64,000 bases of DNA from Gemmatimonadales bacterium (GTDB taxonomy: Bacteria > Gemmatimonadota > Gemmatimonadetes > Gemmatimonadales > GWC2-71-9). Every line of letters begins with the position of its first letter. Position 1 is the stretch's first letter. The notes beneath the pieces were generated by a model. It saw only the letters and a list, made by a program, of their open reading frames with translations, did not search any database and was not told the DNA's origin. Shown here one piece after another: positions 1 to 64,000 of the stretch. The stretch is taken from assembly GCA_036500345.1 (NCBI GenBank), contig DASYCE010000026.1, positions 124,001-188,000 of the forward strand. The letters run 5' to 3'. The position numbers and the translations under genes are program-made.

Positions 1-166
1 ATCCGGCGCGAAGCCATTTCCCCGCCTCGTCGATGGGAAGGCGCATCACGACGGTCCATTCGCCGAGGAGTCCCACGACTCGCTCGATGTGCGCCCGACG
101 CACCGGCGACACGATCGCCCAGGGCGGCAGCCCGTCGCGCGGCGGCACCGCGGCGGCGTGCGTCAC
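1..166 (-). CDS. HD-domain hydrolase, YqeK-like, 5' part only (runs off the window)
   Basis: A GTG start at 166 overlaps the panD stop by four bases (GTGA), so this is the next gene of the operon. Only about 55 N-terminal residues lie in the window. They include PWAIVSPVRRAHIERVVGLL followed by a Trp and Lys-Trp-Leu-Arg-Ala-Gly. The 'SP.RRAHI.RV..LL..W' pattern is the start of HD-domain proteins of the YqeK (symmetrical Ap4A hydrolase) type, in which the RRAHIERV His is a metal ligand. The HD motif itself would lie beyond base 1. The assignment rests on this short pattern, so function is tentative; translational coupling to panD is directly visible. Confidence 0.5.
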   Translation of the reverse strand, partial: MTHAAAVPPRDGLPPWAIVSPVRRAHIERVVGLLGEWTVVMRLPIDEAGKWLRAG

Positions 167-531
167 ACGTCGGTCGTTCCTGAGCGATCCAGCCGGTTCG
201 CCGAATCAACGAACGCGATCGCGGGACGAAATCCGGAGACATCCGATTCGTCCACGTCGGCGAATGCCATCACGATGACGAGATCCCCCGGCATGCCCAG
301 GCGCGCGGCGGCACCATTCAGCTGCACCATCCCGGTTCCTGGACGCCCGCGAATCACGTAGGTGGAGAATCGCGCGCCGTTGTTCACATTGACGACTTGC
401 ACCTCTTCGTATTCGGCGAGGTTCGCAGCCGCCATCAGGTCGGTGTCGACCGTCAGCGAACCCTCGTACGAGAGATCGGTCGACGTGATGGTGGCACGAT
501 GGATCTTCGATTTCAGGAGACGCCGGCGCAT
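163..531 (-). CDS. panD: Aspartate 1-decarboxylase proenzyme
   Basis: Converts L-aspartate to beta-alanine for pantothenate synthesis in the cytoplasm. The 122-residue length is normal for PanD. The sequence starts MRRRLLKSKIHRATIT and carries the self-cleavage site YEGS at about residues 22-25; family knowledge says the Gly-Ser bond is cleaved and the Ser becomes the pyruvoyl cofactor. The NGARFSTYVI and GAAARLG segments of the beta-barrel are present. It follows panC by 15 bases and overlaps the following gene by four, so pantoate formation (panB), pantothenate ligation (panC) and beta-alanine supply (panD) are made from one transcript. Whether a PanZ/PanM-type maturation factor is needed cannot be told here. 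Confidence 0.96.
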   Translation of the reverse strand: MRRRLLKSKIHRATITSTDLSYEGSLTVDTDLMAAANLAEYEEVQVVNVNNGARFSTYVIRGRPGTGMVQLNGAAARLGMPGDLVIVMAFADVDESDVSGFRPAIAFVDSANRLDRSGTTDV

Positions 532-546
532 GTCGGTCGAAGTGCC

Positions 547-1389
547 TCAGAGGATCGCGTTGTCGATCAGGCGCGTGGCGCCGACGCGAGCAGCGACCGC
601 GACGATCGTCCCGGGTCGGACAGTATCGACGGGCGCGAGCCGGTCGGGATCGACGATCGCAATATAGTCCGGACGAACCGCGGGAACCGCGGCAAATGCC
701 GCCTCGATGATCCCGCGAATTCGCTCGGCGCCGGTCTCGCCGCGCCGGGTCGCCGCCTGCGCGGCATCGAGCGCGCGAGAGAGGACCAGGGCATCGCCGC
801 GTTCAGTCGCCGAGAGGTAGACGTTGCGCGAGCTCATCGCCAGACCATCAGGTTCGCGGACCGTGGCCACGATCTCGAGCTCGACCGGACAATCGAGGTC
901 GCGAACCATCGACCGGATCAGCGTCACCTGCTGAATGTCCTTCTGGCCAAAGATCGCGACGTCGGGCTCGATGATGTGGAAGAGCTTGGCGACCACGGTC
1001 AACACGCCGTCGAAGTGTCCCGGGCGGATCGCCCCTTCCCATCGGGTCGCCGCGTCGCCCGCGATGACGCGCGTCCCTCCGTCGCCGCGATACATCTCAC
1101 CGGCCTCGGGCGCAAAGAGCAGATCGACGCCACGCCCCTCCGCGAGCGCCTGGTCGCGCGGAAGATCGCGCGGATAGCGCGCGAGATCTTCGTTCGGACC
1201 GAACTGCAGTGGATTGACGAAGACGCTCATCACCACGACATCCGCCCGACGGCGCGCCGCATCGACCAGGGCAAGATGCCCCTCGTGCAGCGCGCCCATC
1301 GTCGGGACCAGTGCGATACGGGCGTTGTGCCGCCGTTCGCGCTCGAGCCGCTGGCGGATCTGCGCGATCGAGCGCAGCACGTCCATCAT
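547..1389 (-). CDS. panC: Pantothenate synthetase (pantoate-beta-alanine ligase)
   Basis: ATP-dependent condensation of pantoate with beta-alanine through a pantoyl-adenylate. About 280 residues, the usual length. The PTMGALHEGHLALV segment holds the adenylation-superfamily HxGH signature. SVFVNPLQFGPNEDL, FGQKDIQQ and MSSRNVYLS are further conserved PanC blocks, the last corresponding to the KMSKS-like loop. The start is taken as the ATG at 1389, which shares one base with the panB stop (TGATG). A TTG one codon upstream and another ATG one codon downstream are alternatives. It lies between panB and panD in a translationally coupled order. Confidence 0.96.
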   Translation of the reverse strand: MMDVLRSIAQIRQRLERERRHNARIALVPTMGALHEGHLALVDAARRRADVVVMSVFVNPLQFGPNEDLARYPRDLPRDQALAEGRGVDLLFAPEAGEMYRGDGGTRVIAGDAATRWEGAIRPGHFDGVLTVVAKLFHIIEPDVAIFGQKDIQQVTLIRSMVRDLDCPVELEIVATVREPDGLAMSSRNVYLSATERGDALVLSRALDAAQAATRRGETGAERIRGIIEAAFAAVPAVRPDYIAIVDPDRLAPVDTVRPGTIVAVAARVGATRLIDNAIL

Positions 1390-2192
1390 CAATCGAACGA
1401 GTGCGAGTCGTCCGGGTAGGTGCCGTTGCGGACTTCGGCACCGAAGGCGGCGACGGCGTTGCGCACCGTCGCACCGAGGGTCGCGTAGCGCTTGAGGAAT
1501 CGTGGCGCGAATTCCTCATTCAGGCCGAGCATGTCGTGCAGCACCAGCACCTGTCCATCGCAGCCGGGTCCCGCACCGATCCCGATTGTCGGGATCGCCA
1601 CCGATGCCGTGATCTCGGCGGCGAGTCCCCGGGGGACCAGTTCGAGAACGATCGCGGTGGCACCGGCGTCTTCCAGTGCTCGTGCGTCGCTCCTGAGGCG
1701 CGCGGCGACCGCCTCGTCGCGGCCCTGCACTTTCGTCCCGAGCAGGTTCACTGATTGCGGCGTGAACCCCAGGTGCCCGACGACCGGGATCCCGCGATCA
1801 ACCAGCGCGCGGACGGTGGGCGCCATCGCTTCGCCTCCCTCGAGCTTGACCGCATGGCAATCGGTTTCGGCGAGAACGCGGCCGCTGTTGCGGACCGCTT
1901 CCTCGATGCTGACCTGATACGAGAGAAACGGCAGATCGACGATGATCGGCGTGTGCAACGCACCGCGCCGGACACTCGCCGCGTGATAGATCATCTGATC
2001 GAGGGTGGCGCTGAGCGTCGAGGCGCGCCCGGTGAGCACCTGGTTGAGCGAGTCACCCACCAGCAGCAGGTCGATGCCGGCCGCTTCGAGCAGGCGCGCG
2101 AACAGCGCGTCATAGCACGTCAGCACGACGAGCTTCTCGCCGCTCTTCTTGCGGGCGGGGAGATCGGGGAGTGTCAGACGACGCTCAGGCAT
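1389..2192 (-). CDS. panB: 3-methyl-2-oxobutanoate hydroxymethyltransferase
   Basis: Transfers a hydroxymethyl group from methylene-tetrahydrofolate to ketoisovalerate, giving ketopantoate. The TIM-barrel core shows LTCYDALFARL, LLVGDSLNQV (metal-binding Asp), the VKLEGG block and GHLGFTPQS; IGIGAGPGCDGQVLV matches the late signature. The start MPERRLTLPDL at 2192 lies eight bases inside the end of folK and gives 267 residues, normal for PanB; the frame is open further upstream but that part is not PanB-like. The folate-dependent step explains why folK (folate synthesis) precedes it in the same operon. Confidence 0.95.
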   Translation of the reverse strand: MPERRLTLPDLPARKKSGEKLVVLTCYDALFARLLEAAGIDLLLVGDSLNQVLTGRASTLSATLDQMIYHAASVRRGALHTPIIVDLPFLSYQVSIEEAVRNSGRVLAETDCHAVKLEGGEAMAPTVRALVDRGIPVVGHLGFTPQSVNLLGTKVQGRDEAVAARLRSDARALEDAGATAIVLELVPRGLAAEITASVAIPTIGIGAGPGCDGQVLVLHDMLGLNEEFAPRFLKRYATLGATVRNAVAAFGAEVRNGTYPDDSHSFD

Positions 2193-2607
2193 GCGCCTCC
2201 AGTTCGGCGATCTCGCGCGCCCAGAATTCACGATCCCGCAGGCCGGGATGCGGCAAAGTCAGTGCAGGAAGGTCGCAAAGGAGCCCGCCGTATCGCACCA
2301 GGTCAAGGTCCAGGGTACGCGACGTCCATCGCTCGCCACGCTCCCGTCCCGCCTGCCGTTCGATCTGGTGGCACGCCGCGAGCAACGCATCGGGCGATTG
2401 TGCGGTCGCCAAGGCGATCATCTGGTTGAGATAGGCCGGCTGGTCGCGCCCGCCGAGCGGTGCGGTTTCTTCGACGCCGCTCGCCGCGAGGATCCGGGCG
2501 CCCGGAAGGGCCCCAAGTGCTTCGCGCGCCATCGCGAGACGCGCCGCCCGGTCGCCCAGGTTGCTGCCGAGCGCCACGAACGCCGTGACGGCCACCTCAG
2601 GCAGCAT
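2185..2607 (-). CDS. folK: 6-hydroxymethyl-7,8-dihydropterin pyrophosphokinase
   Basis: HPPK of folate synthesis: transfers pyrophosphate from ATP to hydroxymethyl-dihydropterin. The 140-residue protein has the VALGSNLGDR start, the NQMIALAT strand, and the catalytic block RWTSRTLDLDLVRYG, corresponding to the PROSITE HPPK pattern with the two metal-binding Asp residues (DLDL). It ends with LPHPGLRDREFW, also conserved. The start overlaps the trpA stop and its 3' end overlaps panB, placing folate supply directly beside the folate-using PanB step. Confidence 0.94.
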   Translation of the reverse strand: MLPEVAVTAFVALGSNLGDRAARLAMAREALGALPGARILAASGVEETAPLGGRDQPAYLNQMIALATAQSPDALLAACHQIERQAGRERGERWTSRTLDLDLVRYGGLLCDLPALTLPHPGLRDREFWAREIAELEAHA

Positions 2608-3391
2608 CCACCGCCGTGCGCATCGTGGCCATGAAATCGGCTGCGGCAGCTACGCCATTGCGCCCCAGCGTATCGACGAGCGCGCTGCCGATCACCACGC
2701 CATCCGCCAGCGATGCAACACTGGTCGCCTGGGCAGCCGTCGATACGCCGAATCCCACGGCGACCGGAAGCGTCGTCGCGGCGCGCACCCGCGCCACCGA
2801 TCCGGCGAGATCCGCCGCGAGCGACGTCGACGCTCCTGTCACGCCAAGTCGCGCGATCAGGTAGACAAATCCCTGGGCGCCGTTCATCGCCGCCGCAATC
2901 CGCTCCGGCGTACTGGTCGGCGCGACCAGGCGGATCAGGTCGAGCTCCGACTGCTGCACCGCGCGTTCGACTGCGGCATCCGCCCCGGCCGGAAGATCGG
3001 TAAGCAGCAACCCCGCGATGCCGATGGTCGCCGCATCGCGAAGGAGTCGTTCGACGCCGTACTGGAGCACCGGGTTCAGGTAGGTGAAGAGGACCACCGG
3101 AGCGGCAACCTGTGCCTCGGCGATCAGGTCGAGCGTTCCCGGCAACGACATTCCGTTCGCGAGCGCGCGAAAGGTCGAGGCCTGGATCGTCGGCCCGTCG
3201 GCCAGCGGGTCACTGAACGGGACGCCGACCTCGATGATGTCGGATGCCCCGTCGATCGCGCGCAAGGCGTCGCGTGACGCGGCGATCGTGGGGAACCCCG
3301 CGGTAAGATACGGGATGAGCGCGGTCCGCCGTGCGGCGCGCAGGTCGCGCCATGTGGCACCGATGCGTGAATCAGATGAAGTAGTCGCCAA
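2597..3391 (-). CDS. trpA: Tryptophan synthase alpha chain
   Basis: Cleaves indole-3-glycerol phosphate to indole and G3P. Conserved blocks are ALIPYLTAGFP, the catalytic-Glu strand IIEVGVPFSDPLADGP (also holding the Asp of loop 2), FTYLNPVLQYG, GLLLTDLP, VAPTSTPERI, FVYLI and VGFGVST. No ATG or GTG lies where the family starts. The best start is the TTG at 3391, inside the last codons of the preceding HD-GYP gene, giving 264 residues (usual about 265). No Shine-Dalgarno is visible, so expression probably depends on coupling to the upstream gene. It is separated from trpB by two non-trp genes, unlike the usual trpBA pair. Confidence 0.93.
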   Translation of the reverse strand: MATTSSDSRIGATWRDLRAARRTALIPYLTAGFPTIAASRDALRAIDGASDIIEVGVPFSDPLADGPTIQASTFRALANGMSLPGTLDLIAEAQVAAPVVLFTYLNPVLQYGVERLLRDAATIGIAGLLLTDLPAGADAAVERAVQQSELDLIRLVAPTSTPERIAAAMNGAQGFVYLIARLGVTGASTSLAADLAGSVARVRAATTLPVAVGFGVSTAAQATSVASLADGVVIGSALVDTLGRNGVAAAADFMATMRTAVDAA

Positions 3392-4829
3392 CGACGATGC
3401 CGTACCGATCAGGTGAAGTGACCTTGACGATGACGCGCGGATAACTGCCGTTCGCCGCCGGAATGGAAAGATCGACCAGTTCGCCGGGGGGAGCCACTCG
3501 TCCGCCGCTCGCGTCGACGACGAGCCGCACCACAGGCCGGTGCAATTGCTCCGGGTCGGGCGATGCACCGGCCACGATCGCCACCTCGAACGTGTCGAGA
3601 ATGACGCAGGTGCCGACCGGATAGATCCCGAGCAGGTTGATCAGTGCCTTGACCAGCGTGGGGTCGTAGCCGCGACCCGGATTGAACCACATCTCGCGAA
3701 GCACCGCATCCGGCTCGAACGGCACATTCTGGTAGACGCGGCGTGTGGTCGCCGCGTCGTAGCCATCCGCCACGGAGATGAGCCGCGTGAAGAGGCCGAG
3801 TTGCCGCGGCCGGATCGGTCGCGGATACCCGCTCAGGTCGACCTTCATGTGGTGCTCGTGCGCCGCGAGAATGGTGCGGTACGGCAGCTCTTCCCCTTCG
3901 CGCATCTTGAACAGCGTGAGCGTCCCGCGCCACGGATGCGACTGCATCGCCCGCCATTCCGCCTCGTCCAGCGACGAGCTCTTGTTGAGCAGCGACTGCT
4001 CGAGCCGCGCCTTCCCGATGTCGTGCAGCAGTGCGGCCAGGCCGAGATCGTACAACTGCAGTCGGTCGAACCCGAGGCGCTTGCCGAGGGCGACGGCGAA
4101 GATGCAGACATTGACCGAATGGGTGAAGGTGTATTCGTCGTAATCGCGCAGCGTCGTGAGGCCGGTGATCGACAGCTCGTTCTCCATCACCTGATCGACG
4201 ATCACCTGGATCGCCCGCTTCAGCCGCCGCGTGCTCGGCATCGCGCCCATTCGCACGCCCTGCACCACGTCGCGCGCCACCGCCACGCCGTGCGCATAGG
4301 TCCGCTTGGCGCGCTCGAGCCCCTCGTCGGCGTCGGCGGCAGCGTCGCCGGTGATATCGCCCGCCGATCCCACGCTGATGCGCACGATTTCCGCCTGCTG
4401 CATCCGCTGCCGCAGTGCATCGAGCCGCTCGTCCGGCTCCGCCTCGGCCGCGACCGCGCCGGTCATCGCCAGGAACGCCTGGAACTCGCGCCGCGTCACG
4501 CCGTCTTCGATCCGGAGGAGCCCCATGCCGCACGCCTTCATCATCGAGACGAAGCCGCTGAACGCCGCGAAGTTGTCGAGGCCGAGGCGAAGACGCGTCT
4601 GGTTGATGAAGATGAAATCGCCGGAGAGACGGATCTCGATCACCCCTTCGAGCCGGCAGAGCGACACCGCCGTTCCGACCAGATCATCGAGCGCCCGCTG
4701 CACCGCCGCGTTCTCCACCGGGTACAGCTTGAGCGCGCGCTGGGCCCCGTGGATCGAGATCAGCAGTGCGCGCCCCGATTGGCGCAGCATGCCGTCATCG
4801 CGGACCGTGCTTTCGGTCACGGCACCCAT
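3372..4829 (-). CDS. HD-GYP domain protein with an N-terminal module shared with its neighbour
   Basis: A cytoplasmic protein of 485 residues. Residues about 235-370 form an HD-GYP domain: FTHSVNVCIF, LLHDIGKARL (HD at 269-270), AHEHHMKVDLSGYPRP (HEHH, and GYP at 334-336) and ISVADGYDAATTRRVY. HD-GYP proteins commonly hydrolyse cyclic-di-GMP; the metal ligands look intact. Residues about 20-123 form a module with GAQRALKLY and a following QRA, clearly similar to residues 20-120 of the next gene's HEAT protein. No receiver or membrane segment is seen. A GTG at 4820 (GTGA overlap with the preceding gene) is an alternative start. It sits between trpB and trpA; its ligand and role there are unknown. 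Confidence 0.85.
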   Translation of the reverse strand: MGAVTESTVRDDGMLRQSGRALLISIHGAQRALKLYPVENAAVQRALDDLVGTAVSLCRLEGVIEIRLSGDFIFINQTRLRLGLDNFAAFSGFVSMMKACGMGLLRIEDGVTRREFQAFLAMTGAVAAEAEPDERLDALRQRMQQAEIVRISVGSAGDITGDAAADADEGLERAKRTYAHGVAVARDVVQGVRMGAMPSTRRLKRAIQVIVDQVMENELSITGLTTLRDYDEYTFTHSVNVCIFAVALGKRLGFDRLQLYDLGLAALLHDIGKARLEQSLLNKSSSLDEAEWRAMQSHPWRGTLTLFKMREGEELPYRTILAAHEHHMKVDLSGYPRPIRPRQLGLFTRLISVADGYDAATTRRVYQNVPFEPDAVLREMWFNPGRGYDPTLVKALINLLGIYPVGTCVILDTFEVAIVAGASPDPEQLHRPVVRLVVDASGGRVAPPGELVDLSIPAANGSYPRVIVKVTSPDRYGIVVGDYFI

Positions 4830-6529
4830 TCCCGGAGCACGGCGTTGGCGGCGCTGCGCACCACGGCGTCGCGATCCGACGTGAAGCGGTCAACCAGCAT
4901 GCGGGCGTCGATCGTCCGCACCTTCCCCAATGCGAACAACGCGCACGCACGGATCTCGGCCGGCTCCCGGCGGCGCAGCAGGCCCCGCGGCTCAAGCAAT
5001 CCGCGAAGCCGCGTGATCGCCCCATCGCCCGCAAGGCGGCCGTACGCTTCGTACATCGCTCGCCGTTCGCTTCGCTCCCAGTCGATGTCGGTGTCCGTGA
5101 ACAGGAGGCGCTCCAACTGGGCCACCATCCCGCCGGAGCCGCCGCGATCGACCAGTGCCGTCAGCGCCATCTGTCGCACACCGCGATCCGGGTCGGCGAG
5201 CGCCAGTTCCATCGCGGCCACGGCGCTCGGTGTGCCGAATTCGCCCAGCACGCGCACTGCCACCATCCGGATCGGCTCGTCGCCATCCTTGAGCCGTGCG
5301 ATGATCACCGGCACCAGGTTCGAGAGTCCCAGACGCGAGGCAAGCGAGATCGCCGGCACCAGCGCGTCGGTCGGCCCGTTGTCCAGCAGCGCCGCAAGCG
5401 CGTGCGGTTGGGCGCGCGCGATCGACTCGACGCTCCCTTCGAGCACCCGGCGGACACTCGCCTCGGTGATGCGCCCGAGTTGCGTGAGTACCGCCGGGAG
5501 CGCTGACGGCTTGAGCTCGCGGAGCACTTCTCCGACGTCTTCTTCGGCGGGACGCGATGCCATGTCGCCGAGCACCCGAAAGAGCTGGTCGAGAATCTCC
5601 GGCGTCGACAGGCGCTCCTCGAACGAAAGCACCGCGCCGTGCAGCTCCTGGTCGAGTCCGTGCGCACGCGCCGAGATGACGCGCAGTTCGCGGATGATCC
5701 GTGCCACCGCGCGGAAGCCGCCGGTCGAGAGCTGCACCGGGAGGATGTCGTCGAGCAGCGCGATCGCTTCCTTGCGGACCGCCGAGTCGCGCTGTCCCTC
5801 GAGGATGTCGAGCAGCGCATCGATCGCCGCCTGGCGGATGTCGCGCCGGTACTCCTCCTCGAGTTCGGTCTGCACCAGGCGAATCTCGGCCTCGTGCAGG
5901 AAGTACGGCGTGGCATCGAAATCGGTGAGATCGACGACTCCGAGATTGCCGCCGCGGGCATCATCCGATCCGGGCGGCGCTTCCTCGGCGGCAGCGACCT
6001 CTTCCTTCGCGGCGTCCGGCGGCAACGGCTCGTCGCGTGAATCGCTGTCCTGCAGGAACTCCATCCCGTCGCCGAGCACTTCGATGAAGACGTACGAGAT
6101 CAGCACGAACTCCTGCTCCCACAGCAGCGTCAGGAGATCGTCGCTCGCGTCGACCGGCAGCATCCGCGCGGAATTGGCAACCTGCAGGAAGCGAAGGATC
6201 TCTTCCGACTCGACGCCGGGAAGGAGTGTCAGGCGCCGCAGGCCGTCCTTGTAGAGTTGCCACGCCAGCCCTTCCGACTTCGGCTGCTGGCGATATACCG
6301 GCACTTCGTCCCAGGTGATCTGATCCTCTTCGATCCCGAGCACCAGGCGACCGGTGATCCCCCACACCGGCCCGAACGCGTCCGCGACCTGCTGCATCGC
6401 GCGCTGATAGACCGGATTGTTGGGGAGATACATCTGCAGCGCGCGCTGGCCCTTCGACAACACGCGCAGCAATTCCTCGATGACCCTGACATCCGCTTCA
6501 TTCGACGTGACCGCCGGTCCCGCTGTCAC
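4817..6529 (-). CDS. HEAT-repeat protein with QRAL-type N-terminal module
   Basis: A 570-residue soluble protein. Residues 20-120 hold [18 protein letters not shown] and match the N-terminal module of the adjacent HD-GYP protein. The C-terminal half (about 290-565) is a run of helical HEAT/PBS-type repeats, for example [34 protein letters not shown] and a final [12 protein letters not shown]. Such repeats are scaffolds for protein-protein contacts. A GTG start overlaps the trpB stop (GTGA), and its end overlaps the HD-GYP start. Shared module and coupling suggest the two proteins act together. No enzymatic motif is visible. Confidence 0.8.
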
Positions 6530-7728
6530 GCAGGAGTGCCGATCGTGGCGGCGACGTGTGCCACGTCCTTGTCACCCCGCCCGCTCAGGCAGAGCAGCAC
6601 CTGCTGATCTGCCGTCCACCGTCCCCGCGACCCGAGAATCCAGGCGATGGCGTGCGCGGTCTCCAGCGCCGGGATGATTCCCTCGAGACGCGCGATCGCC
6701 TGGAACGCATCCAGTGCCTGCTGGTCATTGATCGCGTGATACGCGACGCGGCCCTGATCGCGAAGCCATGAATGCTCGGGGCCGACCCCCGGGTAGTCGA
6801 GACCAGCGGAGATCGAGTGCGCCGGGAGCACCTGTCCGTCGGCGTCCTGCAGCAGATACGACAGCGAACCGTGGAGCACGCCCGGTGCACCGGCCGAGAG
6901 CGTGGCACTATGACGCCCCGTCGAAATTCCCTCCCCCGCGGCTTCGACGCCGATCAGTTCCACGTCGCTGTCGTCGAGAAAGCCGCTGAACATCCCGATG
7001 GCGTTCGATCCACCGCCGACGCACGCCACCACGGTGTCCGGCAGCCGCCCGCTTCGCTCGATCAGCTGCGCCCGCGCCTCGCGCCCGATGACCGACTGGA
7101 AATCGCGGACCAGCCGGGGAAATGGATCGGGCCCGACCACGGAGCCGATGATGTAATGCGTGGTGGGAACGTTGGTGACCCAGTCGCGGAGCGCTTCGTT
7201 GGTCGCGTCCTTGAGTGTGCGCGTCCCCGACGACACCGGTACGACCGTCGCGCCGAGGAGCCGCATCCGGTAGACATTCAGCGCCTGCCGCGCGACATCC
7301 TCCTCGCCCATGTAGACAACGCACTCGAGGCCGAATCGCGCGCAGACCGTTGCCGTCGCGACGCCGTGCTGCCCCGCTCCGGTTTCGGCGATGATCCGTC
7401 GCTTTCCCATCCGGCGTGCGAGCAGTGCCTGCCCGATCGCATTGTTGATCTTGTGCGCACCGGTGTGATTGAGATCCTCCCGCTTGAGCCACACGGTCGT
7501 GCCAACGGCCTCGCTGAGCCGCGGTGCGGGCGTCAGTGCCGACGGCCGCCCGACGATGTCGCGCAGCAGCGCCGCATATTCGTCCCAGAACGCGCTGTCA
7601 TCGCGCATGTCGAGATAAAGCGCTGTGAGATCATCGAGCGCTGCAATCAGCGTTTCTGGGACGTAGCGGCCACCGTAGGGGCCGAACCGGCCGGCGACCG
7701 TGGTGTCAGGCGGCAGAGCGTGCGGCAA
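6526..7728 (-). CDS. trpB: Tryptophan synthase beta chain
   Basis: PLP enzyme that condenses indole with serine. The sequence contains [15 protein letters not shown], the PLP-lysine block [38 protein letters not shown], the phosphate-binding [12 protein letters not shown] and [19 protein letters not shown]. The start chosen is the TTG at 7728: it has GGAG seven bases upstream and gives 400 residues, the family norm. Longer forms reach into the trpF coding region with unrelated sequence. It overlaps the end of trpF by 23 bases and the following HEAT gene by four. Confidence 0.95.
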
Positions 7729-8353
7729 GAACGTTCTCCAGGAAGCTGGCCAGGCGCTCGGGATCCTTGATGCCAGGTGAGGATTCAATCCCAGAACTTA
7801 CATCGACCACGTCGGGCCGGACGACCTCGATCGCGGCGGCGACGGTGTCGGCTGCGAGCCCGCCGGCGAGGACGAATCGCGCCCGCGGCACCGCTGCTCG
7901 GGCGCACCGCGCCAGTTCGAGCGGAATACCGACACCCCGCCCCCCGGCTCCGCCAGGGACTCGCGCCTCGATCGCCACCGCGTCGACGCCCAGCGCCGCC
8001 TCGCCAAGCTCCTGGGCAAGGTCAGTTCCGAAGTCGATCGGAACCACCCGCCACACTTCGTAGCCTCTGGCCCGAAGGTCTGCGGCGGTCTCCGGTGAGT
8101 GATCTCCGTGCAGCTGCGCGCCGGCCAACCCCGCCCGCTCCATCATATCGAGGATCGTCCCGCGCGGCCTCGGTCCAAAGACCCCGAGCACCGGGACCCC
8201 GTGCGCCCCCGCGACAACCGCGGCCGCCTGTTCCACGGTCACCATCCTCGGCCCCCCCGCAAAGACGACACCTAGCCGCCACGCGCCGTGCGCCGCCGCG
8301 AGCGCCGCGTCGCTCGGGCGGGTCAGGCCGCAGATCTTGGCGCTAACGAGCAC
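7706..8353 (-). CDS. trpF: Phosphoribosylanthranilate isomerase
   Basis: Amadori rearrangement of phosphoribosyl-anthranilate. The sequence begins [15 protein letters not shown], with the catalytic Cys in KICGLT, followed by [31 protein letters not shown] and [16 protein letters not shown], where the Asp of VDVSSGIE is the catalytic acid by family knowledge. The start is a GTG at 8353 that overlaps the trpC end by 11 bases and gives 215 residues; an in-frame GTG four codons earlier is possible. Confidence 0.94.
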
Positions 8354-9128
8354 GGCGCACCACACCTGACAGCTCGCGCGCAGCACGGGCCGGGTCTGCT
8401 GCCCGGGCGAGGGCCGACCCGATGAGGACAGCGTCAGCTCCGGCGCCGGCCGCTGCCGCAACGTCGTCGGTCGTCGCCATTCCCGATTCGGCGATCGCGA
8501 TCCGGTCGGCAGGAACGGTGGCGATCAACTCCCAGGCCGCCGCCGTATCGATGCTGAAGTCGTCAAGATTGCGCGCGTTGACCCCCACGACCATCGCCCC
8601 GGCGTCGAGCGCACGATCGAGCTCACCCCGGTCGTGAGCCTCGACCAGCGGCGTAAGTCCGAGCTCCACGGCGAAGTCGACCAGCCGCCGGAGCGCCGCG
8701 TGCTCCAGTGCCCGGACAATCAACAGCGCCGCGGCGGCACCCGCCGCACGCGCCTCCAGGAGCTGCGTCTCGTCGAGAATGAAATCCTTGCGGAGGACCG
8801 GCAGCGGAACTCCCCGCGCCACCCCCTCCAGATCGTCGAGCGAACCACCAAAGAAGCGCGAGTCGGTCAGCACCGATATCGCGGCCGCGCCCCCCGCGCG
8901 GTACGCCGAGGCCAGGGACAACGGATCGAGACCCAGGTTGATCGCACCGGCCGATGGAGACTGCCGCTTCACTTCGGCGATCAGCGCCACGGACGGACCA
9001 CGCACCGCGGCGCGAAAATCGACCGTCACCGGCCGGGCGTCCGCTGCCCGCTCGAGTTCCTTCCGGCGGACACGAAGCGCCGGCAGCAGCGTGCGGGTCT
9101 GGTCGAGGATCTGGTCAAGGGTGGTCAT
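8343..9128 (-). CDS. trpC: Indole-3-glycerol phosphate synthase
   Basis: Closes the indole ring of CdRP. A TIM-barrel of 261 residues with IAEVKRQSPSAG (catalytic Lys), ISVLTDSRFFGGSLDDL, VLRKDFILDETQLLEARAAG, LVEAHD, VGVNARNLDDF, IAESGM and GADAVLIGSAL, all standard IGPS blocks. The ATG at 9128 (MTTLDQIL) is preferred over an upstream in-frame ATG at 9158, which would extend into the divergent lexA promoter. It is the first gene of the minus-strand trp-fol-pan run. anthranilate synthase genes are not in the window. Confidence 0.95.
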   Translation of the reverse strand: MTTLDQILDQTRTLLPALRVRRKELERAADARPVTVDFRAAVRGPSVALIAEVKRQSPSAGAINLGLDPLSLASAYRAGGAAAISVLTDSRFFGGSLDDLEGVARGVPLPVLRKDFILDETQLLEARAAGAAAALLIVRALEHAALRRLVDFAVELGLTPLVEAHDRGELDRALDAGAMVVGVNARNLDDFSIDTAAAWELIATVPADRIAIAESGMATTDDVAAAAGAGADAVLIGSALARAADPARAARELSGVVRRAR

Positions 9129-9130
9129 TC

Positions 9131-9159
9131 TTGCGATTCGGTTTCCGTTCGGGTACATT
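9131..9159 (+). promoter_or_regulatory. lexA promoter with candidate direct-repeat operator
   Basis: TTGCGA at 9131-9136 and TACATT at 9154-9159 are separated by exactly 17 bases, a good housekeeping-type promoter. Inside the spacer lies ATTC-N7-GTTC (9136-9150), one base away from the GTTC-N7-GTTC direct repeat known as the LexA site in Alphaproteobacteria. The heptamer GTTCGGG also occurs at 9147 and 9162, flanking the -10. The promoter is well supported; the operator is a guess from position and form. Confidence 0.55.
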
Positions 9160-9196
9160 CGGTTCGGGATCTATTCGCCACTCACCGGAGATTGTC

Positions 9197-9805
9197 TTGA
9201 CGCTCACGCGAAAGCAACACGACATCCTCGACTATGTCTCGACCTCCATCGCGAAGAACGGGTTTGCGCCGAGCTTCGAGGAAATCGCCGAACGGTTCGG
9301 TTACCAGTCACTCGCCACCGTCCATGAGCATCTCAGCAATCTGGAACGGAAAGGTTATATCCGCAGGGGATATAACGAGAGCCGCGCGATCGAAGTTCTC
9401 CCGCGCCGCGGTACCTCCGGTGCGACCGAGATCCCGCTCCTCGGCGCTGTCGCGGCGGGGTTTCCGATCGAATCGATGATGGCCGGCGAGGTCGTTCCGG
9501 TCCCCGATTTGATGCTCCCCCGCCGAGGCCCCAACTACGCCCTCAAGGTCAAGGGTGAGTCGATGGTCGATGAGCAGATCCGTGACGGCGATCTCGTCGT
9601 CGTCAACGGGCGCGATTCGGCAGACAACGGCGAAATGGTGATCGCGCTGGTCAATGGAACTGAAGCGACCGTCAAGCGCTTCTATCGTGAGCCCGGGGGC
9701 TGGATTCGACTCCAGCCGGCCAATACCACGATGCGCCCGATGCGATTCCAGGAGCGTGACGTTCTGATTCAGGGTGTAGTCGTGGGGGTGATCAGGAAGT
9801 ACTAA
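9197..9805 (+). CDS. lexA: LexA repressor (SOS regulator, self-cleaving)
   Basis: A 202-residue transcriptional repressor. The N-terminal winged helix reads LTRKQHDILDYV ... PSFEEIAERFG. The C-terminal S24 domain has the cleavage site Ala87-Gly88 (in GAVAAGFPIE), nucleophile Ser122 in KGESMVDEQI and general-base Lys160 in ATVKRFY. The start is a TTG at 9197 with GGAG seven bases upstream; longer in-frame extensions cross the promoter and the trpC start. RecA-stimulated self-cleavage is known for the family. It is divergent from trpC and convergent with trpD (10-base gap), so its placement among trp genes seems incidental. Confidence 0.95.
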   Translation: MTLTRKQHDILDYVSTSIAKNGFAPSFEEIAERFGYQSLATVHEHLSNLERKGYIRRGYNESRAIEVLPRRGTSGATEIPLLGAVAAGFPIESMMAGEVVPVPDLMLPRRGPNYALKVKGESMVDEQIRDGDLVVVNGRDSADNGEMVIALVNGTEATVKRFYREPGGWIRLQPANTTMRPMRFQERDVLIQGVVVGVIRKY

Positions 9806-9814
9806 CCGCAACAC

Positions 9815-10873
9815 TCAGGCAGGTTTCGCCGGCGCCGCCTTCCGCAGCGCCTCGAGGCGCTCGCGTGCGCTCCCCGAGTCCAGCGCCTTCATCGCAACTC
9901 CAATCCCGTCTTCAAGAGTCGCTGCGAGGCCACCAACGTATGCCGCAGCGGCCGCGTTGAGGATCACCGCTGCCCGTAGCGCCGGTGCCGCTTCACGCGG
10001 CGATTCGAAGAGGTGCGCGATGCGCGCCGCGTTCTCGCCGGGCTCGCCGCCTTCCAGGCCGTCAAGCGACGGTGTCGACATTCCCGCCAGGCCGGGATCG
10101 AAGGTCCACTCGCGAACGCTGTCGCCGCGCACTTCCCAGATCGCCGTCTTCCCCACAGGTGAGATCTCGTCCATTCCGATTTCGGCATGCACCACGAGGC
10201 CGTGCGTCACGCCGAGTCGCGCCAGCGCCCCGGCCAGGATCGGCCCGCGGGCACGATCAGCGACGCCGACGACCTGTCGGCCGGCGCTCGCCGGGTTGGC
10301 CAGCGGCCCAACGAGGTTCATAAGCGTCGGCCCCTTGATCCGCCGGCGCGCCGGTCCGACGTGCCGCATCGCCGGGTGATACGCCGGCGCAAAGAGGAAG
10401 ACCAGCCGCGCGGCGATCAAAATCGTGGCGGCGGCGTCCGGCGCCACGTCGATGGCGATCCCAAGCGCTTCCAGGACGTCCGCGGATCCCGACCGCGACG
10501 TGTAGCTGCGATTGCCGTGCTTGGCGATCGTTGCCCCGGCGCCGGCCGCCACGAACGCTGCCGCCGTCGAGACGTTGATCGTGGTGATCACCCCGCCGCC
10601 GGTCCCGCAGGTGTCGACCAGCGACTCCGGCGCCGAGTGGGCCACGCGCAGCATCGCCTGCCGAAGCGCCCGGACGGCGCCGGCCACATGATCGGCAGAC
10701 TCGCCCCGTGACCGTAACGCCAGGAGGAGCCGTTCGATCAGCGCCTCAGGTGCTGCGCCACTCATGATCTCGACAAACGCGGCCTCGGTGGCAGCGTCAT
10801 CGAGCCGCTCTCCCCGGTCGAGCAGGTCGACTGCCGATTCGAGCGCGGATTGGCTGTGAGAATGGGGCGGCAT
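9815..10873 (-). CDS. trpD: Anthranilate phosphoribosyltransferase
   Basis: Attaches PRPP-derived phosphoribose to anthranilate. 352 residues. Signature blocks: VDTCGTGGGVITTINVSTAA (PRPP-binding loop; the position often occupied by Asp in GTGGD is Gly here), AKHGNRSYTSRSGSADVLEALG, FLFAPAYHPAMRHVGPAR, TLMNLVGPLANPA and HGLVVHAEIGMDEIS. The ATG at 10873 gives the correct N-terminus; the frame stays open upstream without similarity. It is transcribed alone, away from trpCFBA, from a promoter at 10885-10914, and converges on lexA. Confidence 0.94.
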   Translation of the reverse strand: MPPHSHSQSALESAVDLLDRGERLDDAATEAAFVEIMSGAAPEALIERLLLALRSRGESADHVAGAVRALRQAMLRVAHSAPESLVDTCGTGGGVITTINVSTAAAFVAAGAGATIAKHGNRSYTSRSGSADVLEALGIAIDVAPDAAATILIAARLVFLFAPAYHPAMRHVGPARRRIKGPTLMNLVGPLANPASAGRQVVGVADRARGPILAGALARLGVTHGLVVHAEIGMDEISPVGKTAIWEVRGDSVREWTFDPGLAGMSTPSLDGLEGGEPGENAARIAHLFESPREAAPALRAAVILNAAAAAYVGGLAATLEDGIGVAMKALDSGSARERLEALRKAAPAKPA

Positions 10874-10884
10874 CGTGGGGGCCA

Positions 10885-10923
10885 AGCGTATGAGGCCAGC
10901 GTTGCTTTTGTCAATATTCACAA
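10885..10923 (-). promoter_or_regulatory. trpD promoter overlapped by an AT-rich palindrome
   Basis: On the minus strand TTGACA (10914-10909) and TACGCT (10890-10885) are 18 bases apart. The predicted start point is only about five bases before the trpD ATG, so the message may be nearly leaderless. The -35 lies inside the 16-base near-palindrome TTGTCAATATTCACAA (10908-10923; one mismatched pair), a conspicuous AT-rich word in GC-rich surroundings and well placed for a repressor. The regulator is unknown. Confidence 0.45.
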
Positions 10924-10975
10924 TGGTTTGCGCGGGTTGCCGCGACCTCTTTCGCGGACTAGTTTTGGCAACTTC

Positions 10976-11752
10976 ATGGAGCGCGCCTTCTTGCTGTTCC
11001 TGGAGTTCGATGGCACCGACTTCTGCGGCTGGCAACGACAACCCCACGGCCGGTCGGTGCAGCTGGTCGTCGAAGGGGCGCTATCCGAACTCGCTGGATC
11101 CGAACGGAAGGCTGTTGCCGCCGGGCGCACCGACGCAGGTGTCCACGCTCTCGCCATGCCGGTCAGCACCTCGATGCCTGATCGCTGGACCTCCCCGGCA
11201 CTGCTCCGTTCGATGAATTCGATCCTTCCTCGCGAAATCGCCGTCCGCGAAGTCCGCGCAGTCGTTCCGGGAACAGACGCCCGGCGCTCCGCGATCGAGC
11301 GGCGGTATCAATACGACATCGGTGTCGGCGGCACGGCGCGCTCGCCCTTCAGGTCGCGTACCGAGTGGGCGATGACCGTCCCGCTCGAGGTGGCCGCCAT
11401 GCAGCACGCCGCCGATGCCATCAAGTCCCAGCATGATTTCCGCGCCTTCGCCGCCGTGGGCGAGCCGAAGCCGCACTACGACTGCACCGTCAGCGACGCG
11501 ACCTGGTCCGCGATCCCGGGGCGGCTCCGCTTCGTCGTCGCAGCCGACCGTTTCCTGCACCACATGGTCCGGATGCTCGTCGGCACGATGGTCGACATCG
11601 GCCGCGGTCGCCGGCCGGCGAGCGACATGGTGGAGCTCCTTTCCCGTCACGACAACAGCGAGACCTCCCCGCCGGCGCCGGCTGCGGGTCTCTCATTCGT
11701 CGCGGCGAAGTATCCGGCGAACTGTTTCCTCGACGAGTGCGCCACATGGTAG
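10976..11752 (+). CDS. truA: tRNA pseudouridine(38-40) synthase
   Basis: Makes pseudouridine at positions 38-40 of the tRNA anticodon arm. 258 residues. The catalytic Asp lies in AGRTDAGVHALAM; FDGTDFCGWQRQPHGRSVQ is the N-terminal TruA block, and FLHHMVRMLVGTMVDIGRGR the C-terminal one. The start is the ATG at 10976 (MERAFLLFLEFDGTD); an open stretch upstream covers the trpD promoter and lacks similarity. Its end overlaps the following protease gene by seven bases, making it the first gene of a long plus-strand run. Confidence 0.94.
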   Translation: MERAFLLFLEFDGTDFCGWQRQPHGRSVQLVVEGALSELAGSERKAVAAGRTDAGVHALAMPVSTSMPDRWTSPALLRSMNSILPREIAVREVRAVVPGTDARRSAIERRYQYDIGVGGTARSPFRSRTEWAMTVPLEVAAMQHAADAIKSQHDFRAFAAVGEPKPHYDCTVSDATWSAIPGRLRFVVAADRFLHHMVRMLVGTMVDIGRGRRPASDMVELLSRHDNSETSPPAPAAGLSFVAAKYPANCFLDECATW

Positions 11753-13143
11753 TCCGTCGCGTCGCGATCGTGCTTGCCGCGCTGGTCCTCTGCGCCTGCG
11801 GTCGCCACGGACGTGCCGACGCGCAGCAGAGTACTGCGCCGGCGCGGACGATTCCCAATCGTGCGATCGATGCGCAGCGTCGCACCGCGATTGTCGACGC
11901 CAGCGCACGCGTTGCACCGGCCGTCGTGTCGATTCACGTGATCCTGCCGACACCGCGCCCGACGATGTATGACATGTTCACCGGTCAGTCGGAAGGAACA
12001 CCACAGGGGTTCGGCACCGGCTTCATCTTCCGCTCCGACGGGATCATCGTCACCAACCAGCATGTCGTCGCGAACGCACAGCAGATCACCGTGACACTCG
12101 AAGACGGCACCGACGTACCAGGACGCGTGCTGGGCGAAGACCCAGTCACCGACATCGCAGTGATCAAGATCGACAAGACGCACCTTCCCGTCGTAACGAT
12201 CGGCAAGTCGAGCGATCTCATGATCGGCGAATGGGCGATCGCCCTCGGCAATCCCTACACGTACCTTCTCGGCAATCCCGAACCGACGGTCACCGCGGGG
12301 GTGATCAGCGCAACCGGCCGCAACATCCTTCCCACCGGGAATCTGCAGGGGATGTATGTCGACATGATCCAGACCGATGCCGCGATCAATCCCGGCAATT
12401 CCGGCGGCCCGCTGGTCAACGCCCTCGGCGAGGTGATCGGCGTCAATTCGTCGATCTTCTCCAACTCCGGCGAATCGGTCGGCCTCGGCTTCGCCATTCC
12501 GATCGAACGCGTGGCGCGCGTCGCCAACGAAATCATTGCGACGAGTTCGGTCCGCCGCGCCTGGGCAGGGCTGCAGGTCGCCGGGGCGCAGAACATTCTC
12601 GACTGGAAGCAGACCGGCGGCGTCACGGTGCAATCGGTGGCCCCGGATGGCCCGGCGGCGAAGGCGGGGATCAAGGTCGGTGACATCCTGATCAAGGCGA
12701 ACGGCCGGACGCTGCGCACCTTCCTCGACTGGGAAGCGGTGAAGATTGATCTCAAGGTCGGCGACCCGATCGATGCCACCGTCAAGTCCGGGAATTCGAC
12801 CGTCAACCATCGCATCACCACTGGCGACCTGCCGACGATCACCGCCACGCGCGTCCGGGTGCTCCAGGGACTCGATCTCGTCACGGTCACGGCGGCCATC
12901 CGCGAAGAACGGCGCATCACCACCAACACCGCAGGCGCGCTGATTCTCAAGATCGAAGCCGATATCGCACAACGGACCGGCCTGCAGGAAGGCGACATCA
13001 TCTACGGGATCAACCAGGAGCCGATGCAATCGGCCGACGACGTCACGCGCACGCTGTCAGCGGTGCGACCGGGACAGGTCTTCATCCTCTGGATCGAGCG
13101 CGGCGGCACCCGCGGCCAGATCTCCCTGCGCATGCCGTCGTGA
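11746..13143 (+). CDS. HtrA/DegP-like trypsin-type serine protease with two PDZ-like domains
   Basis: An exported serine protease, probably a lipoprotein: the N-terminus has a short hydrophobic stretch ending LVLCAC, with LCAC as a slightly atypical lipobox. The S1C catalytic triad is visible as TNQHVVAN (His), DPVTDIAVIKI (Asp) and INPGNSGGPLVN (Ser). Residues about 285-380 form a PDZ domain (DGPAAKAGIKVGDILIKANG) and the C-terminal part a second one (TGLQEGDIIYGINQ). Such enzymes degrade or sense misfolded envelope proteins. The ATG at 11746 lies within the truA end. Its last bases overlap the purB GTG start; why an envelope protease is coupled to purine genes is unclear. Confidence 0.9.
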   Translation: MVVRRVAIVLAALVLCACGRHGRADAQQSTAPARTIPNRAIDAQRRTAIVDASARVAPAVVSIHVILPTPRPTMYDMFTGQSEGTPQGFGTGFIFRSDGIIVTNQHVVANAQQITVTLEDGTDVPGRVLGEDPVTDIAVIKIDKTHLPVVTIGKSSDLMIGEWAIALGNPYTYLLGNPEPTVTAGVISATGRNILPTGNLQGMYVDMIQTDAAINPGNSGGPLVNALGEVIGVNSSIFSNSGESVGLGFAIPIERVARVANEIIATSSVRRAWAGLQVAGAQNILDWKQTGGVTVQSVAPDGPAAKAGIKVGDILIKANGRTLRTFLDWEAVKIDLKVGDPIDATVKSGNSTVNHRITTGDLPTITATRVRVLQGLDLVTVTAAIREERRITTNTAGALILKIEADIAQRTGLQEGDIIYGINQEPMQSADDVTRTLSAVRPGQVFILWIERGGTRGQISLRMPS

Positions 13144-14579
13144 CCGATTCGCGCTGGCAGTCACCGCTCGGTACGCGGTACGCATCGCCCGCGATGCAGC
13201 GGCTGTGGGGCGAACCACACCGGATCGGGCAATGGCGGCGCGTCTGGCTCGCGCTCGCCGAAGCCGAGGCCGAACTGGGCATCGCCATTCCGGCACCCGC
13301 GCTCGCGGAGATGCGAGCCCATCTCGACGACGCCGATCTCGTCGCCGCCGCCGCCTTCGAAAAGCGCTTCCGCCACGACGTGATGGCACACGTGCATGCG
13401 TTCGGAGAACAGGCGCCGGCCGCGCGCCCATTCCTGCACCTCGGCGCCACCAGCGCATTCGTGACCGACAACGCCGACATCCTGATCATGCGGGATGCGC
13501 TCACCCTCGTCCTCGGGCGGCTCGTCGAAGTCATCACCGTGCTGCGTCAGTTCGCGCTCGATCATGCGTCACTTCCCTGCCTCGCGTACACGCACTTCCA
13601 GCCGGCACAGCTCACCACGGTCGGCAAACGTGCCACGCTCTGGCTCCAGGAGTTCGCGCTCGACGCCGAGGCGATTGCGCATCGACTCGACACGTTGCCG
13701 ATCCGCGGCTGCAAGGGGACCACCGGTACGCAGGCGTCGTTCCTCGAATTGTTCAACGGCGATCACGCCAAGGTCCGGTCCCTCGAAGCGCGAATCACTG
13801 ACAAGCTCGGCTTCACGCAAGTCTTCCCTGTCACCGGGCAGACGTACCCTCGGAAGCTCGATGCGCAGATCCTCGACCTGCTGAGCGGCGTGGCACAATC
13901 GGCGTCGAAGTTCGGCGCCGACCTCCGGCTGCTGCAGCACGAAGGTGAGCTTCTCGAACCGTTCGAGGCCGAGCAGATCGGCTCGAGCGCGATGGCATAC
14001 AAGCGGAATCCGATGCGCGCCGAGCGGATGGGCGGACTCGCGCGCCATGTGATCTCGCTGCAGGCGAGCGGCGCGAATACCGCAGCCTCCCAGTGGCTCG
14101 AGCGCACCCTCGATGACTCGGCCAATCGCCGGCTCACCCTTCCCGAAGCATTTCTCGCCACCGACGCGATCCTCCTGTTGGCGACCAACATCAGCCGCGG
14201 CCTCGACGTGCGGCCGGGGATGATCGATCGGCATGTCCGGGAACAGATGCCGTTCATGGTTACCGAGCGCTGGCTGATGCTCGGCGTGCAGGGCGGCGGC
14301 GACCGGCAGGTGCTGCATGAGGTGATCCGGCGGCACTCGCACGCGGCCGCTGCCGCAGTCGCGGCGGGCCAGCCGAACGATCTCCTCGACCGTCTCGCGC
14401 GCGACGGTGCCTTCGATGCGGTGCGCCAGTCGCACCTCGAAGCGGAACTCAATCCTGTGCGCTACGTGGGGCGCGCACCGCAACAGGTCGGCGAATTCCT
14501 CGCCGAGTACCTCGATCCGCTCATCGAACGACTCGCCGTGCGCGCACCCGCGCCGGCGCACGCGGAGCTCGCGGTATGA
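13140..14579 (+). CDS. purB: Adenylosuccinate lyase
   Basis: Cleaves SAICAR to AICAR and adenylosuccinate to AMP plus fumarate. At 479 residues it is of the longer ADSL form. Blocks include [16 protein letters not shown], TPaGT-like substrate region [26 protein letters not shown] and the superfamily signature [15 protein letters not shown] with the catalytic Ser. The GTG start overlaps the protease stop as GTGA, and its stop overlaps purC as ATGA. It is the first purine gene of the operon. Confidence 0.95.
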
Positions 14580-15499
14580 GCGCGCCGATGGTCGCCTCCG
14601 CGCTCCCGCTGCCGCTCTGGCGGCGCGGCAAGGTGCGCGAGGTGTATGAAGTCGGTGCCGACCGGCTGCTGATTGTCGCCAGCGATCGCGTCAGTGCGTT
14701 CGACGTCGTGATGGCGGAAGCGGTGCCACACAAGGGACAGGTCCTTACGCAACTGTCGGCGTTCTGGTTCAACCAGCTCGCGACGGTCACGCCATCGCAT
14801 TTCATTTCGGCGTCGACCGACGCGATCATCGACGCCATCCCCGCACTCGATGGCAGCCGCGATCAGATCGCCGGACGCGCGATGCTGGTGAAGCGCACCG
14901 ACCCGGTGGCATTCGAGTGCGTCGTTCGCGGCTACCTCGCCGGATCTGCATGGGGCGAATACCGGCACTCGGGAACGCTCGCGGGTGAGCAGCTGCCACA
15001 GGGACTCGTCGAATCGTCCAAGATGCCGGCGCCGATCTTTTCTCCTGCCACCAAGGCCGAAACCGGTCACGACGAGAACGTCACCTTCGATCGCGTCTCC
15101 CGCGAGCTCGGCACAACCCTCGCCGATCGCCTTCGCAGCACGTCGATCGCGATCTATCAGGCGGGGAGCCGCATCGCAGCCGAACGCGGCATCATCATCG
15201 CCGATACGAAGTTCGAGTTCGGACTTGACGACACCAGCACCCCGATCGTCATCGATGAGATGCTCACCCCCGACTCGTCGCGCTTCTGGCCGGCGGACGC
15301 CTACCAACCGGGGCGGACCCAGCCAAGTTTCGACAAGCAGCCGTTGCGCGACTGGCTCGCCGCGGAGCGAACCGCCGGTCGATGGAACGGCAACGCACCG
15401 CCGCCGCGACTGCCCGACGAAGTGGTCGCCGCGACCAGCAGCCGATATCGTGACGCCTATCTTCGCCTCACTGGCCACCCGCTCCCGGAGTTTGCCTGA
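14576..15499 (+). CDS. purC: Phosphoribosylaminoimidazole-succinocarboxamide synthase
   Basis: ATP-dependent ligation of CAIR with aspartate to SAICAR, the step just before purB. 307 residues, the fungal/actinobacterial size class. It starts with [27 protein letters not shown] and has [14 protein letters not shown]-type block ([16 protein letters not shown]), [28 protein letters not shown]-type segment and [16 protein letters not shown], all SAICAR synthetase signatures. Coupled on both sides (ATGA with purB, TGATG with psd). Confidence 0.95.
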
Positions 15500-16125
15500 T
15501 GCGCGTTGCACGTGAGGGGTGGCTCTTCATCGCGATCGCCTGGACGATCGTCGTCGTCCTCCTCGTCGCTGGCTGGTGGCCGGTCGCGCTCGTGATGGCG
15601 ATCGTGGCGTGCTGGGTCGTGGCATTCTTCCGCGATCCGGTTCGCAACGGCCCGCGTGGCGACACACTGGTCATCTCCCCGGCCGATGGCGTCGTCGTCA
15701 GCGTTGTCCGGATCGACGAGCCCGATGTGGTCGGCGGCACCACCCACCGCGTGGCGATCTTCATGAACGTGTTCAACGTGCATGTGAACCGGTATCCGGC
15801 CACCGGAACCGTCGTCTTCCGCAAGTACCAGCCCGGCGTCTTCGGTCATGCGGGGCGCGACAAGGCGAGCCTCGAGAACGAGCACAGCGATGTCGGCCTC
15901 AGCACCGCGCACGGCAAGCTGCTGGTCCGGCAGATCGCCGGGAGCATTGCCCGCCGGATCGTCACCGATCACGCGGTCGGCACCGCCGTTCACCAGGGAG
16001 ATCGCATGGGACTGATTCGCTTCGGGTCACGCGTCGACATCTTCCTGCCGATCGGTGCGGCGATCCGCGTCAAGGAAGGCGACCGCACTCAAGCCGGCGT
16101 CACGGTGATCGCCGAATGGACGTGA
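15499..16125 (+). CDS. psd: Phosphatidylserine decarboxylase proenzyme (short bacterial type)
   Basis: Decarboxylates phosphatidylserine to phosphatidylethanolamine at the membrane. 208 residues: two N-terminal membrane segments, FFRDPVRNGPRGDTLVISPADGVV, IFMNVFNVHVNRYPATG and GLIRFGSRVDIFLP. By family knowledge the Ser of the RFGS motif becomes the pyruvoyl group after self-cleavage. It shares one base with the purC stop and overlaps pssA by ten bases, so the two consecutive PE-synthesis enzymes are co-translated inside the purine operon. Confidence 0.94.
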   Translation: MRVAREGWLFIAIAWTIVVVLLVAGWWPVALVMAIVACWVVAFFRDPVRNGPRGDTLVISPADGVVVSVVRIDEPDVVGGTTHRVAIFMNVFNVHVNRYPATGTVVFRKYQPGVFGHAGRDKASLENEHSDVGLSTAHGKLLVRQIAGSIARRIVTDHAVGTAVHQGDRMGLIRFGSRVDIFLPIGAAIRVKEGDRTQAGVTVIAEWT

Positions 16126-16961
16126 GTCCGATCAACGCCCCGCGCCGCACGGTGATGCGCCGTGTCGTGGTGGTGATGCCGAGCGCCTTCACGCTCGGCA
16201 ATCTCTTCTTCGGCATCTGGGCGATCGTCGCGGCGTACAACGGCGGCTACCTCTGGGCGGGCTGGTTCATCATCTTCGCCGGTGTCCTCGATGGCCTCGA
16301 CGGCCGCGTCGCGCGGGCGTCGAACACTGGCACGCGTTTCGGCGCCGAGCTCGACTCGCTCGTCGACGTGATCTCGTTCGGCGTCGCTCCGGCGCTGCTC
16401 ATCTACTTCGAAGAACTCGCCACGGTGCGCGGCTTCGCGTGGGTGCTCTGCTTCCTCTACGTCATGGCCGCGGCGATCCGTCTGGCGCGCTTTAACGTCG
16501 TCGCCGGGCTCGGCGGACGGCCGTCGGCGTGGTTCACCGGCCTCCCGTCGCCCGCGGCGGGTGCCACCCTGGCCGTCTGGTGGGCGTTTTCGCAGACGTC
16601 GTGGTATCGCGTCACGCTGGCGCAGTACAACGGCCAGCACATCGTGACGGTGGGATTGATGGTTCTCGTCGCGATGCTGATGGTCAGCAACGTGAAGTAC
16701 CCGCGATTTCCGTCGGCCGGGATCCGGAATCCATCGCAGATCACCGGCCTCGTGATCTACCTCGTGATGCTCGCCGGCGGATTGATCGTACCGCGTTACT
16801 TCCTCTTTCCGCTCGGGATCACCTATATCGCCTTCGGCCTGCTCCGCGCCGTCGTGCACAATCTCGCCGATCGCAACGACAACCATTCCGGCGGCGGACA
16901 GGTGTCGGTCCTCGCCAATCGCCGGCGCCAGGGCGGTCGCAATCTCGAGGACCTCGAATGA
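16116..16961 (+). CDS. pssA: CDP-diacylglycerol-serine O-phosphatidyltransferase
   Basis: Makes phosphatidylserine, the substrate of the preceding Psd. A 281-residue integral membrane protein with several hydrophobic helices. The CDP-alcohol phosphatidyltransferase signature D-G-x2-A-R-x8-G-x3-D-x3-D is complete in DGLDGRVARAS ... GAELDSLVD. The start is the ATG at 16116, inside the end of psd. It ends in a charged tail ([13 protein letters not shown]), and its stop overlaps purS as ATGA. Confidence 0.93.
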   Translation: MDVSPINAPRRTVMRRVVVVMPSAFTLGNLFFGIWAIVAAYNGGYLWAGWFIIFAGVLDGLDGRVARASNTGTRFGAELDSLVDVISFGVAPALLIYFEELATVRGFAWVLCFLYVMAAAIRLARFNVVAGLGGRPSAWFTGLPSPAAGATLAVWWAFSQTSWYRVTLAQYNGQHIVTVGLMVLVAMLMVSNVKYPRFPSAGIRNPSQITGLVIYLVMLAGGLIVPRYFLFPLGITYIAFGLLRAVVHNLADRNDNHSGGGQVSVLANRRRQGGRNLEDLE

Positions 16962-17209
16962 CGTTCCGCGTTCATGTGCGCATCGTCCCGCGTAGCGGGT
17001 TGCTCGACCCGCAGGGACAAGCGATCGAGCACGCCCTTGCCGCACTCGGCTTTGCCGGCGTCGCCGACGTGCGCGTCGGCAAGGCGATCGAACTCGGGAT
17101 CGACGCACCGACGGCGGAAGCGGCGCGCGACGAAGCGCGTGCGATGTGCGCGCGGCTCCTCGCCAATCCTGTGACCGAAGACTTCGTGATCGAGGCCGAC
17201 GCGACATGA
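16958..17209 (+). CDS. purS: Phosphoribosylformylglycinamidine synthase, PurS subunit
   Basis: An 83-residue accessory subunit that joins PurQ and PurL into the FGAM synthase complex. It shows [33 protein letters not shown] and [11 protein letters not shown], the usual PurS pattern. The ATG overlaps the pssA stop and its stop overlaps the purQ start, both as ATGA, which keeps subunit synthesis balanced. Confidence 0.95.
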
Positions 17210-17907
17210 GCACCGTCGCTGTTGTCTCCTTTCCCGGCAGCAATTGCGAAACCGAAACGCTCGCTGCGATCGAGCGCGCCGGCGGCAATGCCGTGCTTCT
17301 CGACTACCGCGCCAAGTCTCTCGGCGATGCCGGTGCCGTGATTCTCCCCGGCGGATTCTCCTACGGCGATTATCTCCGGTCCGGAGCGATCGCGCGGTTC
17401 GCGCCGGTGATGGACGCGGTGCGGAAGCTCGCGGAAGACGGCGGCGTCGTGATCGGCATCTGCAACGGCTTCCAGGTGCTCTGCGAAGCGCACCTTCTTC
17501 CCGGTGCGCTGCAGCGCAATGCCCAGCAGCGGTTCGCCGGCCGTCCCGTCGATGTCCGGATCGAACGGACCGACACCGTGTGCACCGGCGAGTACCGCGA
17601 CGGCGAAGTGATTCGCATTCCGATCGGTCACGGCGAAGGGCGGTACGTCGCCGACGCGGCGACGCTCGCCGCGCTCGAACGCGACAATCGCATCGTCATG
17701 CGATATGTGCCGGTCGACGGAACCGATGCGCCATCCAACCCGAACGGCGCCACCGACGGCATCGCCGGGATCTGCGATCCGACGGGCCGCATCGTCGGCT
17801 TCATGCCGCATCCGGAGCGCCAGGCCGATCCCGCCCTCGGCTCCGATCTCGGCCAGCGGGTCTTCTCCTCGCTCGTCGCCTCGCTCGCTGTGGGCGCGCC
17901 CGCGTGA
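17206..17907 (+). CDS. purQ: Phosphoribosylformylglycinamidine synthase, glutaminase subunit
   Basis: Class I glutamine amidotransferase that supplies ammonia to PurL. 233 residues. [13 protein letters not shown] opens the domain; the catalytic Cys is in [16 protein letters not shown] and the His-x-Glu pair in GFMPHPERQ. The true start is the ATG at 17206 ([11 protein letters not shown]), overlapping purS; upstream in-frame sequence belongs to purS in another frame. The stop overlaps the GTG of purL. Confidence 0.96.
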
Positions 17908-20192
17908 CGGCGATCGCACCCGCCGAAGCGTTTCCCGGCGAGCGGCCGGTCACTGCGGCCGTCGTCCGCGAGCACAAGCTGACCGATGCCGAGTATCAAG
18001 CAATTCTCGACCTCCTTGGTCGCACGCCGACACTGACCGAACTCGGAATCTTCTCCGCGCTCTGGTCGGAGCACTGCTCGTACAAGCACACCAAGCCGAT
18101 CCTGCGGACGTTTCCCACCGAAGGGCCGCAGGTGGTGCAAGGACCCGGCGAAAACGCCGGGGTGCTCCGGTTGCGCGATGGCTGGGCAGTCGCCTTCAAG
18201 ATCGAGTCTCACAATCACCCGAGCGCGATCGAGCCGTTCCAGGGCGCCGCCACCGGCGTCGGCGGAATCCTCCGCGATGTATTCACGATGGGTGCACGCC
18301 CCGTTGCCGTGCTGAATTCGCTCCGTCTCGGCCCGCTCGACGACGCCCGCAACCGCTATCTCTTCGCCGGCATCGTCAAGGGCGTTGGCGACTACGGCAA
18401 TTGCGTCGGCATCCCGACGCTCGGCGGCGAAGTTGTCTTCTCCGCGTGCTATACCGGCAATCCGCTGGTCAACGCGATGGCCGTGGGCCTCCTTCGCGAA
18501 TCGGATTTGATCACCGCACGAGCGCACGGCGTTGGCAATCTCCTGATCGCCGTCGGCGCGCGGACCGGTCGCGACGGCATCCACGGCGCATCGTTCGCTT
18601 CGGAAGACCTCAGTGCCGAGAGTGAGAAGCGTCGCCCGCAGGTCCAGGTCGGCGATCCGTTCACGGAGAAACTCCTTCTCGAGGCGTCACTCGAGCTGAT
18701 CACCAGCGGCACCATCGTCGCGATCCAGGATATGGGTGCGGCGGGGCTCACTTCGTCATCGGCGGAGATGGCCGCTCGTGGTGGCGTCGGCGTCGAGCTC
18801 GATACGTCGCGAGTCCCGGTCCGCGAAGCCGGGATGACGCCGTATGAGATCATGCTGTCGGAATCGCAGGAACGGATGCTCGTCGTCGCCGAGCCGGCGC
18901 AGGTCGACGAGATCGTCCAGATCTGCCGCAAGTGGGATCTGGAAGCCGCGGTGATCGGATCGGTGACCGACGACGGGATCTACCGCATCGTGCACGAAGG
19001 TCGCGTCGTCGCCGCGATTCCGGGCAAGGAACTGGTCGACGGCTGCCCGATGTATGCGCCACCCGCGGCGGAATCTGCCGAGGCGATCAACCGGCGCACA
19101 ATTACTCCAGCGGCCGCCGATCCACCGGTCGATGAGGCTCTGAAGCGGCTTCTCGACGCGCCGACCATTGCCAGCAAGCGATGGGTGTTCGAACAATACG
19201 ACTCCACTGTGCGCGGTAGCACCGTCGTCGTTCCCGGTGGTGATGCCGGCGTCCTCAAGGTCGCGGGCACCGACTTTGCGCTGGCGATGACCGTCGATTG
19301 CAACGCGCGCTACGTCCTCCTCGATCCCTACCAGGGCGGCCTCGCCGCAGTCGCTGAAGCAGCGCGCAACATCGCCTGCACCGGCGCGCGCCCGCTCGGG
19401 ATCACGGATTGTCTCAACTTCGGCAACCCCGAGAAACCTGCGATCTTCTTTCAGTTTGCCGAAGCGTGCCGCGGGATCTCCGACGCCTGCCGCGCGTTCA
19501 ATACGCCGGTCACCGGCGGTAACGTCTCGCTCTACAACCAGAATCCCAACGGCGCCATCGATCCGACGCCAACAGTCGGGATGATCGGCCTTCTTGACGA
19601 CGTCACCACTGCCGTTCCCGCCCATTTCCAGCGCAGCGGCGACGTGATCCTTCTTCTCGGCACCACGCGCGGTCATCTCGGCGGAAGCGCCTACTGGGCG
19701 GAAGTGCTCGACACCGTCGGTGGTGCGCCGCCACCGGTCGACCTCACCGCCGAGCGTGCCCTCCAGGACTTCCTTGTCACCACTGCACGCGAACGGCTGA
19801 TTCACTCGGCGCACGATCTCTCTGACGGCGGCCTCGCCGTCGCGCTCGCCGAGTGCTGCATCGGCGGCCCGTGGGCGACGTCGAGCTTTGGGGCCGAGGC
19901 CGATCTCGCCGGGCACGCCAACGACGTCGGCGATACGGCATGGTTTTTTGGCGAGGATGGCGGCCGGGTGCTGATTTCGTGCGATCCGGCCAACGTTGCG
20001 CGGTTGCAGAAGCTCGCCCACCATCACGGCCTTCCCTGCCACTACCTCGGCCAGGTCGGCGCTGCCGGAGGCGATCTGGACGTCCATCGCGGGAACCAGC
20101 GGTGGCGCTGGTCCGTTGGCGAGTTGCGCACCATCTACATGAACGCCATTCCGCGCCGGATGTCGCCGGCACGGACGGCAGGGGGCAACTGA
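17904..20192 (+). CDS. purL: Phosphoribosylformylglycinamidine synthase, PurL subunit
   Basis: Catalytic subunit of FGAM synthase, 762 residues: the small PurL form that requires separate PurS and PurQ, both encoded just upstream. Motifs are [14 protein letters not shown] near the N-terminus, [44 protein letters not shown], and [11 protein letters not shown] followed by [10 protein letters not shown], in the duplicated AIR-synthetase-like folds. The GTG start at 17904 overlaps the purQ stop (GTGA). Confidence 0.96.
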
Positions 20193-20195
20193 GCC

Positions 20196-21590
20196 GTGTG
20201 CGGCGTCGTTGGTGTTTCCGGGATTCCTGATGCGGCGCGGATCGCCTACCTCGGCCTCTACGCCCTGCAGCACCGCGGCCAGGAGAGCGCCGGGATCGTG
20301 GCGATCGACGCCGCCGGCAAGGCTCGCGTCCACCGCGCCATGGGGCTGGTGGCCGACGTCTTCACCAACACCGCCCTAGAAGGGCTTCCCGGCGATACGG
20401 CGGTGGGCCATACCCGCTACTCGACGGCCGGCAGCAGCATCCTCGCCAACGCCCAGCCGTACCTCGTCAACTATCACGCCGGGCCGCTGTCGGTGGCCCA
20501 CAATGGCTCGCTCACCAATTCGACCGAACTCAAGGACGAACTGGTCCGGCAGGGCTCGCTCTTCGCCACTACCGTGGATACCGAGGTCATCGTCCACCTG
20601 ATCGCCCGGTCGAGTGCCGCGACGGTCGAGGGCCAGATCCGTGACGCATTGGAGAAGATCGACGGCGCCTATTCGCTGGTGATGAGCGTCGGCCGCACCA
20701 TCTACGCGGCAGTCGATTCGCGCGGCTTCCGGCCGATGGTCGTCGGCCGGCTCGGCGGCGGATTGATCGTGGCGTCGGAGACCTGCGCCCTCGACCTGAT
20801 CGGTGCCACCTTCGTCCGGGAGCTCCAACCCGGTGAATTCGTCAAGATCGACGATGGCGAGATGATCGACCTCCCCCGCCTCTCGCCGCGGCGGACTTCA
20901 CGCTGCATCTTCGAGCTGGTCTACTTCTCGCGCCCCGACTCCACCGTCTTCGGCGAATCGGTCAATGCCGTCCGCCGGGAACTCGGCCGCCAGATCGCCC
21001 GGCACCACGCCGCCCCGGGTGCCGACGTGGTGTTTTCCGTCCCCGATTCGTCCAACGCGATGGCGCTGGGATATAGCGAGGTCTCCGGCGTCAAGCTCGA
21101 ACATGGATTGATCCGGAATCACTATGTCGGACGGACCTTCATCAATCCGGTGCAGGCACTGCGTGTCGAAAAGGTCAGGATCAAGTTCAATCCGGTGCGC
21201 GACGTCATCGAAGGGCGGTCGGTCGTGGTGATTGACGACTCGTTGGTGCGCGGCACAACCAGCAAGGGACTGGTGGGGATGATTCGTGACGCCGGTGCGC
21301 GTGAAGTGCATCTCCGCCTCGCTTCGCCGCCGATCACCGGGCCGTGCCACTACGGGATCGCGACGCCGACCAGGGAAGAACTCATCGCGTCGAGCCATTC
21401 GGTCGAGGAGATCCGTGACTACCTCGGCGTCGATTCGCTCGACTATCTCACGCTTGACGAGATGGTCGACGCCACCGACGGCAGCACGCCATGGTGCCAC
21501 GCCTGCTTCTCCGGTGACTACCCCACGCCGGGCCAGCTCACACTCGGTCAGCTCCACCACGCACCGCAACTGGTCGCCCTCACACGATGA
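20196..21590 (+). CDS. purF: Amidophosphoribosyltransferase
   Basis: First committed purine step: PRPP plus glutamine to phosphoribosylamine. 464 residues. The nucleophile Cys2 follows the start directly (M-CGVVGVSG), so no longer propeptide is predicted. YALQHRGQESAGI and GHTRYSTAGSS belong to the Ntn glutaminase, and VVIDDSLVRGTTSKGLV is the PRPP loop. Cysteines in SRCIFELVYFSRPDS and WCHACFSGDYP match the 4Fe-4S ligand positions of the Bacillus-type enzyme, implying an oxygen-sensitive cluster. GTG start, three bases after purL; its stop overlaps ppdK. Confidence 0.95.
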   Translation: MCGVVGVSGIPDAARIAYLGLYALQHRGQESAGIVAIDAAGKARVHRAMGLVADVFTNTALEGLPGDTAVGHTRYSTAGSSILANAQPYLVNYHAGPLSVAHNGSLTNSTELKDELVRQGSLFATTVDTEVIVHLIARSSAATVEGQIRDALEKIDGAYSLVMSVGRTIYAAVDSRGFRPMVVGRLGGGLIVASETCALDLIGATFVRELQPGEFVKIDDGEMIDLPRLSPRRTSRCIFELVYFSRPDSTVFGESVNAVRRELGRQIARHHAAPGADVVFSVPDSSNAMALGYSEVSGVKLEHGLIRNHYVGRTFINPVQALRVEKVRIKFNPVRDVIEGRSVVVIDDSLVRGTTSKGLVGMIRDAGAREVHLRLASPPITGPCHYGIATPTREELIASSHSVEEIRDYLGVDSLDYLTLDEMVDATDGSTPWCHACFSGDYPTPGQLTLGQLHHAPQLVALTR

Positions 21591-24256
21591 GCGACGCGTT
21601 CGTCCCCCAGCCGCTGGTCTATTTCTTTGGCCAAGGGCGGGCCGACGGCACGTCCGCGATGAAGGACATTCTCGGCGGCAAGGGCGCCGGACTCGCCGAG
21701 ATGACCAACCTCGGGATCGCGGTACCGCCCGGCTTTACCATCTCGGCGCAGGTCTGCCCGACCTATCTCGAAACCCGTTCCTTCCCGCCGCGCCTCAAGG
21801 TGCAGGTCGAACGTGCCCTCGAGCGCCTCGAGGCCGCGACATCGAAGGAATTTGGCGGGATGACGTCTCCACTCCTCGTGTCGGTGCGCAGCGGCGCCGC
21901 CGTGTCGATGCCGGGAATGATGGAGACGATCCTCAACCTCGGCCTCAACGACAAGACCGTCGAAGCGCTGGCGTCGCTCAACGGCAACCCGGCGTTCGCG
22001 TGGGATTGCTACCGACGCTTCCTGCAGATGTACAGCAACGTCGTCTTCGATCTTCCCAAGGCGCCGTTCGACGCGATCCTCGAAGAGGCGCGGCACGCGC
22101 ACGGCGTCACCCGCGACATCGATCTTCCGGTGCCGACGCTCCGGTCGGTGATCGCCCGCTTCAAGACGCACGTCACTGACCAGATCAATCGCCCCTTCCC
22201 CGACGATCCGATGGAGCAGTTGTGGGGGGCGATCGCGGCGGTCTTCGAGAGCTGGAACACGCGGCGCGCCATCGACTATCGCCGCCTCCACGACATCCCC
22301 GACGATCTCGGCACCGCCGTGAGCATCGTCACAATGGTCTACGGCAATCTCGGCGACACCTCGGGAACCGGCGTCGCGTTCTCGCGCAACCCGTCAACCG
22401 GTGAACGGCTGATCTTCGGCGAGTTCCTCTCGCACGCGCAGGGCGAGGATGTTGTCTCGGGGGCGCGCACGCCGGAGCCGCTCACCTCGCTCCGTGACAA
22501 GCTCCCCGCGGTGTATCAGGAGCTCGAGCGGATGGCCCGCACCCTCGAACGCCATTTCCGTGATGTGCAGGACATGGAGTTCACCATCGAGGACGGCCAT
22601 CTCTACATGCTGCAGACGCGGCGGGCGCAACGGACCGGCCAGGCGGCGTTCCGCATCGCGTGCGACATGGTCGACGAGGAGGCGATCACTGAAGACGAAG
22701 CGGTGGCCCGCATCCCGCCCCAGGCGCTCGAGCAGCTCCTCCATCCGACGATCGATCCGAGCGCCGCGCTGGAGCGACTGACCACCGGCCTCCCCGCATC
22801 GCCAGGTGCGGCGTCGGGTGTCGTGGTCTTCGACGCCAACGCCGCCGAAGCAGCCGCCAAGCGCGGCGAAGCGGTGATTCTTGTTCGCCGTGAGACCTCG
22901 CCGGAAGATTTCCACGGCATGGTCGCGTCCCGTGCGATCCTCACCGCCCGCGGTGGGATGACCTCGCACGCCGCGGTCGTGGCGCGCGGCATGGGGAAGC
23001 CGTGCGTTGCCGGCGCCCATGAGCTCGATGTCGACGAGGCCGCCGGCGTCATCCGCGTTGGAGAGAGGGAGATCAAGGGCGGCGAGTGGATCACCCTCGA
23101 CGGATCAACCGGTGCGGTGCTCTGCGGCCGGGCGAAGCTTCTCGCGCCGGAGATGACCGAGTCGTACAAGCGGTTGATGGCGTGGGCCGACAAGATCCGC
23201 CCGATGAAGGTGCGCGTCAACGCCGATACGCCCGCCGACGCGCATCGCGGCCGCGACTATGGCGCCGAGGGGATCGGCCTCTGCCGCACCGAGCATATGT
23301 TCTTCGAGGGCGATCGCTTGCTTGCGATGCGCGAGATGATCCTCGCCGAGACCGCCGAGCAGCGGAAATGCGCGCTGGCGCGACTCCTTCCGATGCAGCG
23401 CGGTGATTTCGAATCGATCTTCCGCGCCATGGAGGGATTCCCGGTCACGATCCGCCTCCTCGATCCGCCGCTGCACGAGTTCCTCCCCAAGGACGAGGAG
23501 GAGATGCAGCGGCTCGCCGACGAGCTCGATCAGCCGATCGAGCGGATTCGTCACGTGGTCGCGTCGATGCACGAACAGAATCCGATGCTCGGCCTCCGCG
23601 GTTGCCGCCTCGGCATCACCTACCCCGAGATCACCGCGATGCAGGCCCGCGCGATCTTCGAGGCGGCGTGCACCGTGGCGGCGCGCAAGGGACGCGTCAT
23701 GCCGGAAGTGATGATCCCGCTCGTTGCTACGACCGTCGAGTTCCGCCGGCAGGCACTGCTGGTGCGGCAGACCGCCGAGGCGGTTTTCCAGGAGCGGCAG
23801 CTCACCGTGCCGTACCTCATCGGCACGATGATCGAACTCCCGCGCGCCGCCCTCACCGCCGACGAGATCGCCCGCGAGGCGCAGTTCTTTTCGTTCGGGA
23901 CCAACGACCTTACCCAGACCACCTGGGGGCTTTCCCGTGACGACGCGGGGCGCTTCCTGCCACATTACATCGAGAGCGGCATCGTCGAGGCCGACCCCTT
24001 CCAGGTTCTCGACCAGGTGGGCGTCGGCAAGCTCATCCGCATGGCGTCGGAATTGGGCCGCGCCACGCGCGCCGATCTCAAGCTCGGGATCTGCGGTGAG
24101 CACGGCGGTGACCCGAGCTCGATCGCCTTCTGCGAGACCCTCAAGATGAACTACGTCTCCTGCTCGCCGTTCCGGGTGCCGATCGCACGATTGTCCGCGG
24201 CGCAGGCTGCGCTCGCGGCGCGCGGCACCGTCGACCGAACCAAGGCCACCGTATGA
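21587..24256 (+). CDS. ppdK: Pyruvate, phosphate dikinase
   Basis: Reversible conversion of pyruvate, ATP and phosphate to PEP, AMP and PPi. 889 residues, the normal length. The ATP-grasp N-terminal domain contains [14 protein letters not shown] and [14 protein letters not shown]. The central domain has the phospho-His loop [21 protein letters not shown]. The C-terminal TIM-barrel has [26 protein letters not shown] and [12 protein letters not shown]-type [15 protein letters not shown], ending with [13 protein letters not shown]. The ATG overlaps the purF stop and its stop overlaps purE, so it is a full member of the purine operon. AMP and PPi handling may explain this, but that is inference. 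Confidence 0.94.
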
Positions 24257-24747
24257 CGGCACCGCTCGTCGGAGTGGTGATGGGCAGCGATTCGGACTGG
24301 AAGGTGATGCAGCACGCGGCGGCACGGTTGCTTGAGTTCGGCGTTCCCTACGAGACGCAGGTCGTCTCGGCGCACCGGACCCCCGACCTCCTCTTCTCGT
24401 ACGCTGCAGAGGCAGAATCGCGCGGCCTGCGCTGCATCATCGCCGGCGCAGGTGGCGCGGCGCACCTCCCCGGAATGCTCGCCGCCAAGACGACCGTTCC
24501 GGTCCTCGGCGTGCCGATCCCCAGCAAGCATCTCAAGGGACTCGACTCGCTCCTCTCCATCGTGCAGATGCCGAACGGCGTCCCGGTGGCGACCTTCGCG
24601 ATCGGCGAGGCCGGCGCTCACAACGCGGCGCTCTTCGCCGTCGGCGTCCTCGCAGCCGGCGATCCGGCACTTGCCCAGCGGCTCCACTCCTTCCGCGAAG
24701 GCCTCGACGCAAAGGTTCGCGCCCTGTCGCTCCCCGACATTTCGTGA
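24253..24747 (+). CDS. purE: 5-(carboxyamino)imidazole ribonucleotide mutase
   Basis: Class I PurE: converts N5-CAIR to CAIR. 164 residues with [66 protein letters not shown] and [14 protein letters not shown], covering the substrate-binding Ser/Asp and the catalytic His of SAHRTP. Coupled by 4-base overlaps to ppdK and to purK, the enzyme that makes its substrate. Confidence 0.96.
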
Positions 24748-25877
24748 TCCGCCCCGGCGCGACGCTCGGCGTGCTCGGCGGCGGGCAACTCGGCCGGATG
24801 TTCACCGCCGAGGCGCAACGGATGGGATTCAAGGTGATGACCCTCGATCCCGATCCCGACGCTCCCGCAGGCCAGATCGCCGACTTCCACCTCTGTCGCA
24901 AATGGACCGACGGCGATGCGCTCGACGAACTGGCACGCACCTGTGCCGCGATCACCACCGAATTCGAGAACGTTCCCGCTGATGTATTGCGCGCACTCTC
25001 GGCGCATCGGCCAGTGCACCCGAGTGGCGATGCAGTCGCGGTGACGCAGGACCGGATCCGCGAGAAGTCGTTTCTCAATCGCCATGGAATTGCTACGGTC
25101 GCATGGGCCGAGATCAACGGACCGGATGACTTTGACCGCGCGTGGAATGCGATTGGCAGCGGCGTCGGAGTCCTCAAGACCTGCCAGCTGGGCTACGACG
25201 GCAAGGGCCAGGTCGTCGTCACGTCGCGCGAACCACTCGCCGACGCGCACAAGGCTGTCGGCAACGGCGCGAGCATCCTTGAACAGCGTGTCGCGCTCGA
25301 GCGCGAAGTGTCGATCATGGTTGCACGCGGTACCGATGGCGCGATCGCGAGCTGGCCCCTCGCCGAGAATGTGCATCGCAACGGGATACTCCATTCGAGC
25401 GTGGTGCGGGCCCGCGTACCGGATGCGCTCGCCGAATCGGCGCGGGCGATCGCCGCCAAGGTCGTGACGGCGCTCGAGTATGTGGGAGTGATGGGTGTCG
25501 AGTTCTTCGTGGTCGATGGCCGGCTATTGGTCAACGAACTCGCGCCGCGCCCGCACAACAGCGGACACTGGACCCTCGACGCGTCGGTGACGTCACAGTT
25601 CGAGCAGCAGGCGCGTGCCCTCGCCGGCCTCCCCCTCGGCGACACGTCGGCGATTTCGCCGGTCGCAATGATCAACATCCTCGGCGATCTCTGGAGCAAC
25701 GGCGAACCGCCGTGGGACAAAGCGCTCGCGATGCCGGGAGTGCGGCTCCATCTCTACGGCAAGAAAGCACCGCGCCCAGGACGCAAGATGGGGCACCTCA
25801 CCGTGATCGCGAATACTCCCGATGACGCGTTGGCTATCGGGCTTGCGGCGTGGCGCGCCCTGGGTGGCGCGGCGTAG
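24744..25877 (+). CDS. purK: 5-(carboxyamino)imidazole ribonucleotide synthase
   Basis: ATP-grasp enzyme that carboxylates AIR with bicarbonate. 377 residues. [21 protein letters not shown] opens the protein; [66 protein letters not shown] and [17 protein letters not shown] are canonical. GTG start overlapping purE (GTGA). Last gene of the purine operon; 32 bases follow before the next possible start. Confidence 0.96.
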
Positions 25878-25909
25878 CAGATCGTCTGACTCTGACGGTA
25901 CATTCCGCC

Positions 25910-26482
25910 ATGCCCCGCGGAACCTCGATCCACATGCTTGCACTGATCTCGTTCGCCGCTGCTGCCGCGGCCGCCGCCCAGGGCGACACTCCCCGCGAAC
26001 TTGTCACCGCCATCGTGGTAGGCCGCACCGAGACAGCGCAACTCTCCCTCAGCTGGGATGGAGCGCTCGCCGATGGCGGGCCACTTCTCGGCCACTCTAT
26101 CCCGCTCGACACTCTGTGGGGGATCGGTTCGACCGCGCCACCGGTCCTGACCACCACGCTGCCGCTGCGACTCGGAGCGCTTCAGATCCCGGCCGGTTCG
26201 TTCAATCTCTGGGCCAGGATCACCGCGGATTCGGCGACGCTGGTCGTGACGAGCGGTGGAGGCGACAACGCTCGGACGTTCAACCCGGGACTCGTGATCG
26301 GTACCGCGCCACTCACCGCCGATTCATCAAGCGCGCCGGTCCTGCGGCTCACGATGCTGGTCAGGATCCAGCGCGTCGGACCCGACACCAACGGCGTCGA
26401 ATCCGATCGGAGCGGGCGTCATGCGACGATCATTCTGCACCCCGGAACGGTCGCGACGCTGATCATCGCGTGGGGCGATTCA
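25910..26482 (+). CDS. Exported DUF2911-like protein whose own stop codon is missing
   Basis: The ATG at 25910 (or a better-placed ATG at 25934) starts a signal peptide rich in Ala with a cleavage point near AAAQ/GD. The mature part has a W-x-G ... T ... L-G-x-x-x-I-PAG-S-F-N-L-W pattern (residues about 70-105), resembling DUF2911, and ends with TLIIAWGD, like the last strand of that family. No stop follows: the frame stays open to 27193, antisense inside the oligopeptidase gene, and that tail has no protein-like character. A shift into the next frame would terminate at 26511. I give the end of the credible domain. Real read-through, recent mutation and sequencing error cannot be told apart. 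Confidence 0.45.
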
Positions 26483-28555
26483 GGTGGTCGGTGCCGCTGT
26501 CGGCGTTGTAGCCTCGGTGAGGATGAACGCGTAGTCGGTCGCAATCTCCCGCAGCCGGTCGTATCGCCCCGATGCTCCGCCGTGCCCCGCGCCCATGTTG
26601 GTCAGCAGGAGCAGCGGCGTCGATCCCTCCTTGAACTCCCGCAGCTTTGCCACGTACTTCGCCGGCTCCCAGTACATCACTTGCGAATCGTTGAGCGACG
26701 TCCGCACCAGGATCGCCGGATACCGCGCCTTGCGCAGGTTGAGATACGGATCGTACGCGCGCATCCAGCCGAACTGCTCGGCGATCGCCGGATTGCCCCA
26801 CTCCTCATACTCGCCGACGGTGAGCGGCAGCGACGGATCCGACATCGTGTTGATCACGTCGACGAACGGCACCTGGCTCACCACGGCGCGGAAGAGGTCG
26901 GGACGAAGATTCGTCACCGCCCCCATCAGGAGCCCGCCGGCACTCCCCCCTTCGATCACCAATGCATCGCGCGCGACGATGCCACGCTCGATCAACGACT
27001 CCGCCGCCTCGATGAAGTCGGTGAAGGTGTTCATCTTCTCTTCCATCCGGCCGGCATCGTGCCACTTCTTCCCCAGTTCGCCGCCGCCGCGGATGTGGGC
27101 GATCGCGACCACCATCCCGCGATCGAGCAGCGAGAGCCGATTCGACGAAAACGCCACTGGATAGGAGTACCCGTACGATCCGTAGCCGTGTAGCAGGCAC
27201 GGCGCGAGATGGCCGGTGTCGCGGCGGCGCACGATCGACACCGGAATCGACGTACCGTCGGCAGCGGTGGCGTGGATCCGCTCGGAGACGTATGCGGAGG
27301 AATCGTATCCGCCGACCACTTCCTGCTGCTTGAGGAGGGTCCGGTCGTCACTGTCGAGATCGCAGTCGAAGACCGACGACGGCGTGACGAGCGACTGATA
27401 GCCGATGCGGATCCGGTCGACGTCCCACTCGGGATTGGAGTGGAGGTATGCCTCGTATGCCGGTTCCGGAAACGTCATCCGGCGCCATCCTGGCGCATCG
27501 ACCCTCGCCACCGCGATCTGCGGAACGCCGTCCTCCCGTTCACTCACCACGAGGTGCCGCGCAAAGCAGTCGTGTCCTTCGATCATCACCGTGTCGCGGT
27601 GCGCAAGGATTTCGCGGAACCGTTCCCGTCGCACATCGCCAACGGGTGCCGTCACCAGCCGGAAGTTGCGGCCGGTGTCGTTGATCCGGATAACAAACAC
27701 ATCGCGGTACGGCTCCGGATTCGACGGCCAGATGAAATGATCGATGTCGTATTCGATCTCCGCCTCGCGCGGGAGCAACGTTTGCCACGAAGCCGCGCCG
27801 CCGGCCGCCGGCAACACGCGTGTCTCGCTGGTGGTGTGGCTGCCGCAATGCAGGACGAGCCACGCGCGGCTCCTCGTGCGCCCGACGTGAACGCCGAACG
27901 CCTCGTCATCCTCCTGGTAGATCAGCGTGTCAGCCGGCTCGCCAAAACGATGGCGCCAGAGCTGGTGTGACCGCTTGGTCACTTCGTCTTCAACGGTGTA
28001 GAAGAGTTCGCGGCCGTTGGTGGTCCACGCGATCGAGGTCACCCGTTCCCGGCGCAGGCCGAGGAGGTCGCCGGTTGCGAGGTCCTTGACCTCGAGGGTG
28101 TACTGCCGAAAGCCGGTCTCGTCGGTGGAATAGGCAAGGAATCGCGCATCATCGCTCACGACGTAATCGCCCAGCGCCATGAACGGCTTCCCGGCTGCGA
28201 GGAGATTCAGGTCCAGGACGATCTCTTCGGCGCCGCTGTCCATCGACTCACGCCGCCGGCACTGGATCCCGTACTGCTTCCCTTCCTCGGTCCGCGTGTA
28301 GTACCAGTAACCATCGCGGCGGACGGGGACCGAGAGGTCGGTCTCCTTGATCCGGCCGAGCATCTCGCGATAGAGGGTCTCCTGGAGCGAATCTGTCGGA
28401 GCGAGCACCTCGTTGGCGTACGCGTTCTCGGCTTCGAGGTAGGCAATCGTCGCCGGATCGTCCTTGTCGCGGAGCCAGGCGAAGTCGTCGGTGAAGGTCT
28501 CGCCGTGGCGAGTGGTGGATGCAGGATGGCGTGGAGCGCGGGGTGGAGTCGGCAT
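26480..28555 (-). CDS. Oligopeptidase B-like S9A serine peptidase
   Basis: A cytoplasmic prolyl-oligopeptidase-family enzyme, 691 residues, with an N-terminal beta-propeller and a C-terminal alpha/beta hydrolase. The latter shows LLHGYGSYGYSYP, IAHIRGGGELGKKWH, the nucleophile in VIEGGSAGGLLMG, LVRTSLNDSQVMYWEP (Asp region) and NMGAGHGGASGRYDR (His). These are hallmarks of oligopeptidase B (cleavage after basic residues in short peptides). The start is the ATG at 28555; an in-frame TTG five codons upstream is less likely. No signal peptide. It converges on the DUF2911-like gene, whose frame runs into it. Confidence 0.92.
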   Translation of the reverse strand: MPTPPRAPRHPASTTRHGETFTDDFAWLRDKDDPATIAYLEAENAYANEVLAPTDSLQETLYREMLGRIKETDLSVPVRRDGYWYYTRTEEGKQYGIQCRRRESMDSGAEEIVLDLNLLAAGKPFMALGDYVVSDDARFLAYSTDETGFRQYTLEVKDLATGDLLGLRRERVTSIAWTTNGRELFYTVEDEVTKRSHQLWRHRFGEPADTLIYQEDDEAFGVHVGRTRSRAWLVLHCGSHTTSETRVLPAAGGAASWQTLLPREAEIEYDIDHFIWPSNPEPYRDVFVIRINDTGRNFRLVTAPVGDVRRERFREILAHRDTVMIEGHDCFARHLVVSEREDGVPQIAVARVDAPGWRRMTFPEPAYEAYLHSNPEWDVDRIRIGYQSLVTPSSVFDCDLDSDDRTLLKQQEVVGGYDSSAYVSERIHATAADGTSIPVSIVRRRDTGHLAPCLLHGYGSYGYSYPVAFSSNRLSLLDRGMVVAIAHIRGGGELGKKWHDAGRMEEKMNTFTDFIEAAESLIERGIVARDALVIEGGSAGGLLMGAVTNLRPDLFRAVVSQVPFVDVINTMSDPSLPLTVGEYEEWGNPAIAEQFGWMRAYDPYLNLRKARYPAILVRTSLNDSQVMYWEPAKYVAKLREFKEGSTPLLLLTNMGAGHGGASGRYDRLREIATDYAFILTEATTPTAAPTT

Positions 28556-28703
28556 GTCGAAATCTAGCAAGCGCTGGAATTGATTCGACTCGCGGAAGCC
28601 TCCCGACCCTTGCGTTTTCTAGTACCCGCCCCCGGATCCGCTCGAAGTATCTTGCTCCCGTCGGCGTTCACAGCGCCCCGTTGCTGCCGGGCACGGAGGT
28701 AAG

Positions 28704-29420
28704 ATGTCGGACGATATGGGACTCCTCAGAATCGATGTAACGGTGGAGAATCAGTTGCGCCCGGGGGAGTCACGCCTGCTGCACGGCGTACTGGTCGACA
28801 CCGGCGCGGAACTCAGCTGGGTCCCGAAAGGGATCCTGGAATCACTCGGCATCGAGCGCGTCAAGCAGATCGCTTTCCGCCAGGCCGATGGCTCGAGGCT
28901 CGAACGCTGGATCGGCTTCGGGATTCTCCGCGCCGCCGGCGCAGTGACGATCGACGAGATCGTCTTCGGCGAGCCGCGGGACCTCGTCCTCCTCGGCGCG
29001 CGGTCACTTGAGGGAATGAACCTCAAGGTCGACCTGGTCGAACGCCGACTCGTCGCCGGCGGCCCCATCATCGTCGCCGCAGCGGCGCCGAGTCCACCTC
29101 ACTCGACCCGCGATTCAACACTTTCGGGTCGCGGTCGAACCCTTTCGGGTCCGAACCCGGCACATTCACTTCGCTATCCGAGAGAAGAGTTCACGTTCCA
29201 GCCCCATTCGATTCGCTATCCCACTCACGCGGGTCCGAGGCGAACTCGCTCAGCGCCGTGTCGCACTCACTCGGCTCCGTGTCGCACTCACTCAAGCCCG
29301 TGTCGGGCTCACTCAGCGTCCGTTGCCACTCATTTGGTCCCGACGCACGCTCACTCGGCTCCGTGGTCGACTCACTTGGCTCTGTGTCGCCCTCACTTTG
29401 TCATGAGTCGCGCTCGTTAG
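28704..29420 (+). CDS. Retropepsin-like aspartyl protease domain with repeat-encoded tail
   Basis: Start at 28704 is fixed by GGAGG four to five bases upstream. Residues about 1-125 resemble a clan AA (retropepsin-like) aspartyl protease: LHGVLVDTGAELSWVPKGIL carries the DTGA active-site motif, and LLGARSLEGMNLKVDLVERRLV matches the usual 'LLG...L......D...R.L' end of single-domain bacterial versions. From about residue 174 the frame enters the 21-bp tandem array, so the tail is a run of heptads such as THSAPCR and stops at 29420 while the array continues. The tail is probably a by-product of the array, not a designed domain. Substrate and partners unknown; no signal peptide. Confidence 0.7.
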   Translation: MSDDMGLLRIDVTVENQLRPGESRLLHGVLVDTGAELSWVPKGILESLGIERVKQIAFRQADGSRLERWIGFGILRAAGAVTIDEIVFGEPRDLVLLGARSLEGMNLKVDLVERRLVAGGPIIVAAAAPSPPHSTRDSTLSGRGRTLSGPNPAHSLRYPREEFTFQPHSIRYPTHAGPRRTRSAPCRTHSAPCRTHSSPCRAHSASVATHLVPTHAHSAPWSTHLALCRPHFVMSRAR

Positions 29421-29703
29421 GTCCTGTTACGGGCTCATTCAGGTCGCTGTCGCACTCACTCGGGCTTGTTTCACCGATATTCAGTCCCCTCGCACGGCCA
29501 TTCAGTCCTGCGCGACGCGAAGCGGTGGCCTTACCGCCTCATTCGGGTCGCTGTCACACCCATTCGGTCCTGCGCCGACAGAAGCGGTGCCGTGACAGAC
29601 TCATTCAACCCGGTGTCAAGTTCACTCAGGCCCAAGTCAGACTCACTCAGGTCTGAGTCACACTCACTCGGGTCCGAGTCACACTCACTCAGGGCCCCGT
29701 CGC
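29222..29703. repeat. 21-bp degenerate tandem array, about 23 units
   Basis: Units of 21 bases with consensus near CACTCACTCGGxxCxGTGTCG start at 29222, 29243, 29264, 29285 and so on in strict register, with one 20-base unit at 29516-29535. More degenerate units occur from about 29090. Units are diverged, most keeping a CTCA(C/T)TC core. In units 29641 and 29662 the core is a dyad (ACTCAG-GT-CTGAGT and ACTCGG-GT-CCGAGT) with a matched base-pair change. The array crosses the stop of the retropepsin-like gene at 29420. The 29421-29880 interval holds only this array and the tmRNA terminator. There are no spacers, so it is not CRISPR. Confidence 0.85.
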
Positions 29704-29843
29704 GCTGACTCACGACGTGGTCGCGTCTCTCCGGTCTCGCGTCCCCGCCGATCGCTCCCATCTCACCCTCGTTCACGGCTGCGCCACCGCCGGCGAGCCG
29801 CTTCCCGACCAATCCGATCGCCGCACCGATCAGTTAAGCACCA

Positions 29844-29869
29844 AGCGCCACCCCGTCAGGAGTGGCGCT
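29844..29869 (-). terminator. Hairpin downstream of tmRNA
   Basis: A perfect 8-bp stem (AGCGCCAC / GTGGCGCT) with a 10-base loop begins 12 bases past the tmRNA 3' end on the minus strand. It is followed by only a short, interrupted T-rich stretch. Position and stem support a transcription terminator; the weak T tract makes intrinsic strength uncertain. Confidence 0.6.
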
Positions 29870-29880
29870 CAGCTGTTCAG

Positions 29881-30241
29881 TGGAGGCGCAGGGAATCGAA
29901 CCCTGGTCCGAATCAGCGTCCGAGACCGCATCTACGTGCGTAGGCTTCGCTTCAAGCTGAGCATCGGACCGGGGCGAAGCCACCCTTTCCGACACCTACC
30001 TCCGTCAGAGCTCAGGTTCTGGAGTGGAGGACTCCAGCGCCCTATCCCGGATTGTCGATCCCGTAACGCCGTCCCGGAAAGGCCTCGTTACAGGAGGAGC
30101 GTGAAGCGAGCGTTAGCTCAGCTTACGCAGCCATCGCCAGATCAGTGTTGGCAATTGTGTTTTTCCGACAGGATTTACCAGGATATCGGACCTGGGCACG
30201 CGACGATGTCTTCTACCAACCCGTCGAAGCCGATCGCCCCC
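29881..30241 (-). ncRNA. ssrA: Transfer-messenger RNA (tmRNA)
   Basis: Rescues stalled ribosomes. The 5' end (from 30241) reads GGGGGCGATCGGCTTCGACG, the typical tmRNA opening. The 3' end has the T-arm GGTTCGATTCC and acceptor CGCCTCCA, pairing with 5' GGGGGCG over seven positions including one G-U. The tag frame is 30152-30123: GCC AAC ACT GAT CTG GCG ATG GCT GCG TAA, giving ANTDLAMAA, with the hydrophobic AA end needed for proteolysis. The terminal CCA is not encoded (CTG follows), so CCA addition is required. A one-piece molecule of 361 bases with pseudoknot-forming sequence after the tag. It is divergent from the S9 peptidase gene. Confidence 0.95.
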
Positions 30242-30324
30242 GTAGAGCCGAAACTACCCGCCCGGCCGGAAAGTTCCTAGTTTTCTCCCGTTCCTCCCCA
30301 CATAACCCGGATTTCGAGCCCACG

Positions 30325-32676
30325 ATGCGTTTTTCCGTCGCTCCGCTGGCGCTGGCCGCCACTATGGCGATTTCGCCCTCTCCGGCGGCCGCACAGTCCC
30401 TCCCGCTGCGGCAGTCACATCTCGACGCCTCTGCCCGCGACGCCAAATTCGACCTCCCCCTCGACTCGACCTCCGACGCCCGCTGGCTCGGCGGCGGTGC
30501 CGGCGCGCCCCGATGGGACGTGGAGGGCCAGTGGGCCTATTTCACCTACGACACCACCGTCCGGGTGACCAGCGCGGTGGCACCCGAAGCGCAGTGGTGG
30601 CGCGTCTCGCGCGACGGGAAGAAGGTCGAACCGGTCGCCCGGGATCTCGCGACGCGGATCCCCGCCAACCCCGCCCGCAGTCGCGACGGATCGCGCGCCA
30701 CCTGGTTCGCGCGCGGAGAATTGCGGTACTGGGAGCGTGGAAAGGGTGATCGAACGCTGCAGGTCCGCAGCGACGCCGTCTCTCCCTCCTGGTCCCCCGA
30801 CGAACGCGAGATCCGCTTCACCTCCAGCGGCGATCTCTATGCCATCGATCCCGCCACCGGCGAGCAGCGTCAGCTCACTCGCGCCTTCACCCGCACCGAT
30901 CCGCCGAAGGATTCGAAGGCCAACGCCGAGCTGAAGCGCGAACAGCTCGACCTCTTCGACTTCGTCCGGCGCCACAAGGAGGAGAAGGACAGCGCCGACG
31001 CCCGCCGCCGCACCGACCCGGCACCGGAGCCGTTCGTGATTCCGCGCCGCAAGGACGAGACGGTTTCCGATCTCTCCCTCTCCCCCGACCTTCACTACTC
31101 GACGTACATCGCTGCACCGAAGGTCGACGAGATTCAGACCCTCTTCGCCGACTATGTCAACGATTCCGGCGTCGTCTACACGCGCACCTCGCGCGCCAAG
31201 GTCGGCGCGCCGATCGCCAACTCGCGCGCCTGGATCGTCCGCAACGACTCGTTCGCGATCGCCGATTCGGTCAAGCCGGTTGTGGTCGACACTGCCGGCT
31301 TCGGCAAGGCGGTCCACGCCAATGCGATCTCATGGAACCGCCAGGGGACGCATCTCGTCGCGGAATTCGCGTCGAACGACTACAAGGATCGCTGGGTCGT
31401 TCTCGTCGATCCTGCCACGGGAAAGCAGCTCCGCACGCTGCATCACGAACACGACGACGACTGGATCCTGGAAACACCCGGCGTCACGTGGATGAACGAC
31501 GGCGAGCATATCGCCCTCACGTCGGAGAGCAGCGGCTGGATTCATCTCTACCTCGTCGGCATCGACGGTTCGCACAAGGCGTTGACCGATGGCGACTGGG
31601 AAGTCCGCGACGCGCAGCTCTCGCGCGACGGGACGACCTGGTGGCTCACCACGTCGATGGCCCACCCCGACGAGACGCATCTCTACACCATGCCCGCCAT
31701 GGGCGGCCCGATGACCCGCATCGACTCGCTCGGTGAGGGAGAGGTCACTGCGACGCGCGCACCGGACGATCGCGGGATGATCCTCCGCTGGGGGAATCCG
31801 CGAGAGCTCACCGATCTCTATCTCGTGTCGTCGATCGGCGCCAAGCCGGTGCGCGTCACGAAGAGCGGCTCCGACGCCTTCTACAGGATCGCATGGCCGG
31901 CGAGCGACTTCGTCTCCTTCGACGACGATCAGGGGAAGCCAGTCTTCGCGCGCGTCTACCGCCCTGCCAAGCAGGCGGCGACCCGTCCAGCAGTTCTCGA
32001 AATTCACGGCGCCGGTTACGCCCAGGCGGTGCACAAGACGTTCGCCGGCTCCAGCGCACACGGCGGCGCGCTCTACGCCAAGTATCTCACCGACCTCGGC
32101 ATCACCTACATGGTGATCGACTACCGCGGCAGTTCAGGGTACGGCCGAGACTCGCGCGTCTCGATCTACCGCGACATGGGAGATCACGATGTCGGCTCGG
32201 CGCTGGCCGCTATCCCCTTCCTTCGCGACAAGTACCATGTCAACCCCGGGCATGTGGGCCTCTTCGGCTGTTCGTACGGCGGCTTCTACACGCTGATGGC
32301 GCTCTTCCGTCACCCGGGAGTCTTCAAGGGCGGCGTGGCGCAGTGCGCCGTCACCGACTGGGCGCACTACAACCACTGGTATACCGCGCGCATCCTCAAC
32401 GGCTCGCCGGCAGAGGACACCGCCGCGTATCGCACGTCGTCGCCGATTCATTACGCCGCTGGCCTCAAGGATTCGCTGATCCTGATGCACGGCCTTGTCG
32501 ACAACAATGTCGAGTATCAGGACGCAGTGCGTCTGGTGCAGCGGCTGATGGAACTCGGCAAGAGCTTCAACTTCGTGACGTACCCGATCGAGGCGCACGG
32601 GTGGGTGAACGGGATGTCCAAGAAGGATTCGCAGCGGCGGATGACGGCGCTCTGGCGGGAGATCCTGCTCAAGTAA
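30325..32676 (+). CDS. Exported DPP-IV-like S9B prolyl peptidase
   Basis: 783 residues. A signal peptide (MRFSVAPLALAATMAISPSPAAAQS) is followed by a WD/beta-propeller region and a C-terminal alpha/beta hydrolase. Active-site blocks: GLFGCSYGGFYTLMALF (nucleophile Ser in GCSYGG), HGLVDNNVEYQDA (Asp) and PIEAHGW (His). ITYMVIDYRGSSGYGRD is the typical S9 strand before it. The family removes X-Pro dipeptides or cleaves after Pro in the periplasm or outside. The start ATG at 30325 is chosen because the open frame upstream runs across the tmRNA 5' end. It converges on dusB with a short repeat between. Confidence 0.9.
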   Translation: MRFSVAPLALAATMAISPSPAAAQSLPLRQSHLDASARDAKFDLPLDSTSDARWLGGGAGAPRWDVEGQWAYFTYDTTVRVTSAVAPEAQWWRVSRDGKKVEPVARDLATRIPANPARSRDGSRATWFARGELRYWERGKGDRTLQVRSDAVSPSWSPDEREIRFTSSGDLYAIDPATGEQRQLTRAFTRTDPPKDSKANAELKREQLDLFDFVRRHKEEKDSADARRRTDPAPEPFVIPRRKDETVSDLSLSPDLHYSTYIAAPKVDEIQTLFADYVNDSGVVYTRTSRAKVGAPIANSRAWIVRNDSFAIADSVKPVVVDTAGFGKAVHANAISWNRQGTHLVAEFASNDYKDRWVVLVDPATGKQLRTLHHEHDDDWILETPGVTWMNDGEHIALTSESSGWIHLYLVGIDGSHKALTDGDWEVRDAQLSRDGTTWWLTTSMAHPDETHLYTMPAMGGPMTRIDSLGEGEVTATRAPDDRGMILRWGNPRELTDLYLVSSIGAKPVRVTKSGSDAFYRIAWPASDFVSFDDDQGKPVFARVYRPAKQAATRPAVLEIHGAGYAQAVHKTFAGSSAHGGALYAKYLTDLGITYMVIDYRGSSGYGRDSRVSIYRDMGDHDVGSALAAIPFLRDKYHVNPGHVGLFGCSYGGFYTLMALFRHPGVFKGGVAQCAVTDWAHYNHWYTARILNGSPAEDTAAYRTSSPIHYAAGLKDSLILMHGLVDNNVEYQDAVRLVQRLMELGKSFNFVTYPIEAHGWVNGMSKKDSQRRMTALWREILLK

Positions 32677-32677
32677 C

Positions 32678-32726
32678 CTCGTCCCGAGCGGAGCGGCCGA
32701 AGGTCGCGCAGTCGAGGGACCGGCTG
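32678..32726. repeat. Intergenic REP-like element
   Basis: Between the convergent S9 and dusB genes, CTCGTCCCGAGCGGAGCGGC ... CAGTCGAGGGACC resembles a class of short palindromic elements (GTCCYGAGCG...GTCGARGGAC) seen repeatedly in environmental bacterial genomes. Ends pair as GTCCC/GGGAC with further imperfect pairing. It may also stop transcription from both sides. A related element lies at 34877-34928. Confidence 0.4.
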
Positions 32727-32728
32727 GC

Positions 32729-33718
32729 CTACAAGGCGGTCGCCAGCGCTTCGTGCTCCAGATACTCGCTGAAAATCCGCTCTGCCTCGGCCATCGTCTC
32801 GACCTGAAAGAGGTGTTGGCGGAGGGCGCTCGACCCGTGCAGTCCGCGCGTGTACCATCCGAAGTGCTTCCGGAATTCGACCACTGTCTTCCGCGAATCG
32901 CCCTGCAGTTCGATCGCCAGCCGCGCGTGCTGGAGCGCAACGTCGAACTTCTCCTGGGCTCCCGGCTCCGGCGGCACGTCGTGTCCATCGAGCAGCGCGC
33001 GGGCATCGCGGAAGAGCCACGGATTTCCGAACGAACCGCGCCCGATCATGATCCCCGCGCACCCGGTGTGGCGCCACATCCGGTAGACATCCTCGGGCGA
33101 CGTGATGTCGCCGTTGCCGATCACCGGCACATCGAGCGCCTCGACGACGCGTGCGATGTCGTCCCATCGCGCCTCTCCCGAAAACATCTGGGTGCGGGTC
33201 CGGGCGTGGAGCGTGAACGCCTTGGCGCCAGCGTCCTGCATCCGGAGCGCGATACCAACCGGATCGCGCGTCTCGTCCGACCAGCCACTGCGGGTCTTGA
33301 CCGTCACTGGGAGATCGGTCGCGCCGACGCAGGCTCGGATGATTTCATCCACCAGGTCGAGGTCGCGGAGGCACCCTGAGCCGCCGTTGCGCTGCACGAC
33401 TTTCTTGACCGGACAGCCGAAATTGATATCGATGAAATCAGGACGGTAATGCTCGGTGACGAGCGCCGCCGCGTCCGCCATCGCATCGGCGTGGGCGCCG
33501 TAGATCTGGATCCCGATCGGCCGTTCGACCTCGTCGAATTCGCACCCTTCCAGCGTTTTCGAGATCCGCCGCCGGATCGCCTCGGAGTTGAGGAACTCCG
33601 TCAACACCACGTCGGCGCCCAGCCCCCGCGAGATGCGGCGGAACGGCGCCTCGGAGACCCCCGCCATCGGCGCGAGAAAGAGGGGAATCTGGGCGTTGGT
33701 GCGGTACGGAAACTTCAT
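32729..33718 (-). CDS. dusB: tRNA-dihydrouridine synthase, DusB-type
   Basis: FMN-dependent reduction of uridines in the tRNA D-loop. 329 residues. FLAPMAGVSEAPFRRI opens the TIM barrel; FIDINFGCPVKKVVQRNGGSGCL holds the catalytic Cys, followed by PVTVKTRSGW, FTLHARTRTQMFSG, PVIGNGDITSPEDV and GIMIGRGSFGNPWLF (FMN phosphate site). The C-terminal helical domain has EFRKHFGWYTRG. Subtype DusB is inferred from overall pattern, so the exact target position is not certain. Confidence 0.93.
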   Translation of the reverse strand: MKFPYRTNAQIPLFLAPMAGVSEAPFRRISRGLGADVVLTEFLNSEAIRRRISKTLEGCEFDEVERPIGIQIYGAHADAMADAAALVTEHYRPDFIDINFGCPVKKVVQRNGGSGCLRDLDLVDEIIRACVGATDLPVTVKTRSGWSDETRDPVGIALRMQDAGAKAFTLHARTRTQMFSGEARWDDIARVVEALDVPVIGNGDITSPEDVYRMWRHTGCAGIMIGRGSFGNPWLFRDARALLDGHDVPPEPGAQEKFDVALQHARLAIELQGDSRKTVVEFRKHFGWYTRGLHGSSALRQHLFQVETMAEAERIFSEYLEHEALATAL

Positions 33719-33769
33719 CGGGAGAAATCTAAGGAAGCGCCCCCGGGAGAGCCAAATGGCTGGGCTGGA

Positions 33770-33797
33770 TTGACGGCGTCACGATCGGATCTAACGC
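33770..33797 (+). promoter_or_regulatory. Promoter upstream of the PTS IIA gene
   Basis: TTGACG (33770-33775) and TAACGC (33792-33797) are 16 bases apart on the plus strand, with the predicted start point about 35 bases before the ATG at 33838. The -35 is close to consensus, the -10 weak. Confidence 0.4.
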
Positions 33798-33837
33798 GTT
33801 GTACCGATTCACCTTCGGCATTACGTTCACCCCCGCG

Positions 33838-34296
33838 ATGCAACTCCGCGACTTCTTCTCACGCGACGCGGTCTCTCTCGAGCTCTCCGCCACCGCCAAG
33901 CCGGCGGCGATCGAGGAGATGATCGGCCTCCTCGGGGTCGATCCCGAGATCGCAACGACGTTGCGGAAGTTGCTCGATCGGCGCGAAGAACTCGGCTCGA
34001 CCGGAGTCGGGCGCGGGATTGCAATTCCGCACTGCCGCGCCTCGGTGATTCCGCAGCTCCGGCTGGCGTACGGGAGAGTTTCTGCGGAGGGGGGAATTTC
34101 CTACGATGCCATCGACAAGCAGCCGGTCCACCATCTCTTCCTGATCGTGGCGCCGCCGGTCGAGGTCTCCAACCTCTACCTCCCGGTCCTGGGCCGCCTC
34201 GCCCAGTTCGCCAAGGGCGACGACATCCCCGACCGCCTCGCGGCACTTACTTCACCAGATCAGTTCTTCGCGCTCCTCGACGAGCGGGCCGCGTAG
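33838..34296 (+). CDS. PTS EIIA domain protein, PtsN (nitrogen/fructose) type
   Basis: A single phosphotransferase EIIA domain of 152 residues. The phospho-accepting His is in GVGRGIAIPHCRAS; surrounding blocks LLDRREELGSTG, LFLIVAPP and YLPVLGRLAQF fit the EIIA-fructose/Ntr family. No EIIB, EIIC, HPr or EI gene is nearby, so a regulatory role like PtsN is likelier than sugar uptake. The start is the ATG at 33838 (MQLRDFF); a TTG at 33799 would add 13 atypical residues. It converges on a lipoprotein gene; the 67 bases between contain a GGAGG/CCTCC hairpin without a T tract. Confidence 0.85.
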   Translation: MQLRDFFSRDAVSLELSATAKPAAIEEMIGLLGVDPEIATTLRKLLDRREELGSTGVGRGIAIPHCRASVIPQLRLAYGRVSAEGGISYDAIDKQPVHHLFLIVAPPVEVSNLYLPVLGRLAQFAKGDDIPDRLAALTSPDQFFALLDERAA

Positions 34297-34363
34297 CGCG
34301 CGGAGGGTGAGCACAGCGCACCTCCTGAGCAACGTGAACGAAAGGATCGGCTTGTCATTCGCG

Positions 34364-34798
34364 TCACTGCGCAGCGACCGGCGCGCTGATCATCTGGTTC
34401 TGGCCAAACGGCCCATCGAGAAACGACCATTCACCCACAAATCGAATCTGCTCACTCGAAGCGACGAGCTGTCTCGTCAGCTGAACCGTGGCCGACTTCG
34501 TCGGATCCAGTGCCTGCGCGATTGATGCGCATGGAACGGGGAGTGTGACGGTCTCCCACTCCCCGGCGCGGAACGCCTCAATCATCCCCGGGCAGATTGG
34601 ATTGTACGCGATTGCCGCAGAGTCTCCGTTGGTCAACCGGATGGAGACCGTGTAACCCCCGGAGTCCGGCGTCGTGGAGAGGATCGTTGCCGTGACGCCC
34701 GGGGTGACGGGCATCGTCGCCGATTGAGAGTCGCAGGCGGTTGAGAGAACTGCCGCGACCAGCACGACCGCTGACACCTTGGAGACTAGCCGGGACAT
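34364..34798 (-). CDS. Small lipoprotein of unknown function
   Basis: 144 residues. The signal peptide ends in the lipobox STAC at residue 20 (VLVAAVLSTACDS), so it should be lipid-anchored. The mature part has beta-strand-like alternation (YTVSIRLTNGDSAAIAYNP) and two further Cys residues (ICPG and PVPCAS) that could form a disulfide. No known family recognised. The ATG at 34798 fits the signal peptide; an upstream in-frame ATG would put 18 polar residues in front. Isolated gene, convergent with the EIIA gene. Confidence 0.65.
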   Translation of the reverse strand: MSRLVSKVSAVVLVAAVLSTACDSQSATMPVTPGVTATILSTTPDSGGYTVSIRLTNGDSAAIAYNPICPGMIEAFRAGEWETVTLPVPCASIAQALDPTKSATVQLTRQLVASSEQIRFVGEWSFLDGPFGQNQMISAPVAAQ

Positions 34799-34876
34799 CG
34801 CGTTCTCCTGATCGGGACAGCGGAGTGTAGCACGCCGGTACAGCGGTCGCAAATCCTGAGAGCGCGAAGCAACCCG

Positions 34877-34928
34877 ATCCCTCAGTCGCTGCCCCTCGAC
34901 AGGCTCGGGGCAGGCGCTCCTTCGGGAT
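34877..34928. repeat. Intergenic REP-like palindromic element
   Basis: Nested inverted repeats: outer ATCCC (34877-34881) with GGGAT (34924-34928), inner TGCCCC (34890-34895) with GGGGCA (34907-34912) around TCGACAGGCTC. This 'CCCTCGACAGGCTCGGGGCAGGC' style sequence resembles a short intergenic repeat common in environmental genomes. It adjoins the guaA terminator hairpin. Confidence 0.45.
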
Positions 34929-34952
34929 GACTGGCGCCGTCGGCGCCAGTCA
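34928..34952 (-). terminator. Hairpin at the end of guaA
   Basis: A perfect 11-bp stem (TGACTGGCGCC / GGCGCCAGTCA) with a 3-base loop starts at the guaA stop codon itself. No T tract follows; instead the REP-like element comes next. Likely marks the end of the hisS-proS-lysA-guaA transcript. Confidence 0.55.
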
Positions 34953-36506
34953 CTCCCACTCGATCGTCGCCGGCGGCTTGCTGCTCACGTCGTAGACCAC
35001 ACGATTGACGCCAGCGACCTCGTTCGAGATCCGGTTCGAGATCGTCGCCAGCACATCGGGCGGGAACGGGAACCAGTCTGCCGTCATTCCGTCGCGCGAT
35101 GTCACCGCGCGGAGCCCAATCACCTGGTCGTAACTCCGTCCATCACCCATGACGCCGACCGAGCGAATCGGCAGCAGCACCGCAAACGCCTGCCATATCT
35201 GATCGTAGAGTCCCGCTGCGCGAATCTCTTCGAGGTAGATCGCATCGGCCTTGCGCAGGATCTCGAGACTCGGCCGCGTGACCGCGCCAAGTATCCTGAT
35301 CGCGAGTCCAGGACCGGGGAACGGATGCCTGCCGACGACATCCTCCGGCAACCCGAGTTCGCGCCCGACCTGGCGCACCTCGTCCTTGAAGAGCTCACGC
35401 AGCGGCTCGATCAACTTGAACGGCAGCCGTTCGGGCAACCCGCCAACGTTGTGATGCGTCTTGATCGTGACCGACGGGCCACCCGTGGGCGAGGTCGATT
35501 CGATCACGTCCGGGTAGAGCGTTCCCTGCACCAGGAATCCGACATCGCCGCCGACCGCGCGCGCTTCGCGCTCGAAGACGTCGATGAAGCGATGCCCGAT
35601 CTTCTTGCGCTTTGTTTCCGGATCGGTGACGCCGTCGAGGTCGCCGAGAAAATCTGCCGAGGCATCGACCGTGCGGAGATCGACGCCGAGCGTCCGGCGG
35701 AAGGTGCTCTCGACCTGCTCGCGTTCGCCGAGCCTGAGGAGGCCGTGATCGACGAAGATGCAGGTGAGTTGATTGCCGATGGCGCGATGCACCAGTGCCG
35801 CCGCAACCGACGAATCGACGCCGCCCGAGAGTCCGCAGATCACGCGGCGATCACCGACCAGCTCCCGGATCTTCTTCACTTCGCCGTCGACGAAATGCTC
35901 GGGCGTCCAGTCGGGCTTGCAGCCGCAGATATCGAAGAGGAAGTTGGCCAGGATCTCGCCGCCGCGCGGCGTGTGCGCCACCTCAGGGTGGAACTGCACC
36001 GCGTGCAGCGGAAGATCGTCATGCTGAATTGCCGCGATCGGCGAATTCTCGCTCGACGCCGTCACATGCCACCCGGGAGGCGCCTCGTCGACGTGGTCGC
36101 CGTGGCTCATCCAGACCTGTGTGGTGGCGCCGGATGCGAATCCCTTGAAGAGATCGCCGCCTTCGACCTTCACATCGGCACGACCGTACTCACGCCGCGC
36201 AGCCGGGACCACTCGACCACCGGCAAGCTGCGCCAGCACCTGCATCCCGTAGCAGAGGCCGAGGACCGGAACACCGAGCGCAAGCAACTCCGGCTGCGCG
36301 GTGGGGACACCGGCGTCGTACACCGAATTCGGGCCGCCCGACAGGATCACCCCTTTCGGTCGCCACCCTCGGATCCATGCCACGTCGCGCGACGGCGGCT
36401 GGATTTCGCAATAGACACGCTGCTCGCGGATTCGCCGCGCGATCAGCTGCGTAAACTGCGATCCGAAGTCGACGATCAGGATTCCATCGGGATGGGGGGC
36501 GCTCAC
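34950..36506 (-). CDS. guaA: GMP synthase (glutamine-hydrolysing)
   Basis: Converts XMP to GMP. 518 residues. N-terminal class I glutaminase: [36 protein letters not shown] (nucleophile Cys) and [10 protein letters not shown] (His, Glu). The central ATP-pyrophosphatase has the P-loop [16 protein letters not shown], and the C-terminal dimerisation domain has [21 protein letters not shown] and [18 protein letters not shown] start at 36506 overlapping the lysA stop (GTGA). Complements the IMP-producing operon elsewhere in the window. Confidence 0.96.
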
Positions 36507-37804
36507 GGATCCTCGGTGGCAAAGGGGTCGGCGATTTCGTCGCGGAACAGATCAGAAAGGCGCTCCCGCGGACGCACCACTGCCCAGCGTCCGGCATCGA
36601 CCAGCACCTCGGCGGCGCGCGCGCGGGAGTTGTAGTTGGAGCTCATCGCAAAACCGTACGCACCCGCGGCGAGCACCGCGAGAAGATCGCCCTGGGCCAC
36701 GGGAGCCATTGGTCGTTCGAGGGCGAGGAAGTCGCCGGTCTCGCAGACCGGCCCAACGACATCGAGCTTGATCGGCGCCGCACCCGATGGAACCACCGGG
36801 ACGATCTCGTGCCACGCCTTGTAGAGCGACGGCCGCACCAGATCGTTCATCCCCGAATCCACGACCGCGATTTCGCGGCCGCCCGAGTGCTTGCAGTAGA
36901 GGACGCGCGTGAGCATCACTCCGGCGCTTCCGACCAGGAACCGACCGGGCTCGATCTGGATGGTGCAGCCACTCTGCGTCATCATCGTGCGGAGCGGTTC
37001 GATCCAGTCGATAGGATCAAGCGGGATTTCATCCTGATAGCGAATGCCGATTCCGCCACCGAGGTCGAGCACGTCGGGCGCGTGCCCGGCGCGGCGGGCC
37101 ACGTCGAGCAACGCAAGAAGGCGCTCCATCCCCGCGGCGTACGGGTCGGCCTTGAGCAACTGCGATCCGATATGCATCGCGACGGCGCCAAGGCGAATCC
37201 GCGACGTATTGTCCAGCACGCGCAGCACGTCGGCAAACTGGTCGACAGGAATCCCGAACTTGAGCCCGCCCTTCCCCGTCGTGATGTACGGATGCGTTTC
37301 GGCGGTGACGTCGGGATTGATGCGAACGCCGATGGTGACATCGCAATCGTGCATGTCGACCAGGAGCGCGATCCGCTCGAGTTCGGCGAGTGACTCCACG
37401 TTGATGTGACCGACACCCGCGGCCATCGCGGCGAGGAGCTCTTCATCGGATTTCCCCACGCCGCTGAAGATGATCCGCGACGGATCGAACCCGGCAGCGA
37501 TCGCGCGAAGCAATTCACCGCCAGAGACGATGTCGGCGCCGGCGCCGAGGGTCGCGAAGATCCGCAGGATTGCGAGATTGGAATTCGCCTTGACGGCGTA
37601 GCAGATCCGATGCGGAATCTCGCCGAAGACGTCATCGAGACGTGCGAACTGCCGGCGGATCGTCGCCGCGTCGTACACAAACGCAGGCGTGCCAACCGAC
37701 TCGGCGATGGCGGGCAGCGGAATCCCGCTCATAGCGAGCGCGCCGTCGCTTCCCGGAGCGAGGCCGGCGTCGCTCAGGCGCGAGTCTAGTACGCCCGCGC
37801 CCAC
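36503..37804 (-). CDS. lysA: Diaminopimelate decarboxylase
   Basis: PLP enzyme for the last lysine step. The barrel has [13 protein letters not shown], the PLP Lys in [62 protein letters not shown] and [12 protein letters not shown]; the C-terminal domain has [12 protein letters not shown] with the conserved Cys of the partner active site. The GTG at 37804 is chosen because the segment ending [15 protein letters not shown] aligns with the usual DapDC N-terminus and overlaps proS by 19 bases; the ATG at 37732 would drop 24 residues. Meso-DAP use also matters for peptidoglycan. Confidence 0.92.
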
Positions 37805-39231
37805 ACCGCCTCAACGGTCGCTGGCCGGCCGGTCCAGATGCACTTCTCGGGCGCCGGATTGCTGCGGAACTCTTCCATCGGGAGGCAGCGGATCGTGGCC
37901 TTCGTCTGCTCCTTGATCTCTGCTTCGACCGCCGGATCGCCACACCAGCCGGCGTAGACGAAGCCGCCGTTCCCTTCGATGAAGTCGATGAATTCCTGCT
38001 TCGACCTGGGGTTGCGGAGCGTCGCCGCTTCCTGTCGCGCTTTGGCCGCATCGAAGAGCGTCTGCTGCATCGTCGTCATTTCCTGATGAATCCGTGCGGC
38101 GATCCCGGCAAGCGGCACCGCTTCCTTGCCGCCGAGCCGACGCGCGAGCATCGCACTCTGGTTGGCGAGGTCGCGGGGCCCAAGCTCGAGGCGGAATGGG
38201 GCGCCGCGCGCTTCCCATTCGTAGTACTTGGCGCCGGGCTTCATGTCGCGCAGGTCGGACGTTGCGCGAACGCCCGCAGCGCGCAGCTCCTTGACCAGAT
38301 TCTCCGCGGCTGCAGAGGTCTGGCTCTTCTCCTCATCCGATTTCCAGATCGGGATGACGACCACCTGCCACTGCGCCAGGCGCGGCGGACAGACGAGCCC
38401 CTTGTCGTCGCTGTGCGTCATGATCAGGCCGCCGACCATGCGGGTCGAGACACCCCACGACGTGCTCCAGACATGGTCGAGCCCGCCATCGGCGGTCTGG
38501 AACTGCACGTCGAACGCCTTGGCGAAGTTCTGTCCAAGGTTGTGCGACGTCCCCGCCTGCAGCGCCTTGTTGTCCTGCATCAGCGCTTCGCATGAATAGG
38601 TGCGCAGCGCACCGGCAAATCGCTCCGACGCCGTCTTCGGACCGGTGATCACCGGCATGGCCATCCACTCTTCCATGAAACGGCGATAGATGCCGAGGAT
38701 CAGCAGCGTCTCCGCTTCGGCTTCGGCTTCCGTGGCGTGCGCGGTGTGCCCTTCCTGCCAGAGGAATTCGGTGGTGCGCAGGAAGAGGCGGGTCCGAAGC
38801 TCCCAGCGGACGACGTTCGCCCACTGATTGATCAGGAGCGGGAGATCGCGCCACGACTGGATCCACTTGCCGTACATCGCATAGATGATCGTCTCCGAGG
38901 TCGGGCGGACGACGAGCGGTTCTTCGAGCTCCTTGCCGCCGCCATGCGTCACGACCGCGGTCTCCGGCGCGAATCCCTCGACGTGCTGCGCTTCCTTGGC
39001 GAGGAACGATTGCGGGATGAAAAGCGGGAAGTAGGCGTTCTGGTGGCCGGTGTCCTTGAACATCCGGTCGAGCGCCGCCTGCATCTCCTCCCAGATCGCG
39101 TAGCCGTTGGGACGGATCACCATGCAGCCGCGCACCGGCGAATAGTCGGCGAGCTCCGCCTTCATGATCACTTCGTTGTACCAGGCGGAGAAGTCTTCTG
39201 CGCGCGTGGTGAGCGATTTCGAATCAGCCAT
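37786..39231 (-). CDS. proS: Prolyl-tRNA synthetase (eukaryote/archaeal-like, short form)
   Basis: 481 residues without the bacterial editing insertion, so of the ProS type 3 form. Class II motifs: [16 protein letters not shown] (motif 1), [24 protein letters not shown] (motif 2), [12 protein letters not shown] region (motif 3 area). The anticodon-binding domain VVVIPIW... and a zinc-type C-terminal domain with GWCGDP and [11 protein letters not shown] end in an AY tail, typical of this form. Overlaps hisS by eight bases and lysA by 19. Confidence 0.95.
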
Positions 39232-40498
39232 GATTTATCGGAGAGTGAGAGACGAGGGACGACACACGGGCAACGATCTCACTGCGCGACACGCTTTCCT
39301 GTGTCTTTGTCTTGAGATCCTTGATCTGCGCTTCATTGCGGGCCCGATCGTCAGGCCCGATCACGACGGCGACGCGCGCACCGCGTGTATTGGCGAGGGT
39401 GAGCTGCTTGCCGACCGCGGCGTTGGTGAAGGCATACTCGACGCGAATACCTGCGTCGCGGAGGAGGTGCGCGACGCGCAGCACCTCGGCGACGTCATCG
39501 GGCGTCACGCTCGCGACGAAGACCTCGATCGACGACGGCGCGGCGGGATGGAGTCCGCGATCCTTCAGAAGCTCGCCGAGCACGACGTCGCCCATCCCGA
39601 AGCCGACGGCTGGGAGATCCGAGCCGCCGAGGGAGGCGAGCAGATTGTCATAGCGTCCGCCGCCGCAGATCGCGCGCAGTTCGCCCTTGGCATCGAATAG
39701 TTCGAAGACGGTGCCGGTGTAATACGCGAGGCCTCGGACGATGGTCATGTCGACATCTAGCCAGTCGCCTAGCCCCAGGTCCTCGACGCCCCGAATGGTT
39801 CGCCCGAGATGGGAGTCAGTCGGAATTGCCCCAGTGAACGGGCCAACGAGGCTCAAGACTGACGCCATTAACGGCGGCGTGAGTTCGTCCGCCAGCATCG
39901 CCTCCGCACCGGCTCGGTCCTTCCCAAGTCGGTCGAAAGCACGCAGAATCGCAGGCGTCGCCTCCGGAATCTTGGTCACTGCTTCAATTGCGCTGACTAC
40001 CGTGCGTCGATCGCTGATCTTCACCCGCACATCCGCCGGCCCGAGCCCGAACGCTCGCATCATGTCGATCGCCAGCGCGATGATCTCCGCATCGGCAAGC
40101 GGCCCCGCCTCCCCCAGAAGGTCGCAGTTGAGCTGGAAGTGCTCGCGCAGCCTGCCCCGCTGTTGCCGCTCGTAGCGGAAGAGCTGGGGGATCGAGAACC
40201 ATCTGATCGGCTTCTTGAGGCCGTTGGCCCGGGCACCGACCATCCGGGCCAGCGTCGGGGTCATCTCGGGGCGGAGCGCGACCTCCCGGTCTCCCTTGTC
40301 GGTGAAGTTGTACAGCTGGCCCACGATCTCGTCGCCGCTCTTGGTGGTGTAGAGGTCGAGCGGCTCGAGGGGGGGGCCGTCGTACTCCTCGAAGCCATAC
40401 CGGGACGCCACTTCGCGCCAGACGCGGAAGATGTGCGCCCTGAGCGCGAACTCCTCGGGAAAGAAGTCGCGAAAACCCGGTAAACCCTTGGAAATCAT
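39224..40498 (-). CDS. hisS: Histidyl-tRNA synthetase
   Basis: 424 residues. [14 protein letters not shown] and the class II motifs are clear: [14 protein letters not shown], motif 2 [21 protein letters not shown], the HisA-type [15 protein letters not shown] and [11 protein letters not shown]. The C-terminal anticodon domain follows from about residue 325. First gene of the hisS-proS-lysA-guaA run; its ATG at 40498 lies about 130 bases from the divergent padR gene. Confidence 0.96.
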
Positions 40499-40566
40499 CG
40501 CCCAAGATACATGGCGGAGGGGGGGTCGGCGAAGGGTTTACGGCGTTCCCGCAACCATTTGAAGGG

Positions 40567-40605
40567 TGTAGACGTCTTACATCCTTAGGCTGTAGACTGT
40601 CTACA
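40567..40605 (+). promoter_or_regulatory. Paired PadR-type operator
   Basis: TGTAGACTGTCTACA (40591-40605) is a perfect palindrome about one central base. TGTAGACGTCTTACA (40567-40581) is an imperfect second copy. Centres are 24 bases apart. The pair lies 20 bases upstream of the padR start. PadR repressors typically bind TGTA/TACA-containing dyads in their own promoters, so autoregulation of the padR-permease operon is likely. Confidence 0.65.
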
Positions 40606-40625
40606 TCCTCCGCCAGGAGATTCCG

Positions 40626-40991
40626 GTGCCCCGCAAGCCGCGCCCTTCCGATTCCCGGATCGAAGTGCTCCAGGGAACGCTCGACCTGATCATCCTGCAG
40701 GCACTCCGCTGGGGGCCGGCACACGGCTACCGGCTGTTGCAGTTGATCCGCTCCACCACCGACGGCGTCCTCCAGGTCGACACCGGGTCGCTCTACCCCG
40801 CCCTCCATCGCCTCGCGCGGCAACGGTGGGTGAGTGCCGCGTGGGAGACGTCGGAAAACGGCCAGCGGGTGCGCGTGTACCGGCTCACCCCGTCGGGCAC
40901 CCGCCAGCTCGCGATCGAACGGTCGCGCTGGGAGCAGCTGGGCCGGGCGATCGCCGGAATGTTTGCAGCGCCGGTCAAGGAGGACGCGTGA
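40626..40991 (+). CDS. PadR-family transcriptional repressor
   Basis: 121 residues, a PadR winged-helix protein: EVLQGTLDLIILQALRWGPAHGYRLLQLI, LQVDTGSLYPALHRLARQRWV and RVRVYRLTPSGTRQL form the recognition helix and wing. GTG start with an AGGAG upstream (ccAGGAGattccgGTG). Its stop overlaps the permease GTG (GTGA). The two genes form the well-known PadR plus MacB/FtsX permease pair of Acidobacteria and Gemmatimonadota. The inducer is unknown. Confidence 0.92.
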   Translation: MPRKPRPSDSRIEVLQGTLDLIILQALRWGPAHGYRLLQLIRSTTDGVLQVDTGSLYPALHRLARQRWVSAAWETSENGQRVRVYRLTPSGTRQLAIERSRWEQLGRAIAGMFAAPVKEDA

Positions 40992-43648
40992 ACCGCCCAC
41001 ACGATCGCGATGACGAACTCGACGCCGAACTCGCCAGTCATCTGGAGATGGCGAAGCGCGACCGGCTCGCCGCAGGCGAATCCGCCGATGACGCGAAACA
41101 CAACTCCCGCCGCGAGTTCGGCAACCTGGCCCACGTGAAGGAAGTCACGCGCGACGGATGGGCCGGCGCCACGTGGGAGCGGATCATGCAGGATCTCCGG
41201 TTCGCCTTCCGCTCGCTCCGCCGGGTGCCGCTCTTCGCCGCGGTCGCGATTGCGACGATGGCCCTCGGCATCGGCGCCAACACCGCGATCTTCTCGGTGA
41301 TCGATGGCGTGGTGCTCCGCCCGTTGCCATACCCGCATCCGGAGCGACTGATCTACATCACCAGCCGCTTCCCGGCGATGAATCTCGATCATTTCCCGAT
41401 CGATCTCGGCGAGTATCTCGATCTCAGCGAACGGAACCACTCCTTCGCATCGCTCTCGGCGTACACCCTCGGCGCCGTGAACGTTGGTGGTACCGCGCAT
41501 CCGACCCGCGTGGTGTCGGCAGCGATGGTCGGAGATCTCTTTCACGCCCTTGGCGTGGCACCTGCGATCGGTCGAGGATTCACCGAGGCAGATTCGCACC
41601 CGCAGGCGCCGCCGGTGGCGGTGCTATCGTACGAAGTGTGGCAGTCGGTCTATGGCGGAGATCGTGGCCTTGTGGGGCACAGCATCGACATCGACGGCGT
41701 GACCACCACCGTAGTCGGGATCATGCCGAAGGCGTTCGACTTCCGCGACCAGGGGATCCGCATCTGGCAGCCGTTCACCTACGACCCGGCGCAGCGCGAT
41801 CAGTTCCGCGGCGGCCATTTCCTCTATCTCCTGGGCCGGCTCAAGCCGACAGTGACGCTGGCGACCGCTCGAGTCGAGCTTCAGTCACTACTGGCGCGGT
41901 GGGCAGCCGACGACGGCGTCCCCGCCACCGTGGCGCCCAATCAGCGCCGCCTGCACACGCCAACTCCGCAACATGCGTTGCGCTATGACGACCTGCAGGC
42001 CGACATGGTGGGAAGCGCCGGTCCGGCGCTCTGGATCCTGCAGGGCGCGGTCGGGCTGGTGCTCCTGATTGCCTGCGCCAACATGGCGAACCTGCTTCTT
42101 GTTCGTGCCGAGTCACGGCGCAAGGAGTTGATGGTACGTGCAGCGCTCGGCGCGGGACGATGGAGACTGGTTCGGCAGTTCGTCGCCGAAAGCGTCATCC
42201 TTTCGCTTGCCGGCGGCCTCGTCGGCGTGGTGGTCGCGCAGTGGGGGCTGCACGCGCTCCTGGCAGCCAACGGCGGCAGCATCCCGCGCGCAACGAGTGT
42301 GCACATCAATCTCGCGGTCCTGGGGTTCACGGTGGTGCTGGCGGTGGGAACGGGGCTGGTCTTCGGGTCAGTGCCGCTGCTGCAGGTGCGCCGCGAATCG
42401 GTAAGCGGCGCGCTGCGCAACAGCGAGTCGCGCACCACCGCCGGAACGGCACGGCACCGGGTGCGCAACGCGCTGGTCGTCGCCGAGATGGCGCTCGCCG
42501 TCATGCTGGTCATCGGCGCGGGGCTCGCGATCCGGTCGTTCTGGAAGCTGATGCAGGTCGATTCCGGCTTTGATCGGAGCAACCTGACCACCTTCAACCT
42601 GGTCCTCCCCGCGCAGCAGTATGCCGACAGCAACCGGCGCATCGCGCTCTTCGAGAGCGTGATCAGCCGGATCAAGGCGATCCCCGGAGTGAAAGACGTG
42701 GCGGCGATGAGCGGGCTCCCGCCGCAGCGACCGATCAACGCCAACGACACCAAGTTCATCGGGCTTCCGACTGGTCCGAACATCCCGATGCAGAATGTCG
42801 ACTACTGGCAGTTCGTCACACCGGGGTACCTCGGCACGATGAAGATCCCTGTCGTCCAGGGTCGGGGATTCGAGCCGGGAGACGGCCCGATGCAGCCGCC
42901 CGTCGTCCTGGTGAATGAGGCGCTCGCCAAGCGCTTCTTCCCGGGACAGAGCGCGATCGGCCGGCAGGTGCAGCCCGGTGGGTCGCCGGCGGTGTTCACC
43001 ATCGTCGGCGTGGTGAAGGATGTGAAACAGCAGGGGCTCGATGCGAGCGTCGGTACCGAGCTATACATCGACTATGACCAGACGCCGCTGGATATGGGAT
43101 TCACTCCCCGCAACATGAATCTCGTGGTGCGGTCGACTCAATCGACGGCAGCGCTTGCGGCGCCGATTCGAAGCGTGCTCGCGGACGTCGATCCGGAGCT
43201 TCCGATCTCGAGCTTCCGCAGCATGGACGACGTCTTCGCCGCGGCGACGAGCCGGCCGCACTTCCTCGCGCAGCTGCTCAGCGGCTTCGGTGCCATTGCG
43301 CTGCTCCTCGCCGCGATCGGGACGTATGGCGTGCTGTCGTATTCCGTCTCCGAGCGCCGTCGCGAGCTGGCAATCCGCATGGCACTTGGCGCCGCGAAGA
43401 GCGGCGTGCTGTCGATCGTGTTGCGGCGCGGGATGACGCTGGCTGCGGCGGGTGTGGGCGCCGGGCTCGTCGGCGCACTGATCGTGACGCGACTCGTCCG
43501 GGCGATTCTCTTCGATGTCTCTGCGACCGACACCGTCACGTTCGTCGTGGTGGGACTCTTCATGGCGGCGGTGGCGCTGGTGGCGTGCCTCATTCCGGCG
43601 TGGAATGCGACACGAGTCGATCCGATCACCGCGCTGCGGACCGAATGA
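40988..43648 (+). CDS. Orphan MacB/FtsX-type ABC permease (ADOP family)
   Basis: 886 residues. A short N-terminal 'permease prefix' (DDELDAELASHLEMAKRDRLAAG) precedes two copies of the MacB periplasmic core plus FtsX domain, each starting with a membrane helix (FAAVAIATMALGIGANTAIF; later NALVVAEMALAVMLVIGAGL). FtsX loops ANMANLLLVRAESRRKELMVRAALGAGR and RRRELAIRMALGA are diagnostic. No ATPase gene is adjacent, as usual for these duplicated orphan permeases. Ends ATRVDPITALRTE, the family's normal end. Presumed role is envelope export or mechanotransmission controlled by the PadR; the substrate cannot be named. Confidence 0.92.
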   Translation: MNRPHDRDDELDAELASHLEMAKRDRLAAGESADDAKHNSRREFGNLAHVKEVTRDGWAGATWERIMQDLRFAFRSLRRVPLFAAVAIATMALGIGANTAIFSVIDGVVLRPLPYPHPERLIYITSRFPAMNLDHFPIDLGEYLDLSERNHSFASLSAYTLGAVNVGGTAHPTRVVSAAMVGDLFHALGVAPAIGRGFTEADSHPQAPPVAVLSYEVWQSVYGGDRGLVGHSIDIDGVTTTVVGIMPKAFDFRDQGIRIWQPFTYDPAQRDQFRGGHFLYLLGRLKPTVTLATARVELQSLLARWAADDGVPATVAPNQRRLHTPTPQHALRYDDLQADMVGSAGPALWILQGAVGLVLLIACANMANLLLVRAESRRKELMVRAALGAGRWRLVRQFVAESVILSLAGGLVGVVVAQWGLHALLAANGGSIPRATSVHINLAVLGFTVVLAVGTGLVFGSVPLLQVRRESVSGALRNSESRTTAGTARHRVRNALVVAEMALAVMLVIGAGLAIRSFWKLMQVDSGFDRSNLTTFNLVLPAQQYADSNRRIALFESVISRIKAIPGVKDVAAMSGLPPQRPINANDTKFIGLPTGPNIPMQNVDYWQFVTPGYLGTMKIPVVQGRGFEPGDGPMQPPVVLVNEALAKRFFPGQSAIGRQVQPGGSPAVFTIVGVVKDVKQQGLDASVGTELYIDYDQTPLDMGFTPRNMNLVVRSTQSTAALAAPIRSVLADVDPELPISSFRSMDDVFAAATSRPHFLAQLLSGFGAIALLLAAIGTYGVLSYSVSERRRELAIRMALGAAKSGVLSIVLRRGMTLAAAGVGAGLVGALIVTRLVRAILFDVSATDTVTFVVVGLFMAAVALVACLIPAWNATRVDPITALRTE

Positions 43649-43695
43649 GATAGCGGGGTACCCGCGAACTGGCACGCCGCACCGGAGCGCACCGT

Positions 43696-43742
43696 GTGAC
43701 GATGTCGTGACACGGATGCGCTCCCGTGACGCCGTCGTGGTG
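43696..43742 (+). promoter_or_regulatory. GTGAC direct repeats upstream of the kinase gene
   Basis: GTGACGATGTCGTGACA (43696-43712) contains two GTGAC half-sites 11 bases apart. A related copy, GTGACGCCGTCGTGGTG, begins 30 bases downstream at 43726. Nearly the same 17-mer recurs after the kinase gene at 44727. Direct repeats one helical turn apart are typical of response-regulator sites; no regulator is identified. Confidence 0.35.
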
Positions 43743-43758
43743 CGATACCTTGTAACAC

Positions 43759-44706
43759 GTGACCGCATCGCCGGGCTCTCCAGACCCGAACGCCAGCAAG
43801 CCGCGCGCGCCAGAATCGCTCTCGGGGCGCACCATTGACGACCGATTCCATCTCGCCGAAGAGATCGGCGAAGGCGGAATGGCGACGGTGTATCGCGCAC
43901 ATGACGCCGTATCCGGCGTCGATGTCGCCGTGAAGGTGCTCCACGCCGCGCTCGTTGCCGACGCCACGTCGATGGCGCGCCTGCGACAGGAGGCCGCCCT
44001 CGGCGCGCAACTCACCCACCCCAACCTCTGCAACATCATCAGCATCGGCGAGCGCGGCGACGTCGTCTACGTCGTGATGCCGCTCCTCACCGGTGAGGCG
44101 CTCTGCGATCGAGCATACCGGGCGGCGCAACTCGATCTCGCATCCACCGCGACGTTTGTTCGCGACATCAGTGCCGGTCTGCATGCCGCCCACGACCTGG
44201 GGATCGTCCATCGCGATCTCAAGCCCGAGAATGTGATGATCGTGGCGAACGGTGACGGGACCGAGCGCGCAGTTCTGCTCGATTTCGGACTCGCGACGGC
44301 GCGGCTGAGCAGCCCTGGCTGGCAGAAACTCACCCGGACGGGGATGGTGGTGGGCACGCCGGAGTTCATGAGCCCAGAGCAGATGCGCGGCAAGGCGCTC
44401 GATCAGCGGAGCGACATCTACTCGCTGGCGTTCATGACCTACGAGTTGCTGACCGGCCAGCTCCCTGTGGAGGCGCAGACGCTGCGCGAGATGGCGGTCG
44501 CGCGGATCAAGGGCGACTTGATTCCGATCCGGACTCGGCGTCCCGACCTCGCGTTCCCGAAAGCGGTGGAAACGGTGCTGGCGAAGGCGCTGGAGCCCGA
44601 TCCCGATGACCGGTACCAGACCGCGCCGCAGTTTGGGGAGGCGTTCTGGCGCGCGGCGAGGAGCCGAGCGGACGGTGGCGGGTTGTTCGGCTGGCTCCGG
44701 CGCTGA
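43759..44706 (+). CDS. Soluble Ser/Thr protein kinase, PknB-like
   Basis: 315 residues, a nearly bare Hanks-type kinase domain. IGEGGMATVYRA (Gly-loop), VAVKVL with Lys59, IVHRDLKPENVMI (catalytic loop), LLDFGLA (DFG), VGTPEFMSPEQMRG (activation segment end) and SDIYSLAFMTYELLTG are all intact, so it should be active. There is no transmembrane helix or PASTA domain; the tail GGGLFGWLRR is short. The GTG start at 43759 lacks a clear ribosome binding site. Targets unknown; the small charged protein just downstream is one candidate by position only. Confidence 0.9.
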   Translation: MTASPGSPDPNASKPRAPESLSGRTIDDRFHLAEEIGEGGMATVYRAHDAVSGVDVAVKVLHAALVADATSMARLRQEAALGAQLTHPNLCNIISIGERGDVVYVVMPLLTGEALCDRAYRAAQLDLASTATFVRDISAGLHAAHDLGIVHRDLKPENVMIVANGDGTERAVLLDFGLATARLSSPGWQKLTRTGMVVGTPEFMSPEQMRGKALDQRSDIYSLAFMTYELLTGQLPVEAQTLREMAVARIKGDLIPIRTRRPDLAFPKAVETVLAKALEPDPDDRYQTAPQFGEAFWRAARSRADGGGLFGWLRR

Positions 44707-44726
44707 GTTGCTCAATCGGAAACATC

Positions 44727-44743
44727 GTGACGGTGCCGTGACA
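44727..44743 (+). promoter_or_regulatory. Second GTGAC-N6-GTGAC element
   Basis: GTGACGGTGCCGTGACA matches the element at 43696 at 15 of 17 positions and again places two GTGAC words 11 bases apart. It lies 57 bases upstream of the small gene at 44800, with TTTATC at 44751 as a possible -10. Shared control of the kinase and the small protein is the inference. Confidence 0.35.
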
Positions 44744-44799
44744 GCGGCGATTTATCTCTGAACGAACCGGGTGATCACCACCAACATGGATGGACTCTC

Positions 44800-45015
44800 A
44801 TGGCCGACGAAGAAGAACAGCTGCGGATCGTCCTGACTCCCGAGCAGCGCGAAATGGTGCGCCGGATGTCGGGACAGAACATCGACGCGATCGAACTCAA
44901 TCCGGAAGACACCAAGAAGGGTGGCGGCCCGCTGAAGTTCCTGTGGCGGTTGTCGAGCGCGTCCGGGATTCCGCGGCAGCGGTGGGGGATGGACGATGAG
45001 GAGGAGAAGAAGTAG
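44800..45015 (+). CDS. Small charged protein of unknown function
   Basis: 71 residues, acidic at both ends (MADEEEQ ... MDDEEEKK) with a middle stretch LTPEQREMVRRMSGQNIDAIEL and a basic GGPLKFLWRLSSASGIPRQRWG. No family recognised. The ATG is preceded by a GGA-rich stretch, and a candidate regulatory element lies upstream, so it is likely expressed. LTPEQREMVRRMSG looks like a short amphipathic helix. It could be a small regulator or ribosome-associated protein, but nothing here proves that. The 93 bases between it and the kinase hold only the repeat and a possible promoter. Confidence 0.6.
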   Translation: MADEEEQLRIVLTPEQREMVRRMSGQNIDAIELNPEDTKKGGGPLKFLWRLSSASGIPRQRWGMDDEEEKK

Positions 45016-45060
45016 GGCGGGGTCGACGCGTACTGATTGACAATTCTCCGGTGGCGGCGG

Positions 45061-46176
45061 ATGCTTGGTGAGCTTCTCACACCATGGCATCGACCGGAGT
45101 ACCGGATCCGAATCCTCAGCAGCATCTGGACTGCGTCGGTCCTCGGCCTCCTCGCCTGCCACACGGACGCAATCGTCAGTCCTCCGATCAGCACAACGAC
45201 ACCGCTCAATTCCGGCGCCCCGACGCGGCTCACGGTCAATCCTGACCAGGACTACTGGCCAGCATGGACGCAGGACGGTCGTGGCGTGCTGTATGCCTTT
45301 GTCGACCAACAGAACCCGGCGCATCGATGCCTCGGCCTGCTCCCTCCTGACGGAGGGACAAGGCTCTGGCAACTCTGCGACAATCGCGCGGTTCGTGCCG
45401 ACACCCTCTCGAGTTACACGGCCTTTGCGCTAGACAGCACCGGCAGGCTTCTCCTCGTGGAGGCCGTCAGTCCACCCGGCGCCTTTGCGTCGTTCCCGGT
45501 CGCGATTCGGCTCCAGCTCACCGACACAGCAACTCCGTACGTTCGCTCAACGCTTCTCACGCTGCCGGTCACCGTTGGACACACTGTCGTGACCTGGCTC
45601 AGTGACATCGCGTGGACCGGGCCGAACTCGTTCCTGGCGCTCGGTCAACAGTTCACCTCGCAGAGTTATCCATCTCCGTGCTCCGGACGGTTTGCGTGCA
45701 TTGACTCACTGTTTGGTGCGAACGGCATTGTCATCAAGGGTACGCTCGCCGGTTCGGGAGCAACGCTTGAACCGGTTGTCGGAACTGACAGTGCCACCGG
45801 ATACTCCGTCGTTGACGACGGTGCGTCGATCGCCTTCATCCGGGGAGCGGATGGCCGATTGTTCGAGGTCGCCCTCAGCGGCGGGCCGGTCGATTCGGTC
45901 GCGACAATACTCCCCGGGCACGCCACGTTGCTCGGACTGGCTTGCCGTAGCGACGTCTGTCTGGTAGCCGCCGGCAGTCAGCTGATGGAGGTGTCGCTCA
46001 CCGATGGGACTATCCATGTGGTAGCCGCGGCCGGGCTCATCGCGACGCCGATTCTGTCGCCGATTTCGCGTGATGTCGTGGCCCAGATCGGCGGCGCAGC
46101 GGGGCACATTGCTTCAAGCCACCATCTGGAGTGGTCCGATCTGTACCTCTACAAGGACGTGTTTCCGACGCCGTAG
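45061..46176 (+). CDS. Lipoprotein with TolB/beta-propeller-like repeats
   Basis: About 371 residues. The N-terminus carries a hydrophobic segment ending in the lipobox LLAC (SVLGLLACHTD), so it is predicted lipid-anchored. The mature part has WD40-like/TolB-type elements such as DQDYWPAWTQDGRGVLYAFVD, followed by strands of similar spacing, though only the first repeat is convincing. Cys pairs (RCLGLL ... LCDN; PCSGRFACIDS; ACRSDVCLV) suggest disulfides. Start uncertain: ATG 45061 or TTG 45037. Function unknown; it converges on folC with a four-base gap. Confidence 0.65.
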   Translation: MLGELLTPWHRPEYRIRILSSIWTASVLGLLACHTDAIVSPPISTTTPLNSGAPTRLTVNPDQDYWPAWTQDGRGVLYAFVDQQNPAHRCLGLLPPDGGTRLWQLCDNRAVRADTLSSYTAFALDSTGRLLLVEAVSPPGAFASFPVAIRLQLTDTATPYVRSTLLTLPVTVGHTVVTWLSDIAWTGPNSFLALGQQFTSQSYPSPCSGRFACIDSLFGANGIVIKGTLAGSGATLEPVVGTDSATGYSVVDDGASIAFIRGADGRLFEVALSGGPVDSVATILPGHATLLGLACRSDVCLVAAGSQLMEVSLTDGTIHVVAAAGLIATPILSPISRDVVAQIGGAAGHIASSHHLEWSDLYLYKDVFPTP

Positions 46177-46180
46177 AGTC

Positions 46181-47422
46181 TCACACCTCCATCCCCAGCG
46201 CTTCCATCACATCACCAACGGTGTGGAACGACCCGGTGACGAGCACCGTTGACGCCCCGCGCTGCACCCGCTCCAGTGCGGCGTCGAACTCCGGCACCAG
46301 ATGCCACTCGGCGCGCGCCGCCGGACGTGCCGGATCTGCCAGCCAGCGCTCGAGCCATCCGAGATCCCACTTCCGGGTGTCGGCGCTGGGCGCCACGGTG
46401 AGAATGCCGACGTCGATCGCCTGATCAAGTTCGACCAGCATCTCCGGCCATTCCTTGTCGCCGAGGATCGATACCAGCGCGTGAATCGGGCGGGCGGGTC
46501 GCGTCTCGTGCAGCGTTGCCATCAGCGCGCGCATGCTGTCGGGGTTGTGCGCGACGTCGAAGATCCACTTCCCACGCCGATCGAATCGTCCGGCGATCCG
46601 GGCGCGGGCAAAGGCCGCTGCGATCGCATCGTCTGACGGATGAAGCGGTGCCGGGAGCGCGTCGAGCACGGCGCTCGCGACCGCGGCGTTGCGGATCTGG
46701 TGCGGGCCGATGAGTCCGAGCTTGCCACGCCACCGCGCATCGGGCGGAACGACGATCGGCAGATACGCTCCGACCGCGGATTCGCTCGCGATTCGCGCTT
46801 CGCCGGCCTCACGGACGACATCCGCGAGCCATGGATCACCCTCACCGATCACGAATGGCACTCCTGGCTTGGCGATGCCGGCCTTCTCTGCGGCAATCAG
46901 CTCGACCGTGTCGCCGAGATATTTCTGGTGATCGAGCGCGATGTGGGTGACCACGCTCACCAGCGGCGCGATCACGTTGGTGCTGTCGAGCCTTCCGCCG
47001 AGGCCCACTTCGATCACTGCGATGTCGACCTCGCGCGCGGAGAAATGGGCGAAGGCGATCGCCGTCGTTGCTTCGAAAAACGTTGCCTGGTGTTCCTCGA
47101 TCGCCGGGCGAAGCGTCTCGGTCCAGGCGGCGACGGCGTCTTCGGTGATCGCGACGCCGTCGACCGTGATCCGCTCGCGAAACGAGATCAGGTGGGGTGA
47201 GGTATAGAGCCCGACGCGAAGTCCGTGCGCCCGGAGTGCCTCCGCCACCAGCGTCGAGACACTCCCCTTCCCGTTGGTGCCGGCGATGTGGATTGAGGGA
47301 AAGAATTGCTGCGGCTCACCGATCGACGCGAGCAATGCTCGCGTCGTGTCGAGTCCGAACTTGATCTGGGTGGTGCGGGGAAAGAGGTAGTCGAGGGCGG
47401 CTGAGTAACCGATCGGGCTCAC
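46181..47422 (-). CDS. folC: Dihydrofolate synthase / folylpolyglutamate synthase
   Basis: Mur-ligase-family enzyme, 413 residues, adding Glu to dihydropteroate or folate. IAGTNGKGSVSTLVAEALRAHGLRVGLYTSPHL is the ATP loop region, TFFEATTAIAFAHFS and AVIEVGLGGRLDSTN the Mg-binding part, THIALDHQKYLGDT the carbamate-Lys area, GPHQIRNAAVA and FDVAHNPDSM the C-terminal domain. The GTG start overlaps the accD stop. It complements folK near the start of the window. Confidence 0.95.
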   Translation of the reverse strand: MSPIGYSAALDYLFPRTTQIKFGLDTTRALLASIGEPQQFFPSIHIAGTNGKGSVSTLVAEALRAHGLRVGLYTSPHLISFRERITVDGVAITEDAVAAWTETLRPAIEEHQATFFEATTAIAFAHFSAREVDIAVIEVGLGGRLDSTNVIAPLVSVVTHIALDHQKYLGDTVELIAAEKAGIAKPGVPFVIGEGDPWLADVVREAGEARIASESAVGAYLPIVVPPDARWRGKLGLIGPHQIRNAAVASAVLDALPAPLHPSDDAIAAAFARARIAGRFDRRGKWIFDVAHNPDSMRALMATLHETRPARPIHALVSILGDKEWPEMLVELDQAIDVGILTVAPSADTRKWDLGWLERWLADPARPAARAEWHLVPEFDAALERVQRGASTVLVTGSFHTVGDVMEALGMEV

Positions 47423-48288
47423 GCCGCCGCGTCTGGGGTCGCCTGCTTCACCTTCCGGCCGCGCATGTGGCGGAGCAGCCGCGACGTCGTCTCGCGCAGC
47501 GAAGCGCGCGGCACCACGTCATCGACCTGCCCTTTTTCGAGGAGGAATTCAGCGGTCTGGAACCCTTCGGGGAGGTCCTGCCCGATCGTCTGCTTGATCA
47601 CGCGCTGCCCCGCAAAGCCGATCACGGCTCCCGGCTCCGCCAGGATCACATCACCCTGCATCGCGAACGATGCCGAAACGCCACCGGTCGTCGGATCGGT
47701 CAGGATCGTGATGTACGGCACCGCCGCCTGCTTCATCAGCGAGATCGCCGCAGAGGTCTTGGCCATCTGCATCAGCGAGAGGGCGCCCTCCTGCATTCGC
47801 GCTCCACCCGAGGTGCAGACCACCACCATCGGAATCCTCTTGTCGGCGGAGCGACGCGCCAGACGCGCAATCTTCTCCCCCACCACCGATCCCATCGACC
47901 CGCCCATGAACCGGAAGTTCATCACGCCAAGATGAAGCGGCTGCGTATCGAGCCTTGCCAAGCCGGTGTAGATCGCGTCGGACTCACCGGCCTTCTTGCG
48001 CGAGGCAACGAGCCGGTCAGCATAATGCTCGAAATTGAGCGGGTCGCCCGACTTGAGGTCGGCGTTGAGTTCCTTCCAGCTCCCCTCGTCGGTCAGCAGC
48101 TCGACGTATTCCTCGGCGCTGAACCGCTTATGCGTACCGCATTCAGGGCAGACGTTGAGCGACTTCTGGAACTTCTCCCGAATATCGATATGCCCGCACG
48201 ACTCGCACTTTTCCCACGCATCAGCGGGAATCTCGAGGCGCTCACGGGGAGCGGTTCGCGGCTTGCGCTCTTTCTTGAACCACGCCAT
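47419..48288 (-). CDS. accD: Acetyl-CoA carboxylase carboxyltransferase subunit beta
   Basis: 289 residues. The N-terminal zinc ribbon is complete: CESCGHIDIREKF ... NVCPECG (C-x2-C-x15-C-x2-C). The crotonase-fold carboxyltransferase has FMGGSMGSVVGEK, MVVVCTSGGARMQEGALSLMQMAKTS, LTDPTTGGVSASFAMQGDV and GFAGQRVIKQTIGQ. The start MAWFKKERKP at 48288 fits the family; an ATG three codons earlier has AAGG close upstream and is an alternative. accA and accBC are not in the window. accD-folC pairing is common in bacteria. The roughly 100 bases before rodA contain nothing I can assign. Confidence 0.95.
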   Translation of the reverse strand: MAWFKKERKPRTAPRERLEIPADAWEKCESCGHIDIREKFQKSLNVCPECGTHKRFSAEEYVELLTDEGSWKELNADLKSGDPLNFEHYADRLVASRKKAGESDAIYTGLARLDTQPLHLGVMNFRFMGGSMGSVVGEKIARLARRSADKRIPMVVVCTSGGARMQEGALSLMQMAKTSAAISLMKQAAVPYITILTDPTTGGVSASFAMQGDVILAEPGAVIGFAGQRVIKQTIGQDLPEGFQTAEFLLEKGQVDDVVPRASLRETTSRLLRHMRGRKVKQATPDAAA

Positions 48289-48396
48289 CACAGCCATACG
48301 ACCTTGGGTTGCGAGGGCCTTCTGGTGCTCATGGTAGTTGCACTGAACGTGCGGCAAGAAACAGCTGCGCGCAAGGGCTTGACAGCTAAGTCGTTA

Positions 48397-49662
48397 TCAA
48401 GACTCAAGATAGCTTGCAGCCCTACCCTCTTCCGAAGCCCGGAAGGCGAGTCCAAGGCCCAGGAACATCGCCACCAGGAACGATCCCCCATAGGAGAAGA
48501 ACGGCAACGGGATCCCGGTGATCGGCATGAGCGAGATCGTCATTCCCACGTTTTCGAAGATGTGGGTGAGGATCACTGCCGCGACCCCGAAGACCACCAG
48601 CGACGCGAACGGGTCACTCGCCTGGCGAGCGATCCGAACCATCAGGAGCAGAAGTGCCAGGAAAAGCGCCAGGGCCAACGCGACACCGAGGAAGCCGAGC
48701 TCCTCACCCACCACGGCGAAGACGAAATCGGTCGAGTGGAACGGAATGAATCCCGACCGCTTCTGCGGCCCGAGTGTGAAGCCGGTGCCGAGCCAGCCAC
48801 CGGATCCGATCGCGACATGGGACTCGACCGCCTGGTACCCTGCCTTATGCCGGTACGCCGCACCCTCCGGATCGAGAAACGAGAGAATCCGGAGTTTCTG
48901 GTAGTCCTTCATGTGTTTCCAGACGACGAAGGCGAGGACGCCCATTGCCGAGTTGGTCACATAGACGAAGATCGCCTCCATCACGAACGGCCTCCACCAG
49001 AGGAGGAGCGCGAAGAGGACGATCATCCACGCGCTCCAGAGACCGGTGCTCCAGGCGAGGAGGAGCGACACGATCGGAGAAGCGAGGAGCACCAGGAGCG
49101 ACACCGGGACGTCGGCCCAGAAGAGCATCCCGAAGAGAATCGCGACAAAGACGATGGCGCTGCCGAGGTCGGGCTGCTTGAGCACCAGAAGGGCTGGAAC
49201 TCCCGCGAGGATCACCGGCTGGAGCAGTCCGCGGAGCGTGGTCGGTGGTTCGCGACGCGAGGCGAACCAGCGCGCCAGCATCAGAATCGTCGCCAGCTTG
49301 GCGATCTCGACCGGCTGGATTCCGATCCCCCCGAGCGAAATCCAGCTCTTGCTCCCGGATGCCGATCCCTTCCCCGAACCGATCACCAGCGTCACCGCCA
49401 GCATCGCGAGCGACGCACCATAAAGCCACGGCGTCGCCCATTCGAGAATCCGGAACGACGTGCGATACGCGAGCGTCGCGCCGACCAGCGCAATCATCAG
49501 CCATACGAATTGCACCACCCAGAGCCACCGCTCCTGACGGAACCACGCGCGATGGGTACTGACGATGAGATCAGTCTGCCCCGCCGAGTAGATGACCGCG
49601 AGTCCGAAGAGCGACAGCAGCGTGACGACGAGGAGGAGCTTCTTGTCGATCCCGCGATTCAT
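48397..49662 (-). CDS. rodA: Peptidoglycan glycosyltransferase RodA (SEDS family)
   Basis: 421-residue polytopic membrane protein of the elongasome. SEDS features: VIYSAGQTDL, KSWISLGGIGIQPVEIAKLATILMLA, LLVLKQPDLGSAIVFVAIL (with the catalytic-area Asp), LSFLDPEGAAYRHKAGYQ, GSGGWLGTGFTLGPQKRSGFIPFHSTDFVFAVVGEELGF and ITGIPLPFFSYGGS. It polymerises lipid II and works with the adjacent PBP2. The ATG overlaps the mrdA stop by four bases. Confidence 0.95.
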   Translation of the reverse strand: MNRGIDKKLLLVVTLLSLFGLAVIYSAGQTDLIVSTHRAWFRQERWLWVVQFVWLMIALVGATLAYRTSFRILEWATPWLYGASLAMLAVTLVIGSGKGSASGSKSWISLGGIGIQPVEIAKLATILMLARWFASRREPPTTLRGLLQPVILAGVPALLVLKQPDLGSAIVFVAILFGMLFWADVPVSLLVLLASPIVSLLLAWSTGLWSAWMIVLFALLLWWRPFVMEAIFVYVTNSAMGVLAFVVWKHMKDYQKLRILSFLDPEGAAYRHKAGYQAVESHVAIGSGGWLGTGFTLGPQKRSGFIPFHSTDFVFAVVGEELGFLGVALALALFLALLLLMVRIARQASDPFASLVVFGVAAVILTHIFENVGMTISLMPITGIPLPFFSYGGSFLVAMFLGLGLAFRASEEGRAASYLES

Positions 49663-51581
49663 CGGCCGGAACGCCCCGGGTGCGAGATCGGCTTCGACGG
49701 CGGATGTGCTCCAGCCGGAGGCAGACCGGGCGGGATCTGCGGCGGCGCGGGCGTCGACGAATCGGCGTCGATGCTGTGGTTGAGATCCTCGGTCACATTG
49801 GTGACGTCGGCCTTGACCGTGCGGCCGGTGAGAAAATGGATGATGGCGCGGACCGGATACTTCGCGACGAGTGCGCCATGGATCCCCTCTTCAACGGCGA
49901 TTCCCACCACGATCTTCGGTGATTCCGCCGGCGCGAAGGCGATGAACCATCCCATGTCCTTCTGGCCCGTCACCTGCGCCGAACCGGTCTTTCCCCCGAT
50001 ATGGAATTGCTGGAGGTCCGCTATTCCGGCAAGATCGGCCGACGCCGTACCACCGCTGTTCACCACGTCGACCATCGCGAGCCGAAGATCCTGGAGATTC
50101 TTTTCGGGAATGTGCAGGTCGCGAACGACCTTGACCGGACGGTTCTGCAGCAGACGCGGCGCGCGCTTCATTCCATCGCTCGCAAGTGCCGCGAAGAACG
50201 ACACCATGTTGATCAGCGTCTCGGTGTGCGCACCCTGTCCGATCGAAAGATTGAGTGTCTCGCCGTTCCCCCATAGCGATGTCCCGCGCGACGTGACGTA
50301 GTCCTTCACCGCCTTGCGGAGAAAGGGCTTTGCCTCGCCGCCGATATCGATATCGCTGCGCTGGCCGAAGCCGAGGTCGTACGCCCCCGCCAGGATCGAG
50401 TCGGCACCGAGCAACTGGCCGAGCTGGTAGAAGTAGACATCGCACGACGCCGCGATCGCCTGGCGCAGCGTCAGGTAGCCGTGACCCTTGGGATACCAGC
50501 AATGGTAGATCCGATTCCCGAACCGATATCCGCCGGTGCACGGATCGCGCATCTTGCTGTCCAGAGTGTAGCCGCGACGCAGCGCGAGTGCCGCCATCGC
50601 CAGCTTGAACGGCGAACCCGGCGGATAGGTCGCCTGGATCACCCGGTTGTAGAGCGGCCGATTGGGATCCTGCTGCAGGCCGCTCCAGATCGTCGGATCG
50701 ATCCGCCCGATGAAGTCATTCGGGTTGAATGACGGCATCGAGTAGTACGCGAGCACCTGGCCGTCGGGCGTCATCGCGACCATCGCGCCGCGCTTTCCGG
50801 GAAGATCGGCACGCCACATCGAATCGATGAATTGCTGCAGGTCGAGGTCGATCGTGGTGCGGATCGCGTTCCCGCCGACCGGCGGAATCGACCCCGCCTC
50901 GGCCTGCTCTCGCACCGGTTGCCCCGTCGGTGTGACCTCGACGAACCGGACCCCCCGGCGACCGCGAAGGATCGAATCGTATTCGAGTTCGAGCCCCTGC
51001 TTGCCGACGATCTCCCCGGGCTGCGCCCCGGGGAAGGTGCTGTTCTCGAGATCGGTCGGGGAGACTTCACCGACATAACCGACCAGATGCGCCACCGCGT
51101 CGCTGTCGGGATAGCGACGCCGCGGTTCGCGCTGAATGACGAGTCCGCTGAGTTCGGCGCGATGTTCTTCAAGTCGTGCGACGACGTCGGTGCGCCCCGA
51201 GGCGTAGACGAGCGCAGGCTGGTATTTCGCTTCCTTCCAGCGGCGCACCACCGTTTCGACGTCGATGGTGTCGTTGGGGATCAGGCCATCGAGGCGCGCG
51301 AGCACGGCGCGCAGTGAATCTTCGGTGTTGGCGAGCAGCTCGATCGAGTAGCCAGGGAAATTATCGGCAATGGTGCGGCCGTCGCGGTCGAGGATGGCAC
51401 CGCGCGGCGCGGCCAGCGGAATCTGCCGCAGATGCGTCTGCGCGGACTCGGTGCGGTAGCGGTCGTGCTCGACAACCTGTGCCTTGAAGAACGCCGACAG
51501 GAGGACGCCGAAGATCAGCACCAGCAGCCACTGCGCCGCCACAGCGCGGCGGGCGACCTGCCACGACGCAAAGGGACTCAT
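49659..51581 (-). CDS. mrdA: Penicillin-binding protein 2 (elongasome transpeptidase)
   Basis: 640 residues: one N-terminal membrane helix, a PBP dimerisation domain (AAPRGAILDRDGRTIADNFPGYSIEL) and a transpeptidase domain. Active-site motifs are PGSPFK (SxxK), SCD in AASCDVYFYQLG (Asp in place of the more general Asn, as in other PBP2s) and GGKTGSAQ (KTG). GREIVGKQGLELEYDSILRG-type segment EIVGKQGLELEYDSIL is the PBP2 hallmark. The Pro-rich C-terminus is unstructured. Coupled to rodA and mreD by ATGA overlaps. Confidence 0.95.
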   Translation of the reverse strand: MSPFASWQVARRAVAAQWLLVLIFGVLLSAFFKAQVVEHDRYRTESAQTHLRQIPLAAPRGAILDRDGRTIADNFPGYSIELLANTEDSLRAVLARLDGLIPNDTIDVETVVRRWKEAKYQPALVYASGRTDVVARLEEHRAELSGLVIQREPRRRYPDSDAVAHLVGYVGEVSPTDLENSTFPGAQPGEIVGKQGLELEYDSILRGRRGVRFVEVTPTGQPVREQAEAGSIPPVGGNAIRTTIDLDLQQFIDSMWRADLPGKRGAMVAMTPDGQVLAYYSMPSFNPNDFIGRIDPTIWSGLQQDPNRPLYNRVIQATYPPGSPFKLAMAALALRRGYTLDSKMRDPCTGGYRFGNRIYHCWYPKGHGYLTLRQAIAASCDVYFYQLGQLLGADSILAGAYDLGFGQRSDIDIGGEAKPFLRKAVKDYVTSRGTSLWGNGETLNLSIGQGAHTETLINMVSFFAALASDGMKRAPRLLQNRPVKVVRDLHIPEKNLQDLRLAMVDVVNSGGTASADLAGIADLQQFHIGGKTGSAQVTGQKDMGWFIAFAPAESPKIVVGIAVEEGIHGALVAKYPVRAIIHFLTGRTVKADVTNVTEDLNHSIDADSSTPAPPQIPPGLPPAGAHPPSKPISHPGRSGR

Positions 51582-52105
51582 CCGTCAATCCTGATCGCCA
51601 GCCAGTCGCGGAAGACCGCGACGACGATTACGCCTGCGATCGCCGTGGTGAGCGCCTGCAGCGGCGCCCAGACCAGCAGTTCGGACGGGAGCGCATGCAG
51701 CGGCGTCCCGCTGAAAAGGAGGACAAGGAGGTCACGGACCCAGGTCCCGACAAAGAAGAGTGCGGCATTCACCAGGAGATTATCCGCGAAGAAGAGCCCC
51801 CTTCCCCACGCCGCTCCCCAGCCCACCAGCACATGCGCCAGGATTCCCGCACCGAAGCGCGCGGGTGTCAATGCGTCGATCACCAGCCCGATGATGAAAC
51901 CGGTGAATGCGCCGGCGCCGGGGCGCTCCCGGATCGCAAGGAGCAGCAGGACGAGCAGCAGGAAGTCCGGCGCGGCATGACTCTCGAAGAGCGATGGCCT
52001 GAGGTAGAACTCGAGGAACATCAGTAGCACCAGCACGAACACGACGCGCCACCGGTCGCTGCGCCGCGAACGACGGCGGCGGCGGTCGAACGGACGGCCG
52101 CTCAT
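51578..52105 (-). CDS. mreD: Rod shape-determining protein MreD
   Basis: 175 residues with a very basic N-terminus ([12 protein letters not shown]) followed by five or six hydrophobic helices (VVFVLVLLMFLEFYL, FLLLVLLLLAI, FIIGLVIDAL and others), the usual topology of MreD. The identification rests on this and on its position between mreC and mrdA. It couples the inner-membrane elongasome parts. Overlaps both neighbours by four bases. Confidence 0.88.
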   Translation of the reverse strand: MSGRPFDRRRRRSRRSDRWRVVFVLVLLMFLEFYLRPSLFESHAAPDFLLLVLLLLAIRERPGAGAFTGFIIGLVIDALTPARFGAGILAHVLVGWGAAWGRGLFFADNLLVNAALFFVGTWVRDLLVLLFSGTPLHALPSELLVWAPLQALTTAIAGVIVVAVFRDWLAIRIDG

Positions 52106-53019
52106 TGGTGGGGCGGTCCGGGCGGTGGTGGCGCCGCCGCGTGAACGGCCGCGGAATCATGCGCAGTGGCGGCGGGCGGCGGCGGAGCGGGCGCAGGTTT
52201 GGGGAGGTAGATCGAATCGTGCGGCGAGATCAGGACAATCACGTCGCTGGCGTCACCGGGATTGGCGAACGGCATGATCCGATAGACGGCGTCGTACCCG
52301 TTTTCGTCCCGGCGCCCCGACGTGACTCTTCCGATCGGAATGCCGTGCGGATACGTGCCACCGGCGCCCGCGGTCAGCACGATCGTGCCGGGCTTGATGG
52401 TATCTCGAATGGCCACGCCGTGCAGCTCGAGCACCGTTCCGTTGCCACCCGCAAGCGGCGCCGGCCGGACGAAGCCCATCACCTTGCCGTCTTCCGTGAC
52501 CGCCGACACCGCGAAATCGGGATGCGCCCAGGTCATCGCCGAACTCGAATGCGGACCGGCGTTGATCACGGCGCCAAGAAGGCCGTATGCCGACACGACC
52601 GGATTGAAGTTGGCAACGCCATTCAACGTGCCCACGTCGAGCAACAACATGTGCGAATCGGTGATGGTCGGCTGGTGCAGCACGGTGGCTGGAACAACCG
52701 CCTGGATCATCCGGGCCCGGACGCCGAGGAGTGCGCGAAGATTGGCGTTCTCGCGATCGGTCGCCGCGTGCTGCTGCACCCGGATGGCGAGGAGATCGCG
52801 GTCGCGGCGAATCGCCGTGAGATCGAAGCGTGCGGCGCGATCCTGCGCGGCGCGGTCCTGGAGTGCCACGATCGGGCGGAGGACGCTCTTGCGGATGGTC
52901 CCGGCAAGTCGCAACGACCACGGGCGCGGGAGGGCGAGGGCGAGAATGGCGACCGCGGTGCATGCCGCGAAGAGAACGATGTCGGTGCGAGCGGAGTCGC
53001 CCCTCTCCGACCCGCGCAT
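52102..53019 (-). CDS. mreC: Rod shape-determining protein MreC
   Basis: 305 residues: a single N-terminal membrane helix (IVLFAACTAVAILALAL), a coiled coil (about 60-95, RDRDLLAIRVQQHAATDRENANLRALLG) and the periplasmic double beta-barrel with VLHQPTITDSHMLLLDVGTLNGV, VVSAYGLLGAVIN and IPIGRV. The C-terminus is a Pro/Ala-rich tail. Links MreB to PBP2 by family knowledge. Starts two bases after mreB. Confidence 0.93.
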   Translation of the reverse strand: MRGSERGDSARTDIVLFAACTAVAILALALPRPWSLRLAGTIRKSVLRPIVALQDRAAQDRAARFDLTAIRRDRDLLAIRVQQHAATDRENANLRALLGVRARMIQAVVPATVLHQPTITDSHMLLLDVGTLNGVANFNPVVSAYGLLGAVINAGPHSSSAMTWAHPDFAVSAVTEDGKVMGFVRPAPLAGGNGTVLELHGVAIRDTIKPGTIVLTAGAGGTYPHGIPIGRVTSGRRDENGYDAVYRIMPFANPGDASDVIVLISPHDSIYLPKPAPAPPPPAATAHDSAAVHAAAPPPPGPPHQ

Positions 53020-53021
53020 CG

Positions 53022-54053
53022 TCAGGTGGTCAGCACGCTGCGGTATTTCTCGAAGTCGTCGAGAATACGTCCGGTCCCGCGAACCACGCAGGTGAGCGGA
53101 TCGTCGTCCACGTGAATCGGCAACCCGGTTTCGTGCGACAGGAGCTGGTCGAGGCCGCGGATCAGCGCGCCGCCGCCGGTCATCACGATCCCGCGATCAA
53201 CGATATCGGCTGCAAGCTCGGGAGGCGTGATTTCGAGGGCGCGCCGCACGGCGTCGACCACTGCCGCGATCGGCTCCTGCACCGCTTCGCGGATCTCCAC
53301 GGAATGCACCCGCACCGTCTTCGGAATCCCCGAGACCAGATCGCGCCCCTTCACTTCCATGTCGCGCTCTTCAGCCGCCGCGTACGCTGATCCGATCTTG
53401 ATCTTGATCGCCTCGGCCGTCGGTTCGCCGACGAGGAGATTGTAGTTCTTGCGCATGAAGAGCACGATCGCCTGGTCGAGCTCGTCGCCGCCGATGCGGA
53501 TCGATGTATCGGAGACGATCCCTGACAGCGCGATCACCGCGATTTCCGTGGTGCCGCCGCCGATGTCGATCACCATGTTGCCGGTGGGTGTTTCGACCGG
53601 CAACCCGACACCGATCGCCGCAGCCATCGGTTCGGCAACCATCAGGACCTGTTTCGCACCGGCCGTTTCCGCCGAATCGCGCACCGCGCGGCGTTCGACT
53701 TCGGTGATCCCCGATGGGACGGCGACAATCACTTTCGGCTTGACGCGGAAGAAATGTTTGTCGATGATCGTCTTCAGGAAGTAACGCAACATTTTTTCGG
53801 TGACATCGAAGTCGGCGATCACGCCGTCCTTGAGTGGACGGACTGCGGTGATCCCCTCGGGAGTTCTCCCGAGCATCCGCTTCGCCTCGAGACCGATCCC
53901 CTTGATCCGGCCCGTCGCCTTTTCGATTGCGACGACCGATGGCTCGTTGAGGACGATCCCTTCGCCTTTGACATATATGAGCGTGTTCGCGGTGCCGAGA
54001 TCGACCGCGATTTCGTTGGCAGGGAGGAAGGTACCGAACTTGAACAAGTTCAT
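53022..54053 (-). CDS. mreB: Rod shape-determining actin homologue MreB
   Basis: 343 residues. Actin-fold nucleotide-binding blocks: EIAVDLGTANTLIYVKGEGIVLNEPSVVA (phosphate 1), VIDIGGGTTEIAVIALSG (phosphate 2) and IVMTGGGALIRGLDQLL (adenosine). AVPSGITEVERRAVRDSAE is MreB-specific. The start MNLFKFGTF at 54053 includes the amphipathic membrane-binding N-terminus; an in-frame ATG 19 codons upstream is unlikely. First gene of the mreBCD-mrdA-rodA operon. Confidence 0.96.
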   Translation of the reverse strand: MNLFKFGTFLPANEIAVDLGTANTLIYVKGEGIVLNEPSVVAIEKATGRIKGIGLEAKRMLGRTPEGITAVRPLKDGVIADFDVTEKMLRYFLKTIIDKHFFRVKPKVIVAVPSGITEVERRAVRDSAETAGAKQVLMVAEPMAAAIGVGLPVETPTGNMVIDIGGGTTEIAVIALSGIVSDTSIRIGGDELDQAIVLFMRKNYNLLVGEPTAEAIKIKIGSAYAAAEERDMEVKGRDLVSGIPKTVRVHSVEIREAVQEPIAAVVDAVRRALEITPPELAADIVDRGIVMTGGGALIRGLDQLLSHETGLPIHVDDDPLTCVVRGTGRILDDFEKYRSVLTT

Positions 54054-54145
54054 GTGAGGCGTCCGCGAGGAGTCAATTGCGAAGCTAAAGGTGGGGTCGA
54101 AGGGTAGCAAGGCAACGCATTGTGGTGCGCGAGGTTGGGCGACGT

Positions 54146-54186
54146 TGTGAGCGTTCGCTCACATACCTCCATGAGCAGATGCTCAT
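54146..54186. promoter_or_regulatory. Two tandem dyads, TGAGC-N4-GCTCA, between mreB and the M14 gene
   Basis: TGTGAGCG-TT-CGCTCACA (54146-54163) and ATGAGCA-GA-TGCTCAT (54171-54186) are perfect inverted repeats sharing the half-site TGAGC with the same N4 spacing. Their centres are 24 bases apart. They lie in the 269-base divergent intergenic region, about 95 bases upstream of mreB and 140 upstream of the M14 start. TATATT at 54266-54271 may be the -10 for the M14 gene. The form suggests a dimeric repressor such as a TetR-type protein. Confidence 0.5.
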
Positions 54187-54322
54187 CTAAACAGGATTCC
54201 CGTGATGTCGAACCGATCCACCTGATTCTATCCCCGCGTCGGCCTGTCGCGAGCGTTCGGACTGATATATTCCCTCCGATTACTCCCAACCTGGATTGCT
54301 GACTGTGAACGCTGTCGCGTCA

Positions 54323-57300
54323 ATGCTCTGGCGTGCCCGGAGCGCCGTTGTCGTGGTCGTCCTGGGCCTCCTGACTGCATTCCCTGCCCACCTCGTGGCC
54401 CAGCAGATGGCCACCGAAACCCGCGATTCTCACCAGGCGCAGGACGCCGAGTTCGCGGCGAAGTATCGGGAGTGGACTGGGGATGCGAAGTACGGGTCGC
54501 CGCTCGTGGACCATCTCCCCACGGTCAAGGGAATCCCCTCCCCGCGAGACGTCCTGGGCTATGACGTCGGGGCACCGAAGAAGCTCACCTATTACGCCGA
54601 TATGCTGAAGTACTACCGGGCGCTCGCCAAGGCGACGCCGCGGGTCAAGGTCGAGACGATCGGCACCTCAGATGAAGGGCGCGAGCTCGTGGTCATCTGG
54701 GTGTCGTCGGACGAGAACATGAAGCACCTGCAACAGAACCGCACCAACCTCGGCAAGCTCGCTGATCCGCGCGGACTGACCGATGAACAGATCCAGCAGT
54801 TGATCGCCGGGACCAAGCCGCAATACCACCTCTTCGGCGGCCTCCACAGCGGCGAAACCGGCCCGTCGGAGATGCTGATGGAGCTCGTCTACCGCCTCGC
54901 GACCGAGACGTCGCCGCTGATCACCCAGATCCGCAACAACGTGTATGTGTCGGTTACGCCGGCCGCGGATGCCGACGGCCGCGACCGCAACGTCGACTGG
55001 TTCTACCACGGGCTCGATGTGACGGCGCAGATGGCTGCCGACAGCGCGGCGCGAGCGGGCCGTGCTGCGAACGCGCCGGGCGACAGCGCTCAACGCGGTG
55101 GCCGCGGCGGCGGCGCCGGCGGAAGAGGTGGAGCACCAGGCGGTGGCCGCGGTGGCGGCGCCGGCGCACTCCCCTACTGGGGGAAGTACGTCTTCCACGA
55201 CAACAACCGGGATATCAACCTGTCGCTGATCCAGATGCGCGACATCGCCGACTGGTACTTCACTGCGCATCCGCCGATCATGCACGACCTGCATGAATCC
55301 GAATCGCTGATGTACGACTACAGCGGCGGTCCGCCGCAGAATCCCAACCTCGATCCGATTCTCTTCTCCGAGTTGCCGTGGTACGCCAACTTCGAGATGG
55401 CACAGATGACCAAATGGGGGATGCCCGGCGTCTACGACTTCGCCTTCATGGACGGCTGGTCGCCAGGGTATCTCGGCTCGATCGCGTACAACCACAATGG
55501 CATGATGAAGATGTACGAAACGCAGTCGGGACGGGACGTCGAGCGTCCCGCCGCGCGGCGGGACAGCACGACGACGGTCGCTCGCAGCGACAGTAGTGTT
55601 CGCCGGGACAGTGCAGCGGCGGGAGCGGCAGGCGGCAGAGGTGAACGCGGAGGACGCGGAGGACGCGGAGGCACGCCCACAACCGGAGCCTCGGCCAACG
55701 GCCTCGAAGAAACCAACATCGCGACGCCGGCCGGTCGCGGCGTGGCGGGCGGTGGGCGTGGTGGTCCAGCCGCTGGCACAGGTGGAACGTTCGGCGGTCG
55801 GGAATCCGCGCCGCCGAGTGGGAAGGGCGGCTCACAGGATCGCGAGTGGTATCGCGGGCTCCCGATTCCACCCGACGCAATCGCCAACTTCAGCCGCCGC
55901 GACAACACCAACTACATGGAAACCGGAGTCCTGTCTGCGCTCCAGCTGACCGCAGCGTTCCCGAACGTCGTGGTGCAGAACTTCTACATCAAGTCGAAGA
56001 ATTCGATCGACGACTGGCGCACGCACGGCCCGGCGGCGTATGTCATTCCCGCTCGCCCAGACATGACGCGCGCCGCGCAGCTGGTGAACGTGCTGCGCAT
56101 CCAGGGCGTTGAGGTCGGCGTGGCAACCGAGCCGGTGAAGGTTGGCGACTCCACGTATGCCGCCGGATCGTACGTCATCAAGCGGAACCAGCCGTACGGG
56201 CGGCTCGTCAAGAATCTCCTGGAAAAGCAGGTCTTCCCCGATCCGAGACTCACCACGTACGACGACAGCGGCTGGTCGATGGGACTGGAGATGCTGGTCG
56301 ACGTCGTGCCCGTGGCCGATTCGTCGATTCTCGGGGCTCCCGTCACGCCGGTCACGTGGGCCAAGGTCACCGGGACGGTGCGCGGCAACGGCACGGTGGC
56401 GATTGCGGTCGCTGACTACGGATCGAACAACATGATCGCGTTGCGGTACCGGCTGAAGAACGTTCCGATGAAGATCGCCGAGGAGTCGTTCAGCGTGAAC
56501 AACGTCACGATGCCGGCCGGGTCCTTCGTCATTGCCGATGCGACCGATGCCGCTGCGATCCGCGCCGCCATCGACTCCCTCGGCCTCACCGCGGCCAACC
56601 TCGATGCGATGCCAACGGTGCCGATGCATGACGCCAACGTGCCGCGCGTCGCGATCTACTCCCAGTGGAACAGCACCCAGGATCTCGGCTGGTATCGCCT
56701 GACGTTCGACAACTATCACATTCCGTACGACCTGATCTTCAAGGAGCGGGTGGCGAAAGGCGACCTCAAGAAGGACTACGATGTCATCGTGATGGCCGAC
56801 CAGAACATCAACAAGCAAGCGGTAATGCAGAAGGCCGCCGCGCGCCCGCAACCTTACGAGAAAAGCGACAAGTATCAGTTCCTCGGGATGTACGGGTCGA
56901 CACATGACATGAGTGGCGGATTCGGCCAGCCGGGCGTCGATGCCTTCCAGCAGTTCCTCGATCAGGGAGGGACGCTGGTCGCGATCGGCCAGGCGGTGCA
57001 CTTTCCGATCGACTTCGGGTGGGCGCGGACCACCGACACCAGCAATGTCCCGGGGCTCACGTCACAGAATCCGATCGTCACGGGCGAGATCGTCAATCAC
57101 AAGTCGCCGATCTTCTACGGCTACGACAAGACCATGATCCCGATCAAGTACGTTGGGGGACCATCCTTGCGGGTCGGCACGGCAGACGAAGGCAACGTGC
57201 TGGCGCGCTACGAGGGCGGCGACGCGTCCGTGTTGTCGGGATTGATGGTCGGCGCCGATGCGCTCAAGGGGCGGGCATTTGCGGTCGACGTCCCCGGGGC

Positions 57301-57436
57301 GTACAACGGCCACGGCCGCGTGGTGCTCTTCACCAACAACCCGATCTATCGCTGGCAGAACCACGGCGAATTCAACATGGTCTTCAACGCCGTGATGAAC
57401 TGGGATGACGAGGTCGCGGCCAAGCCAGTGCCGTAG
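54323..57436 (+). CDS. Exported M14-family zinc carboxypeptidase, large, with Gly/Arg-rich insertions
   Basis: About 1037 residues. A signal peptide (VVVVVLGLLTAFPAHLVAQQ) precedes an M14 domain: the zinc ligands HxxE are in FGGLHSGETGPSEMLMELVYRL, and MHDLHESESLMYDY supplies a third His candidate. TIGTSDEGREL and TPAADADGRDRNVDW fit the fold. Two low-complexity insertions rich in Gly and Arg interrupt it (around residues 245-275 and 430-510). The C-terminal part, with MADQNINKQ and SGGFGQPGVDAFQQFLDQGG, looks like a glutamine-amidotransferase-like accessory domain. The start ATG 54323 suits the signal peptide; TTG 54296 or GTG 54305 are possible. Substrate unknown. Confidence 0.85.
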   Translation: MLWRARSAVVVVVLGLLTAFPAHLVAQQMATETRDSHQAQDAEFAAKYREWTGDAKYGSPLVDHLPTVKGIPSPRDVLGYDVGAPKKLTYYADMLKYYRALAKATPRVKVETIGTSDEGRELVVIWVSSDENMKHLQQNRTNLGKLADPRGLTDEQIQQLIAGTKPQYHLFGGLHSGETGPSEMLMELVYRLATETSPLITQIRNNVYVSVTPAADADGRDRNVDWFYHGLDVTAQMAADSAARAGRAANAPGDSAQRGGRGGGAGGRGGAPGGGRGGGAGALPYWGKYVFHDNNRDINLSLIQMRDIADWYFTAHPPIMHDLHESESLMYDYSGGPPQNPNLDPILFSELPWYANFEMAQMTKWGMPGVYDFAFMDGWSPGYLGSIAYNHNGMMKMYETQSGRDVERPAARRDSTTTVARSDSSVRRDSAAAGAAGGRGERGGRGGRGGTPTTGASANGLEETNIATPAGRGVAGGGRGGPAAGTGGTFGGRESAPPSGKGGSQDREWYRGLPIPPDAIANFSRRDNTNYMETGVLSALQLTAAFPNVVVQNFYIKSKNSIDDWRTHGPAAYVIPARPDMTRAAQLVNVLRIQGVEVGVATEPVKVGDSTYAAGSYVIKRNQPYGRLVKNLLEKQVFPDPRLTTYDDSGWSMGLEMLVDVVPVADSSILGAPVTPVTWAKVTGTVRGNGTVAIAVADYGSNNMIALRYRLKNVPMKIAEESFSVNNVTMPAGSFVIADATDAAAIRAAIDSLGLTAANLDAMPTVPMHDANVPRVAIYSQWNSTQDLGWYRLTFDNYHIPYDLIFKERVAKGDLKKDYDVIVMADQNINKQAVMQKAAARPQPYEKSDKYQFLGMYGSTHDMSGGFGQPGVDAFQQFLDQGGTLVAIGQAVHFPIDFGWARTTDTSNVPGLTSQNPIVTGEIVNHKSPIFYGYDKTMIPIKYVGGPSLRVGTADEGNVLARYEGGDASVLSGLMVGADALKGRAFAVDVPGAYNGHGRVVLFTNNPIYRWQNHGEFNMVFNAVMNWDDEVAAKPVP

Positions 57437-57445
57437 CAGCCGGCC

Positions 57446-59068
57446 TCACTCGGTCAGGTACAGCCCTGTCGTCCGTACCTGATCGAGCAGATCGGCACGA
57501 TGCCGTGCCGCTTCCATCATTTCCGGCGGCGCGCCAAGGAGTTCGAGGAGGAGGAGTGCGCTCCGCGATTGCGCCGGGCCAGGTGTGAGTCGATGATGAA
57601 AGACCAGCTGTCCGTCGACGACTGCATCGGTGAAGTGGTACGGCAGGTAGAGACCCGCCAGGAGATCGACGAGCTCACCGTCGTGGGTTGCCGCAATCAC
57701 GACGTGCGGCGAGGGTTGACCATCCCGAGAGCGCAGCAGCTCGCGGAGCACTCCTTCGGCCGCGGCAATCCGCTCATTGGTATTGGTGCCGCGAAACACT
57801 TCATCAAGCAGAAACATCCGCGGCTCAAGTTCCCCGCTCTCCTTGATCATCGCCACCACACGTTCGGCCTGACTCAAGTACGAGCTCTTTCCGGATTCCA
57901 GATCATCGTCCGAGCGCATCCCGCTGCAGACGATCGATGCCGGCCCGCGGTAGCCAGTCGCCGGCACTGTGTTGACGGTGCGAGCGAGCAGCACAACCGT
58001 GCCAAACGTTCGAAGCCAGGTCGATTTGCCGGACATGTTGGAGCCGGTGATCAGCACGCCGGCCGGCTGGCCGATCGTGATCGAATTGCGAATGGCGTCG
58101 GGGAGAAGCGGATGCCAGGCGTCGGTCACGACGTAACCGGGCTCTGCCGTGATTGTCGGGCACGACCATTGTTCCGGTCGTGCGCGGAGTGAAGCGATGC
58201 TTTGCGCCACATCTGTGTCTCCGACAAACGCCAGCACCTCGAAGAGCGCATCGCGGTGATGGCGCAGTGCGCGCGAGACCCGCACCATCGCGTTGGCATC
58301 GAGGAGAAGGACGATGTTGAGGTATTCCCATAATCCATCGAGGAGCTCGTTCCCGGTCCCCTGGAGTCCCACAAGCAACAACGGCGCGCGGAGTGGCAGC
58401 AGCACGCCGAGCGCTTGCGCGATCCGCTCACCTCGTCTTGGGGAGGCGAGGCCAGCTTGGCCGCTGAGCTCCCGGGCGACATCGAGGATGCCGCCGAGCG
58501 CCCGGAGCGGCGCGATGACGTGTGCGGTCCGGGTGAACAGCCTGTGCCGAATCCAGATTCCCGCAAAGACAAGTGGCACGAGAACCAGGAACGCCCGCGG
58601 CCAGAACGGGACCATGACCGCAGAGCCGACCAGCGCGATGGATAGCACCGGCAGCCACGCCATCCAGCTCGGCGCAGGAACAGCATCGGGGTCGGTCAGG
58701 TCCCAGAGATCGCTCCGATCGCCGAGGCGCATGAGGAGAAGCTGGAGCTTCTCGCGCTCCTCGGCCGACGTTGCGAAGTTAGCGATCGCACGTTCGAGTT
58801 CGTCGCGCTCGGCTGCATCCGGCAACGACCGCAATCGGGCATAGAGGGCTTGACGGCCGAGCGTGGTAAGTGAGTTGTCGATAGCATCGAGTATTTCGTC
58901 GAGGAGGAGGTCGCGCGCGGTCTCCGCGGATATGCGGGCGCGGGCTGGATCGCGCCGACACGACATGGCGTGGAGCGCGTCGTCGCGGCGCCGAATCGTC
59001 GGAGGAGCACGGCGCACGCCCCATGCGGCCCGCAATTGCTGGAGCAGTCGACCGACGCGACGACTCAT
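57446..59068 (-). CDS. Membrane-anchored MutS-like ATPase
   Basis: 540 residues. The C-terminal half is a MutS domain V ATPase: Walker A TGSNMSGKSTWL (342-352), then SSYLSQAERVVAMI, Walker B MFLLDEVFRGTNTNER and IAATHDGELVDL. A core lever/clamp-like helical region precedes it. Two hydrophobic helices at about 136-155 and 157-174 (MAWLPVLSIALVGSAVMVPF and the next) anchor it in the membrane, and the mismatch-recognition domain I is absent. It is thus not classical MutS. The ATG at 59068 overlaps the tag stop (ATGA); longer open sequence upstream lies over tag and is not used. Role unknown; coupling to a DNA-repair glycosylase is notable. Confidence 0.85.
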   Translation of the reverse strand: MSRRVGRLLQQLRAAWGVRRAPPTIRRRDDALHAMSCRRDPARARISAETARDLLLDEILDAIDNSLTTLGRQALYARLRSLPDAAERDELERAIANFATSAEEREKLQLLLMRLGDRSDLWDLTDPDAVPAPSWMAWLPVLSIALVGSAVMVPFWPRAFLVLVPLVFAGIWIRHRLFTRTAHVIAPLRALGGILDVARELSGQAGLASPRRGERIAQALGVLLPLRAPLLLVGLQGTGNELLDGLWEYLNIVLLLDANAMVRVSRALRHHRDALFEVLAFVGDTDVAQSIASLRARPEQWSCPTITAEPGYVVTDAWHPLLPDAIRNSITIGQPAGVLITGSNMSGKSTWLRTFGTVVLLARTVNTVPATGYRGPASIVCSGMRSDDDLESGKSSYLSQAERVVAMIKESGELEPRMFLLDEVFRGTNTNERIAAAEGVLRELLRSRDGQPSPHVVIAATHDGELVDLLAGLYLPYHFTDAVVDGQLVFHHRLTPGPAQSRSALLLLELLGAPPEMMEAARHRADLLDQVRTTGLYLTE

Positions 59069-59664
59069 CGACTTGCGGCCCGCCCCCCCACACCCAGCTC
59101 CCGATACCTGAAACAGCTGACCAGGTGATCGTTGACCAGCCCTGTCGCCTGCATGAAGGCGTAGCAGATCGTCGTGCCGACAAAACGGAATCCCCGCCGC
59201 TTGAGATCCTTGCTCATCGCATCCGATTGCGGGGTGCTCGCGGGGACGTCGCCGTGACCACGCCGCCGCTCCTGACGCGGCGCACCATCGACGAACTGCC
59301 AGATGTACCGGTCGAACGATGCGAACTCGCGCTGCACGACGAGGAAGGCACGGGCATTCGAGACGGTGCTTTCGATCTTGAGCCGGTTGCGGACGATCCC
59401 GGGATTCTGCATCAGCCGTTCGACTCTCGCCGGCGTGTAGCGGGCAACCTTCGCCACGTCCCACTCGCTGAACGCCTCACGGTAGTTGTCGCGCTTGGCG
59501 AGGATCGTTGACCAGCTCAGGCCGGCCTGTGCGCCCTCGAGGGTAAGAAACTCGAAGAACCGCGTGTCGTCATGCACGGGAACGCCCCACTCCCGATCGT
59601 GGTACGCGATATCGAGTTCCTTGCGCGCCCAGGTGCAGCGCGGTGTGTCAGTCGGTCGCGGCAT
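59065..59664 (-). CDS. tag: DNA-3-methyladenine glycosylase I
   Basis: Removes 3-methyladenine from alkylated DNA. 199 residues. The family's zinc ligands are visible: Cys in PRCTWA, His in AYHDREWGVPV, and His and Cys in VNDHLVSCFRY. FFEFLTLEGAQAGLSWSTIL and RGFRFVGTTICYAFMQATG are signature blocks, the former with the catalytic-pocket Glu. A strong Shine-Dalgarno (AAGGAGGAGCG then ATG) sits just after the upstream hairpin. Its stop overlaps the MutS-like gene. Confidence 0.95.
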   Translation of the reverse strand: MPRPTDTPRCTWARKELDIAYHDREWGVPVHDDTRFFEFLTLEGAQAGLSWSTILAKRDNYREAFSEWDVAKVARYTPARVERLMQNPGIVRNRLKIESTVSNARAFLVVQREFASFDRYIWQFVDGAPRQERRRGHGDVPASTPQSDAMSKDLKRRGFRFVGTTICYAFMQATGLVNDHLVSCFRYRELGVGGRAASR

Positions 59665-59682
59665 CGCTCCTCCTTAAATGAA

Positions 59683-59715
59683 CGCGCGTGCCCACGGAAT
59701 CCGCGGGCACGCGCG
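59683..59715 (-). terminator. Strong hairpin after the LVIVD gene
   Basis: CGCGCGTGCCC pairs with GGGCACGCGCG, and CGG with CCG, around an AAT loop, giving about 14 base pairs with one internal mismatch. It starts 17 bases beyond the LVIVD-protein stop and is followed on the minus strand by TTCATTT. A good terminator separating the LVIVD transcript from tag-mutS-like. Confidence 0.75.
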
Positions 59716-59732
59716 CTCACTATGGTAACCGA

Positions 59733-61826
59733 TCAGATACCGCTCTTGGCGTCCTTCGCTCCACCCGCCGAGGCACGGGCGAGATCGCGGGCAGCCTGGG
59801 CCATCCACTGCACCCGCTGTCCATCGGTCGCCGACTTGGCGTCGCCGTCGAGCTGCGTGGCAATCTTGTTGAGCTCGCTCGCGCGGGCGGCGCCGTGCGC
59901 CTTCTCTGCCGCGTCGATTTCCTTCCAGAGCGCTTCACGTCGCGCCTGGGGGAGGCCGTTGTCGCGGTCGAGCTGGTCGAGGTACGACTTGACGACGGGG
60001 AACGCCGCCGGCCAGACAAGCTTCGGCTGGTCCTGCGGGTTGAACTGGTCCATATGGATCAGCTTGGCCGCATCGATCTCGTTCTGGGAGAGGAACTCGC
60101 TCGGCGTCAGATCGAAGATGTCGATCCCGCGGGCGATTTCCGAGGCATAAATGTGGCCGTTGTACCAGTAGCCGCACCAGAACCCGCCGATCACGATCCC
60201 GGTCGACTGCGAGTCGGCCTTCTCCGGGTGATTCGGAATCGGACCGCGATCGAAGTAGGCAATCTCCTGCACATGATCGGGATTGCTGAAGTCGAAGACG
60301 TCGACGCCGCCCTGATACCACCCCTGCACCATGATGTCGCGACCGGGCACGGGCAACAGCGAGCCGTTGTGAGCGACGCAGTTTTCCGCTTCGGTCTGCG
60401 CAGCCGGCATCTTGAAATAGGCGTGGCGGGTCAGCTTGCCGTTGTTGATGGTGAAGACCGCGTCGCTGCCCCAGTTGAGCGGATCGATCGCGCGGCAACG
60501 CGCACCGGTACCGCCGCCCCACTCATCGGTGAAGACCACCTTCTTGGCGTCGTTGCTGAATGTCGCCGAATGCCAGAAGGAGAAGTTGGTGTCGCCGACA
60601 AAGTCGAGGCGGGTCGGATTGAGCGGGTTCTTGATGTCGAGCAGCAGGCCGAGACCGGCACAGGCGCCACCAGCGAGCCCGGCCGACGGATAGACCGTGA
60701 TGTCGTGGCACTGATTCGGACCGGCATTCGGATCGCGCGGCGCGCCACCCCGGCCGCCGCGACCGGCAGCCCCCGCGGTAAAGCGTGTCACGATCGCCTG
60801 CATCGCTGCCTGTGAGTCAGCCGCCGTCGGTGCACCGGTGCCACCGCGCGCCTTCTCGATGCTGTCGATCACCGGCGTCACCATTGCCGGCGGAAGCTGG
60901 GCAAGATTGATTCGGTCGGTCGGCGCGCCGCGCCCACCGCCCCGCCCACCCCGGCCCCGCGCCGCCGCGGTGTCGCCCGGCGGATTGCCGTGCGCCGGAC
61001 CGTTGCTCCGCAATCCTTCGAAGATCCGTGCGCCCGCGACGACCTTCGCATCCTCGGGGTGTGCCAATGGCACCTTGATGATCTCGATGCGGAAACGTGC
61101 CGAGTTGGTCGAGTCGCCGCGGTCGATGCATCCGGCCATCTCGTTTGAATCACGAACCCCGGAGGTGCCGGAGATATACACGTAGAGATTGTTCTTGTCG
61201 TTGGGATCCTGTACCAGCGTGTGTGTGTGCGAGCCGCGGCAGTTCTGCACGTTGGCGACGACCTTCGGGTGCGCAATATCGGAGATGTCGAAGATACGGA
61301 CGCCGATCATCCGGTCGGCGCCGCTCTGCACGCCACCGGCCTTGCAATCCTTCCGGTCGCCGGTGCTCTCGGACGAAATGAAGAGCAGGTTGCCCCAGAC
61401 CGACGGATCGCCCTGCGAGGTGGGGCAATAGTACGCCGTCTTGATGAAGGGCTCCGAGGGGTTCGACACGTCCCAGATCTGGAAGCCGGAGAAATTCCCC
61501 TGGATGACGTAGTTCCCCTTGAACGCGAGATCGGAGTTCGCGTAGGTCAGGCCGCCGGCGTGATCGAAGACGTCCGGCTTGGCGTGATGCCCAACCAGTC
61601 GCATGTTCTTCTGCGCCGTACCTGCGTCATCGAATCCCGAGTGCAGACCGACGCGCGGGTCAGTGAGGGACGCGGCCATCGAATCGCGCGCTTCGGGAAC
61701 GCCATTGCGCCCGTCGCGACTCGCCCTGCCCTGCGCCGAGAGTGTGGCGACCGACGCGGCCACAGCCAACGCCGATGCGCCGAGGATGCGGAGCCCGTGA
61801 AGAGCGCCAGAACGGATCGACTGCAT
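59733..61826 (-). CDS. Exported LVIVD-repeat beta-propeller protein
   Basis: 697 residues with a signal peptide (LGASALAVAASVATLSAQG). The body has LVIVD-type repeats: GFQIWDVSNPSEP, GVRIFDISDIAHPKVVA, LGLLLDIKNPLNPTRLDF, GVDVFDFSNPDHVQEIAYF and GIDIFDLTPSEF, giving a surface beta-propeller. Two Gly/Arg-rich stretches (ARGRGGRGGGRGAP and GAAGRGGRGGAP) resemble those in the M14 peptidase. Conserved His and Cys (NCRGSHTHTLVQDP; CHDITVYPSAG) may bind metal. The helical tail is charged. The DUF305 gene ends six bases upstream of its ATG, so the two are co-transcribed. Exact role unknown. Confidence 0.85.
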   Translation of the reverse strand: MQSIRSGALHGLRILGASALAVAASVATLSAQGRASRDGRNGVPEARDSMAASLTDPRVGLHSGFDDAGTAQKNMRLVGHHAKPDVFDHAGGLTYANSDLAFKGNYVIQGNFSGFQIWDVSNPSEPFIKTAYYCPTSQGDPSVWGNLLFISSESTGDRKDCKAGGVQSGADRMIGVRIFDISDIAHPKVVANVQNCRGSHTHTLVQDPNDKNNLYVYISGTSGVRDSNEMAGCIDRGDSTNSARFRIEIIKVPLAHPEDAKVVAGARIFEGLRSNGPAHGNPPGDTAAARGRGGRGGGRGAPTDRINLAQLPPAMVTPVIDSIEKARGGTGAPTAADSQAAMQAIVTRFTAGAAGRGGRGGAPRDPNAGPNQCHDITVYPSAGLAGGACAGLGLLLDIKNPLNPTRLDFVGDTNFSFWHSATFSNDAKKVVFTDEWGGGTGARCRAIDPLNWGSDAVFTINNGKLTRHAYFKMPAAQTEAENCVAHNGSLLPVPGRDIMVQGWYQGGVDVFDFSNPDHVQEIAYFDRGPIPNHPEKADSQSTGIVIGGFWCGYWYNGHIYASEIARGIDIFDLTPSEFLSQNEIDAAKLIHMDQFNPQDQPKLVWPAAFPVVKSYLDQLDRDNGLPQARREALWKEIDAAEKAHGAARASELNKIATQLDGDAKSATDGQRVQWMAQAARDLARASAGGAKDAKSGI

Positions 61827-61832
61827 GCGATG

Positions 61833-62477
61833 CTACTCCTTGGTGTAGGCGGACAACATTCCCTGCATGACGCGAATCTCGGCCGACTGATCGGCCTGCA
61901 CAGTATTGGCAAAGGCGAAGATATCGGCTTGCTGGCCGGCGTCGGCGTCGAAGAGCGACTGCACCATGCCGAGCGCGCCCTCGTGGTGCTGGATCATGAA
62001 GGTCAGGAAGAGCTGGTCGAAGGTGGCGCCCCGCGACGCATCGAGGAGGGCCATCTGATCGGGGGTGAGCATCCCGGGCATCATGTGCATGCTCATGTCC
62101 ATGGCGCCTTTGCTCATCCCCGGCATGTTCATCCCTGCCATCGACGTCGATGCGGTATCGTGATGGAGGTAGCCAAGAGGATCGGGGGCGTCGAGGTGGC
62201 GCTCCAGGAGCCATCCCTGCATGAGCTTGATCTCGCTCTCCTGGGTCAGCGCCACCTTCTTGCAGAAAAGCGCGACCTGCTGGCTGGCGCCGTGGGTGTT
62301 GGCCCAACCGGCCATCGCCACGGCCTGCGCGTGATGGTAGATCATTCCCTGCATGAACTGGACGTCGGCTGCGGTGTAGTCGTGGGCTTGTGCTGCGGCA
62401 GGATGAGTCACGATGCACGATGCAACTATCGCGATAGCTGGCCAGAGATGGCGACTTCGTGGCGGGGACTCCCGCAT
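61833..62477 (-). CDS. Exported DUF305 protein with Met/His-rich segment
   Basis: 214 residues: signal peptide ending AAAQA, then a DUF305 four-helix bundle with the paired motifs FMQGMIYHHAQAVAMA and FLTFMIQHHEGALGMV. Between them is a Met-rich linker (MAGMNMPGMSK and MDMSMHMMPGM, about residues 113-135). Methionine and His-His clusters suggest copper or silver binding; the cyanobacterial copper protein CopM carries this domain. Followed closely by the LVIVD gene, so both probably act together in the periplasm. The 120 bases up to dut hold no gene. Confidence 0.88.
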   Translation of the reverse strand: MRESPPRSRHLWPAIAIVASCIVTHPAAAQAHDYTAADVQFMQGMIYHHAQAVAMAGWANTHGASQQVALFCKKVALTQESEIKLMQGWLLERHLDAPDPLGYLHHDTASTSMAGMNMPGMSKGAMDMSMHMMPGMLTPDQMALLDASRGATFDQLFLTFMIQHHEGALGMVQSLFDADAGQQADIFAFANTVQADQSAEIRVMQGMLSAYTKE

Positions 62478-62597
62478 CGTCGGAACGTGCTCCTCGCGGC
62501 GAGGTGAACGCAGAACTGTATCGTAAACAGAAGGGACGGCGCGCGCTACTGGCCCGAGCGACCACCACTCACCATCAGGGCGTCTGAAGCAGCTTTC

Positions 62598-63044
62598 CTA
62601 CCGCCCAGTGCTTCCGAATCCGCCGCCGCCCCGATCGGTCGCCGGCAATTCGCTGACCTCGTGAAAGACCACCGGTTCCACGCGTTGCACCAGCAGCTGC
62701 GCGATCCGTTCACCCCGACGGATCTCGAACGCCGCATCACCGTGATTGATCAGGATGACGCGAATCTCGCCGCGATAGTCGCTATCGACCGTGGCGGGCG
62801 AGTTGGGAAGCGAGATGCCGTGCTTGAGCGCCAATCCCGATCGCGGACGGAGTTGCAGCTCGTATCCGTGCGGAACGGCAACGGCGAACCCGGTCGGCAC
62901 GAGCTCTCGCGCCCCCGCCTCGATGGTGACGTCGACGGCCGACACGATGTCCATGCCGGCGGCACCAGCCGTGGCGCGTGCCGGGAGCGGCAACCCGGCG
63001 CCGTGAGGGAGCCGGGTGATGAGGACGGTGAGCGTGTCAGTCAC
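62598..63044 (-). CDS. dut: Deoxyuridine 5'-triphosphate nucleotidohydrolase
   Basis: Trimeric dUTPase, 148 residues, keeping uracil out of DNA and making dUMP. All five motifs are present: AGMDIVSA (1), [12 protein letters not shown] (2), [16 protein letters not shown] (3, catalytic Asp), [10 protein letters not shown] (4) and [11 protein letters not shown] (5). GTG start at 63044, 28 bases after the ald stop, so it follows ald in one transcript. Confidence 0.95.
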
Positions 63045-63072
63045 GCCGTGTCATACCGGGCACAGCGAAGGA

Positions 63073-64000
63073 CTACAGGACCGTGTCGACATTGGTCGAG
63101 GGCAGCCCGAACGCTTCGGCAACACCGCCGTAGACGATTTTTCCGTCGACCACGTTGAGACCCAGCTTGAGGGCGCCGTCGCGCTTGCACGCTTCCTTCC
63201 ACCCGTGCCGCGCCAGCTGGATCGCGTACGGCAGCGTGGCGTTGGTGAGCGCGAGCGTCGAGGTGCGCGGCACGGCGCCGGGCATGTTCGCCACGGCGTA
63301 GTGAAGGATCCCGTCGACGAAGTAGGTCGGGTCCTCGTGCGTCGTCGGCTTGATCGTCTCGACGCAGCCGCCCTGATCGACCGCAACGTCGACGATCACG
63401 GCGCCCTTCTGCATGATGCCGAGATCGGCGCGCGTGACGAGATGCGGCGCCTTCTTCCCCGGAATCAGCACCGCACCGATCAGCAGGTCGGCATCGCGGA
63501 TCGCCTCGAGGATGGTGTGACGGTTGGAGAAGACGGTGTTCACGTTCGCCGGGAGTACCTCGTTGAGATAGCGCAACCGGTCGAGCGACGTGTCGAGGAT
63601 GGTGACGTTGGCGCCGAGCCCGGCGGCCATCTTGGCCGAATTGATTCCGACCACGCCGCCGCCGATGATGACCACCTTCGCGGGCGGAACACCTGGCACG
63701 CCGCCCAGCAGCACGCCGCGGCCACCGAAGAGCTTCTCGTTGTACTTGGCGCCTTCCTGCACCGCGAGACGACCGGCGACCTCGGACATTGGCGTGAGCA
63801 ACGGCAGCTGGCCGCCGGGCAGCTGCACCGTCTCGTATGCGACCGCGATCGCTCCCGACTTCATCACTGCGCGCGTGAGCGGTTCATCGGCGGCGAAATG
63901 GAAGTAGGTGTACATCACCTGCCCCTTTTTCATCCGCGGCCACTCGACGCTGATCGGCTCCTTGACCTTGATGATCATCTCGGCGCGCGCCCAGGTATCA
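63073..64000 (-). CDS. ald: Alanine dehydrogenase, N-terminus beyond the window
   Basis: NAD-dependent oxidative deamination of alanine to pyruvate. At least 308 residues lie in the window; the frame continues past base 64000 (DTWARAE precedes MIIKVKEP), so the first 60 or so residues, including part of the substrate site, are missing. Visible blocks: [69 protein letters not shown] (Rossmann fold) and [20 protein letters not shown]. The internal Met is not the true start. Confidence 0.95.

Follow-up and report, generated by a model that had tools for sequence, protein, structure and literature searches.

A degenerate array of exact 21-bp period beside tmRNA and a recurrent class of such arrays in Gemmatimonadota

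The 64,000-nucleotide stretch of Gemmatimonadales DNA analysed here (the window) carries a tandem array of degenerate 21-bp units next to the tmRNA gene. The array belongs to a recurrent class with constant period and free sequence, which is linked to one gene family and has been block-copied at least once. This class suggests a DNA element of a kind not recognised before, with a putative function. The reading we prefer, tentatively and with slightly less than even confidence, is that the window array is an orphan of the non-coding class of arrays with a period of exactly 21 bp, which at home would be a putative phased platform for a protein. The features of the locus are as follows.

28704 to 29102, forward strand: retropepsin-like (gag-asp protease-like) domain; the homologues L041-L055 stop at its end, at ..DAGPAPAAAA*
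29103 to 29420, forward strand: C-terminal extension encoded by the array in the same ORF, with the stop codon at 29418-29420; the tail is absent in homologues
29096 to 29745, forward strand: degenerate array of 31 units (cyclic profile, autocorrelation and TRF)
29498 to 29618, forward strand: 62-bp block in two copies within the array, holding both 20-bp units (TRF period 62, 76% matches; cyclic profile)
29844 to 29869, reverse strand: GC-rich hairpin AGCGCCAC..GTGGCGCT just past the tmRNA 3' end, read by eye, a possible terminator without a T run
29880 to 30241, reverse strand: tmRNA (ssrA) with tag ANTDLAMAA (ARAGORN; Rfam RF00023, 147.5 bits)

A cyclic profile of 21 columns places 31 units in a 21-bp register on the forward strand, with approximate edges and with the first six and last two units being the weakest. 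The consensus is CACTCACTCGG(G/T)(T/C)CCGTGTC(G/A). The preliminary description had given about 23 copies at 29222-29703; the tandem array is confirmed, and its extent is revised, as six more in-register units precede 29222 and the start lies 126 bp ahead of the one given there. Over 29090-29720, the autocorrelation peaks at lags 21, 42, and 63 (0.538, 0.509, and 0.474, respectively), all other lags between 3 and 69 staying at or below 0.36. The period of 21 is thereby supported but not its full strictness, since the units at 29516 and 29557 have 20 bp and the 62-bp block is duplicated. TRF, proposed as a check of period and copy number, finds the array but breaks it into pieces, one of them the period-62 block; the copy number of 31 is that of the cyclic profile. 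The units are very degenerate, with a mean identity of 65% to the consensus and 52% between pairs. The period of exactly 21, neighbouring lags at background, and at least seven degenerate units place the array in the class. The units vary throughout and include no spacer segment, so that a constant repeat with variable spacers, as in CRISPR or TIGR arrays, is not seen. The tmRNA is the only match to Rfam covariance models in the window, with none over the array.

The sequence of the window unit is private to this locus in the DNA searched. The exact unit has no second occurrence in this genome, and the unit pattern gave no match in the genome contigs and five isolated single matches, but no array, in a viral pattern scan. 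The unit profile detected no other array among 395 genomes of the phylum, six weak matches being judged chance, and no convincing DNA homologue of the unit or array was found in plasmids or phages. The period, on the other hand, recurs with unrelated units. A period scan, which favours arrays with few indels and was run on largely metagenome assemblies, gave six period-21 loci in 838 kb of this genome (the window, L127, L137, L143, L154, and L160). Nine unselected relatives had 0 non-coding period-21 arrays in 1,059 kb (p 0.007 versus this genome), a contrast that depends on the sample, as arrays at genes of the linked family were later found elsewhere in G004 and a weak one lies inside the G009 sample below the scan threshold. 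A seventh array, L253, came to light only through the L127/L154 profile; when examined, it turned out to be a strong period-21 array, which is an independent check of the class. At a retropepsin-like locus of another genus (L086 in genome G114), there are two 21-bp arrays of unrelated sequence. Palindromes of the form TGTC..GACA were seen by eye near them.

Ten arrays pooled give identities of 0.557 and 0.525 at lags 21 and 42, respectively, while lags 20, 22, 41, and 43 are at background. It had been proposed that 21 bp matters as about two helical turns. The background values at lags 20 and 22 in the window and nine other arrays, together with the recurrence of the period in unrelated units, agree with this proposal, and two-turn spacing is supported as a conserved property of the arrays. 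The arrays lie at scattered, mostly intergenic sites, and their units are mostly unrelated between loci. Shared unit families are L127, L154, and L253 (z 5.6-8.1) and L137 and L160 (z 5.4), and one unit family extends across genera, joining L123 and L106a (z 4.3). The window unit has no clear relation to units of the other arrays, and searches with the profiles of three unit families brought up arrays in this genome and in no other. Four candidates (L175, L209, L273, and L309) were set aside as coding or low-complexity, and the twelve-base "arrays" in G045 are runs of masked N. A Planctomycetota contig (L343:6500-6680) has 7-base units, CCCCTGA/CCCCTGG, which were caught as a multiple of 7 and are of a different kind. 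No description of such arrays was found in the open-access literature.

The linked gene family, termed A8 here, should be noted. The L137, L143, and L253 arrays are each located a short way upstream of a gene; the three genes are paralogues, and the sampled DNA of this genome holds no other copy. The proteins have about 230 residues with an N-terminus RRKLxMAxRV and a proline-rich C-terminus, and no convincing match was found in Pfam, NCBIfam, PHROG, or PDB. The family occurs in 12 of 61 related genomes, with seven copies in this genome, and was found neither in plasmids nor in viral contigs. Its loci are L348, L360, L366, and L368-L371 (G000), and L349-L353, L361-L363, L356, and L357 (relatives). 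Among the 17 testable copies, from ten genomes, 15 have lag 21 as their best upstream period, versus 11 of 120 control flanks (Fisher 2e-11), a count that leaves out L354 (203 bp of flank), L355 and L364 (match beginning deep inside the gene), the partial matches L358, L359, and L365 (<120 residues), and L367. The upstream arrays comprise 5/7 in this genome and 10/10 in G002, G004 (two), G007, G009, G011, G012, G022, G037, and G052. The pooled A8 arrays show an identity of 0.498 at lag 21 and 0.491 at lag 42, with 0.28-0.30 at neighbouring lags; their sequences cannot be aligned from one copy to another. All that several paralogues share is a short element with TGTCC...GGACA half-sites, which lies between array and gene (L253:1922-1972, L143:18305-18261, and L137:1153-1183). 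The 64-kb window contains no A8 gene (best E 0.78), and the window array is therefore called an orphan.

The fate of spacing and sequence can be compared directly in L127:15971-16268 and L154:17871-17574, which are inverted block copies on different contigs. They share 298 gapless bp with 83 substitutions (72% identical), and a longer alignment adds one 42-bp gap and one 1-bp gap. The 83 substitutions favour neither a codon position nor any of the 21 columns, and no frame is free of stops in both copies, indicating that the copies are non-coding and keep no fixed motif. Column overdispersion within arrays is weak. Phase breaks amount to 0-0.69 per 100 bp in the class versus 1.06-2.92 in arrays of non-triplet period from the same scan (p 5e-5), where short periods carry less information and may inflate the control rate; they are also fewer than in arrays of triplet period (p 9e-4). 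In simulation, neutral decay reproduces the observed phase breaks only when the frequency of indels is about 1% of that of substitutions. Constraint on the spacing is likely but not proven, as it depends on the neutral indel ratio of this organism.

The main rival is an ordinary minisatellite, in which a single burst, after the species had diverged, multiplied a 21-bp unit whose copies then decayed by point mutation and have no function. We judge this reading a real possibility, though on balance a doubtful one. Unit identity in the window falls little with distance (0.54 between adjacent units and 0.46 eleven units apart), as one burst predicts; the locus is absent in sister genomes, the substitutions in the L127/L154 pair are uniform, and the neutral model does fit at the indel ratio given above. 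The transition fraction is only 0.40, however, which is low for plain mutational decay, and the phase breaks are rarer than in control arrays. Moreover, the same period recurs with unrelated units, at seven loci in this genome and also in nine others, and is tied to one gene family. A burst followed by neutral decay accounts neither for the constant period nor for the gene link. The preliminary description held that the array would be an ordinary decaying minisatellite if compensatory changes showed no excess over unpaired ones and sister genomes had no related array at the locus. Neither the excess (see below) nor such an array was found, yet the label misses a class that is multi-locus, gene-linked, and constant in period.

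The immediate surroundings bear on another reading, that the array is a junction scar, made or carried in with the insertion of a foreign gene, e.g. by repetitive synthesis at a break. The retropepsin-like ORF (28704-29420, 238 aa) runs into the array, which begins at the point where most homologues end (...DAGPAPAAAA*), and its stop codon lies inside the array, as had been described. The arrival or growth of the array is best read as having removed the original stop. PF13975 is matched weakly by 12/12 members of this family (best E 1.3e-6); for the window copy, which has the DTGAELSW motif, the score of 20.4 bits falls short of the cut-off of 28.2. Two S9-family prolyl oligopeptidase-type genes (26480-28570 and 30325-32676) flank the tmRNA and array, and in several sister genomes one of the two still adjoins the tmRNA. 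In G005 and G006, about 100 bp separate the S9-peptidase gene from the tmRNA, with no retropepsin-like gene and no array; in G004, another gene lies between them, again with neither. Among the species compared, the array is present at this locus only in the source species. The link to ssrA is incidental, because the other arrays are found elsewhere and a search for related arrays near that gene in sister genomes gave none. The array had also been placed downstream of a tmRNA terminator. The tmRNA is as described, while the terminator may correspond to the hairpin read by eye, and a scan for T-run terminators called none at the tmRNA 3' end. In a sister species, intergenic short repeats (GGTGAACGG, CCAACGACTAACGA, and GTTCTCTGTTCTCGG) are found around the tmRNA (L011:1360-1470 and 1950-1990).

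Empty sites in sister genomes were found at three array loci, where the array borders a gene locally absent in the sisters: the retropepsin-like gene between the S9 peptidase and tmRNA, a glyoxalase-like gene (by eye) between trpS and IMPase, and a cation-efflux gene beside iscS. These borders are what a junction scar would leave. However, the DNA flanking other retropepsin-like genes (about 1.0 Mb) has no such array except in the G041 and G114 genomes, and the upstream placement at A8 genes is unlike random junctions. We therefore consider a junction scar improbable. The retropepsin-like family is multi-copy in Gemmatimonadota, often with several copies per genome (L270-L347), occurs also in Verrucomicrobia, Planctomycetes, Acidobacteria, and Gammaproteobacteria, and looks horizontally mobile. 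The gene was rejected as the carrier of the arrays, as most homologues have none. On the far side of the array, 29787-29811 on the reverse strand weakly resembles, in inverted orientation, the 3' end of a sister species' retropepsin-like gene (28 bp, 86%, E 0.001). It was not accepted as an inverted fragment of that gene, the DNA match being weak and the protein profile giving no support.

The preliminary description explained the array by compensatory selection for a dyad, either as an array of dyad-symmetric operators or as an RNA with many small hairpins. The two cores on which this was based, given there at 29641 and 29662, are present in the adjacent units 29640 and 29661 as ACTCAGGTCTGAGT and ACTCGGGTCCGAGT, respectively, with an A-T/G-C swap at paired positions. 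They are a single instance. In an ungapped alignment of 27 units, the proposed dyad pairs in 59.3% of cells versus 60.2% in shuffles, and pairs changed on both sides number 3 versus 3.6; compensatory change thus shows no excess. A wider dyad is slightly better, with 13 further pair types versus 10.2 and 28/500 shuffles as high, and the excess is not convincing. On either strand, the fold of the whole array is only a little better than that of shuffles (z about −2), and strong palindromes exist in the arrays L106a, L106b, and L123 of relatives. No covariation was found, however, in two clearly palindromic arrays of relatives, and the consensus is not palindromic in the window (p=0.21), L127, L137, L154, or L160. 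Dyad covariation was rejected, and selection for a dyad or hairpins is disfavoured as very improbable.

Least credible of all is a heptad-repeat C-terminal tail of the retropepsin-like protein, to which 15 units in frame, the equivalence of 21 bp to seven codons, and a pN/pS of 0.67 in that frame (null 1.02 ± 0.19) would point: pN/pS is equally low past the stop codon, so that translation does not explain it, the full array has stops in all six frames, retropepsin-like homologues lack the tail, other arrays are intergenic, and the L127/L154 pair has no codon-position bias. The view that the array is not only a coding repeat is thus upheld by the equal signal after the stop and by the homologues without a tail.

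Several known systems resemble the class in part. Bacterial minisatellites, or VNTRs, likewise have tandem units of about 20 bp, are species-specific, and change length by whole units, whereas the present class keeps one exact period over unrelated units and genera, is tied to one gene family, and has much more degenerate units than typical VNTRs. Plasmid-origin iterons and parC-type centromere arrays are direct repeats near 20 bp, about two turns apart, upstream of the gene for their binder. The present arrays share the repeat size, spacing, and position upstream of a gene, with binding putative here, but are chromosomal, occur several per genome, and have up to 33 very degenerate units of locus-private sequence. 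No Rep, ParM, or ParR homologue and no replication or partition gene was recognised beside the arrays examined. TIGR-Tas (PMC12045711) and CRISPR arrays also lie beside a dedicated gene family; here, in contrast, no constant repeat alternates with variable spacers, and the linked protein has no convincing Pfam match. Beggiatoaceae have intergenic TAACTGA direct repeats, one fixed 7-bp sequence of unknown function (PMC4679880). Many intergenic direct-repeat arrays in one genome are common to both cases, but what is fixed in the present class is the 21-bp period, the sequence being free.

Returning to the phased-platform reading, a home array would offer a protein a row of sites along one face of the DNA, with two helical turns from each site to the next. 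The candidate binder is perhaps the product of the linked family itself, with a possible role in autoregulation or compaction. Arrays can be block-copied to new sites, and the window copy would most likely have been detached from its gene and be drifting. The multi-site protein-binding array proposed earlier would fit this as to two-turn spacing and not as to dyad sites, the binding being putative. Against this reading, the L127/L154 columns have no fixed binding motif, the window has no A8 gene and its unit no clear relation to other arrays, the scan is biased to arrays with few indels, and A8 arrays are not alignable between copies. In a wider form, which we hold more loosely as a possibility, Gemmatimonadota would carry an undescribed two-part element composed of a fast-evolving two-turn array and an A8 gene just downstream, with putative recognition mainly by spacing or by co-evolution, and with arrays that detach and spread as orphans.

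It is by sequence that most repeat families are recognised. In this class the conserved property is the period, and similarity searches therefore miss it. If the link between array and gene is true, it would allow selection on the helical spacing of DNA to be tested where the sequence is almost free, and it would open a way to the function of a protein family that has no annotation.
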